Positions 1 to 37,416 of a stretch of DNA of 37,416 nucleotides are shown here, in pieces. Numbering within the stretch: the first letter of the stretch is position 1; the number at the start of each line of letters is the position of its first letter. The notes beneath the pieces are model-generated. The model saw only the letters and a program-made list of their open reading frames with translations. It searched no databases and had not been told where the DNA came from. Source of the DNA: Bacteroidales bacterium (GTDB lineage Bacteria > Bacteroidota > Bacteroidia > Bacteroidales > UBA932); contig JAFZZW010000030.1 in the NCBI GenBank assembly GCA_017615615.1, positions 1 to 37,416 of the forward strand. Reading direction: 5' to 3'. A program made the position numbers and the translations under genes.

Positions 1-726
1 AGTCCAGAGGTCCCAGTCGCGGGCGGGAAGGCGGCTGACGGTGCGCAGGAGCCTGTAGCGCTTGCGCAGGTGGCGGTCCCAGCCGCGGGTGGAGAGGTCC
101 GGGTCGGAGATCCTGGAAAGGATGCCGGCGGCGTCGGCGCAGCCGAAGTGGAACAGGAACAGCCCGGGAATGATCTTGAAGTCGCTGCCGCGGACGCGGT
201 GAAAGCCGCTGCCCCAGGACGCTTTGGCACACAGGATAGACGCTTTTGTATAGCGCGTAGACAGCAGGGCGAAGCTCCGCTGGCCCAGCACCGGCCGCTG
301 CCAGTCAAGCGCCCCTTCGCAGGATGTATTCTGCACCACGTCGCATCCCAGGGGCGAGAACGCCTTGCGGCCGCGGACGTCCAGGGACGACAGGAATCCG
401 GAAAGCGAGACGCCGAGCGACGGGTCCGGCGTGATGAATTCGTCGACGTCCGTGCCGATTACGAAATCGTAGCGGTCCAGAAGGGTGCGGGCGCAGTCGG
501 ACAGGATGGCTATACGACCCTTGTCGGCCTTGCTGACCTGGCCCTCCACCCGGGGGACGATGCGGACGTTGCACCCTTCGGTGAACGCAGGAGGAACCTG
601 GTCCTGGCCGTCGAAAAAGATGTACAGATTATCCTTCCCGAACTCGCTTCCGTACCAATCGACCCACTTCCTGAGGAAAAAGCTCCCGTCGCGGACCATG
701 GTTATTGCGCATATTCGCTTTTCCAT
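1..726 (-). CDS. Glycosyltransferase family 2-like protein (partial, C-terminus outside window)
   Basis: The minus-strand frame opens with ATG at 726-724 and stays open for 242 codons to the left edge, so the 3' end is missing. The protein starts MEKRICAITMVRDGSFFLRK, matching the first beta strand and NEx/RDx turn of the Glyco_tranf_2_4-type glycosyltransferases. Residues 93-97 read DVDEF, the acidic metal/sugar-nucleotide motif of that family. No signal peptide or membrane segment is visible, so it probably acts in the cytoplasm on a surface glycan; the substrate cannot be told. The start is fixed by the N-terminal strand and by a TAnnTTTG box ending 4 bases upstream, which implies a leaderless mRNA. 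It diverges from the MMPL transporter gene. Confidence 0.8.
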   Translation of the reverse strand, partial: MEKRICAITMVRDGSFFLRKWVDWYGSEFGKDNLYIFFDGQDQVPPAFTEGCNVRIVPRVEGQVSKADKGRIAILSDCARTLLDRYDFVIGTDVDEFITPDPSLGVSLSGFLSSLDVRGRKAFSPLGCDVVQNTSCEGALDWQRPVLGQRSFALLSTRYTKASILCAKASWGSGFHRVRGSDFKIIPGLFLFHFGCADAAGILSRISDPDLSTRGWDRHLRKRYRLLRTVSRLPARDWDLWT

Positions 727-730
727 ATTC

Positions 731-763
731 CAAAGGTACATTTTAATTTCGGAAATTGCCAAA
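731..763 (-). promoter_or_regulatory. Promoter of the partial glycosyltransferase gene
   Basis: On the minus strand TTTG (760-763) is followed after 21 bases by TACCTTTG (738-731), a full match to the Bacteroidota -33/-7 consensus. The box ends 4 bases before the ATG. It overlaps the oppositely directed promoter at 747-778. Confidence 0.7.
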
Positions 764-778
764 GAAATACTAAATTTG
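747..778 (+). promoter_or_regulatory. Promoter of the MMPL transporter gene
   Basis: TTTC (747-750), a 20-base spacer and TAAATTTG (771-778) fit the Bacteroidota promoter, with one mismatch in the -33 element. The box ends 8 bases before the ATG at 787. Its DNA is interleaved with the divergent promoter at 731-763. Confidence 0.65.
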
Positions 779-786
779 TGGGATTT

Positions 787-3700
787 ATGCGTGTAGCCGA
801 ATTCCTTGTAAAATGGCGCAGATTCTTTCTCGCCCTTACGATGGTCACTGCCATCGTTTTCGGCTTGTGCATGCCTAAGCTAAACGTAATATACGACATA
901 GCTTACTTTCTCCCTGACGATTCCGTGGTAAAGCAGGGCGTGGATCGCGTGGAGAGGGAATTCCCCGGCCTGCAGCTCCAGAACAACATGCTTTACGTCA
1001 TGTTCGAGAATCTGGAGGATCCAGGGGAGGCTGAGCGTGAGCTTTCCGCCTTCACCGACGGAATGGCCCTCATGGATACGAGGGAATCGGAACAGTACAC
1101 CCTGTTCCAGTACCTTCCCGTAACCGGAGTCGATGTACGCGCCGCCAAGGCGGCCATTGAGGAGCACTGGGGGGACGATGCCATAGTAGAGATCGACCTC
1201 GACAAGAACATGCCGGCGGACATCGTCCCGATGATCACGCTCGGCGCCATCCTGGTCCTTGTCGTCCTGCTGGTCATGTGCCAGTCGTTCGTGGAGGTAT
1301 TCCTGTTCCTGCTTTCCATGTTGATCGCCGTCATCATCAACATGGGCACCTGCGTCCTCATGCCAAGCGTGTCATACCTGACGGTTACCATAGCCGGGGT
1401 GCTTCAGATGATTCTGTCGATGGACTATTCCATCATCCTCACCAACCGGTACCGCCAGGAAAAGGAGAAGGCAAGCAGCAACGAACAGGCTATGGCGCGG
1501 GCGATCCGCGGGGCCTCCCAGACCATATTCAGCAGCGCGCTTACCACAGTCGTCAGCCTTCTGATGCTCATGTTCATGAAGGTCAAGTTCGGCCCGGACC
1601 TCGGCTTCGTCCTTTCCAAGGGCGTGGTCTGCAGCCTCATCTGCAACTTCACCGTTCTGCCGTCCTTCATCCTGGCTTGCGACAAGGCCATCGCCGCCAC
1701 CAGCAAGAAGATTCCCACTCTGCCTTTCGGAGCCCTCGCCCGCCTGCAGATTCGGCTCAAGATTCCCCTTACCATTCTCTTCGTTGCGATATTCGTTACG
1801 GCCTGCATCCTCCAGAACCGCACGGAGGTGTCGTTCTCGGCCTTATGGGATACGCCCATTTCCAAGGTGTTCCCTCCCCAGAACCCGGTCATCCTTCTGT
1901 ATGAGAATGAGGACGAGATGGCTGTCCCGGGCATATTGGACACGCTGGACAGGGATCCTTCAGTCCTTTCTACCCTGAGTTATCCTGCTCTGATGCTCTC
2001 CGGTTACACCGCTTCGGAGATGGCCGAACGCTACGGCAGCCTGTCTCCGATGGTCAACGAAGAAATCCTTCGGCTGATCTATTACGCACACGCGCACCCG
2101 GAGCGCAACGAGCAGCTTAGTTTCCAGGAGATGGAGTCGATGATAGGCAGGCTGTCTTCCAAGGGGCTGCTGCCCAAGGGCTACGATATGAATTCCATGC
2201 TGAAGGACCTTGCTCCTTCGGCCCCTGCCAAGCCTTCTGCCGGGAAAACGCACACCGTGCCGGCGGCCGTAAAGCCGGAGCCGGTACCCGGGCCTGCGGA
2301 GATTGCACCCGCGCCCGACAGCACCGCCGTTGCCGTCCCTGCAGACAGCGTCCTCCGTGCCTTCGCTTATCCTGACAGCGCCGCCATGGCCGTTCCCGTG
2401 GACAGCACATCCCTTGCTGCCGCGCTTCCCGACAGCACCGCTGCATCCGTCGCCCCTGATGCCCCTGATGACCTTCCCGCCTATCCTGAGATTACATATG
2501 AGCTGGCCACACGCCAGATGACCTCCCGCCAGATGGCGGACCTTCTCGGAGTCGATCGCTCCATAGTGAGTACCGGATACCGCATGGCCGGCCGTACGCG
2601 CAAGCCTGCCACTATGTCCCCTCACGAGATGAGTTCTTTCATCGTAAGCAAGATTCTTCCGGACAAGCGCTATTCTTCTTTTGTCCCGGCAGAGCAGAAG
2701 GAGCAGATACTGGAGATCCACCGCCTTCTGGATTCGGCATTCATAGCAGGACCTTCTCCCGCCCAACTGGCCGACCTCCCCCTGCTGGCATCTGCGGACA
2801 GTTCCGGCAGATCTTCCCGTACCGACTCCCTTGCAGTGACGGCGCCGGATACCCCCGTGCAGGAACAGGAGCCTGAGGAGGATGATTATGTTCCTCCCAC
2901 CCCTCTGGAGAAGCTTGCGATGATGTACATGTCCGGCAACCGCTATTCCGCGGGAAGGATCTATTCCGCCCTGCGTTCGGCAGGTGTAAAGGTCAACAGG
3001 GACGACATCGACCTCCTGTTCCTGTATGCCGGCTCCACCCTCAATTACGACAAGAACTTCCGGATGTCGCCTGGAGGCATGATAGAGTTCCTCTACGACA
3101 AGATACTTCCTGATCCCATGTTCTCCAGGTTTATCGACGAGGAATCCCGTGAGTCCCTGGACTCCATGCGGGACCTCATAGGAGACGGCATCAACGCATT
3201 GCGGGGGAAGAATTGTTCTGTCGCCATGGCCTTCACCGATTACGACTTCGAGTCTCCGGAGACATTCGAGTTCATAGAGCGTTTCCAGGCGCTCGCGGAC
3301 CGTTCTCTTAAAGAGCCGGGCATACTTATGGGTGAATCCGTCATCTACAAGGAGTTCAAGGACGATTTCCACTGGGAACTGATACTGCTGACCATACTCA
3401 CCGTCACGGCTATATTCATCATAGTATTGCTGACGTTCCGCTCCTTCATCATTCCGATCCTGCTCATCATAACCGTCATGTCCGGAGTTTACGTGAACGT
3501 TATCTTCAGCGGACTGGGCGGACAGACGATGTATTTCCTGTCGTACCTGATAATTCAGTCCATCCTGATGGGTGCGACCATCGACTATTCCATCCTCCTC
3601 ACCAGTTACTACAGGGAGGAACGTATGGTAAAGGGCATAGTCAAGTCGCTTGCCGACTCGTTCCGCCGCGCGGGCCATTCCATACTCACGTCCGGACTGA

Positions 3701-3900
3701 TCCTGACACTGGCGCCTTATGCCATGAGTCTCATGATCGACGACAAGATTGTGGAGGCGATCCTCAAGCCCCTCGCAGTAGGCGCCCTGGTGGCAATCCT
3801 TATCATTCTGCTTATACTTCCCGGTGTCATTGCCGTATGCGACCGTTTCATAGCACCCAAGGGCGCAAAACGGTCTAATAAATCTTACTCTCAAAAGTAG
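787..3900 (+). CDS. MMPL/RND-superfamily membrane transporter
   Basis: A 1037-residue inner-membrane protein with the duplicated RND architecture. There is an N-terminal TM (about 12-29), an extracytoplasmic segment, and a TM bundle (about 147-340) containing MDYSIILTNRYR near 211-223. A large middle region follows, then a second bundle (about 862-1020) with the matching IDYSILLTSYYRE near 931. These paired D-Y motifs in TM4 positions are typical of proton-coupled MMPL exporters of lipids or hydrophobic cargo; the cargo here is unknown. Residues about 476-561 form an Ala/Pro/Ser-rich linker with repeated P-D-S-T/A units, unusual for the family. The frame is open back to position 70, but the start at 787 follows a promoter box and gives the expected MRVAEFLVKWRR N-terminus. 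Its last 26 bases overlap the convergent Mfa2-like gene. Confidence 0.85.
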   Translation: MRVAEFLVKWRRFFLALTMVTAIVFGLCMPKLNVIYDIAYFLPDDSVVKQGVDRVEREFPGLQLQNNMLYVMFENLEDPGEAERELSAFTDGMALMDTRESEQYTLFQYLPVTGVDVRAAKAAIEEHWGDDAIVEIDLDKNMPADIVPMITLGAILVLVVLLVMCQSFVEVFLFLLSMLIAVIINMGTCVLMPSVSYLTVTIAGVLQMILSMDYSIILTNRYRQEKEKASSNEQAMARAIRGASQTIFSSALTTVVSLLMLMFMKVKFGPDLGFVLSKGVVCSLICNFTVLPSFILACDKAIAATSKKIPTLPFGALARLQIRLKIPLTILFVAIFVTACILQNRTEVSFSALWDTPISKVFPPQNPVILLYENEDEMAVPGILDTLDRDPSVLSTLSYPALMLSGYTASEMAERYGSLSPMVNEEILRLIYYAHAHPERNEQLSFQEMESMIGRLSSKGLLPKGYDMNSMLKDLAPSAPAKPSAGKTHTVPAAVKPEPVPGPAEIAPAPDSTAVAVPADSVLRAFAYPDSAAMAVPVDSTSLAAALPDSTAASVAPDAPDDLPAYPEITYELATRQMTSRQMADLLGVDRSIVSTGYRMAGRTRKPATMSPHEMSSFIVSKILPDKRYSSFVPAEQKEQILEIHRLLDSAFIAGPSPAQLADLPLLASADSSGRSSRTDSLAVTAPDTPVQEQEPEEDDYVPPTPLEKLAMMYMSGNRYSAGRIYSALRSAGVKVNRDDIDLLFLYAGSTLNYDKNFRMSPGGMIEFLYDKILPDPMFSRFIDEESRESLDSMRDLIGDGINALRGKNCSVAMAFTDYDFESPETFEFIERFQALADRSLKEPGILMGESVIYKEFKDDFHWELILLTILTVTAIFIIVLLTFRSFIIPILLIITVMSGVYVNVIFSGLGGQTMYFLSYLIIQSILMGATIDYSILLTSYYREERMVKGIVKSLADSFRRAGHSILTSGLILTLAPYAMSLMIDDKIVEAILKPLAVGALVAILIILLILPGVIAVCDRFIAPKGAKRSNKSYSQK

Positions 3901-4825
3901 CTTCTCCCGTAACGGTCATATCCACCCGGACAGTGCTGTTGCGGGTTATCGCCGGCAGCGTGACGCGATACTGATGTGTCTCACCCTCTATCTCGCACTC
4001 CAGGACGAATCCGGTGGAAGGCGTACCGATAGTCGCTTCCTGCGAATCGTTGGGGTAGCAGAACAGTTCCGTCCCGGGTATCTGGGCGAACACTCCGATG
4101 TCGTACGGCAGGCTCCGGACGGGAGGCGACAGTATCATTTCCGACGGGTGGAAACCCTCCGTCCGCAGAACTTCCGCCGCAGCGTTCATGTTCTCCAGAT
4201 AGATTCTCGGGTCTTCCAGGCGTACGTACCCCTTGAGCTTGTTGGCCACTTCTCCTATCATCACGCGCGACAGCAGCGGCGCAAGCGTAAGATACCCTGC
4301 CCGCCCTGCCTCCACGTCCTTCTGGCCGCTCATGACCGGCTGCGTGGGGGAATCCTCCTCAAACCTGTAGGTGAGCAGTTCTATCGAATCGTATCTGTCC
4401 AGGGCCGTGGTGTTGAAGCTCCTGGGGGAATTGGCGATGGCAACCACGGTTACGTTCCTTGCCTTGCAGAAGAAAACTGCGCTGTCCGGCAGGAATCCGT
4501 AGCTGCGCGTCAGCAGCAACTCCCTCAGTCCGTCTGCATTGTATACGAAGATATCGGTGCGGCGTATGTGGCGTGTAGTGTCCGCCGTGGCGTCATTGAT
4601 ACGGAAGCGTACGGCGAAACGGCTGCTGTCCGCCTGCACATATACGTCGTCGGACGGCCTCGTATCCAGCGGCAGCTTCATCTTGCAAGACGGAGTCAAA
4701 CAGACCGGTACGAGCAGTAGTAGCAAGTCACAAAAAGATACGATTAGTCGGGGCAGACTGCCCCCCGGCGGGCGCCGTAGAAAGAATAGCCTGTGCCGGC
4801 CTGGTTGATTCCGTTGCGATTTCAT
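3875..4825 (-). CDS. FimB/Mfa2-family fimbrial lipoprotein (anchor-like)
   Basis: A 316-residue predicted lipoprotein. An unusually long N-terminus precedes the hydrophobic stretch LLLLLVPVCLTPSC with a lipobox Cys at 47. The beta-rich body contains the pattern FVYNADG followed by VVAIANSP, characteristic of the Mfa2/FimB anchor or assembly subunits of Bacteroidales type V fimbriae. By family knowledge it would sit in the outer membrane and anchor or terminate a pilus, but no major fimbrillin gene is adjacent. The ATG lies 7 bases after a TAGCTTTG box, so the leader is nearly absent. The 3' end overlaps the MMPL gene by 26 bases in convergent orientation. The family call is by sequence pattern and is fairly but not fully certain. 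Confidence 0.7.
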   Translation of the reverse strand: MKSQRNQPGRHRLFFLRRPPGGSLPRLIVSFCDLLLLLVPVCLTPSCKMKLPLDTRPSDDVYVQADSSRFAVRFRINDATADTTRHIRRTDIFVYNADGLRELLLTRSYGFLPDSAVFFCKARNVTVVAIANSPRSFNTTALDRYDSIELLTYRFEEDSPTQPVMSGQKDVEAGRAGYLTLAPLLSRVMIGEVANKLKGYVRLEDPRIYLENMNAAAEVLRTEGFHPSEMILSPPVRSLPYDIGVFAQIPGTELFCYPNDSQEATIGTPSTGFVLECEIEGETHQYRVTLPAITRNSTVRVDMTVTGEATFESKIY

Positions 4826-4832
4826 AGTGCTG

Positions 4833-4863
4833 CAAAGCTATGCAGAGCCTATGGAACCGCAAT
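4833..4863 (-). promoter_or_regulatory. Promoter of the Mfa2-like gene
   Basis: ATTG (4863-4860), a 19-base spacer and TAGCTTTG (4840-4833) on the minus strand. The -7 box is a full match and the -33 element has one mismatch. The box ends 7 bases before the ATG. It separates this gene from the end of the nqr/glycosyltransferase operon. Confidence 0.6.
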
Positions 4864-4901
4864 GGAATTGAAAAAATCGTAAATAAGGTTTTGCTGATTA
4901 T

Positions 4902-6002
4902 TCAGAGTCCCTTTTCCGGACCCCCTTCCAGACCCCTCAGAAGTTCAATGTATCTTTTGATGAAAAGACTTTTGGGGAAATTTTCGGCGGCTATGGCAAG
5001 GCTCTCGGCACCATATTCGGCAATGCTGCTGCAGTCCAGCGAAGCAAGCCTCTGCAGGGCCTTGACAATGGAACGTCTGTCGTATGGGTTGAACAGGAAG
5101 CCGTTGCGCCCGGGAATGACATAGCGGGCGTTGTCGGAAACGTCGCTGCAGATGGCAGGCATGCCTGTGGTAAGGGCCTCGGCAAGCGAATTGGGGGTGC
5201 CTTCATAGAAACTGGGAAGGCAGAATGCATCGAACTTCCCGTACAGATCCGCGGGGTTGTCCGTTGCTGGATGTATGCGGAAACGGCTGCCGATTCCCAG
5301 CCGCGCGATCAGTTTCCCGCATCTGCGCGCATAGCGGCTGTCGCCGGCGGCTCCGTACCAGTCGAACTCCAGGCCGGAGAGCGACGGATCGGCGGCGGCC
5401 TTTATCAACCGCACGGCGTTCTTGCGCGGGTGCAGGCGCGCCACGGTGAGCACCTTCATCGGCCCGGATCCTCCCTTTGCCGCCGGCGAGGGGCGGAATA
5501 TATCCGAATCCACGAAGTTTGGAATAGTTTCCAGCCTGAGCCGCAAGCCGGGGCAGTGTCTGCTCACGAAAGCCGTCTGGGCGAAGCTGTTGCATACGAC
5601 TGCGTCGGCCTCCATGCGGAACAGGGTGAAGCGGAAACGGTCATGGGGGAACATCAGGGTGTTGCAGTTGCGCTCGGACACTATCAGTTTGAACCCCGGA
5701 TAAACCATATGCGCCAGGCAGGCCTTGATGTTGGCGCCCACAAGGAACGAAATGACTGCCTGGGTGCCGTTTTCCTTAAGGTGTGAAACAATCTGCCGCA
5801 CAAGCCTGAGGTCGCCTCCTCGGGGCGTTATATGCGTGTGCATGACTCCTGCAGCCTCAAGTTCCGGGGCGTAGAAGTCGCCGTGGCGGTATGTGACCAC
5901 CTCGACGACGTGACCGGCCTTGCGGAGAAGTGCCGCAAGGCCGACCAGCTGCCGTTCCGCCCCGCCGAGGCGGAGGGAAGATATGATACAACTTATCGTC
6001 AA
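4902..6002 (-). CDS. GT4-family glycosyltransferase at the end of the nqr operon
   Basis: A 366-residue GT-B fold glycosyltransferase. The N-terminus CIISSLRLGGAERQLVGL is the acceptor-domain glycine-rich loop. The C-terminal donor domain has the VARLHPRKN and FCLPSFYEGTPNSLAEAL segments, including the E-x7-E-type nucleotide-sugar site (EGTPNSLAE). It would transfer a sugar from a nucleotide donor in the cytoplasm, probably for surface polysaccharide or lipid-linked glycan. The start codon is TTG at 6002-6000 and overlaps the nqrF stop TGA (6001-5999). This start gives the exact family N-terminus, so the gene is probably translationally coupled to nqrF. Nothing else links it to Na+ pumping; sharing the transcript may be incidental. 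Confidence 0.85.
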   Translation of the reverse strand: MTISCIISSLRLGGAERQLVGLAALLRKAGHVVEVVTYRHGDFYAPELEAAGVMHTHITPRGGDLRLVRQIVSHLKENGTQAVISFLVGANIKACLAHMVYPGFKLIVSERNCNTLMFPHDRFRFTLFRMEADAVVCNSFAQTAFVSRHCPGLRLRLETIPNFVDSDIFRPSPAAKGGSGPMKVLTVARLHPRKNAVRLIKAAADPSLSGLEFDWYGAAGDSRYARRCGKLIARLGIGSRFRIHPATDNPADLYGKFDAFCLPSFYEGTPNSLAEALTTGMPAICSDVSDNARYVIPGRNGFLFNPYDRRSIVKALQRLASLDCSSIAEYGAESLAIAAENFPKSLFIKRYIELLRGLEGGPEKGL

Positions 6003-7273
6003 GCGCCGAAGTTGTCGTACAGGATGTTCTCGGGAGCGACTCCCAGCGAATCAAGCAGTTCGTTGACGCACTTGGTCATCATGGGAGGACCGCACATGAA
6101 GTACTTGATGTCCTCGGGGGCCTCGTGGTCCTTGAGGTAGGTCTCGTACATCACGTTGTGCACAAAGCCGGCGGTGTAGGGAACTCCGGCCTCGTCTGCG
6201 GCGGGGTCGGGCCTGTCGAGGGCCAGGTGGAACTTGAAGTTGGGGAATTCTTTTTCGATTTCCGCGAAATCCTCAAGGTAGAAAGCCTCCACAAGTGCGC
6301 GTGCACCGTAGAAGAAGTGGACCTTGCGGCCGGTCTTGAGAGTCTTGAAAAGCTGCATGATGTGGCTGCGGAGAGGGGCCATGCCCGCGCCGCCTCCTAC
6401 GAAGATGTATTCCATGTCGGCGGGATCGTTCTCCGGGAGGAGGAACTCACCGAAGGGACCGCTGATCCATACTTTGTCGCCGGGTTTGCGGGAGAATACA
6501 TAAGTGGAAGCGATTCCCGGAGGCACGCCCGGCACGAACTTGAAGACACCCTTGGGCTGGGTCTTGTCGAACGGAGGAGTTGCGATACGGACGTTAAGCT
6601 TGATGATGTTCTTCTCGCCGGGATAGGAGGCCATGGAGTATGCACGTACCGTTGGCTCCGTATTCCTGTACTTGAGCGAGGTGATGCCGTACTTCTCCCA
6701 GTCGCCCATATAGACGGGGGCCACGCCCATGTCGGAGAAGTCCGCCTCGTACGCGGGGATGTCTATCTGGATGTATTCACCCGACTTGAAGTCGATATGC
6801 TCGCCCTCGGGAAGCCTGACGGTGAATTCCTTGATGAAGGTGGCGACGTTGTCGTTGGAAATGACCTCGCACTCGAGTTTCTTGACGCTGAGGGCGCTTT
6901 CCGCAACCTGGATCTTGAGGTTGTCCTTGACCTTGACCTGGCATCCCAGGCGCCAGCCCTCCTTGATCTGCTTGCGGTTGAAGAAACCGGTTTCGGTGGG
7001 GAGGATCTCTCCGCCGCCCTCGAACACCTGCACCTTGCACTGGCCGCAGTTGGCCTTGCCGCCGCAGGCGGACGGGAGGAAGATCTTCTCTCCTGCCAGA
7101 GTTGCCATGAGGTTGTTGCCGGGGGCTACGTCGAGCTCCTTCTTGCCGCCGTTGATGTCTATCTTTACCGTGCCCTTGGGGGTAATCCAGTTCTTGACGA
7201 CCAGAAGCAGGGCCACGAGGATCAGCGTCACTGTGGCGATGACCGCAATTGCTGCAATAATAGTCTGTGTCAT
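5999..7273 (-). CDS. nqrF: Na+-translocating NADH:quinone reductase subunit F
   Basis: The NADH-oxidising subunit, 424 residues. It has one N-terminal TM (about 4-26), then a 2Fe-2S ferredoxin domain with ligands Cys70, Cys76, Cys79 and Cys111. A FAD-binding segment contains RAYSMAS, and the NADH domain contains GGGAGMAPLRSH and CGPPMM. It takes a hydride from cytosolic NADH onto FAD and passes single electrons via the iron-sulfur centre to the membrane subunits. It is the last nqr gene, 6 bases after nqrE, and its stop overlaps the TTG start of the following glycosyltransferase. All cofactor residues are present, so it should be active. Confidence 0.97.
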   Translation of the reverse strand: MTQTIIAAIAVIATVTLILVALLLVVKNWITPKGTVKIDINGGKKELDVAPGNNLMATLAGEKIFLPSACGGKANCGQCKVQVFEGGGEILPTETGFFNRKQIKEGWRLGCQVKVKDNLKIQVAESALSVKKLECEVISNDNVATFIKEFTVRLPEGEHIDFKSGEYIQIDIPAYEADFSDMGVAPVYMGDWEKYGITSLKYRNTEPTVRAYSMASYPGEKNIIKLNVRIATPPFDKTQPKGVFKFVPGVPPGIASTYVFSRKPGDKVWISGPFGEFLLPENDPADMEYIFVGGGAGMAPLRSHIMQLFKTLKTGRKVHFFYGARALVEAFYLEDFAEIEKEFPNFKFHLALDRPDPAADEAGVPYTAGFVHNVMYETYLKDHEAPEDIKYFMCGPPMMTKCVNELLDSLGVAPENILYDNFGA

Positions 7274-7279
7274 AGCCGC

Positions 7280-7894
7280 TTAAAGTTGAATTCCCATAAA
7301 GATCATGAAAGCCATGCCCATAAGGCCCACGGTGATGAACGTGATGCCAATTCCCTTGAGGGGCCCCGGTACGTTGCAGTAGCTCATCTTCTCGCGGATG
7401 GCTGCAAGGGCCACTATGGCGAGATACCAGCCGATGCCGGAGCCGAGTGCGTAAACCAGAGGTTCGCCGATGCCGGTGAAGTCTCTCTGCTGCATGAACA
7501 GCGAACCGCCGAGGATTGCGCAGTTGACGGCTATAAGCGGCAGGTAGATGCCGAGCGAAGAATAGAGCGAAGGAAGGAACTTCTCCACTATCATCTCCAC
7601 AAGCTGGACGAATGCGGCGATGACGGCGATGAAGATGATGAAGCTCAGGAAACTGAGGTCGACCTCGGCAAACTGGGGTCCGAGCCACTTGAGGGCTCCC
7701 GGCTGCAGCACGAAGGTGTTGAGCAGCCAGTTGAGGGGAAGCGTGCAGAGAAGCACGAAGATGACGGCGAGGCCGAGGCCGTTGGCCGTCTTGACGTTCT
7801 TCGATACTGCCAGGTATGAGCACATACCCAGGAAGTATGCGAAGATCATATTGTCAACGAAGATTGACTTTACGAATAGGCTGATGTATTCCAT
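7280..7894 (-). CDS. nqrE: Na+-translocating NADH:quinone reductase subunit E
   Basis: A 204-residue polytopic membrane protein with six predicted helices, of usual NqrE length. It begins [25 protein letters not shown]; this N-terminal inverted-topology segment carries one of the conserved Cys residues that bind the intramembrane iron centre shared with NqrD. It lies 12 bases after nqrD and 6 bases before nqrF, in conserved order. Homologous to RnfA, but the surrounding nqrA/B/C/F genes identify the complex as Nqr. Confidence 0.95.
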
Positions 7895-7906
7895 AGGGCT
7901 GTGCTG

Positions 7907-8518
7907 CTATTTTTCCTGAAGGTCTTTGTCGAATGCCCTGTGAACCCAGATTATGCAACCCAGGAGGATGAGGGCGAACGGAGGAAGGATGACCAGGTTG
8001 TTGGGAATGTATCCCGAAGGCAGGACCTGGAATCCGAATAGGGTGCCGCTGCCGAGCAGCTCGCGGAAGAAAGCCACGATCACGAGGATGAGACCGTAGC
8101 CGAGTCCGTTTGCAATGCCGTCGAGCAGGGATGGGATGGGTTTGTTGCCGAGAGCGAAGGCCTCGATGCGGCCCATGACTATGCAGTTGGTGATGATGAG
8201 GCCGATATAGACGCTCAGCTGCTTGTCGATGGCGTAGGTGCCTTCGCCTGCCTTGAGGATCTGGTCCACCAGGATGACCATCATGGCAACCACCACCAGC
8301 TGGACGATGATTCGTACGCGGTTGGGGATGGTATTGCGGAGCAGGGAGCACACGAGGCTGGAAAGGCCGGTAACCGCGATGACTGACAGGGCCATCACCA
8401 CTGCGCCCTTGAGCTGGACGGTGACGGCCAGCGCCGAGCAGATGCCGAGCACAAGGACGGTAATCGGATTGCCCTTGAGGATCGGATTGAGGATAGTTTC
8501 TTTAAGTTTCTGTGCCAT
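7907..8518 (-). CDS. nqrD: Na+-translocating NADH:quinone reductase subunit D
   Basis: A 203-residue membrane subunit with about six helices, starting [19 protein letters not shown] and containing the family segment [11 protein letters not shown] with its conserved Cys. It pairs pseudo-symmetrically with NqrE and contributes to the Na+ path and the intramembrane iron site. It follows nqrC by 3 bases. Length and order are standard. Confidence 0.95.
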
Positions 8519-8521
8519 AAC

Positions 8522-9310
8522 TTATTCCTCCTCTGCGTTAGGGGTTGTTTCTGCTTCGTGCTCTTCGAGCATGTGGAATAAAGCTCCAACTCCGAAGTGC
8601 TTCTCATAAGCGTTGAACCATACGTTCAGTGCCTCGTTGAGGCCCTTGGAAGTCATGGTCGCGCCGGTAATTGCGTCAACCGCGTTGGTGGCGCCGGTTG
8701 CCTCGGCGTTCTTCTCAAGCCTGAAGGCGGGGGAGTCGCCCCATTCGACCGTCTTGCCGGTGAACTTTTCGCGGAACCAGGGCTCGTCCTTGATCTTGGC
8801 GCCGAGGCCCGGGGTCTCGGACTCATGGTCGAAGAAGGCGCCTGCGATGGTATGGAGGTCGGGTTGCAATGCGATGTAGCCCCATACCGGTCCCCAGAGA
8901 CCGGCGCCGTAAACAGGTATGACGGCTTTGCCGCTCTTGAAGATATAGACAGGGAGAGTAGCTTCACCTTCTGAGAGAATGGCCTTGTGCTGGGGTTTGA
9001 GCTTGCTGACGAGTTCTATCTTGTCTTTGCTGACGGAGAGCTCGCCGTTCTTTTCGCCGTCCAGGCCAATGGTGTAGGCTTCCTGGATGTTGCTTGCATA
9101 GAGGTCGAGGATTTCTGCGTTCTTTGCCGCGTAGAGCTCTTCAGTAGGCTTGACGCCTGCCGCGCTCATCATCTGCCGCAGCGTCTCCGCCTTGGCGTTG
9201 GCGTCCTGGGCAGGGCCGAGCTTGGCAGCTACGAACGCGAGCAGCGAAGCCACGATGACCACGATGACCGCCGTGTAGATGACTGTATAGACGTTGTTGT
9301 TCGTATTCAT
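8522..9310 (-). CDS. nqrC: Na+-translocating NADH:quinone reductase subunit C
   Basis: 262 residues, with one N-terminal TM (about 9-29) and a periplasmic FMN-binding domain. The flavinylation motif TGATMTS is at 225-231, with Thr228 as the expected residue phosphoester-linked to FMN. A second TGAT string occurs at 215-218, but only the later one has the full motif context. The subunit carries electrons from the iron centre to NqrB. It starts 2 bases after the nqrB stop. Confidence 0.95.
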   Translation of the reverse strand: MNTNNNVYTVIYTAVIVVIVASLLAFVAAKLGPAQDANAKAETLRQMMSAAGVKPTEELYAAKNAEILDLYASNIQEAYTIGLDGEKNGELSVSKDKIELVSKLKPQHKAILSEGEATLPVYIFKSGKAVIPVYGAGLWGPVWGYIALQPDLHTIAGAFFDHESETPGLGAKIKDEPWFREKFTGKTVEWGDSPAFRLEKNAEATGATNAVDAITGATMTSKGLNEALNVWFNAYEKHFGVGALFHMLEEHEAETTPNAEEE

Positions 9311-9312
9311 GG

Positions 9313-10437
9313 CTATGCGGCGTTAAGTTTCTTGAGTCTGCGGGAGATGTGCGTGCCGGTGACGCAGTGGTCGATGAGAGGTGCGAAGGTGTTCATAAGC
9401 AGGATGGCGAGCATCATGCCCTCGGCGTAGCCGGGGTTGAACAGGCGCACCGTGATGCAGAGCATGCCGATGAGGATGCCGTAGATCCACTTGCCGCACT
9501 CCGTCTGGCAGGAAGTTACGGGGTCGGTTGCCATGAAGATGGTACCGAAAGCGAAGCCGCCGTACAGGAGCTGCATGTAGAAGGGGATGTCGGTTATGCC
9601 GGCGACGTTGCCGATCCAGCCCACGAGGAGGGCGCCGGCGATGCTGCCCGCCATGATCTTCCAGCTGGCGATGCCGGTCCAGAGGAGCAGGGCCGCGCCG
9701 AGCAGGATGGCGACAACGGATGTTTCGCCGACGGAACCGGGAACGGTGCCGATGAAAAGGTCCCAGAAGCCGGTGCCGTACTGGGCGGGGCCGTCCAGGG
9801 CGAGGGGAGTGGCGCCGGTGAAGGCGTCGGCCACTGCGGTCTCGCCTTTACGGAAGGCTATCCAGCAATCGGAGCCCGACATATAATTAGGGTAGGAGAA
9901 GAACAGGAACGCTCGCGTGAGCAGGGCGGGGTTCCAGATGTTCATTCCGGTGCCGCCGAAGACCTCCTTGCCGAATATGACTGCGAAGGCTACGGCGACC
10001 GCGAGCATCCACAGGGGGATATCCACCGGGACGATGAGGGGAATGAAGAAGCCGCTCACAAGGTAGCCCTCGCTCACTTCTTCTCCACGTATCTGGCTGG
10101 ATGCGAACTCGATGGCGAGTCCTACCGCGTAGGAGACTATGTACAGGGGGAGGACCTTGAGGAAACCGAACCAGAAGTACTCCAGTATGTGTACTCCGGT
10201 CTGGCCCATCGCGAGTCCGTGCTGGTAGCCGACGTTCCACATGCCGAAGAGCGCGGCGGGAGCGGCGGCGATTACCACTAGGATGAGGAGACGCTTGAGA
10301 TCGATGGCGTCGCGCACGTGCGAGCCTTTCTTCGTGACCGTTCCGGGAACGTGAAGGAATGTCTCAAAAGCATCGACGGAACTGTGAAGCCAGTAAAGCT
10401 TGCCGCCTTTTTCGAATATCTTGTTCATATCTTTCAA
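9313..10437 (-). CDS. nqrB: Na+-translocating NADH:quinone reductase subunit B
   Basis: The largest membrane subunit, 374 residues, with about ten helices; it binds covalent FMN and riboflavin and forms the main Na+ channel. The FMN motif FTGATPLAL places the attachment residue at Thr210. The segment FGGTGMNIWNPALLTRAF is strongly family-like. Its ATG overlaps the nqrA stop by 4 bases (ATGA), implying translational coupling. No apbE flavin transferase, needed for FMN attachment, lies in the window. Confidence 0.96.
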   Translation of the reverse strand: MKDMNKIFEKGGKLYWLHSSVDAFETFLHVPGTVTKKGSHVRDAIDLKRLLILVVIAAAPAALFGMWNVGYQHGLAMGQTGVHILEYFWFGFLKVLPLYIVSYAVGLAIEFASSQIRGEEVSEGYLVSGFFIPLIVPVDIPLWMLAVAVAFAVIFGKEVFGGTGMNIWNPALLTRAFLFFSYPNYMSGSDCWIAFRKGETAVADAFTGATPLALDGPAQYGTGFWDLFIGTVPGSVGETSVVAILLGAALLLWTGIASWKIMAGSIAGALLVGWIGNVAGITDIPFYMQLLYGGFAFGTIFMATDPVTSCQTECGKWIYGILIGMLCITVRLFNPGYAEGMMLAILLMNTFAPLIDHCVTGTHISRRLKKLNAA

Positions 10438-11759
10438 GCCATTTCTTTAAGCATGAGGTCGATGCCCCGAGCTATCATGTCCTGTATGTAGTTCTTGCTG
10501 GGATCTACGAATTCGCAGAGCGCCAGGTCTTCCGGAAGGACCTCGTAGATGCCGAATTTCTCCATCTTCTCGATGTCCCCTGCAAGGCATGCCTTGGCAA
10601 GGAATACGGGATAGATGTCCATCGGGAGAACCTTCTTGTAGTAGTTTTCGTTCATCAGGAACGGGCGGGGGCCGCCGTGGAGGTTGGTGTCCATATCCCA
10701 CTTGTGGCCTGGCAGAAGCCAGCTGAAGTAGCTGCGGTCGGCGCTGAACTGATTGAACCGCAGGGGGTTGATCCAGCCGAGCAGCTCTTTGTCATAGCCT
10801 TCGCGGATAATTGTCACCTGGTCGTCGTCCCTGCCGAGGTAGCCGCATGTTCCGACGCTCTTGCCGGTGAGGATGTCGCCGGAGATGATGCGTACGCCCT
10901 CAGTGCCGCCGCCCCAGAAAGCGGTGAGCTCTTTCATAGGGGTGCCGGGGAGGGCCTCGATGTACGAGGGCTCTATGGCGGCGGGGCCTCCTACGGCTAT
11001 CTTGCGGCGGAGGTTGAGCCTGCCGGTGGCGAAGAGCCTGCCGATTGCCGCCAGGGCCTGAAGCGACAGTGTCCAGACGCATTCGCCTTTGAGAACAGGG
11101 CTGATGTGGCTGATCTGTACGCCTACGTTGCCAGCGGGATGCTTGCCCTTGAAGCGGTGGAGGGTGCAGCCGCTGAGCCGCGAGAAGGGAGAGTCGGGCT
11201 TGCTGCCGTCCAGACTCAGGTGGACCGGAGCGATGGAGGCGAGGGCGTCGACGCCCTTCTGGAGGGAGGCGATCTCCTGACCGAGTGTGAATGCGGAGTC
11301 TGCGGCGAGGGGAGCTGTGCTGAAGGAGGAAATGAAAATGCCCTTGGGAGTGACTGCAGGGTCTGCCATGATGCCGTACGGGCGCTGGACGATGAGGGTC
11401 CACAGGCCGCTGGCAAGGAGGGCCTTTTTGACGTCCGAGGTGTCGAAGGATGCATATTCCTGCTTGTCATCCGTTTTGATCAGCACGGCGAGGAGCTTGC
11501 GTTTCTCGCCTCTGACTATTTCCTGGACCGTGCCGCTTGCGGGCGCTGTGAGCAGGATGTCAGGGTTCTTCTTGTCTGCGATGACGGGGGAACCGCAGAG
11601 TACGCGGTCGCCTTCCTTGACGAGGAGTCGGGGGAGCAGTCCCCTTACGGAAGGCTCGACGGCTATGGTTTGCGGGGTCATCGACTTGCTGACAAGAAGG
11701 CCGGGTGTTCCCGAAACCGGGATATCCAGGCCTTGTCGTAAAACGATGATATCAGACAT
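10434..11759 (-). CDS. nqrA: Na+-translocating NADH:quinone reductase subunit A
   Basis: The cytoplasmic quinone-interacting subunit, first gene of the operon, 441 residues, close to the usual length. It starts MSDIIVLRQGLDIPVSGTPG, the RnfC/NqrA barrel-sandwich domain with the PSVRG loop, and ends in the GIDLMLKEMA region typical of NqrA. The frame is open far upstream through the antisense of pcrA, but the ATG at 11759 matches the family N-terminus and is the last one before the divergent promoter region. The operon order nqrABCDEF is complete, so the cell should couple NADH oxidation to sodium export. Confidence 0.96.
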   Translation of the reverse strand: MSDIIVLRQGLDIPVSGTPGLLVSKSMTPQTIAVEPSVRGLLPRLLVKEGDRVLCGSPVIADKKNPDILLTAPASGTVQEIVRGEKRKLLAVLIKTDDKQEYASFDTSDVKKALLASGLWTLIVQRPYGIMADPAVTPKGIFISSFSTAPLAADSAFTLGQEIASLQKGVDALASIAPVHLSLDGSKPDSPFSRLSGCTLHRFKGKHPAGNVGVQISHISPVLKGECVWTLSLQALAAIGRLFATGRLNLRRKIAVGGPAAIEPSYIEALPGTPMKELTAFWGGGTEGVRIISGDILTGKSVGTCGYLGRDDDQVTIIREGYDKELLGWINPLRFNQFSADRSYFSWLLPGHKWDMDTNLHGGPRPFLMNENYYKKVLPMDIYPVFLAKACLAGDIEKMEKFGIYEVLPEDLALCEFVDPSKNYIQDMIARGIDLMLKEMA

Positions 11760-11792
11760 TTTATATAACGTTATAATATTTGCGTCAAACGC

Positions 11793-11824
11793 TTTGCGAA
11801 GATACCACTTTTTTTGTAATTTCG
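11793..11824 (+). promoter_or_regulatory. Promoter of pcrA
   Basis: TTTG (11793-11796), a 20-base spacer and TAATTTCG (11817-11824), one mismatch from TAnnTTTG. The box ends 7 bases before the ATG at 11832, so the leader is almost absent. Confidence 0.6.
11797..11804 (-). promoter_or_regulatory. Possible -7 box of the nqr operon
   Basis: TATCTTCG on the minus strand matches TAnnTTTG with one mismatch and lies 37 bases before the nqrA ATG. No good -33 TTTG is at the right distance, so this is tentative. It abuts the -33 element of the divergent pcrA promoter, so the two could compete. Confidence 0.3.
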
Positions 11825-11831
11825 CGCTATT

Positions 11832-14276
11832 ATGGAAGCAAATGTGGGAGCCATTCTGGCAGAATTGAACGAGGAGCAGAAAAAGGCGGTCCAGAGCCTC
11901 GACGGGCCGGTGTTGATAGTGGCAGGAGCAGGGTCGGGAAAGACCCGCGTTCTCACCAGCAGGGTCGCGAACCTGCTGGCCCACGGAGTGGAACCGTCCC
12001 GGGTACTTGCGCTCACATTCACCAAGAAAGCTGCAGGGGAGATGAAAGAACGCATCGCGCTCATGGTGGGCGCGTGGAAGGCCCGCCGCGTTGTCATGGG
12101 CACATTCCATGCTGTTTTCGTACGCTTCCTGCGCGAGTACGCCGCGTCCCTCGGATATCCCGAGAATTTCACCATCTACGACCAGAGCGATTCCACATCC
12201 GCCGTCAAGACCGTCGTCAAGGAACTGGGACTGGACGATTCCGTTTACAAGCCCCGCGACGTCCTCGCCCGCATCTCCAGCGCCAAGAACAATCTCATCA
12301 CGGTTTCCGCATACAGGAACGACCCCAACGCCCTCCGGGCCGACACATACTCCAAAAGGCCCCGCATCTGCGACGTCTACGAGCTCTACCAGAAGCGCCT
12401 CAAGCAGTCCGGCGTCATGGACTTCGACGACATCCTCGTCAACATGAACATCCTCCTGCGGGACAACAAGCAGGCCCTGGAAGACATTTCCTCGCGTTTT
12501 TCCCATATAATGGTTGACGAGTACCAGGACACCAACCACAGCCAGTACATCATCCTGCGCAAGCTCGCTGCCAGGCATCACAACCTCTGCGTGGTGGGGG
12601 ACGATTCCCAGTCTATATATGCCTTCCGCGGCGCCCAGATCCAGAATATCCTCAATTTCCGCAAGGATTATCCCGAATGCAAGGTATTCCGTCTGGAGCG
12701 CAACTACCGCAGCACCTCCACCATAGTGGACGCCGCCAATTCCATCATCGAACACAATACCGGCCGCATCCCCAAGCGCTGCTGGTCCCAGGCGGAAAAA
12801 GGCGAGAAGATTCACCTCATAAAGGCATTCACCGAGCAGGACGAGGCCGTGGACATAGTGTCCGAAATCCAGTCCCGCATGCGCAGGGAAGGCGCCCAGT
12901 ATCAGGATTTCGCCATCCTGTACCGCACCAATGCCCAGTCGCGCGCGCTTGAGGAGCAGCTCCGCCGCCGCAATATCCCGTATATGGTATATTCGGGCAA
13001 TTCCTTCTTTGACAGGGCCGAGGTGAAGGACCTTATGGCCTATTTCAAGCTCTGCGTGAACACCAATGACGACGAATCGTTCAAACGCATCGTCAACAAG
13101 CCCGCCCGGGCGATAGGGGACACCACGGTCAAGGCGCTGGAAGAATTCGCCCGCGCCGGCGAGGTTCCCCTCTTCAAGGCCGTGTTCATGAAGTCGCTGG
13201 AGGCCACCGGCCTTCGCGGGGCAGCCATCCAGAAGCTCCGCGCTTTCGGTGCCATGATAGACGGTTTCGCCCGCAAGGTCCCTGTGACAGGGGCTTTTGA
13301 CCTTGCAAAGGAAATAGCCGAGGGCAGCGGCCTGATGGCCCTCTACCGGGCCGACCTGTCTATTGAAGGCCAGGCGCGCCTGGCGAACATCGAGGAGCTC
13401 GTCAGCTCCGTCGCCGGTTTCGAGGAAGAACGCCGCGACGAGGCCGAGGGTGCCGAGGATACCTTCACCCTGGACGATTTCCTGGAGAACGTATCCCTTC
13501 TGAGCAACGTGGACGTCACCGAAGAGGACGACACCAATAATAAAGTAGCCCTGATGACGGCCCATTCGGCCAAGGGCCTGGAGTTTCCGTACGTCTTCGT
13601 GGCGGGAATGGAGGAGAACCTGTTCCCCAGCCAGAGCATGACTGCGAGCCTCAAGGATCTGGAAGAGGAGCGGCGCCTGTTCTATGTGGCCGTAACCCGC
13701 GCACAGAAGGCGGTGTCCCTGTCATATGCCGGCACGCGCATGCGCAACGGCCGCCACGAGTCCAACTCCCCGTCCCGTTTCCTGCGGGATATCGATTCCA
13801 AGTACCTTGACAGGCCTCTGGATGACGAAGATTTCTCCAATGATGGCCTGAGGCATGAGTGGGGCGGCTTCGGCAGCCGCTGGTCCGGCGGACGGCTGGA
13901 CCGGATGGCAAGCGGCCGTAATAATTCCGGCAGCACTGCCTCTTCGGATCGGTTCGGGTCTTCGACCCTCATCCCCCCCACTGCCCCTCCGGGTCAGCGG
14001 GTCCCCCCCGTTCACGAGGCCACGGGCGGCCACGCCGACCGAAGAGGCAGTGCTGCCGGAATTATTACGGCCGCTCCCGCAGACCCGGACTTCGTGCCGT
14101 CGCCGATGAAGGACTTCAAGCCCGGAATGCGCATCGAGCACAACAGGTTCGGTCCCGGGGAAATCCTGGAGATAACCGGCAAAGTGCCGGAGCTCAAGGC
14201 CCGGGTACGCTTCGATGAACTGGGAGAAAAACTGCTTCTGCTGAAGTACGCCAAAATGCGCCCGGAGAAGCGCTAA
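11832..14276 (+). CDS. pcrA: ATP-dependent DNA helicase PcrA/UvrD
   Basis: An 814-residue superfamily 1A 3'-5' helicase for repair and replication-fork processing. Walker A AGAGSGKT is at 31-38, motif Ia LALTFTKKAA near 58, Walker B VDEYQDTN near 228, motif III GDDSQSIYAFRGA near 256, motif IV LERNYRST near 290, and motifs V/VI TAHSAKGLEF and VAVTRAQK near 576-625. The C-terminus (about 760-812) is the Tudor-like domain, starting GMRIEHNRFGPGEI, that binds RNA polymerase. Between the helicase core and this domain, codons 694-748 come from a 165-bp palindromic element whose insertion keeps the frame. The linker is known to be variable, so activity is probably kept. The start follows a promoter box by 7 bases; the stop overlaps convergent hslR by 4. 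Confidence 0.95.
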   Translation: MEANVGAILAELNEEQKKAVQSLDGPVLIVAGAGSGKTRVLTSRVANLLAHGVEPSRVLALTFTKKAAGEMKERIALMVGAWKARRVVMGTFHAVFVRFLREYAASLGYPENFTIYDQSDSTSAVKTVVKELGLDDSVYKPRDVLARISSAKNNLITVSAYRNDPNALRADTYSKRPRICDVYELYQKRLKQSGVMDFDDILVNMNILLRDNKQALEDISSRFSHIMVDEYQDTNHSQYIILRKLAARHHNLCVVGDDSQSIYAFRGAQIQNILNFRKDYPECKVFRLERNYRSTSTIVDAANSIIEHNTGRIPKRCWSQAEKGEKIHLIKAFTEQDEAVDIVSEIQSRMRREGAQYQDFAILYRTNAQSRALEEQLRRRNIPYMVYSGNSFFDRAEVKDLMAYFKLCVNTNDDESFKRIVNKPARAIGDTTVKALEEFARAGEVPLFKAVFMKSLEATGLRGAAIQKLRAFGAMIDGFARKVPVTGAFDLAKEIAEGSGLMALYRADLSIEGQARLANIEELVSSVAGFEEERRDEAEGAEDTFTLDDFLENVSLLSNVDVTEEDDTNNKVALMTAHSAKGLEFPYVFVAGMEENLFPSQSMTASLKDLEEERRLFYVAVTRAQKAVSLSYAGTRMRNGRHESNSPSRFLRDIDSKYLDRPLDDEDFSNDGLRHEWGGFGSRWSGGRLDRMASGRNNSGSTASSDRFGSSTLIPPTAPPGQRVPPVHEATGGHADRRGSAAGIITAAPADPDFVPSPMKDFKPGMRIEHNRFGPGEILEITGKVPELKARVRFDELGEKLLLLKYAKMRPEKR
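13911..14075. repeat. 165-bp in-frame palindromic element inside pcrA
   Basis: Two perfect 37-base inverted arms (13911-13947 and 14039-14075) flank a 91-base GC-rich centre with C-runs. Each arm has the core AATTCCGGCAGCACTGCC or its complement. Total length is 165 bp, exactly 55 codons, and the left arm begins on a pcrA codon boundary. The peptide is rich in Gly, Ser, Pro and Ala with no predicted fold. It lies in the flexible linker before the Tudor domain. It resembles in principle the palindromic elements that insert in frame in Rickettsia genes, but no sequence relation is claimed. No clear target-site duplication is seen. Confidence 0.85.
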
Positions 14277-14653
14277 TCCATCATTTCCATTATATGGTCG
14301 AGTGTCCGGCGGTCCTTCTTGGTGGGACGGCCGGCGCCCTTGTCGCGGTGGAAGACTATCGTCTCCTTTGGGGCGTGGAGCTTGGCGCTTTCGCCGGGGG
14401 GAGTGAGGTCTTCGAGAAACTCGGGAACCAGTTGCGCGCCCATGCGGTTGCTGCTTACCTGGAGTACTTTGTAGGTAAGTACGGCAGGGCCTTTGTGGAT
14501 CTCGAGAATCTCGCCGGCCTTGACTGCCTTGCCGGGCTTTGCCGGGGTGCCGTCAATGCGAACTTTGTTGCCGTTGCAGGCGTCGGTGGCCTCCGAGCGG
14601 GTCTTGTAGATGCGGACTGCCCAGAGGTATTTGTCTATCCTTACGCTGTCCAT
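14273..14653 (-). CDS. hslR: S4-domain RNA-binding protein, Hsp15 family
   Basis: A 126-residue protein with an S4 fold at the N-terminus: RIDKYLWAVRIYKTRS near 5-20, then the K-V-R-I-D-G turn near 31-35. The basic tail ends in GAGRPTKKDRRTLDHIMEMMD. Hsp15 proteins bind stalled 50S subunits carrying a nascent chain and help recycle them. Length agrees with the family. Its start lies inside the 3' end of the DJ-1 gene (13-base overlap), so both are probably translated from one mRNA. The stop overlaps convergent pcrA by 4 bases. Confidence 0.88.
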   Translation of the reverse strand: MDSVRIDKYLWAVRIYKTRSEATDACNGNKVRIDGTPAKPGKAVKAGEILEIHKGPAVLTYKVLQVSSNRMGAQLVPEFLEDLTPPGESAKLHAPKETIVFHRDKGAGRPTKKDRRTLDHIMEMMD

Positions 14654-15216
14654 AGGTAAAGGGCGTGTTTGACTTCTTCGAGTTTGTCGGGAACCAGGGC
14701 GGCTACGATTTCCAGAGCGAAAGCCACTGCGTGGCCTGCGGAACGTCCGGTTATGATGCGCCCGGAGCGCACAGCGGGCTTGGGTGTGAATACTGCGCCC
14801 AGTGAAACGAGCTCCTGCTCGAAGCCGTCGAAGCAGGTGAACTCAACGTCCTTCATGTCGCCGAGCTCTTTCAGCACCAGACCCGGAGCCGCGCAGATGG
14901 CGGCCAGCGTACCTCCGGCCTTGTAATGGTCCTTCATGGCCTTAATAAGCGGTTTGCAGCCGGCCAGGTTCCTGGAACCCGGCATGCCGCCGGGGAAGAT
15001 CATCACGTCCTCCGGGCCTGTGCCGGCGGAACTTGCGTCCATGTCTTCCAGTATCCATTCTGCCTCTATTTCTACGCCGTGGGAGCTGGTGACGGCGAGG
15101 TCTTTTTTGATGGAGACGAGCTCTACGGGGAGCCCGGCGCGGCGGAGGACGTCGCATGTGGCGAGGGCTTCCATGTCTTCGAAGCCGTCCGAGAGAAAAA
15201 TGTTGATGCCTTTCAT
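14641..15216 (-). CDS. DJ-1/PfpI family protein
   Basis: A 191-residue class I glutamine amidotransferase-like protein of the DJ-1/YajL group. It begins MKGINIFLSDGFEDMEAL; Glu16 corresponds to the acidic residue that tunes the reactive cysteine. AAICAAPG places the nucleophilic elbow Cys at 108. Family members act in oxidative stress defence, as chaperones or on glyoxals; the precise activity cannot be read. A TTG 21 bases upstream could extend the frame, but the ATG at 15216 gives the canonical N-terminus. It is first in a two-gene unit with hslR and diverges from manA. Confidence 0.88.
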   Translation of the reverse strand: MKGINIFLSDGFEDMEALATCDVLRRAGLPVELVSIKKDLAVTSSHGVEIEAEWILEDMDASSAGTGPEDVMIFPGGMPGSRNLAGCKPLIKAMKDHYKAGGTLAAICAAPGLVLKELGDMKDVEFTCFDGFEQELVSLGAVFTPKPAVRSGRIITGRSAGHAVAFALEIVAALVPDKLEEVKHALYLWTA

Positions 15217-15253
15217 AATCGGGAAATCTTTCTGCAATATACTTATTTTTCCG

Positions 15254-15261
15254 TATTTTTG
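15254..15261 (+). promoter_or_regulatory. -7 box of manA
   Basis: TATTTTTG, a full TAnnTTTG match, ends 7 bases before the manA ATG. The -33 element is weak, with only T-rich sequence around 15229-15232. Confidence 0.55.
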
Positions 15262-15268
15262 CAGGCAA

Positions 15269-16234
15269 ATGGACGAAAAAAGACTTTACCCCCTGAGTTT
15301 CTGCACCCTCGCCGACGAATACGGCTGGGGTACCGACGAATTCCTGCTTGCCGACCTCGGCTACCGCGATTCCCTGATCCGCGAGGGCTGGCTTGCCGGC
15401 AATGCCATCAGCGAAATCATGGACACATATCTGGACCGGGTAGTCGGCGACAACGCCTTCTCGTACTGGGGCCGCCAGTTCCCCGTCCAGATCAAGAGGA
15501 TAGACGTAGGCGGAACGATGCCCCTCCGGGTGCATCCGGATACCGAGACCGCGGAGCAGCGCTACGATTTCCTCGGGCGCCGCAAGGTCTGGTACGTGCT
15601 CAAGGCCTCGCCGGACGCCCGTCTTCTCGTCGGCTGGAACCATGATACCGACGCCTCCGAGGTTTATTCCGCCTGTGCGGACGGCTCGGTCAAAGGCATG
15701 CTCAAGGAATTCGCGCCCAAGGCGGGACAGTTCATCCATATCCCCGCCGGTACGCCGCACGCGGCATGCGGAAAGGTGGAGCTGCTGGAGGTCAGCGAGT
15801 CTTCGCCCCTCGATTTCTGCCTGAGCGGCCTGGGGGAGGACGTCCATCCGGACGAATTCGACGAGTCCCTCAATCTTGTGGACGCGCTGGACTTTATCTC
15901 TTACGGCGAATTTACCGGCAATCTTGAGAATCCTTCCGGAACCTTTGCCGATTATCCCGAATTCGAGGTCCGGCATATCGACCTCCATTCACCTGCAAGC
16001 GTTGACGGCTCTCCCGACTCGTTCGTCATCTACGTATGCGTCAAGGGATCTGCAGTGCTTCAGCTGGACGTCCTCGGACAGAAGGCCAATTACGCATTGA
16101 ACGCCTGCAAGGCCCTGCTGGTGCCTGCCGAATGCGAAGGCTTTGCGTTGATTCCCCGGGAGAGGGGGACGGAACTGCTTCAGATTTCCGTGCCTTTCCA
16201 GGAACCCCGGGACAGTTACGTATCCGGTAATTAG
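15269..16234 (+). CDS. manA: Class I mannose-6-phosphate isomerase
   Basis: A 321-residue cupin-fold isomerase that should interconvert mannose-6-phosphate and fructose-6-phosphate, feeding GDP-mannose synthesis or mannose use. QIKRID is at 74-79 and RVHPD at 88-92 (metal-binding His89). FIHIPAGTPHAAC near 155 supplies the second His of the zinc site. The usual GKTE-W-Y motif, whose Glu also binds zinc, reads GRRKVWYV at 103-110 with Lys in place of Glu. Either another acid substitutes or the enzyme differs. The ATG is chosen over upstream codons because it follows a TATTTTTG box by 7 bases and starts the family N-terminus. Its stop overlaps the convergent lolC-like gene by 4 bases. Confidence 0.82.
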   Translation: MDEKRLYPLSFCTLADEYGWGTDEFLLADLGYRDSLIREGWLAGNAISEIMDTYLDRVVGDNAFSYWGRQFPVQIKRIDVGGTMPLRVHPDTETAEQRYDFLGRRKVWYVLKASPDARLLVGWNHDTDASEVYSACADGSVKGMLKEFAPKAGQFIHIPAGTPHAACGKVELLEVSESSPLDFCLSGLGEDVHPDEFDESLNLVDALDFISYGEFTGNLENPSGTFADYPEFEVRHIDLHSPASVDGSPDSFVIYVCVKGSAVLQLDVLGQKANYALNACKALLVPAECEGFALIPRERGTELLQISVPFQEPRDSYVSGN

Positions 16235-17439
16235 CCGTTTATCTCCTTCCGGGAGGTGGACGCCAGGGCGATGATGAAGCCTATGGCGGCAACGGCAACC
16301 ACCGTGAACAGCAGGTCCCAGGGCTTGACCACCACCGGATAGGCATCCACAAGGAAATTCCCCGGCATCTTGACAAGCCCCAGCTTCTGCTGAAGCAGGG
16401 CCAGGGCGATGCCGGCAACGAGGCCGACCGCCATTCCGGCAAGCGAGATAAGCCAGCCTTCCAGAACGAATATCCGCCGGACGAGACCGTCGGATGCGCC
16501 GAGGGCGTGCAGGGTGCCGATGTCATCCTCCTTCTCGATTATGAGCATCGACAGCGAGCCGTATATGTTCAGGGCGACTATGAGTACCACGAAGATGAGT
16601 ATCAGGAAGACGGCGGCCTTCTCGTATTTCATCATCTTGAAAAGGGTGCTCTGCTGCTCGTAACGGTCCAGCAGGACGCATTCCTGTCCGGCGTAGTCCT
16701 TCTTGAACCGCCTGACCGCACGGCGTGACGGGTCTTTGAGATTAACCTCCACGCCGCTGACCGTTTCCGGGTCCGAGCCTGTGAGGGCCTGCATGGTGTG
16801 CAGAGGGATAATCAGGAGGGAGGCGTCGGTGTCGGAACTGATGCTGATAAGCCCCATGGGGAATACCTTCCGGCTGTTTGCCGATGCTGCCGGATTGCCG
16901 GGTGAGATGTGTCCGTTCTTGTCCGGATAATACAGGACCATAGGATCGATGAATCTCGGATGGATGCCGAGTGTATGGGCAAGCACCGAGCCTACGACAG
17001 CGCCGGGAACATCGCCTTTGCAGAGTGAAAACTCTCCCTCGTAAATGTGGGACGTTATTCCTTCCTGTTCGGAGAAACTTTCCTCCACCCCCTTGGCGCG
17101 GGCGATGCCCTGCTTCTCGCCGTACGTGAGAAAGACATTGTCTTCCAGGGTGTAGCGTACGCTCAGGACCCTTGGGTCCGCTGCCAGGCGGTCGACAACC
17201 GTGCTGTCGGGGCGGAACTTGCCGGCCCCGGACGGGCTGGCCATCATCAGGTCGGGGGTAAGGTCCCCGATGTTGCCGGTTATGATCGAGTCGAACCCGT
17301 TATAGACACTCAGGATGAGCACCAGTGCGGCGGTACCTATGGCAAGGCCGATGGCGCTGATTGCGGAAATGACGTTTATTACGTTGTGGGATTTCCGGGC
17401 AAACAGGTACCTGCGCGCTATGAACAGGGGGACGTTCAT
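16231..17439 (-). CDS. LolC/LolE-type lipoprotein-releasing ABC permease
   Basis: A 402-residue FtsX-family permease. It has TM1 (about 21-45), a large periplasmic domain, and three C-terminal TMs (about 275-300, 320-345 and 370-392). The N-terminus FIARRYLFARKSHNVINVISAISAIG is diagnostic of LolC/LolE. With a LolD ATPase, absent from this window, it would extract lipoproteins from the inner membrane. It starts 4 bases inside rbfA, in a tyrS-rbfA-permease unit. Whether it is the LolC or LolE type cannot be decided here. Confidence 0.88.
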   Translation of the reverse strand: MNVPLFIARRYLFARKSHNVINVISAISAIGLAIGTAALVLILSVYNGFDSIITGNIGDLTPDLMMASPSGAGKFRPDSTVVDRLAADPRVLSVRYTLEDNVFLTYGEKQGIARAKGVEESFSEQEGITSHIYEGEFSLCKGDVPGAVVGSVLAHTLGIHPRFIDPMVLYYPDKNGHISPGNPAASANSRKVFPMGLISISSDTDASLLIIPLHTMQALTGSDPETVSGVEVNLKDPSRRAVRRFKKDYAGQECVLLDRYEQQSTLFKMMKYEKAAVFLILIFVVLIVALNIYGSLSMLIIEKEDDIGTLHALGASDGLVRRIFVLEGWLISLAGMAVGLVAGIALALLQQKLGLVKMPGNFLVDAYPVVVKPWDLLFTVVAVAAIGFIIALASTSRKEING

Positions 17440-17786
17440 TTGCGGAGCAGTTCGTCGATGTGCTCGGCGTAATCCAGGGAGGTGTCCAGCAGGAAATCAA
17501 TTTCCGGGACGATGCGGAGTTGGGAGCCTATCCTGCGGCCGAGTTCCCCGCGAAGGGCCCGCTTGTTTTCTTCCAGGAGGGCCATCACGGCGGCCTGCTT
17601 GCCGGAAGGGAATATGCTTACGAAGGCCTTGGCTACGGACAGGTCCGGGCTGATGCGGACCTCGCTGACGGTGACCATCGCCCCGTCCCATGCAGCCATT
17701 CCCTTGCTTCGTATGATTTCCGCGAGATCTCTCTGGAGCTCGCGCGCCACTTTGAGCTGGCGGGTTCCTGCGGGTTTGCTATCCAT
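17436..17786 (-). CDS. rbfA: 30S ribosome-binding factor A
   Basis: A 116-residue KH-type protein that binds 16S rRNA helix 1 during late 30S assembly. [18 protein letters not shown] at 8-25, [18 protein letters not shown] and [25 protein letters not shown] match RbfA along its whole length. It overlaps tyrS by 8 bases and the permease by 4, so all three are one translationally linked unit. Confidence 0.93.
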
Positions 17787-19071
17787 TGATCTTGATGATG
17801 TAGTAGTCTTTCTTGCCTTTCTGCGCCAGGATGTACTTGCCGTCTATGATGTCGGCCTCGGTGAGCTGGCCGGCGGGGTCGGTGAACTTTTCCTTGTTGA
17901 CGCTGAACCCGTTGCCCTGGATCATCTTGCGTGCCTCTCCCTTGGAGGGGAAGATGGAGGTCTCCACCGCGAGGGCTTCAAGCACGGGGATGGGGAGTCT
18001 GGAGCGTTCGACCTCGAAGGTGGGGACACCGTCGAATACGTCCAGGAAGGTCTTTTCGTCCAGGCTGCGGAGGTCGTCGGCGGTGGCTTTTCCGAAGAGG
18101 ATGCCGGAGGCCTTGACGGCGTTCTCGTACTCCTGCTCGCCGTGTACCATTATGGTCACCTCACGCGCCAGCAGTTTCTGGAGTTCGCGCCTTTCGGGGC
18201 ACGCTGCGTGGGCTGCAATGGCGTCCTCGATGGTCTGGCGGTCGAGCATGGTGAAGATCTTGATGTAGCGCTCGGCGTCGGCGTCGCTCACGTTGAGCCA
18301 GAACTGGTAGAACTGGTAAGGGCTGGTGCGGGCGGGATCGAGCCAGACGTTGCCTTTTTCGGTCTTGCCGAACTTGCCGCCGTCGGCCTTGGTGATGAGG
18401 GGGCAGGTGAGGGCGAATGCCTCTCCGGCACAGCTGCGGCGGATCATTTCAGTGCCGGTGGTGATGTTGCCCCACTGGTCTGCGCCGCCGAGCTGGAGCT
18501 TGACTCCCATGTGCTGGTAGAGATAGAGGAAATCGTATCCCTGGAGCAGCTGGTATGAGAATTCGGTGAACGACATGCCCTCGGAGGAATCGCGGGAAAG
18601 GCGCTTCTTGACTGAGTCCTTGCTCATCATGTAGTTGACCGTGATCATTTTGCCGATGTCGCGGGTGAAGTTGATGAAGGTGTAATCTTTCATCCAGTCG
18701 TAGTTGTTCACGAGCTCAGCCTTGTTGGGGGCGTCGGAATTGAAGTCGAGGAACCTGCCGAGCTGTTCCTTGATGCATTTGACGTTGTGAGATAGTGTGG
18801 CTTCGTCCAGCAGATTGCGCTCCGCGCTCTTCATGGAAGGGTCTCCGATCATTCCGGTGGCGCCGCCTACGAGGGCGTACGGCTTGTGGCCGCATGCCTG
18901 GAAGTGCTTGAGTATCATTATGCTGACGAGGTGCCCTATATGCAGTGAATCACCTGTGGGGTCGATTCCTACGTATGCGGAAGCGGGGCCCTTGAGCAAT
19001 TCTTCTTCCGTTCCCGGCGTGATATCGTGGATCATTCCTCTCCACTTGAGCTCTTCGACAAAATTTTTCAT
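17779..19071 (-). CDS. tyrS: Tyrosyl-tRNA synthetase
   Basis: A 430-residue class I aminoacyl-tRNA synthetase. The HIGH motif is at 44-47, the KMSKS-equivalent is KFGKT near 235, and the tyrosine pocket includes YQLLQGYDF and GADQWGN. The C-terminal S4 domain spans about 355-425 and holds the anticodon. Length is standard for the bacterial TyrS group. It starts a minus-strand unit with rbfA and the LolC/E-like permease, and diverges from tpiA. A possible minus-strand -7 box (CAACTTTG at 19099-19092) lies 20 bases upstream. Confidence 0.96.
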
Positions 19072-19111
19072 ATATCAATCAATTGAGAGCACAAAGTTGG
19101 ACAAAATGTAG

Positions 19112-19119
19112 TAAATTTG
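19112..19119 (+). promoter_or_regulatory. -7 box of tpiA
   Basis: TAAATTTG, a full match to TAnnTTTG, lies 26 bases before the tpiA ATG, leaving a leader of about 20 bases. No strong -33 TTTG is seen. Confidence 0.5.
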
Positions 19120-19145
19120 CAATCCCAATCGCAACTTTAATTAAT

Positions 19146-19901
19146 ATGAGAAAGAAAATAGTAGCGGGCAACTGGAAAATGAACACCACAGTTCCCGAGG
19201 GCGTAGAACTCGCCAAGGCAGTAGTAGCGAAGTCCGCCGAAGTCCCCTCTGACGTCAAGCTTATCGTCGCAACCCCTTTCACCCACCTTGTACCCGTGGC
19301 GGCAGTCACTGCCGGCACCCGCGTCGGCCTCTCCGCCGAGAACTGCGCAGACAAGGAGAAGGGCGCCTACACAGGCGAGGTTTCCGCCGCCATGCTTGCA
19401 TCCGCAGGCTGCCAGTACACCATCCTCGGCCATTCCGAGCGCCGTCAGTACTACGGTGAGACCGATGAGAAACTCGTCGAGAAAACACGCCTCGCCCTCG
19501 CCCAGGGCCTGGATGTAATCCTCTGCGTAGGCGAGAACCGCGACGAGCGCGAGGCCGGCAGGCATTTCGACGTCTGCAAGACCCAGGTGGAGAACGTCCT
19601 CTTCCAGTTCACCGCGGAAGACCTCAAGCATATCATCGTGGCTTATGAGCCCGTATGGGCCATCGGGACCGGACTTACCGCTACCGCAGAGCAGGCGGAG
19701 GAGATTCACGCCTACATCCGCGGCATCATCGCCGCCCGGTTCGGTGCGGAGGCTGCTGAAGAGCTTTCCATCCTCTATGGAGGTTCCTGCAAGCCTTCCA
19801 ATGCGAAGGAACTCTTTGCACAGAAAGACATCGACGGCGGCCTCATCGGCGGCGCCGCCCTCAAAGCGGACGACTTTATCGGGATTGCCCTGTCATTTTA
19901 A
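19146..19901 (+). CDS. tpiA: Triosephosphate isomerase
   Basis: A 251-residue TIM-barrel enzyme of glycolysis and gluconeogenesis, interconverting dihydroxyacetone phosphate and glyceraldehyde-3-phosphate. NWKMN gives Lys11, LGHSERR gives His96, and [10 protein letters not shown] gives the catalytic Glu168 with loop 6. The phosphate-binding LYGGS and GGLIGGAAL segments are present. The ATG at 19146 gives the conserved [13 protein letters not shown] start. The 3' end overlaps the convergent small lipoprotein gene by 9 bases. Confidence 0.97.
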
Positions 19902-20297
19902 CACGGTCACCACGACGGCGGTATGACGACTGTCGTCGCATAGCCATATCACGTCACCCTTGATGCGTTTTGCTTCAAGGGTGACGTCGTTTCTGGAGCG
20001 CTCCCCGCCCGGGGTGGACCATGCTATCGCGGCTGTGGCCTTCTTGCCTTCGCCGGCGGGAATGGCGCTGAGGGTGACGCAGAAGTAGTCGAGCATCGTA
20101 TCTGTCATCGCGCGGAATTCCTTGCGCTGCTCGTTGTACGAGAGCTGGCAGGTGGCCGGGCTGAAGATGAATACGGGTTCGCCGTCGATTTCCAGCCGGA
20201 CGGTGGAATCGGACAGGAATGACTCCAGGTGCGTACTCTTCGTGCAGGAGGCGCAAAGCAGTGCGCACAGGATAAATATGATGCCCTTGTACCTCAT
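19893..20297 (-). CDS. Small predicted lipoprotein of unknown function
   Basis: A 134-residue protein with a lipoprotein signal [13 protein letters not shown] (lipobox Cys18) and a beta-rich body. I do not recognise a family. Its ATG overlaps the stop of the upstream M6 metalloprotease (ATGA), so it is probably made with the protease and may assist it or share its surface location; this is inference from position only. The frame is open upstream, but the signal peptide fixes the start. Confidence 0.7.
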
Positions 20298-21991
20298 TTG
20301 ACGCTTATCTGTTTGACGATTATCTCCATGCTGCCGTCGTCGTACCATACCTCGGCCTTGAGCGTTCCGGATTTTTCGATCTGCCACATGCCGCTGCTCC
20401 CGGGGTATATCCTGAATCCGTTGAAATACCAGGTGACGGCGGTTGCGTCGGAAGCGTTGTAAATCCGGAGGGGAATCGAACTGCCGCGTGCGAAGGAGCC
20501 GTCGTCGTACCTTTCGGCGGCGTTGAGGAATATGAACGGACGCATACCCTGCGTGCGGACCTTGGTCTTGAAGCTCTCGGTGCGGGAGAACGACGGACCG
20601 TCGGAAGATATTGCATGGATTGTCACCTGGTAGTCGGTCTGGGGTTCCAGTCCTTCCAGCGTGACGGCGCAAAGGCCCTCGGAATCGGGGTAAACCCTTC
20701 TGGAACCGTACAACGTGTTCCCGTTGTTCCAGCTGATGTTGCACTCGCGGAAGTTTATCCTGTCATCGACCTTCCACGAAATCAGAGCGGCATCCTGGAA
20801 GACCTGGATGTCGTTGACCGTTATGGGGACGATCATGTCGAAGCTGACGGAAGAGTCTTCTTCCTTCCGGATGTTGCAGATTGCGACTTCCGACGTGGTG
20901 CCGTCCCAGAACCGGAAGGCGGGGTCTGTCTCGGAGCCGAAAGCGTTCCTGCCATCCTGCGGGAAGAAGACTTCCCCGATCTTCTCCGTGTTGGGGACGG
21001 CTTCCATGACGCGGGCGCAGGGGTGCTCGGGCCGGCAGTTCACCTGATTGAAGTCCCACCGTTCCCTGGCGCTCAGGTTCCTGCGGTAAAGGTCTGAATA
21101 CCAGGCGTCCGAGAAGGATCTGTCGATGTGGTATATAACCAGTCCGGAGCCGCCGATGCCGCTGTCCCATCCCTCCGGGGCCCTGCATTCGAGCAGATAA
21201 TACTCACCGTCGTTGCCTGAATCGATGCGGATATACTCCCTGCCGCGGCTGACGGGCTTGAGGTTGTAATGGCCCAGCTCGGCGGGGATGCGTGTGCCAA
21301 GCCCGAGCTGATCCAGTTCGACGGCGCAGAAACAACTGTAGCCGTTGCCGTTGTCCATTATGCTCAGCGTGCCCCAGAGTCCTCTTGAAGTGCCTCCGGA
21401 GAGGCGCCCGTCGCTGTCGTACATGTCGCGGAGGCCGAGAACATGGCACATTTCGTGGCAGAAGATTGCGGGAGAGGCGAATTCCGGGCATGCGGTAAAA
21501 CTGTCGATGGTCTTTCCGCTCAGGACTGTCGTTCCGCCGCGGTCGTGCAGCCAGCCCTGTTGCGGCCAGATATATACGGAGCCGCCGCCCTCGGCTTCGC
21601 TGTAACCTGCGGTAATCAGGCAGACGTTGTCTACGCAGCCGTCGCCGTCGTTGTCGTAGCGGAAGAAGGATGCGTTGCTTAGAGTGCAGGCCTGGCGTAT
21701 GGCCTCTCCCAGCCCGGAGTCTTTCTGGTCGGTAGTGTTCCTGCCATAGCGGGAAAGATTCTCCGGAAGCCGGATGACCGGCTGAATCTCGAAGGAGAAT
21801 GAGTATAAAGGGCTGAACTGGCTGTCCAGATACTCCTTGGCCTCCGCTACCTTATTGTTGACATAGGTATTCGTATCCGTAAAGCGGACGTCGGAAAACT
21901 CAACGGGGATCACAACAAAGCGAAGGTCCGCTGCATGGGAAACGGCCGCGGACAGAAAAGACAGGAACAGGATGGCGTACAGCCTTTTCAC
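20294..21991 (-). CDS. Secreted M6-family zinc metalloprotease
   Basis: A 565-residue secreted protease. The signal peptide MKRLYAILFLSFLSAAVSHA is followed by a catalytic domain with the zinc motif HEMCH at 179-183 and the downstream GLRDMYD typical of immune-inhibitor-A (M6) peptidases. An acidic DNDGDGCVD at 113-121 looks like a calcium loop. A fibronectin-III-like region lies near 375-470. The frame allows a GTG at 22018, but the GTG at 21991 gives a clean signal peptide and lies 4 bases after a promoter box, so it is preferred. Substrates are unknown; in gut Bacteroidales such enzymes degrade host or dietary protein. Confidence 0.83.
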   Translation of the reverse strand: MKRLYAILFLSFLSAAVSHAADLRFVVIPVEFSDVRFTDTNTYVNNKVAEAKEYLDSQFSPLYSFSFEIQPVIRLPENLSRYGRNTTDQKDSGLGEAIRQACTLSNASFFRYDNDGDGCVDNVCLITAGYSEAEGGGSVYIWPQQGWLHDRGGTTVLSGKTIDSFTACPEFASPAIFCHEMCHVLGLRDMYDSDGRLSGGTSRGLWGTLSIMDNGNGYSCFCAVELDQLGLGTRIPAELGHYNLKPVSRGREYIRIDSGNDGEYYLLECRAPEGWDSGIGGSGLVIYHIDRSFSDAWYSDLYRRNLSARERWDFNQVNCRPEHPCARVMEAVPNTEKIGEVFFPQDGRNAFGSETDPAFRFWDGTTSEVAICNIRKEEDSSVSFDMIVPITVNDIQVFQDAALISWKVDDRINFRECNISWNNGNTLYGSRRVYPDSEGLCAVTLEGLEPQTDYQVTIHAISSDGPSFSRTESFKTKVRTQGMRPFIFLNAAERYDDGSFARGSSIPLRIYNASDATAVTWYFNGFRIYPGSSGMWQIEKSGTLKAEVWYDDGSMEIIVKQISVK

Positions 21992-21995
21992 ACCG

Positions 21996-22027
21996 TAAAG
22001 ATAGTGGAAAAGTGGCACAAAAGCAAA
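21996..22027 (-). promoter_or_regulatory. Promoter of the M6 protease gene
   Basis: TTTG (22027-22024), a 20-base spacer and TATCTTTA (22003-21996) on the minus strand, one mismatch. It ends 4 bases before the GTG start. Its -33 element lies in the T-tract of the preceding terminator. Confidence 0.6.
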
Positions 22028-22054
22028 AGGCCGGTAACCTCGCGGCTCCCGACC
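22018..22054 (-). terminator. Rho-independent terminator after the histone-like gene
   Basis: On the minus strand a GC-rich 11-bp stem (with one mismatch and GU pairs) closes a GCGA tetraloop (hairpin 22054-22029). It is followed by TTTTGCTTTTG. It would end the hc1-like transcript about 80 bases after its stop. Confidence 0.65.
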
Positions 22055-22132
22055 TTTAAACGTGTACTAAAACCTAAACCTACAATATAGATGCAGAAGA
22101 TTTTAGAAACGTTGCATCAAAATGCAAAAAAA

Positions 22133-22309
22133 TTATTTTTTTGCTGCAGCAACGGAAATCTTGCGGAACTCCTTGAGATCCTTCATGAGGTCGAGGGCGG
22201 CCTTGCGGGCGCGTGCGCCAGCGGCTTTGTTACCCTTAACTACCTGTGCCTCAGCGTTTGCCTTGAAGAGTTCGATGTTGGCATTGATTTTTTCAACAAG
22301 TGCTTTCAT
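22133..22309 (-). CDS. Histone H1-like nucleoid protein (Hc1 family)
   Basis: A 58-residue Lys/Ala-rich protein starting MKALVEKINANIELFKANAE and continuing with the conserved VVKGNKAAGARARKAAL and LMKDLKEFRKIS, ending AAAKK. This is the short Bacteroidota histone H1-like (Hc1) family, which coats DNA. The motif GNKAAGARARKA is almost invariant in relatives. A possible promoter (ATTG at 22390-22387, 19 bases, TAACTTGC at 22367-22360) lies upstream, and a strong terminator follows. It is monocistronic. Confidence 0.88.
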   Translation of the reverse strand: MKALVEKINANIELFKANAEAQVVKGNKAAGARARKAALDLMKDLKEFRKISVAAAKK

Positions 22310-22406
22310 AAGTGATTCTTTTTATTAAAATTGTTTGCTATAAAGTGTCAAAATCTTGCGCAAGTTAGAAAACTTTTTTGAATTAACAATCTTTTTTCAA
22401 AACAAC

Positions 22407-23009
22407 TTATTGATTATTTGCGTTTTCCGCTGCGATTTGACGGGTATTCAGTTCGGTCATGGCTTTTTGGGCCCCTGCAAGCGCCCAGGTTTGAACCCCG
22501 GACCGTACTTTTTCGGCTATCGAGGGCAGCTGAACCAACTGTTCCGGGAAGAATCCGCCAAGGACGAAATCAATCTGTCCGCCTTCGCCGAACTCGTGTC
22601 CTACGCCTACCCTGATACGGGCATAATCGCGGGTCTGGAGCAGCTCTTCAATGTTGCCGAGTCCGTTGTGCCCGCCGTCGCTGCCGCGCGTGCGCATGCG
22701 TATCGTACCAAAGGGGAGGTTGATGTCGTCGCAGATGACTATGAGGTTCTCCAGGGGGATGTCGAGTTCGTTAAGCCAGTAGCGGATTGCGTTTCCGCTG
22801 AGGTTCATGTATGTTGAAGGTTTGAGCAGATGGAATCTGCGCCCCTTGATGCCCAGTTCGGCCATGTCCCCGTAGCGGACGGTGTCGAATGTAATATTGG
22901 ACGCCTGAGCCCAGGCGTCCAATATGATGAATCCGATGTTGTGCCTTGTGCCTGCGTACCCGGAACCGATGTTGCCGAGCCCGGCGACAAGGAAACTCTT
23001 GTCCGACAC
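22407..23009 (-). CDS. pth: Peptidyl-tRNA hydrolase
   Basis: A 200-residue enzyme that releases peptides from prematurely dropped peptidyl-tRNA. GLGNIGSGYAGTRHNIGF carries the catalytic His23; the usual GLGNPG reads GLGNIG here. KPSTYMNLSG, ICDDINLPFG and GGHNGLGNIEELL are the other substrate-binding segments. It starts 4 bases after the rplY stop, the common rplY-pth arrangement, so both are probably co-transcribed. Confidence 0.95.
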   Translation of the reverse strand: MSDKSFLVAGLGNIGSGYAGTRHNIGFIILDAWAQASNITFDTVRYGDMAELGIKGRRFHLLKPSTYMNLSGNAIRYWLNELDIPLENLIVICDDINLPFGTIRMRTRGSDGGHNGLGNIEELLQTRDYARIRVGVGHEFGEGGQIDFVLGGFFPEQLVQLPSIAEKVRSGVQTWALAGAQKAMTELNTRQIAAENANNQ

Positions 23010-23013
23010 GATA

Positions 23014-23589
23014 CTATGCCTCTTCTGTGGTGACTACGGTATTGCGTGTAGTCTTCACGCCGCAGATGATGGCGTCCTTGTCGGTTACGACGCTGATGCC
23101 GTCAAGCTTGATGTCGCCGGCCTTGATCCTCTTGTCGAGGCCCAGGGAGGTGATGTCGACGGTGACTTCGTCGGGGAGTTTGGACATGGTTGCGCTGACG
23201 CGGAGTTTGCGGGCGTTCTGATAGAACTTACCACCCTGCTGCACACCGACTGCGTGACCGGTAATGACGATGGGGACCTCGATGGAGATGGGCTTTACAT
23301 CGCCTACTGCGAGGAAATCGACGTGCAGGCAAATGTCGGTGACGGGATGCCACTGAATCTCGTGAAGGACTGCGGTGTATTTCTTGGAACCGTCGAGGAC
23401 CAGATCGATGATGTGGGCCTTGGGGGTGTCGGTTACAGCCTTGAGAGCCTTTGCGTCAACTGTGAAGAGGACATTGTCCATGCCGAGACCATAGAGGTTG
23501 CAGGGGACGAGTCCCTGTGCGCGGAAGGCCTTGATGGCGGCCTTGCCTTCTGCCTTGCGGGTGGTGCCGCTGAGTTCGAAATGTTGCAT
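23014..23589 (-). CDS. rplY: 50S ribosomal protein bL25, CTC type
   Basis: A 191-residue two-domain L25 (general stress protein CTC form). It has the 5S rRNA-binding domain (about 1-90, LSGTTRKAEGKAAIKAFRAQ then CNLYG) and the TL5 C-terminal domain ending about 180 (VTVDITSLGLDKRIKAGDIKLDG). It heads the rplY-pth unit. Its mRNA has an approximately 84-base leader with two hairpins, unlike the near-leaderless genes around it, so leader control is possible. Confidence 0.95.
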   Translation of the reverse strand: MQHFELSGTTRKAEGKAAIKAFRAQGLVPCNLYGLGMDNVLFTVDAKALKAVTDTPKAHIIDLVLDGSKKYTAVLHEIQWHPVTDICLHVDFLAVGDVKPISIEVPIVITGHAVGVQQGGKFYQNARKLRVSATMSKLPDEVTVDITSLGLDKRIKAGDIKLDGISVVTDKDAIICGVKTTRNTVVTTEEA

Positions 23590-23618
23590 TCTTTTGTACT
23601 TGAAAATGTGTTACTCAT

Positions 23619-23664
23619 CCCGGGTAGGGCCCGGGACCCATTGCACCAAAACCCTGAGGGTTTT
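23619..23664 (-). promoter_or_regulatory. Two hairpins in the rplY leader
   Basis: CCCGGG-TAGGG-CCCGGG (23619-23635) and the 17-base palindrome AAAACCCTGAGGGTTTT (23648-23664) lie between the rplY promoter and its ATG. They could regulate translation or elongation. No run of T follows the first, so it is not a normal terminator. Confidence 0.4.
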
Positions 23665-23677
23665 CGAAATGCGGGCG

Positions 23678-23709
23678 CAAAGATAGTCCAAATTACTGAT
23701 ACTTCCAAA
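23678..23709 (-). promoter_or_regulatory. Promoter of rplY-pth
   Basis: TTTG (23709-23706), a 20-base spacer and TATCTTTG (23685-23678): a perfect consensus promoter on the minus strand. Expected transcript start is near 23673. Confidence 0.75.
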
Positions 23710-23755
23710 CCGAAGGCTACAAATTAATTAGCAATTTCCTACCGTCTGCCAGGAC

Positions 23756-23763
23756 TATCTTTG
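23756..23763 (+). promoter_or_regulatory. Possible antisense promoter facing the htpG 3' end
   Basis: TATCTTTG on the plus strand, in the right arm of the inverted repeat. TTTC at 23735-23738 is a weak -33 element, with only 17 bases of spacing. Transcription would run into the hairpin at 23777-23798 and then antisense to htpG; no plus-strand gene follows. Confidence 0.3.
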
Positions 23764-23776
23764 CGCACTACCAGAA

Positions 23777-23798
23777 TTGAGGGGGCGTTCCCCCTCAA
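23777..23798 (-). terminator. Strong hairpin after htpG
   Basis: TTGAGGGGG-CGTT-CCCCCTCAA, a perfect 9-bp stem, 47 bases beyond the htpG stop. There is little T-tract on either side, so termination may be imperfect. The adjoining GC-rich 23799-23840 has two CCTGCG direct repeats and may belong to a dispersed repeat. Confidence 0.5.
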
Positions 23799-23844
23799 AC
23801 ACCCCTGCGTCGCCTGCGGCTCCATCTCTGCCAAAACGCAGGTG

Positions 23845-25701
23845 CTACCTAAGCAAAGCTTCGCTTCTTGCGATGAAATCGGAGAGGGCCTTGCCCTTGA
23901 GCATGCCCTTGCCGAGCAGGGCGAGGTCGACTACCTGGCGGAGCAGGTCGCCGGTGCCTTCGCGGTCGGCCCAGATCTTTGCGACCAGGGGATTCTGCAT
24001 GTTGACTTTGACGTCGTACGATTCGGGCATTGTGCCGTAGAAGTTCATGCCGCCTCCGAGGGCGCTCATTTCCCTCCAGCGGCGCATGAATTCGCTCTGC
24101 GTTATGACCACCGGCGCCGCGGTCTCGCCGAGATTCTCCGGCTCCACCTGGTACTCGTTACCCTCGGGCAAAACGCCTTTCAGCAGTTCCTGAAGGGCCT
24201 TCTTGTCGTCGTCGCTCATCTCGGGACGGACTTTCTCCTCCTTGGGGATCAGGCTCTCCGGGGTGTCGCTGTCCACGCGGGCGAAGCGGGTGTCGGGGAT
24301 GTGCTGCTCAAGCATGTTGACGAAGTGGCTGTCCAGTTCGCAATCCATGAGGAGCACGTCGTATCCGAGGTTTTTCGCGGCCTCTATTTCCGTCCACTGC
24401 TTCTCGGGGTCGTTGGCGTAGAGGTACACCACTTTCTTGTCCTTGTCGGTCTGGGTGCCTTCGATTGCCTTGCGGTAGTCCTCCAGCGGGAAGTATTTGC
24501 CGTCTGTGTTCTTGAGCAAGGCGAAGGCCATGGCACGTTCGCGGAATTTCTCGTCGGACAGCATTCCGTATTCGATGAACAGCTTGATGTTGTCCCATTT
24601 CTGCTCGAACTGCTCCCTCTGCTCCTTGAAGATTTCCTCCAGCCTGTCGGCCACCTTCTTGGTGATGTAGGTGCTGATCTTCTTGACGTTGGCGTCGCTC
24701 TGCAGATAGCTGCGGCTTACGTTCAGGGGGATGTCGGGGGAGTCGATTACGCCGTGGAGCAGCGTAAGGAAGTCGGGTACTATGTTATCCACATGGTCGG
24801 TGACGAACATCTGGTTGCAGTACAGCTGGATCTTGTTGCGGTCGATGGCCATGCGCTCCTTTATCTTGGGGAAGTACAGCACGCCGGTGAGCGTGAAGGG
24901 ATAGTCCACGTTGAGGTGTATCCAGAACATCGGCTCCTCTTCCATCGGATATAGCGCCTTGTAGAAGTTGAGGTAGTCTTCGTCCTTCAGGTCGGACGGG
25001 GCTTTGGTCCATATGGGCTCGGTGCTGTTGATGACATCGTCCTGATCGGTCTCTACGCTCTTGCCGTCCTTCCACTCGGTCTTTTTGCCGAATGCCACAG
25101 GTACGGGCATGAACTTGCAGTATTTGTCCAGCAGGCTGCGGATTTTTCCCTTGCTGCCGAACTCTTCGGCACTCTCGTCGTCCAGGTGCAGGGTGACGGT
25201 GGTACCGCGTTCCTTCCTTTTGCCGGCACCCATGGTGAATTCCGGCGTGCCGTCGCAGCTCCATTGGACCGCTTCCGCGCCTTCCTGCCAGCTGAGGGAG
25301 TCGATCGTCACCTTCCTGGACACCATGAACGCGGAGTAGAATCCAAGTCCGAAGTGGCCTATGATATTGGTCTGGTCCTTATACTTCTCCAGGAATTCGC
25401 CGGCGCTGGAAAACGCTATCTGGTTGATGTAGCGGTCCACTTCGTCGGCTGTCATGCCGATACCGTTGTCGATGATCCTGAGGGTTTTCTTCTTCTCGTC
25501 GAGCTCTATTTCAACCTTGAGGTCGCCGGTCTCGCCCTTGAAGGTGCCTGCGGAGGCGAGGGCTTTGAGTTTCTGGGTGGCGTCGACGGCGTTGGCGACG
25601 AGCTCGCGCAGGAAGATTTCGTGATCGCTGTAGAGGAACTGCTTGATTACCGGGAAGATGTTCTCGGTGGTTACTCCTATTTGTCCTTTAGTGTTAGCCA
25701 T
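23845..25701 (-). CDS. htpG: Hsp90-family chaperone HtpG
   Basis: A 618-residue Hsp90. The GHKL ATPase domain (about 1-220) has ELVANAVDA with Glu33 and Asn37, IDNGIGM with its Asp, and GHFGLGFYSAFMV. The middle domain contains the conserved YVPDFL/GVIDSPDIPLNVSRSYLQ segment near 335-365, and the dimerisation domain lacks the eukaryotic MEEVD tail. It refolds client proteins in the cytoplasm with ATP. The start is the only sensible ATG. A minus-strand TAATTTTT 8 bases upstream could be a -7 box but overlaps the terminator of the preceding gene and has no -33 element, so its promoter is unclear. Confidence 0.96.
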   Translation of the reverse strand: MANTKGQIGVTTENIFPVIKQFLYSDHEIFLRELVANAVDATQKLKALASAGTFKGETGDLKVEIELDEKKKTLRIIDNGIGMTADEVDRYINQIAFSSAGEFLEKYKDQTNIIGHFGLGFYSAFMVSRKVTIDSLSWQEGAEAVQWSCDGTPEFTMGAGKRKERGTTVTLHLDDESAEEFGSKGKIRSLLDKYCKFMPVPVAFGKKTEWKDGKSVETDQDDVINSTEPIWTKAPSDLKDEDYLNFYKALYPMEEEPMFWIHLNVDYPFTLTGVLYFPKIKERMAIDRNKIQLYCNQMFVTDHVDNIVPDFLTLLHGVIDSPDIPLNVSRSYLQSDANVKKISTYITKKVADRLEEIFKEQREQFEQKWDNIKLFIEYGMLSDEKFRERAMAFALLKNTDGKYFPLEDYRKAIEGTQTDKDKKVVYLYANDPEKQWTEIEAAKNLGYDVLLMDCELDSHFVNMLEQHIPDTRFARVDSDTPESLIPKEEKVRPEMSDDDKKALQELLKGVLPEGNEYQVEPENLGETAAPVVITQSEFMRRWREMSALGGGMNFYGTMPESYDVKVNMQNPLVAKIWADREGTGDLLRQVVDLALLGKGMLKGKALSDFIARSEALLR

Positions 25702-25707
25702 AATCTT

Positions 25708-25741
25708 GTAAAAATTAAACCGGCCCTTTGCAGGAGCCGGT
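25708..25741 (-). terminator. Rho-independent terminator after the acyl-CoA ligase gene
   Basis: On the minus strand ACCGGCTC-CTGCAAA-GGGCCGGT (25741-25719) is followed by TTAATTTTTAC. The 8-bp stem plus T-rich tail is a good terminator, lying between the ligase stop (25781) and htpG. Confidence 0.75.
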
Positions 25742-25780
25742 CTTCAATCAATCAATTAGTATTCCAGTGACAAAATGTCA

Positions 25781-27427
25781 TTATTTGTAGAGGAAACGTT
25801 TGATGCTCATCTTGGGGGTCTTCTCGAACGGGGTAAGCACAGTCTCGATCTTGGCGATCTGGCTATAGGCCGGGAGCTGGCGGTTGGCTGCGGTGCGTAC
25901 TTTTTCCGGGATGTCGGAGACGGTCTCGTTGTCCAGTTTGTCGCGCTTGATGGCCTCGGCGTCCAGATAAACAAGGCCGACTATCTTGCCAGCCCGGTCA
26001 ACGACGACGGACTCGGCGACGTACGGCTGGTTGTTGATTATGGCCTCGAGTTCCTCGGGATATACATTCTGGCCGTTGGCGGTGAGAATCATGCTCTTGG
26101 AGCGGCCCTTGATGAAGATGTTGCCGTCCTTGTCGATGATGCCGAGGTCTCCGGTGCGGAGGTATCCGTCCTCGGTGAAGGCGTTGGCGGATGCTTCGGG
26201 GTTCTTGAAATAGCCGATGGTGATGTTCTCGCCCTTCGCCTGGATTTCTCCGGCGATGTGCTGGGGATCTTCGGAGTCGATGCGAACGGTGGCGCAGTCG
26301 ACGGCCTTGCCGCAGGAACCGGGAACATATTTATCCCAACGCTCGTATGCAAGAAGGGGGCAGGCTTCCGTCATGCCGTAGCCGACAAGATAAGGGAGCT
26401 TGATGCGGCGGAAGAGCTTTTCCGCCTCGGGGTTGAGGGCGGCGCCGCCCATGATGAAGCGCTCGCATTCGCCTCCGAATGCCGCCATCAGGCCGTCTTT
26501 TACCTTCTTGTATATGATGTTGTTGATGCCGGGGATGTGGAGGAGGACCTTTACCAGGGGCTTGTCGAGGGTGGGCTTGACCTTGCTCTTGTAGATCTTC
26601 TCCATGACCAGGGGCACGGTGATGAGCTGGTAGGGCTTGACGTCCGCGAACGCCTTGAGAAGCGTGGCGGGAGTGGGGGCCTTGCCGAGCCAGTAGATGG
26701 CGGTGCCGTTGCACAGAGGGTAGATGAACTCGATGACGAGGCCGTACATGTGGGCCATGGGGAGCATGGAGACCATTCTCTCACCAGCGGGAACGTTGCG
26801 CTGGCTGTAGTCAACGTTGGCGCTGAAGTTACGGTAGGTGAGCATGACTCCCTTGGGGTCTCCCGTGGAACCGGAAGTGTAGCTGATGGTGGAAAGGTCG
26901 TCCCAGTTGTCGGTGGGGAACACCACGTCGGAGGGGCCGTAGCCGTCCTGCCATTTGGCCTCGAAGAGGTCGTCCATGGTGTCGTAGGTTTCCTTTGTCT
27001 CAGCGTCCTTGGCCCAAAGGCATTTCCAGCTGTCGATGTCGATGACAAGGCGGAGCTGGGGCATCTTGGCGAGGTCCATCCTGGCGAATTTGTCTTCGTT
27101 GGTGAAGAGGGCGACGCTCTCGGAGTGGTTCACGAGGAACGAAGCACTGTCGGGGGTGAAATCGGCGAGGAGGGGGACGATGACGGTTTCGTATGTGTTG
27201 ACGGCCATGTAGCTCATGCCCCAGCGGGCGCCGTTGCGGGCGTAGAGGGCTATTTTTTCGCCTTTCTTGAATCCGAGCTTGCCGAAAACGAGGTGAAATT
27301 TCTCAATCTGGGTGGCCATCTGGCCGTAGGTGAAGGAATCGCCGCCTATGCTGTTGAGTGCTGACTTGTCCCAGTACTTGCGGGTGGCATTCTGCAGGCG
27401 TTCCAGATAATGGGGATAATTAGCCAT
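25781..27427 (-). CDS. Long-chain fatty acid--CoA ligase (AMP-forming)
   Basis: A 548-residue ANL-superfamily adenylating enzyme. The phosphate-binding loop ISYTSGSTGDPKG is near residue 185, then YGMTEACP near 345, the hinge GYLRTGDLG near 425, and the catalytic Lys region near the C-terminus (KTPKMSIKRFLYK). It activates a fatty acid with ATP and CoA at the inner membrane, for phospholipid remodelling or exogenous acid use. Chain length is inferred from family resemblance only. The ATG at 27427 (MANYPHYLERLQ) is preferred over an open extension because a TACTTTTG box lies just upstream, within that extension. Confidence 0.88.
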   Translation of the reverse strand: MANYPHYLERLQNATRKYWDKSALNSIGGDSFTYGQMATQIEKFHLVFGKLGFKKGEKIALYARNGARWGMSYMAVNTYETVIVPLLADFTPDSASFLVNHSESVALFTNEDKFARMDLAKMPQLRLVIDIDSWKCLWAKDAETKETYDTMDDLFEAKWQDGYGPSDVVFPTDNWDDLSTISYTSGSTGDPKGVMLTYRNFSANVDYSQRNVPAGERMVSMLPMAHMYGLVIEFIYPLCNGTAIYWLGKAPTPATLLKAFADVKPYQLITVPLVMEKIYKSKVKPTLDKPLVKVLLHIPGINNIIYKKVKDGLMAAFGGECERFIMGGAALNPEAEKLFRRIKLPYLVGYGMTEACPLLAYERWDKYVPGSCGKAVDCATVRIDSEDPQHIAGEIQAKGENITIGYFKNPEASANAFTEDGYLRTGDLGIIDKDGNIFIKGRSKSMILTANGQNVYPEELEAIINNQPYVAESVVVDRAGKIVGLVYLDAEAIKRDKLDNETVSDIPEKVRTAANRQLPAYSQIAKIETVLTPFEKTPKMSIKRFLYK

Positions 27428-27454
27428 ACTTTTGGATTTGGGTTTTTGCGGCGG

Positions 27455-27486
27455 CAAAAGTAGGTGTTGGGACGAGTTTTTGCAAT
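27455..27486 (-). promoter_or_regulatory. Promoter of the acyl-CoA ligase gene
   Basis: ATTG (27486-27483), a 20-base spacer and TACTTTTG (27462-27455) on the minus strand. It gives a leader of about 22 bases. Confidence 0.55.
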
Positions 27487-27555
27487 CCCGTGTGCGTGTA
27501 TGTGGCGAATAATTACGATATTTGTGGCGAAAACGTTAAATCTGTGGTGAATTTT

Positions 27556-28398
27556 ATGAGAAAGAAGCCCATTGTCGCATTGATCTATGACTTCGACGGC
27601 ACCCTGTCGCCCGGCAATATGCAGGAGTTCGGGTTCATCCAGGCCGTCGGCTCCACACCCGATGAATTCTGGCGCATGTCCGACGCCATCGCAATCGGTC
27701 ACGACGCTTCCAACGTTCTGGCATATATGAAACTCATGTACGACGAGGCCCATGCCAAGGGTATCCGTCTGCGCAAGTCCGAACTCCGTGCGTTCGGAGC
27801 CCATATCCAGCTGTTCGACGGCGTCCGCGAGTGGTTCCGCATGGTCAACGAGTACGGCGCCCGCAAAGGTGTGCGCATCGAGCATTACATCAACTCCAGC
27901 GGCCTCAAGGAAATCATCGAAGGAAGTCCCATAGCGGGGGAGTTCAAGCATATTTTCGCCGGTACTTTCATATATAATTCGGAGGGTGAGGCCGAGTGGC
28001 CGGGAATAGCGGTGGACTATACCGCCAAGACGCAGTTCCTGTTCAAGATATCAAAGGGAATCTTCAGCTCCCGCGATACCAAGAGGGTCAATTCCTCCAT
28101 CGCCGACGACGAAAAACGCATCCCGTTCAGCCACATGATATATTTCGGAGACGGTGAAACGGACGTGCCCTGCATGAAGATCGTCGGCATGTTCGGCGGT
28201 CACAGCGTCGCCGTGTACAATCCCGACTCCCAGAAAAAGAAGGCCGCCGCCCTCAAGCTCAAACGTCAGGGAAGGGTGGAATTCGCCACCCCGGCCCGCT
28301 ACACGCAGGATTCCCGCACATTCGAGCTGGTGTGCGCCATCATCGACAAGATCAAAGCCGACTGCGAACTGGCACGTATGTCCAGGATGGTCGTTTAG
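27556..28398 (+). CDS. HAD-superfamily phosphatase
   Basis: A 280-residue haloacid-dehalogenase-type hydrolase. Motif I DFDGT is at 12-16 (nucleophile Asp12, acid Asp14), a Ser/Thr motif II HYINSSG lies near 115, and motif IV YFGDGETDVPCMK near 195. The helical insert between motif I and II suggests a phosphoserine-phosphatase-like C1 cap. The substrate is not identifiable. The frame is open 66 bases upstream, but ATG 27556 gives MRKKPIVALIYDFDGTLS, the usual distance to motif I. It converges on folE. Confidence 0.8.
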   Translation: MRKKPIVALIYDFDGTLSPGNMQEFGFIQAVGSTPDEFWRMSDAIAIGHDASNVLAYMKLMYDEAHAKGIRLRKSELRAFGAHIQLFDGVREWFRMVNEYGARKGVRIEHYINSSGLKEIIEGSPIAGEFKHIFAGTFIYNSEGEAEWPGIAVDYTAKTQFLFKISKGIFSSRDTKRVNSSIADDEKRIPFSHMIYFGDGETDVPCMKIVGMFGGHSVAVYNPDSQKKKAAALKLKRQGRVEFATPARYTQDSRTFELVCAIIDKIKADCELARMSRMVV

Positions 28399-28403
28399 CT
28401 TCC

Positions 28404-28444
28404 TGTCATTTCGACCGGAGCCGGAACGGCGGAGCGGAGAAATC
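28404..28444. repeat. Candidate dispersed intergenic repeat with ATTTC/GAAAT ends
   Basis: A GC-rich 41-base sequence starting TGTCATTTCGACCGGAG and ending GCGGAGAAATC fills the gap between two convergent stops. Its ends are inverted (ATTTC/GAAAT). Similar TCATTTCGA...GAGAAATC units recur between genes in many Bacteroidota, from memory. Only one copy is in this window. Confidence 0.4.
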
Positions 28445-28446
28445 CC

Positions 28447-29034
28447 CTACTTTATAAGATTGAGGAATTCGTTCCTCGTACGGGACGAACTTAAAAACAC
28501 ACCGCTGAATGCGGACGTCGTGGTGATGGCATTGGACTTCTGGACGCCGCGAACCTGCATGCAGGTATGATTGGCCTCGATGACGACGGCCACACCAAGA
28601 GGCTGCAGGGCATCCTGAATGCAGTCGCGGATCTGGACGGTAAGGCGCTCCTGAACCTGCAGCCGGCGTGCGAAGGTTTCCACTACGCGGGCGATTTTGC
28701 TCAGGCCGGTGATTTTGCCGTTTGGAATATAGGCCACGTGGCACTTGCCGATGAACGGCATCATGTGGTGCTCGCAGGTACTGTAGAGTTCGATGTCCTT
28801 CACGAGGACCATCTGCCGGTATTTCTCGTCGAAGACGGCCTTGCGGATAATCTCTATGCCGTCCTCCAGATAACCCTTGGTGGTAAACTGCAGAGCCTTT
28901 GCGACTCTCTCCGGTGTTTTTATAAGTCCCTCACGCTCAGGGTCTTCGCCCAAGAGCCTTAGAATTTCTCGGACATGTCCGGCAATTTCTTCGGTCGTCC
29001 GGGGAGAGTACAATTCTTCTTTTTCGTAAGACAT
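28447..29034 (-). CDS. folE: GTP cyclohydrolase I
   Basis: A 195-residue type I (FolE) enzyme converting GTP to 7,8-dihydroneopterin triphosphate for folate or related pterins. Zinc ligands are Cys87 and His90 in [10 protein letters not shown] and Cys158 in [30 protein letters not shown] is the conserved substrate helix. The ATG at 29034 follows a TATTTTTG box by 4 bases, so the mRNA should be leaderless; upstream in-frame codons would lie in the promoter. It diverges from the DUF2795 gene. Confidence 0.95.
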
Positions 29035-29038
29035 GATG

Positions 29039-29046
29039 CAAAAATA
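29039..29046 (-). promoter_or_regulatory. -7 box of folE
   Basis: TATTTTTG on the minus strand, a full TAnnTTTG match ending 4 bases before the folE ATG. The -33 element is not clear. Confidence 0.5.
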
Positions 29047-29056
29047 CTCAAAAATA

Positions 29057-29086
29057 TTTGCACTTGAGAATAATTTTATATCTTTG
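29057..29086 (+). promoter_or_regulatory. Promoter of the DUF2795 gene
   Basis: TTTG (29057-29060), an 18-base spacer and TATCTTTG (29079-29086): a consensus promoter 28 bases before the ATG. Confidence 0.65.
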
Positions 29087-29114
29087 CGGCCTGAAAGCAA
29101 AATTGACTGACGCT

Positions 29115-29336
29115 ATGTATTGGACACTAGAATTAGCCAGCAGCCTGGACGATGCTCCGTGGCCGGCAACAAAAGACGAACTCATAGACTACGCCAACCG
29201 CTCAGGCGCCCCTGAAGAAGTTATCGAAAACCTCCAGGAACTCGAGGAGGAAGGCGAAATATACGAAACCATCGAGGACATCTGGCCCGATTACCCGACC
29301 AAAGAGGATTTCTTCTTTAACGAGGAAGAGTATTAA
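29115..29336 (+). CDS. DUF2795 family small acidic protein
   Basis: A 73-residue acidic protein starting MYWTLELASSLDDAPWPATK, with APEEVIENLQELEEEGEIYE and ending PTKEDFFFNEEEY. It is a highly conserved Bacteroidota protein of unknown function (DUF2795). The helical middle with the DELIDYANRSGAP turn resembles a small DNA- or protein-binding fold, but nothing is established. The ATG at 29115 is preferred to an earlier in-frame one inside the promoter. A strong terminator follows at about 29409. Confidence 0.85.
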   Translation: MYWTLELASSLDDAPWPATKDELIDYANRSGAPEEVIENLQELEEEGEIYETIEDIWPDYPTKEDFFFNEEEY

Positions 29337-29387
29337 GACGTTTTCCGCTATTTTGCCAGGCTTAGTAAAATTGGCTAAGTGATTGAA

Positions 29388-29444
29388 AATAAGCGATTTA
29401 ACGCATTGAGCGCCCTGTTTTAGGGCGCTTTTTTTTCGCTTATT
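29388..29444 (+). terminator. Terminator after DUF2795 with an outer inverted repeat
   Basis: AGCGCCC-TGTTTTA-GGGCGCT (29409-29429) is followed by seven T: a textbook intrinsic terminator. It is enclosed by AATAAGCG (29388-29395) and its complement CGCTTATT (29437-29444). This is the last clearly chromosomal feature before the integrative element. Confidence 0.85.
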
Positions 29445-29477
29445 AGTGCCGTTTTAGGCTTTTTCACCATCGGCCTC

Positions 29478-29539
29478 CTACGACATTCTACGGCCATCTA
29501 TGGACAAATAAACTTACTAATAATTTGACTAGTAAGTTT
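29478..29539. repeat. Repeats ahead of the integrase, candidate attachment or operator region
   Basis: Three roughly 10-base direct units (CTACGACATT at about 29478, CTACGGCCAT, CTATGGACAA) run to about 29507. They are followed by a perfect 10-bp inverted repeat AAACTTACTA / TAGTAAGTTT (29510-29519 and 29530-29539) with a 10-base centre. The right arm overlaps the integrase -33 element. Such layouts fit integrase or Xis binding sites. Confidence 0.5.
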
Positions 29540-29568
29540 TGAAAAAATGTACAAAAGAAGTATATTTG
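29538..29568 (+). promoter_or_regulatory. Promoter of the integrase gene
   Basis: TTTG (29538-29541), a 19-base spacer and TATATTTG (29561-29568): a full consensus match 15 bases before the ATG. Confidence 0.7.
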
Positions 29569-29583
29569 TAAAAAGTATATGTT

Positions 29584-30927
29584 ATGGGAAAAGTTAAGTC
29601 AGATATTCCACGAGGCCGATTTGTATTCAGGAACGGTCCAAATCCAAGCGGTGAAAGGGCGCTGAATATACAGTATGTCCTGGACTCTGTGCCAGTTTAC
29701 AGATCCACAGGCATCTTCCTTCACCCGGACAATTGGAATGCAGCCAAGCAGGAAGTGAGGGCGAAATGCCCGGACGCAACACGTTTGAACAAGAAGCTCG
29801 CGGCATTCAAATCAAAGATAGATAGCGAATTACACGCCTGTGATAACATCATCACGGTTGAAGTCCTCAGGGCTATCGTCAAAGGTGATTACAACAATAT
29901 GGGTAAAGACACCAATTTCGTTGACTTTGCCGACAAGTACAATGAAATGCGGTATGAGAACGGAAAACTGAGCTATTCCACTTACTACAATGCCCAGCTC
30001 AGTATCCGTAATTTCCGGAAGTTCCTCGCGGAAAAGAGAATCCCGGAACCTCGTGTAAGTAACGTGACAGCAGCGCTCATAGAAAAGTATAAGGAGTACA
30101 ACATGTACGAAAAACACATGACATCCAAAGATGCCATCAATAAGAAGCTAGCCCCCATCATTGTGGCGGCCCGCTATGCTTCCGATAATGGCTTGCTGGA
30201 TGCGAGAATCGCTACACTTATAGGCCAGGCATATTTCGATATCAATTCCCGACAGTATGACAGTGAAGAAGCACATGAAAGGGTTGTCCGCTATCTGACG
30301 GAGGAACAGATTAGCCAGTTCTGTTCATTCTACAACGAGACGACGGATGTCCGCCGGCATCGAATCATGGATATTTTCCTCTTCTCCTATTATACTTGTG
30401 GCCTGCGTGTTTCCGACCTGGTGACACTGGAGTGGTCACAGATAGATATGGGAAAGCGTGAATTGGTCAAGAAGATTGTCAAGACGAAGAAACGCCTGCG
30501 CGTACCTCTGTGTGATGAGGCGATAGAGATATTGGAAAAATACAAGAAACTAAACAAGAATCCCAGATTTGTTTTCAACTGCCTCCCTGAAGATTTTAAC
30601 CTTGCAGACGCGGCAAAACTGGATATGACGTTGAAAGCAAAGAACAGAAATTTTCAAACGAGTTTGCGGGCATGGGGCGAAAGAATGAAACTTCCTTTTA
30701 CACTGACTATGCATGTCGCAAGACATTCGTTTGCCGTGCAGGCCTTGAACAATGGAATGGATGTGCACATGATCAGTACGCTGCTTGGCCATTCGACATC
30801 TTCAATTACCGAGAGGGTCTATGCCAAGTTCCTGGACCAGACGCTGGACAACGCCGTGATGGAGAAGATGCCGTTTAAGTTCTCTTCTAAACCGGGATGC
30901 GTCAACGATGGCCCTGTTGTTTCCTGA
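29584..30927 (+). CDS. Tyrosine-type site-specific recombinase (integrase)
   Basis: A 447-residue tyrosine recombinase of the Bacteroidota integrase group. It has an N-terminal arm-binding-like domain (about 10-100), a SAM-like core-binding domain (about 115-215, FVDFADKYNEMRYENGKLS), and a catalytic domain. Catalytic residues: Arg in TCGLRVSDLVTLEW near 274, the His-x-x-Arg box HVARHSF near 377-380, His in LLGHSTSS near 403, and the nucleophile Tyr in ERVYAKF near 413. All are present, so it should be active. It would integrate and excise the element with the adjacent HTH protein. Its last 26 bases overlap that convergent gene. It has its own consensus promoter with a 10-bp inverted repeat, suggesting regulation. 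Confidence 0.94.
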   Translation: MGKVKSDIPRGRFVFRNGPNPSGERALNIQYVLDSVPVYRSTGIFLHPDNWNAAKQEVRAKCPDATRLNKKLAAFKSKIDSELHACDNIITVEVLRAIVKGDYNNMGKDTNFVDFADKYNEMRYENGKLSYSTYYNAQLSIRNFRKFLAEKRIPEPRVSNVTAALIEKYKEYNMYEKHMTSKDAINKKLAPIIVAARYASDNGLLDARIATLIGQAYFDINSRQYDSEEAHERVVRYLTEEQISQFCSFYNETTDVRRHRIMDIFLFSYYTCGLRVSDLVTLEWSQIDMGKRELVKKIVKTKKRLRVPLCDEAIEILEKYKKLNKNPRFVFNCLPEDFNLADAAKLDMTLKAKNRNFQTSLRAWGERMKLPFTLTMHVARHSFAVQALNNGMDVHMISTLLGHSTSSITERVYAKFLDQTLDNAVMEKMPFKFSSKPGCVNDGPVVS

Positions 30928-31180
30928 AGGAATCGAAGTGATTGTTCATCAAGAATTCCCTAACATCATCATCTGAGAAAAAATACTTGTCCCCGACTTT
31001 GGTATAAGACAGATAACCATCTTCCCTATAACGACGGATTGTACGCTCGCTGACCCCTAAAAGGTCGGCGAGTTTCTCTACTGTATATACCCTGAGCGTA
31101 AGGTTGAATGTCGATGTAAGAGCTTTAACCAGCGCAGAAAGATTGGGGCTATGTATTTCTTCACGCTCTTTCATATGCAT
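30902..31180 (-). CDS. Excisionase-like helix-turn-helix protein
   Basis: A 92-residue protein with a MerR-like winged HTH at about 32-80: YTVEKLADLLGVSERTIRRY is the recognition unit, then the wing GDKYFFSDDDVREFL. This is the HTH_17/excisionase family. Next to an integrase it probably directs excision or regulates int. An alternative ATG lies at 31174, two codons inside. The 3' end overlaps the integrase gene by 26 bases, so their transcripts are antisense at the tail. No clear promoter box is seen upstream. Confidence 0.75.
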   Translation of the reverse strand: MHMKEREEIHSPNLSALVKALTSTFNLTLRVYTVEKLADLLGVSERTIRRYREDGYLSYTKVGDKYFFSDDDVREFLMNNHFDSFRKQQGHR

Positions 31181-31518
31181 GTACCTAATGTCATATCCGC
31201 TGAATAGCCACGTAAGGCTTCCAGTACCCTGTTCGGCGGGATGTTGTATGATGGGTTTTCAAACATGCCAGTTTTTTTTATTTTTTGCTTGCAAAACCAA
31301 AGTTTTTGCCTACATCTGTCAAGTCAAATCTGATAGGTTAGCTTGTTGGCTAACATTACAAAGGAAAAGGATATGCGTAAGATTCGCAAATTTGAAAAGG
31401 AAAAGTGTTGGAAAAACCGATGAAAAATGGAGCAGTAAAAAGTACCGCTGAGGCTACTGAGCCCCAGAATTCAGGGCCTGGATTCACATCTTCATTTTCT
31501 TTCTCACCTCCCTCAATT

Positions 31519-31646
31519 CGGGCCGCAGGCCCGCAGCAGGCGACTCCGGAGCCTGTAATGCCCGCTGTAAGGCGTACGAGATGTCCCGCAGGGGCAGCGT
31601 TCGTGACACGAACGCACATCTCGCAATTTGGACTAAGGCCCAAATT
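31519..31646. repeat. Cluster of nested inverted repeats
   Basis: In order: CGGGCC-GCA-GGCCCG (31519-31533); CAGGC...GCCTG around CTCCGGAG (31537-31555); CGAGATGT (31577-31584) pairing with ACATCTCG (31616-31623) and enclosing the 19-base palindrome GCGTTCGTGACACGAACGC (31597-31615); and AATTTGG / CCAAATT (31625-31646). The GC content is above that of the flanking DNA. Confidence 0.75.
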
Positions 31647-31672
31647 CCGCGCACCTCTGAAAATCTCGCTTC

Positions 31673-31848
31673 TGTAGATTGCCAGAACTCGTGATCACGA
31701 GAACTATTGATCTCCAGAACACGAGAACACGAGAATGTGAGAATGAGAGAATGAGAGATTCTCAGAATGCCAGAACTATAGGACTGTAGAATGAGAGAAC
31801 CACAGTTTGAGAGAATGTGATAACTATAAAATGAGAGATTACGAGCAA
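31673..31848. repeat. 8-bp-phased degenerate tandem array, consensus NNNAGAAY
   Basis: Cut every 8 bases from 31673, the sequence gives 22 consecutive units with no phase slip, such as GCCAGAAC, ACGAGAAC, ACGAGAAT, GTGAGAAT, GAGAGAAT and CTCAGAAT. Positions 4-5 are AG in nearly all units and positions 6-8 mostly AAC, AAT or ATT. The first three positions vary but reuse a few triplets (GAG, ACG, TAT, GCC, GTG). Two units (TCGTGATC, TATTGATC) deviate. The array has no spacers, so it is not CRISPR. Confidence 0.8.
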
Positions 31849-31880
31849 TAAGCTGCCTTTCTTGTCTCCCAGGAAAAAGT

Positions 31881-32002
31881 TACTCAAAACTTAGGATGGG
31901 GTTTGGAAAGTACTCAATTCTTAGGAGAAATCTACTCAAAACTTAGGAAGAAGTTACTCATTTCTTAGGAGATCGTACCTGAAATCTACTCAATTCTTAG
32001 GA
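31881..32002. repeat. Five iteron-like direct repeats TACTCAWWWCTTAGGA
   Basis: 16-base copies start at 31881, 31911, 31933, 31955 and 31987. TACTCA and CTTAGGA are invariant, while the middle is AAA, ATT, AAA, TTT, ATT. Start-to-start spacings are 30, 22, 22 and 32 bases, close to whole helical turns, so a protein could bind them on one DNA face. Possible roles are replication-initiator iterons, integrase/Xis arm sites, or the multiple terminal repeats of an IS21-like end. Confidence 0.8.
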
Positions 32003-32267
32003 GATATTGCAGGATAAGCAGCTGTAAACACCTGATAATCAGGCTGTCGCAAAAGGAGAAATGCGCCGTACAAATAGAATCAATACAAGAATAAATAATA
32101 TATAAACAACGCGCGCGAGGAGATGAGAAGAAAAACCTTGACGTTGGAGAGTTTGCCCACGAAGGAATGCGGGTCTTCGAAATAATAGACTATCAATAGC
32201 AGACGATGCAATTTGTTCAGATTTTTAACCTTTTTATTTACTTATTTATAAATTGTTAACAGGTTAA

Positions 32268-32299
32268 TTTGTTTTATTGATTCATTCTTTGTACCTTTG
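32268..32299 (+). promoter_or_regulatory. Promoter of the AbiEi-like/AbiEii operon
   Basis: TTTG (32268-32271), a 20-base spacer and TACCTTTG (32292-32299): a full consensus match. The palindrome TTAACAGGTTAA (32256-32267) abuts the -33 element and could be an operator. The box ends 4 bases before the GTG start. Confidence 0.7.
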
Positions 32300-32303
32300 C
32301 ATT

Positions 32304-32933
32304 GTGAAGGTAAAGAATCATATAGAGAATGAGTACGCCGCAGGGTGTGCCAGAGTAAGTGGCGGTTGCGTCGCCTACCATGGCGCGCTGCAATACTACG
32401 CCTTGCAGACACAGCAGTTCAACACCATATATCTGCATTCCGACAAACGGTTTCGCCCGTTTGTTATTGACGGTGTCGCATATGAGTACCATCCTCTTAA
32501 ATTCACTTACAATGTAGTCATCAGCAAGGACCCGGATGGAAACCCCATTGCCGTAACATCTCTTTCCCAGACGGTGGTGGACTGCATCCGCCACATTGAC
32601 TTGGCTGGAGGACTGGAAGAACTTCTCTATGCGCTTTCGTCCATCCCTTACGGGCAGTTAAAGGAGAAGGACCTTATGGTTTGCCTGGAGGCGTATGACA
32701 ACGCTTCCCTTTGGAGCAGGACTGGGTATCTACTCTCCCTCTTCCAGAGCACCAACGGCATCGGCCAGCGTTTTATCGACATCTGCCGCATAAAAGGCAG
32801 TGGCGTTAAGAATAAGATAACAAGCGGAGACAAAGCTCTGGAGTTTGTCCCCAAGTGGAATTTGTTCGTGCCCAAGGATATGGGCAATATGATCACGAAA
32901 GGAACGGAATATGGAACAGAAGTCATATACTAA
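32304..32933 (+). CDS. AbiEi-family antitoxin lacking the usual N-terminal winged helix
   Basis: A 209-residue protein resembling the C-terminal domain of type IV antitoxin AbiEi: VAYHGALQYYAL near 28-39, then the strands IYLHSDKRFRPF and YEYHPLKF, the segment PIAVTSLSQTVVDCI and a helical tail. AbiEi proteins normally begin with a winged HTH of about 80 residues that binds their own promoter; here the similarity begins almost at residue 15. The GTG at 32304 lies 4 bases after a consensus box, so no longer start is possible on this mRNA, and the upstream DNA shows no frame for the missing domain. It overlaps the toxin gene by 23 bases. It should still counter the toxin but may not repress. 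Confidence 0.75.
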   Translation: MKVKNHIENEYAAGCARVSGGCVAYHGALQYYALQTQQFNTIYLHSDKRFRPFVIDGVAYEYHPLKFTYNVVISKDPDGNPIAVTSLSQTVVDCIRHIDLAGGLEELLYALSSIPYGQLKEKDLMVCLEAYDNASLWSRTGYLLSLFQSTNGIGQRFIDICRIKGSGVKNKITSGDKALEFVPKWNLFVPKDMGNMITKGTEYGTEVIY

Positions 32934-33870
32934 GAAGGAACTCCGCGCATTGATGGAAGCCACCGGGTATCCTATGGCATCCATAGAGAAGACCATGCGC
33001 CTTTTGGAACTGCTCAAGGCGATTAACGCAGATACCTTGCTTGGAGAGAACTTGACGCTGAAGGGCGGCACCGCCATCAATATCATCCACTATAGCGAAA
33101 TCCCCAGGTTGAGTGTTGATCTGGACTTTGACTTAGCCCGCAACACCCCTAAAGAAGAGATGTTGCAGGTGAAGGATGAAGTGTCTTCGCGTATCCGAAA
33201 TCTGGCAGCATCGATGGGCTACTTCCTGAGCGATCCTCGTCCCAACTATGCGATTCATCAGACAGAACTGTATTACAAGAGTGCAACCGGAAACCGTGAC
33301 AAAATAAAGCTGGACATCAACTGCCTTTCACGTTGTCATGTGTATGAGCCTGTGGTCAGGGAAGCCCGGAATCCGTTCCTTCCAGGAGATGTCTTCCAGG
33401 TGCGGATGCTCTCTGAATATGAATTGTTCGGAGCAAAATTGAAAGCCCTTCTTGAACGGAATACCCCCAGGGATATTTTCGATGCTTATACGCTTGAGCA
33501 GAAAGGATTATACCGTGATGAGGAGTCCATTACGCTCATCCGCAAATGCATTGTCTATTACCTTTCACTTTCACGTGGTGTTGACCTTGAACAGGCACTC
33601 GAGGCCATCCGCAACCGGCCAATTCAGGACTTCAAGAAGCAACTGTTCCCCATGCTTAAGACAGGATACGGTTTCGTCGACCGTGACCTGATGACTTCTG
33701 AGGCAGTCAAATGTGTTTCCAGGTTTTTGGACTTCACGCAGAACGAGGTTCAATACCTCGAAGAAGCGAAAGCAGGAGCATACCATCCCGAGCTGCTTTT
33801 TGACGGCGAAGCCGCTGAGCGGATAGCCGAGAATCCCGCTGCCAAGTTCTACATTACAAGCAAAGCTTAA
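32911..33870 (+). CDS. AbiEii-type nucleotidyltransferase toxin
   Basis: A 319-residue toxin of the AbiEii/AbiGii family (DUF1814, nucleotidyltransferase fold). LKGGTAINI near 50-58 and RLSVDLDFD near 67-75 form the GG/S-T plus DxD metal motif, and KLDIN near 133 gives the third acid. AKLKALLERNTPRDIFDAY near 175-193 is the signature Lys/Arg helix. Family enzymes transfer nucleotides, in some cases to tRNA, and stop growth in phage infection. Genes are ordered antitoxin then toxin with a 23-base overlap. All catalytic residues are present. Whether it defends against phage or only stabilises the element cannot be told. Confidence 0.9.
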   Translation: MEQKSYTKKELRALMEATGYPMASIEKTMRLLELLKAINADTLLGENLTLKGGTAINIIHYSEIPRLSVDLDFDLARNTPKEEMLQVKDEVSSRIRNLAASMGYFLSDPRPNYAIHQTELYYKSATGNRDKIKLDINCLSRCHVYEPVVREARNPFLPGDVFQVRMLSEYELFGAKLKALLERNTPRDIFDAYTLEQKGLYRDEESITLIRKCIVYYLSLSRGVDLEQALEAIRNRPIQDFKKQLFPMLKTGYGFVDRDLMTSEAVKCVSRFLDFTQNEVQYLEEAKAGAYHPELLFDGEAAERIAENPAAKFYITSKA

Positions 33871-34035
33871 CCATATCACTGGTTGTAGGTCCGCCCTCTG
33901 GTGCTATTCTGGAACGCCATTTTGGAGAGCAAGCGTATGAATAATCCCTGTGTCAAAATAATCAGATCGGCCATCAAGTTGGATGATGCGGCTTTTTCCC
34001 TTCCTCAAAGAAAACAATCAAAACAAGAATAAATC

Positions 34036-34353
34036 ATGGCAACAATAGCAACAAGTTCAAGCTTAAACGAACTTCTTAAAAGCCCCAAACCCGTCATTAT
34101 TGATTTCTGGGCACCCTGGTGCGGTCCATGCCGCACATTATCTCCGATACTTGAAGAGGTTGAAGCTGAATTGGCCGACAAGATTACCGTTGCAAAATGC
34201 AATGTTGATGAAGAAGAAACGCTTGCAACTCAGTTTCGTATTTTAAGCATTCCCACCCTGTTGTTCTTCAAGGACGGAGAGCTTGTTGACAAAAGTGTAG
34301 GAGCAGTTTCCAAGAAGGAACTGATTTCCAAAGTGCGCGAGAAGCTACTTTAG
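34036..34353 (+). CDS. Thioredoxin
   Basis: A 105-residue single-domain cytoplasmic thioredoxin with active site WCGPC at 28-32, cis-Pro73 in SIPTLLFF and no signal peptide. It reduces disulfides in the cytosol. As a cargo gene in an integrative element it is probably an extra copy. The 165 bases ahead (33871-34035) show no promoter box; a 31-codon frame at 33937-34032 is not convincing. The 3' end overlaps the convergent DUF1810 gene by 9 bases. Confidence 0.93.
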   Translation: MATIATSSSLNELLKSPKPVIIDFWAPWCGPCRTLSPILEEVEAELADKITVAKCNVDEEETLATQFRILSIPTLLFFKDGELVDKSVGAVSKKELISKVREKLL

Positions 34354-34770
34354 GCCCAATAGTTTTAGTGTGCTTTTGTCATATTCACCCTCGAAGAATA
34401 TGGAAAGCGCTTCGTGAAATACATCGTTTGGGCAAACCACATCGAACAGCGTCATTGAGGAGTGGAATTTCATAGCATCGATTCCACTGCCCATGATTAT
34501 GACGATGTTATCCTCCTGATGTGCGATAACTTCTTTCGTTATCTCCTTCAACCTGGCGCCAAGAATAGGATGCCCGACATAATCTCTCGCTTCTTCCAAA
34601 GACTCTATCCCGTAATACGTAGCGTATGTGCTATAACCAAGCCCTTTCATCTGCGGGAATATATACCATACCCAATGAGAACGTTTCTGTCCGTTCTTTA
34701 TTTCCTGTAGAGCGGTACTATATGACGGCCATCCTTCCTGAGCCTTGACAAAACGTTCCAGATTATACAT
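34345..34770 (-). CDS. DUF1810 family protein
   Basis: A 141-residue all-helical DUF1810 protein of usual length. The family core HWVWYIFPQMKGLG is at 32-45, then YYGIESLEEARDYVGHPILGARL, and MKFHSSMTLFD near 99. No function is established for the family. It starts 3 bases after the stop of the channel-like gene, so the two are almost surely one operon. That pairing is the only clue to its role here: it may act on, or be controlled by, whatever the channel senses. It converges on the thioredoxin gene. Confidence 0.85.
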   Translation of the reverse strand: MYNLERFVKAQEGWPSYSTALQEIKNGQKRSHWVWYIFPQMKGLGYSTYATYYGIESLEEARDYVGHPILGARLKEITKEVIAHQEDNIVIIMGSGIDAMKFHSSMTLFDVVCPNDVFHEALSIFFEGEYDKSTLKLLGLK

Positions 34771-34773
34771 AGT

Positions 34774-36864
34774 TTATTTAACATCTCCTGAAAGCGATTT
34801 CAGCCCTTTGTAAATGCCAGGAATCTTCTTAACGAGATCCGGGTCATATTCAATAACACCAGCATCAACACTTTCCAAGCGTTCCCGTGAGGTAATGTCC
34901 AGATGTGCGCGTTCTTCCCTCTTATACCTATTCTTAACGTCATCGCCGCCTAAAATAACTTCCCTCTGCTCTGTCTCCAGCAAAGGTCTGTATCTTGTAA
35001 GCAATTGCTCCACATTCCATCTTACATGCTCGGTTTTGCCAAGTATATCCACCATATCCTCGGGAATGGTCCCATCCATTGACCCCACACTACGGAGTTT
35101 AGTCCACATATGGGAGGCATTATATATGTTTGACCACATATTGGCCGCTGCAGATTTCGATTTGGACGCCTTCTTCAGTTGCTTTCGGGCATCAGCCACA
35201 AGCATTTCCTGAAGAGTTGGTGCGCCCTCACTTGAGAGACTGCCCGCTGCAAATACCAGTTTCCGCACAAGAGTCAAGTCGTACGCATCTGTTTTCATTC
35301 CAAACGAATGAATCCTTGCATATGGTGCGAAACCCGATATTGAGCTGTTTGAAAGGGTGCTCACGATTGAGTCACCTGTCGGCTGGTAAACTAATACTTG
35401 AACAGCTTTCTTATAGACAACGTGCGGCAGATTCAATCCAACAGCAATTGAATGACTGGTATTTGGAACACAGACCGCTATGGTCAATCTGGTATGAACA
35501 TCTTCGGCTACTTCCTTTATGTAATCCTGAATGGCAGGATTCTCGACATCTCCATTGATAAACTCCCACTCAAGATCTATGAAATCCTTCCCAAGGTGCT
35601 CTGTCTTAGTCTTATAAGGCGACTTTGAATCCTTATCTTTTAGAGGATACTTCCAAGGCGTTTCGCTGATTCTTTCCGTGTAGTAACCATAATCGTTCTC
35701 TCCAGCATTGACATATCTCCAGGACGCCGTTTGGAACATGGCATCCATACTGCCTTGAAGATGGTACATTTCATCCCTGACCTTCTTGTCTATGAAGGTG
35801 ATACGTGTCTTGCATTTGGGATTATTTACATAATTGGGATAATGCCCCAGATGTGCGGCCTGCATTCCCATTGCAACCCCCATGCGGGACATTCCTATAA
35901 CTATAAGATGAACATGGTCTTCCGAATCCGGGCCGACACCAGTTTTACCCTCTAACGGCAGATATGGGGAGGCTTCAGGCATCAGTGAATCATTTACAAA
36001 CACCTTTCTTGCCCACATCGCGTAGTAATTAAAGGGCATAAAAGCCAACTTGTTCAAAACCTTGTTATTAAGATCAGTATGCTGGAAAACGGCAAATGTT
36101 GAGTGATGCTCAAACATCACGTGACACAACACTTTATCTTCATCTATTGCTGGGGCAGGAATACAGTCAACGATGTTTTCCAAGCACTGGAGAACTGCTG
36201 TATCGTGAGAGGAATCCACGCCCAACATCATGTCTTCGCCAAGAATAAAGACCTCTCTGGACTTTTGGATGCGCATCATAGGCAAATCCAAAATGGATGA
36301 AATATCTCCTTCCTGAAGAATGATCTTATTCATCTGAGGTTTTGTCAAAACGCGAGCCAGTTCATTCCTAGCCTTCTCAACTTTGTTGGTTTGAATTATG
36401 AAGTAGCAATCGTATCCGGAAGAGTAAAGCTGTTTAAGGAGGCCCGGCAACATCTCATGGTAGCCAAAGACGGCGACATGATTCTTTACTTTATAATGAG
36501 TTTCTCCTGCCAGATATCGCTGGGCCAACTTGTCAAATGAGTTGGTGAATAACGAAGTCAGTACAGCAACCAGCATAACGCCGATAATAGTGATGAGCCA
36601 TCCTAAATCGGGCATATTGCCCAGTTTGTTCTCCCCACCATTGGTAAACAGATGGTAGAACGCAGCAGATACCGGACCGTCTGCTTGATAGTCAATAATA
36701 GCCCATTTGCACTCCTTGGCGAAACTGAACCCCAACGAGATTATACCGAGTAGAAGAACGACTAAAATGGCATAGAAAGCAAATTGATACCAGCCGCCTT
36801 TTGCAAGTGCACGGTGCGCTTGTAATTTTATCCAACTCCAAGGGCTTATTGTACTCTTTTTCAT
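34774..36864 (-). CDS. Two-TM channel-like protein with tandem RCK-like domains and a C-terminal RyR-like domain
   Basis: A 696-residue membrane protein. TM1 is about 27-48, a pore-loop-like segment (AAFYHLFTNGG) about 66-78, and TM2 about 88-108. A first Rossmann/RCK-like domain starts about 128 (NHVAVFGYHEMLPGLLKQL) and a second about 317 (VHLIVIGMSRMGVAMGM, then RITFIDKK). A helical linker runs about 556-590. The C-terminus (about 605-690) has EHVRWNVEQLLTRYRP and, later, AHLDITSRERL and LVKKIPGIY, which match the prokaryotic RyR-domain pattern. Two RCK domains per subunit recall CASTOR/POLLUX and BK channels, so a ligand-gated ion channel is likely; the selectivity filter is not K+-like (no TVGYG). 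It heads an operon with DUF1810 and diverges from an ECF sigma factor. The RyR call is by pattern and somewhat uncertain. Confidence 0.72.
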   Translation of the reverse strand: MKKSTISPWSWIKLQAHRALAKGGWYQFAFYAILVVLLLGIISLGFSFAKECKWAIIDYQADGPVSAAFYHLFTNGGENKLGNMPDLGWLITIIGVMLVAVLTSLFTNSFDKLAQRYLAGETHYKVKNHVAVFGYHEMLPGLLKQLYSSGYDCYFIIQTNKVEKARNELARVLTKPQMNKIILQEGDISSILDLPMMRIQKSREVFILGEDMMLGVDSSHDTAVLQCLENIVDCIPAPAIDEDKVLCHVMFEHHSTFAVFQHTDLNNKVLNKLAFMPFNYYAMWARKVFVNDSLMPEASPYLPLEGKTGVGPDSEDHVHLIVIGMSRMGVAMGMQAAHLGHYPNYVNNPKCKTRITFIDKKVRDEMYHLQGSMDAMFQTASWRYVNAGENDYGYYTERISETPWKYPLKDKDSKSPYKTKTEHLGKDFIDLEWEFINGDVENPAIQDYIKEVAEDVHTRLTIAVCVPNTSHSIAVGLNLPHVVYKKAVQVLVYQPTGDSIVSTLSNSSISGFAPYARIHSFGMKTDAYDLTLVRKLVFAAGSLSSEGAPTLQEMLVADARKQLKKASKSKSAAANMWSNIYNASHMWTKLRSVGSMDGTIPEDMVDILGKTEHVRWNVEQLLTRYRPLLETEQREVILGGDDVKNRYKREERAHLDITSRERLESVDAGVIEYDPDLVKKIPGIYKGLKSLSGDVK

Positions 36865-36916
36865 ATGTAGCAGATTAGAATTCGGGTAAATTTAGCGAAT
36901 TTTCATCGTTTTTTAG

Positions 36917-36924
36917 TAAATTTG
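36917..36924 (+). promoter_or_regulatory. -7 box of the ECF sigma gene
   Basis: TAAATTTG, a full TAnnTTTG match 18 bases before the ATG, with TTTA at 36891-36894 as a weak -33. The palindrome TAAATTTA (36887-36894) could be the -7 box for the divergent channel operon, so the two promoters overlap. Confidence 0.5.
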
Positions 36925-36942
36925 CTTGATTAATTGACAAAT

Positions 36943-37416
36943 ATGCAACCAACTGACACACAAATCATCGACGCCTTGATAGCAAAAGACGAGAAGATGA
37001 CGCACGATTTCTTTTTTGTGTGGTGTCGCCCACTCTTATATTCCATCATCAGAAAAGTGTTCAATTACGAGGTCGATTATGACGAACTCGTAAACGAATT
37101 GTATATCTATCTGCTTGAAAAGGATGGGCGGCGTCTTCGTACCTTCCAAGGGCGCAGCAGCATCTTTCTATGGCTTAAATGTGTAGCCACAAGATTCTTC
37201 TTGGAGAAACGAGATGGTGGTGCTGTGATAGAAGACGCATCTTCTGAACCTCTTTATCCCATAGACGAACCCACTTTTGAGCCTTTGGAGAAAGAGACGA
37301 TAAAACAGGATGTCCGGAGACTGCTTGAATTGATGCATAATCCGCGTAATCGGATGGTCCTGAAACGTATTATGATTGATGATGTTGATTATGAGGAGCT
37401 CGCCGTAGAGATGAAC
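36943..37416 (+). CDS. ECF-type RNA polymerase sigma factor (partial, C-terminus outside window)
   Basis: Open from ATG 36943 to the right edge, 158 codons with no stop. The region-2 pattern is FQGRSSIFLWLKCVATRF at about 68-85, where family members usually read FRGESSFxTWLxxIA. A short acidic linker follows, then the first part of region 4 (RRLLELMHNPRNRMVLKRIM...YEELAVEM). It would direct transcription of a specific gene set; no anti-sigma gene is visible. It diverges from the channel/DUF1810 operon with overlapping promoter DNA, so it may regulate that operon, but the target is unknown. Confidence 0.75.
   Translation, partial: MQPTDTQIIDALIAKDEKMTHDFFFVWCRPLLYSIIRKVFNYEVDYDELVNELYIYLLEKDGRRLRTFQGRSSIFLWLKCVATRFFLEKRDGGAVIEDASSEPLYPIDEPTFEPLEKETIKQDVRRLLELMHNPRNRMVLKRIMIDDVDYEELAVEMN

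Follow-up and report, generated by a model that had tools for sequence, protein, structure and literature searches.

A predicted RyR-domain channel encoded next to DUF1810 in a Bacteroidales bacterium, a candidate effector of ADP-ribose signalling

Introduction

Animal physiologists have long asked whether ryanodine receptors respond to cADPR by way of their RyR domains. A locus in a Bacteroidales bacterium (UBA932; assembly GCA_017615615.1) raises it in bacterial form: a predicted ion channel ends in a RyR-like domain and is followed by a DUF1810 gene. We asked what this channel may sense, what its opening would do, and whether DUF1810 belongs with it. The window analysed is the whole 37,416-nucleotide stretch of contig JAFZZW010000030.1 (positions 1–37,416, forward strand). 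In phages, RyR domains are known that bind 2'/3'cADPR or cleave it (PMC13232231).

Results

The channel and DUF1810 genes lie on one strand with 3 bases between the channel stop and the DUF1810 start (ORF list; Table 1), as an earlier note on this DNA had it, and the AbiE-type pair that it saw nearby was recovered as a neighbouring system. The convergent thioredoxin gene is probably flanking and outside the system. The same note placed the locus in an integrative element, where it may lie: a tyrosine integrase is present, but no tRNA genes were found in the window, and core-type genes (NQR, TyrRS, Hsp90) were among those scanned at 6–26 kb. Upstream of the channel gene the contig runs on for only 552 bases and its end cuts the divergent gene, whose fragment scored 19.0 bits with Sigma70_r2 (Pfam cutoff 24 bits). 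It is 51% identical to a relative in genome G612. Other relatives scored 14.2 bits (locus L214) or matched DUF1492 at 19.3 bits, below cutoff (L373), and Pfam gave no sigma match in those at L036, L041 and L233. The family of this gene occurs beside RyR channels, with sigma-like genes at 11 loci; its sequence points weakly to a sigma factor.

Table 1. Features of the channel–DUF1810 locus and its surroundings
Feature	Position	Strand	Evidence
Tyrosine integrase	29584..30927	+	PF00589 E=2.6e-25
AbiEi/AbiEii pair, neighbouring system	32277..33870	+	AbiEii Pfam 3.1e-25; AbiEi PADLOC 4.9e-55
Thioredoxin, convergent	34036..34353	+	PF00085 E=4.4e-29
DUF1810 protein, 141 aa	34345..34770	-	PF08837 E=1.9e-52; PDB 2jek Rv1873 E=1.9e-26
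RyR-domain channel protein, 696 aa	34774..36864	-	ORF; 17-member family alignment; RCK/RyR in relatives
C-terminal RyR domain, ~residues 575-690, with H613, W616, H654, D674	34795..35142	-	relatives, profile comparison, aligned residues
Second Rossmann/RCK-like region with GMSRMG motif, ~residues 316-520, borders approximate	35305..35919	-	sequence and alignments only
First RCK-like region, residues 126-234	36163..36489	-	Slo-like_RCK E=0.019 here; 9.3e-7 in relative
TM2, residues 87-105	36550..36606	-	hydropathy 2.36
Filter-like pore motif T-N-G-G-E, residues 74-78	36631..36645	-	sequence and family alignment
TM1, residues 28-46	36727..36783	-	hydropathy 2.63
Divergent, weakly sigma-factor-like gene, cut by contig end	36943..37416	+	Sigma70_r2 E=0.0012, below cutoff

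The two hydrophobic peaks and the pore-like loop of the channel protein bear out the 2-TM pore-like segment proposed for it earlier. Two Rossmann/RCK-like domains had been proposed as well, and here the first stands by way of its relatives, while the second is recognised by a Rossmann-type motif only. The Slo-like_RCK match in the window protein is below the Pfam cutoff, and the model reached E ≤ 0.1 in 13 of 17 family members. A profile of the 17 members searched against the PDB matched CASTOR (E = 3.5e-5, covering mainly RCK1), DMI1 (5.9e-5) and BK (7.2e-4), and further a TrkA-domain channel (4gx0/4gx5; 2.3e-3) and MthK (0.026). The protein is probably a tetrameric channel with a 2-TM pore of the CASTOR/BK superfamily, nearest in its pore/RCK part to the plant proteins CASTOR and DMI1. 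A canonical TVGYG K+ channel of the BK or MthK type was rejected, since the window sequence reads FTNGGEN. The family majority at the pore motif is D-P-G-N-Q, and the filter aspartate (D-x-G-N), present in 91 of 116 family rows, is absent from the T-N-G-G of the window. The family's D-P-G-N resembles the CASTOR filter, given as A-D-S/A-G-N-H-A in PMC6697748. The plant nuclear channels CASTOR, POLLUX and DMI1, the best PDB profile matches, have the 2-TM pore and RCK ring that are predicted for the window protein, which differs from them in being bacterial, in its C-terminal RyR domain, in its TNGGE filter, and in having two TM peaks where four TM segments are predicted for CASTOR.

We then consider the C-terminal region. 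PF02026 did not match the window protein at E ≤ 1 (gathering score, 27.4 bits) and matched 5 of 17 channel family members at E ≤ 0.1, the best at 2.1e-6. The profile of the channel RyR region aligned with that of standalone RyR proteins at 89.7% probability and E = 1.8e-6 (hhalign). The ADP-ribose-ligand residues H75, W78, H100 and D117 of RyDEP (Mycobacterium phage DyoEdafos gp78) align to H613, W616, H654 and D674 of the window protein, and their equivalents are conserved in 43, 44, 44 and 43 of 44 channel rows when rows without a full RyR region are left out, and in 112, 116, 116 and 111 of 116 rows with duplicates included. Because relatives match the RyR model and the four positions are near-invariant, the RyR assignment made in the earlier note is secure; since Pfam misses the window's own copy, a Pfam RyR search of its genome is uninformative. 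The RyDEP ligand residues are stated to be conserved in R12 of animal ryanodine receptors (PMC13232231), and PMC12627627 describes adenine nucleotide binding by RyR3 R12 and a link to gating.

RyDEP is a phage anti-defence enzyme without a channel, whereas the window protein is a predicted channel. The channel RyR might nevertheless be a RyDEP-like glycosidase or sponge that ends signalling, which would make the protein an off-switch or immunity part and not an effector. Phage RyR proteins act in this way (PMC13232231), and the catalytic residues of RyDEP, H75 and D117, are both conserved in the channel; RyR domains may then hydrolyse or sponge the signal rather than sense it, which counts against an effector. 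However, cleavage of the signals was seen in none of the other phage homologs assayed, although 6 of 8 bound them (PMC13232231), a pore and RCK ring would be needless for an enzyme, and the separate RyR gene at many loci fits an off-switch role better. We believe this explanation to be improbable. At three loci a TM-less RyR/RCK-like protein is paired with an MscS-type channel gene, which supports the reading of the RyR channel as an effector.

A single-protein search of the genome contigs with the window channel found no relatives; the alignment-based search yielded 86, and 80 loci were kept. A first set comprised 53 loci, 52 of them with a channel-model ORF (L146 gave none). Neighbours were counted in 127 loci forming 108 clusters at 95% identity, after removal from 132 loci of L149, L152 and L155 (truncated or lacking RyR) and of L151 and L156 (<350 aa). 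Models for the neighbouring genes were derived locally from the loci themselves, and both loci and controls were searched with them at E < 1e-4. Within 6 kb of the channel, TIR or TIR-like DUF4062 genes occurred in 48 of 108 clusters, and at 0 of 20 random loci, hand-picked from available contigs away from the channel, and 0 of 20 RyR-less channel loci (20 of 22 non-own genomes; G414, which has RyR, and G543 left out). The Fisher P value in this survey, which ignores relatedness, was 3.3e-5. The random locus L172 gave a weak channel-model match (E = 5.9e-6). A separate RyR gene was present near the channel in 54 of 108 clusters, a count that excludes channel-model hits; in earlier counts some 'RyR' hits were large proteins or possible channel paralogs. 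Some of the hits were scanned with Pfam, which confirmed TIR in 8 of 8 proteins and DUF4062 in 2 of 2; nine neighbour or partner proteins matched RyR, one of them below cutoff. The standalone RyR partners match RyR1-3 and the B. thetaiotaomicron structure 3nrt. In 32 of 108 clusters, where flanks were often cut, none of RyR, TIR or DUF4062 was found nearby, which counts against a signal-gated channel.

The spacing of these genes bears on another possible function, that of a metabolic or osmotic channel that sets ion balance under stress, its RyR domain monitoring NAD+/ADP-ribose status and the conflict neighbours being fellow residents of an island. RyR-less channels of the same superfamily, which are without NADase neighbours, look like general ion channels, and the sigma-like genes noted above would fit a regulated stress response. 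Island residence alone, however, would hardly place NADase genes on the same strand less than 100 bases from the channel, as DUF4062 is in 11 clusters and TIR in 7, and we consider this explanation unlikely.

A tree of 43 rows placed the window channel in a group with four others (support 100/100), all in TIR-PEGA-channel operons with Pfam-confirmed TIRs (4/4). Loci linked to TIR showed no clear clustering, since 114 of 500 label shuffles scored as low; for RyR-only loci the figure was 27 of 500. Given this weak label test, the association with NADases and RyR genes is scattered over the tree and does not go back to one old event. Around the window channel itself, the local TIR model found no TIR gene at 27001-37416, and TIR_2 had no match in the genome, which is 72% complete. 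Channel homologs were not confirmed in viral contigs and were not found in plasmids; phage records gave one partial match. Together, the ligand residues, the TIR/DUF4062 neighbours and the two controls strengthen the earlier suggestion that this RyR domain senses nucleotide-derived signals in a conflict setting.

The 141-aa protein is a full-length DUF1810 member (177.2 bits; Pfam cutoff 25 bits), of the same family as Rv1873 (PDB 2jek), from which it is set apart by sitting beside a channel. To our knowledge, DUF1810 is a widespread family of unknown function. Recurrence of DUF1810 beside such channels was not borne out: the adjacency occurred in 1 of 108 clusters, the window's own, and DUF1810 as a conserved partner was rejected. 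So was a hidden RyR domain, as the RyR model matched 0 ORFs in the DUF1810 loci examined. Of 200 genus genomes, 9 carry DUF1810, and around the gene in the other eight the examined stretch has neither a channel gene nor one for RyR or TIR; none was found at the other DUF1810 loci examined, many of which extended just 1.5 kb each side. These counts suggest an unrelated passenger, to which we give a little under an even chance. The 3-base spacing on one strand argues against it, as do the nearest relatives. The closest among those retrieved (55% identity) overlaps an ADP-ribosylglycohydrolase gene, and two more (52% and 49%) are fused to ADP-ribosylglycohydrolase, the same chemistry as that of the RyR ligands. 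A local link to the channel is possible because the two nearest retrieved relatives associate with these enzymes.

Discussion

We slightly favour a cation channel that is gated by an ADP-ribose signal and probably serves a TIR-type immune or stress module as its effector, the signal being tuned by DUF1810. An ADP-ribose-type nucleotide, produced by a TIR or TIR-like NADase, would bind to the C-terminal RyR domains of the RCK ring, and the pore would open and depolarise the cell, as in abortive infection or a stress response. For the window copy the NADase would be out of view, beyond the contig end. DUF1810 stands next to the channel, a place where relatives often have a separate RyR gene, and most likely would bind or process ADP-ribose derivatives and so tune or end the signal. 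The defence role is one that we infer. Points against this reading are the missing TIR_2 match in the incomplete genome, the departure of the TNGGE filter from D-P-G-N, the scatter of TIR-linked loci over the tree, and a DUF1810 adjacency seen at this locus alone. Thoeris likewise joins TIR to an effector of an ADPR signal, and TIR genes adjoin close relatives of this channel; the predicted module differs in its channel effector with a RyR sensor and in the window's lack of TIR, which all four clade relatives have.

More tentatively, and with rather less confidence than doubt, we suggest that the family consists of CASTOR-type bacterial cation channels RyR-gated by TIR- or DUF4062-derived ADP-ribose signals, a minimal counterpart of the debated cADPR-ryanodine-receptor axis in which sigma-like/RyR-anti-sigma-like genes and, here, DUF1810 would be interchangeable signal-handling parts. 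PMC13174449 reports linear ADP-ribose, not cADPR, as the DUF4062 product, a further point against the favoured reading. Animal ryanodine receptors similarly carry a RyR/R12 domain on a cation channel; the bacterial protein has one RyR domain and ~700 aa, compared with ~5000. The animal pore is of another build.

If the proposed mechanism is true, TIR immune signalling would gain an ion channel among its effectors, and DUF1810 would have a first biochemical lead, in ADP-ribose chemistry. Because the bacterial channel has just 700 residues, a single RyR domain with its ligand site intact and, in relatives, a signal-making enzyme next to it, the cADPR-RyR question could be put to a direct test, both in vitro and in E. 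coli.

Results

The channel gene and the adjacent DUF1810 gene described in the earlier note were confirmed as two ORFs 3 bases apart, the latter with a PF08837 match and a PDB relative, Rv1873 (2jek, E = 1.9e-26). Hydrophobic segments 28–46 and 87–105 of the window channel enclose a pore-like loop. The note's RCK and RyR domain reading held for the family: among 17 aligned members at E ≤ 0.1, Slo-like_RCK was matched in 13, RyR in 5 and TrkA_N in 2. For the window sequence itself the reading goes beyond Pfam, which noted nothing except Slo-like_RCK (E = 0.019), with no RyR match at E ≤ 1.

Features in the window and in fetched loci (L-numbers)
Feature	Locus	Coordinates	Strand	Evidence
Channel ORF, 696 aa	window	34774-36864	(-)	ORF call
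DUF1810 ORF, 141 aa	window	34345-34770	(-)	PF08837, E=1.9e-52
Divergent gene (weakly sigma-like family), ATG at 36943	window	36943-37416	(+)	Sigma70_r2 E=0.0012, below cutoff
Weakly sigma-like family member	L373	7932-8597
SIR2/TIR reading divided over two ORFs, beside closest relative of divergent gene (G612)	L373	6283-7583		local models
DUF1810 fused to or overlapping ADP-ribosylglycohydrolase	L082	8901-10196		PF03747
same	L286	293-1600		PF03747
same	L083	7866-8738		PF03747
RCK/RyR-like protein without TM peaks, beside an MscS-type gene	L047	6754-9023		PF00924
same	L153	6998-9171		PF00924
same	L154	825-3028		PF00924
Operon-like run	L043	2871-15232

The channel protein was present in 20 of 199 genomes sampled from the host's family (own genome counted) and, by profile search with partial matches counted, in 50 of 398. 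Top PDB matches of the family profile were the plant nuclear channels CASTOR (3.5e-5) and DMI1, BK, the TrkA-domain channel 4gx0/4gx5, which we take to be GsuK, and MthK. The family consensus filter reads D-P-G-N-Q, with D in 91, P in 91, G in 107, N in 73 and Q in 50 of 116 rows, and resembles the predicted A-D-S/A-G-N-H-A of CASTOR (PMC6697748). The window has TNGGE and its four clade relatives TTGG or SGD-type filters; because the window filter differs from the family majority, its ion selectivity is not predictable from the filter. Among eight outside rows aligned, D-x-G was kept in 5, L088 had D-P-T, L094 was a TTGYGD K+-type channel and L091 was RyR-bearing.

The channel C-termini are homologous to separate RyR proteins (profile–profile comparison, 89.7%, E = 1.8e-6), which PF02026 matches at about 1e-35; one of these matches the B. 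thetaiotaomicron 'putative ryanodine receptor' 3nrt (7.6e-37). A May 2026 preprint (PMC13232231) gives H75, W78, H100 and D117 as ligand residues of the phage protein RyDEP, and we confirmed them at those numbers in its sequence. They align onto window H613, W616, H654 and D674, positions conserved in 43, 44, 44 and 43 of 44 channel rows and in 22, 22, 21 and 22 of 22 standalone RyR rows. The R12 domain of RyR3 binds adenine nucleotides, and Trp880 and Trp994 take part in the cleft that accommodates them (PMC12627627). From the conserved RyDEP residues and the R12 nucleotide cleft, we strongly infer that the window RyR domain would bind an ADP-ribose-type nucleotide.

The earlier note also cited comparative work as placing RyR domains with sensors of nucleotide-derived signals; no such statement was found in the literature searched. 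According to an oomycete paper, the domain has no known function and is also present in bacteria, archaea and viruses (PMC7399828). In the literature searched, no paper joined RyR with RCK domains, or the RyR domain with SLOG in prokaryotes, and two papers named DUF1810; as that literature was mostly open-access, priority is not claimable.

Within 6 kb of the 52 channel loci of a first set we found separate RyR genes at 24, TIR at 14, DUF4062 at 7 and DUF1810 at 1, the window; all four were absent from 20 random control loci in the same genomes. The second set comprised 80 named loci, mostly with labels of Bacteroidales or of families therein; many came from herbivore guts, and some lie on the same contigs as the first set. 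It gave RyR at 35, TIR at 25, DUF4062 at 15, TIR or DUF4062 at 39 and DUF1810 at none. Pooled and clustered at 95%, the 127 loci formed 108 clusters: RyR in 54, TIR in 33, DUF4062 in 16, TIR or DUF4062 in 48, any of the three in 76. Around 20 RyR-less channels of the same superfamily (14 of 620–664 aa, six of 351–394 aa), RyR, TIR, DUF4062 and DUF1810 were each found at none. TIR_2 was Pfam-confirmed in 8/8 scanned TIR proteins, two being SIR2_2-TIR fusions adjoining nSTAND1 proteins, and DUF4062 in 2/2 scanned. DUF4062 proteins are described as NADases that resemble TIR and act in defence against phages (PMC13174449); that text, as searched for RyR, ryanodine and channel, mentions none. Other first-set neighbours were PEGA proteins (6), nSTAND1 (5), CHAT (3), FHA (3) and PP2C (3).

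Several arrangements recurred or stood apart. In L138, L139, L259-L263, L265-L266, L268-L269 and L278-L280, the gene of a ~600-aa RyR channel shares a few bases with the DUF4062 gene (~1000 aa) upstream of it, a kind Pfam-checked in L138 and L143. The L043 run comprises proteins of TIR (local model) and PEGA type, one of 676 aa whose RyR match is sub-cutoff, an RCK/RyR protein that is TM-less, a trypsin-like peptidase, a protein kinase and a CHAT-model protein. L226, on a contig labelled Rickettsiales and perhaps misbinned, carries a Bacteroidales-type RyR channel, an RyR gene and a 1886-aa ORF with a TIR-model match. The poreless RyR/RCK proteins beside MscS-type genes fit a sensor module driving different pores.

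The divergent gene is, weakly, sigma-factor-like: of five relatives scanned, one matched Sigma70_r2 (0.039), one DUF1492 (0.0013) and three nothing. Its family occurs at 11 of 133 loci searched (window counted; six of the 11 seeded the model) and at 0/40 control loci; members besides those tabulated lie in L233, L231, L041, L214, L223, L244, L036 and L243. At 8 of the 11, an RyR protein of 321–389 aa directly follows (PF02026 confirmed in L036 and L041), with an N-terminus that looks anti-sigma-like in six sequences read. Such a pair beside RyR channels could possibly form a ligand-controlled transcription switch. After the closest relative of the divergent gene, in genome G612 (51%), local models find SIR2/TIR ORFs, which are split, and an nSTAND1 protein.

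On a 43-row tree of full-length sequences, L131, L144, L135 and L137 form a clade with the window channel (100/100), and each of the four belongs to a TIR–PEGA protein–channel operon. Next to this clade, at weaker support (93/81), are L030 and L032, which have SIR2_2-TIR genes. By BLAST to the window channel L131 was top (41%), then L135, L144 and L137 (35–36%), with L029 and L030 close behind at similar identity. The named set adds two such operons, L207 (42%) and L210 (36%). No TIR gene is in view in the window, nor did Pfam TIR_2 match anything in its own assembly, which is 72% complete. Given this completeness, the contig end 552 bases upstream of the channel and the G612 relative beside SIR2/TIR ORFs, a NADase gene just beyond the contig end is plausible.

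DUF1810 as a general channel partner was not supported, its 1 cluster of 108 being the window itself. The family occurs in 9/200 genus and 23/296 phylum genomes (own genome counted in both), and other fetched DUF1810 loci, many of them 1.5 kb each side, held no channel, RyR or TIR gene. The closest fetched relative, at 55% and from G629, has a gene that overlaps one for an ADP-ribosylglycohydrolase (PF03747, 4.6e-34); a second (52%, viral contig L286) and another at 49% (G764, L082) are fused to one. These three point to a tie between DUF1810 and ADP-ribose chemistry. Relatives at 50–52%, ranking between, were without this link, which is rare in the family (1/42 ORFs from 61 viral loci; 2/8 other genus genomes).

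RyR-domain relatives occur in 261 of 50,697 phage records (E ≤ 0.01); the 60 matches listed are for the most part hypothetical proteins, with a dozen carrying the label alanyl-tRNA synthetase. They are candidate anti-Thoeris proteins. In a Cellulophaga phage methylation paper, a phage RyR protein appears as a table entry (PMC13288928). Two unverified human-gut 'phage' scaffolds, L348 (MT836850.1) and L349 (MT837259.1), encode RyR proteins 62–67% identical to a channel partner, and MT836850.1 matches the channel too.

Discussion

The defence-type channel reading is supported by the genomics, namely the ligand site and the TIR/DUF4062 neighbours with their controls. The domain order, the conservation of that site, the neighbour enrichment with two controls and the phylogenetic grouping rest on data. 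In the scheme we propose, a TIR-type enzyme would make an ADP-ribose signal, the RyR domains on the RCK ring would bind it, the pore would open to cation flow, and the cell would stop or die ahead of phage spread. DUF1810 may here replace the separate RyR protein as signal-handling partner, the weakest link of the scheme. TIR/ADP-ribose signalling is known; the variant here would be an RyR-gated channel, and it is cheap to test.
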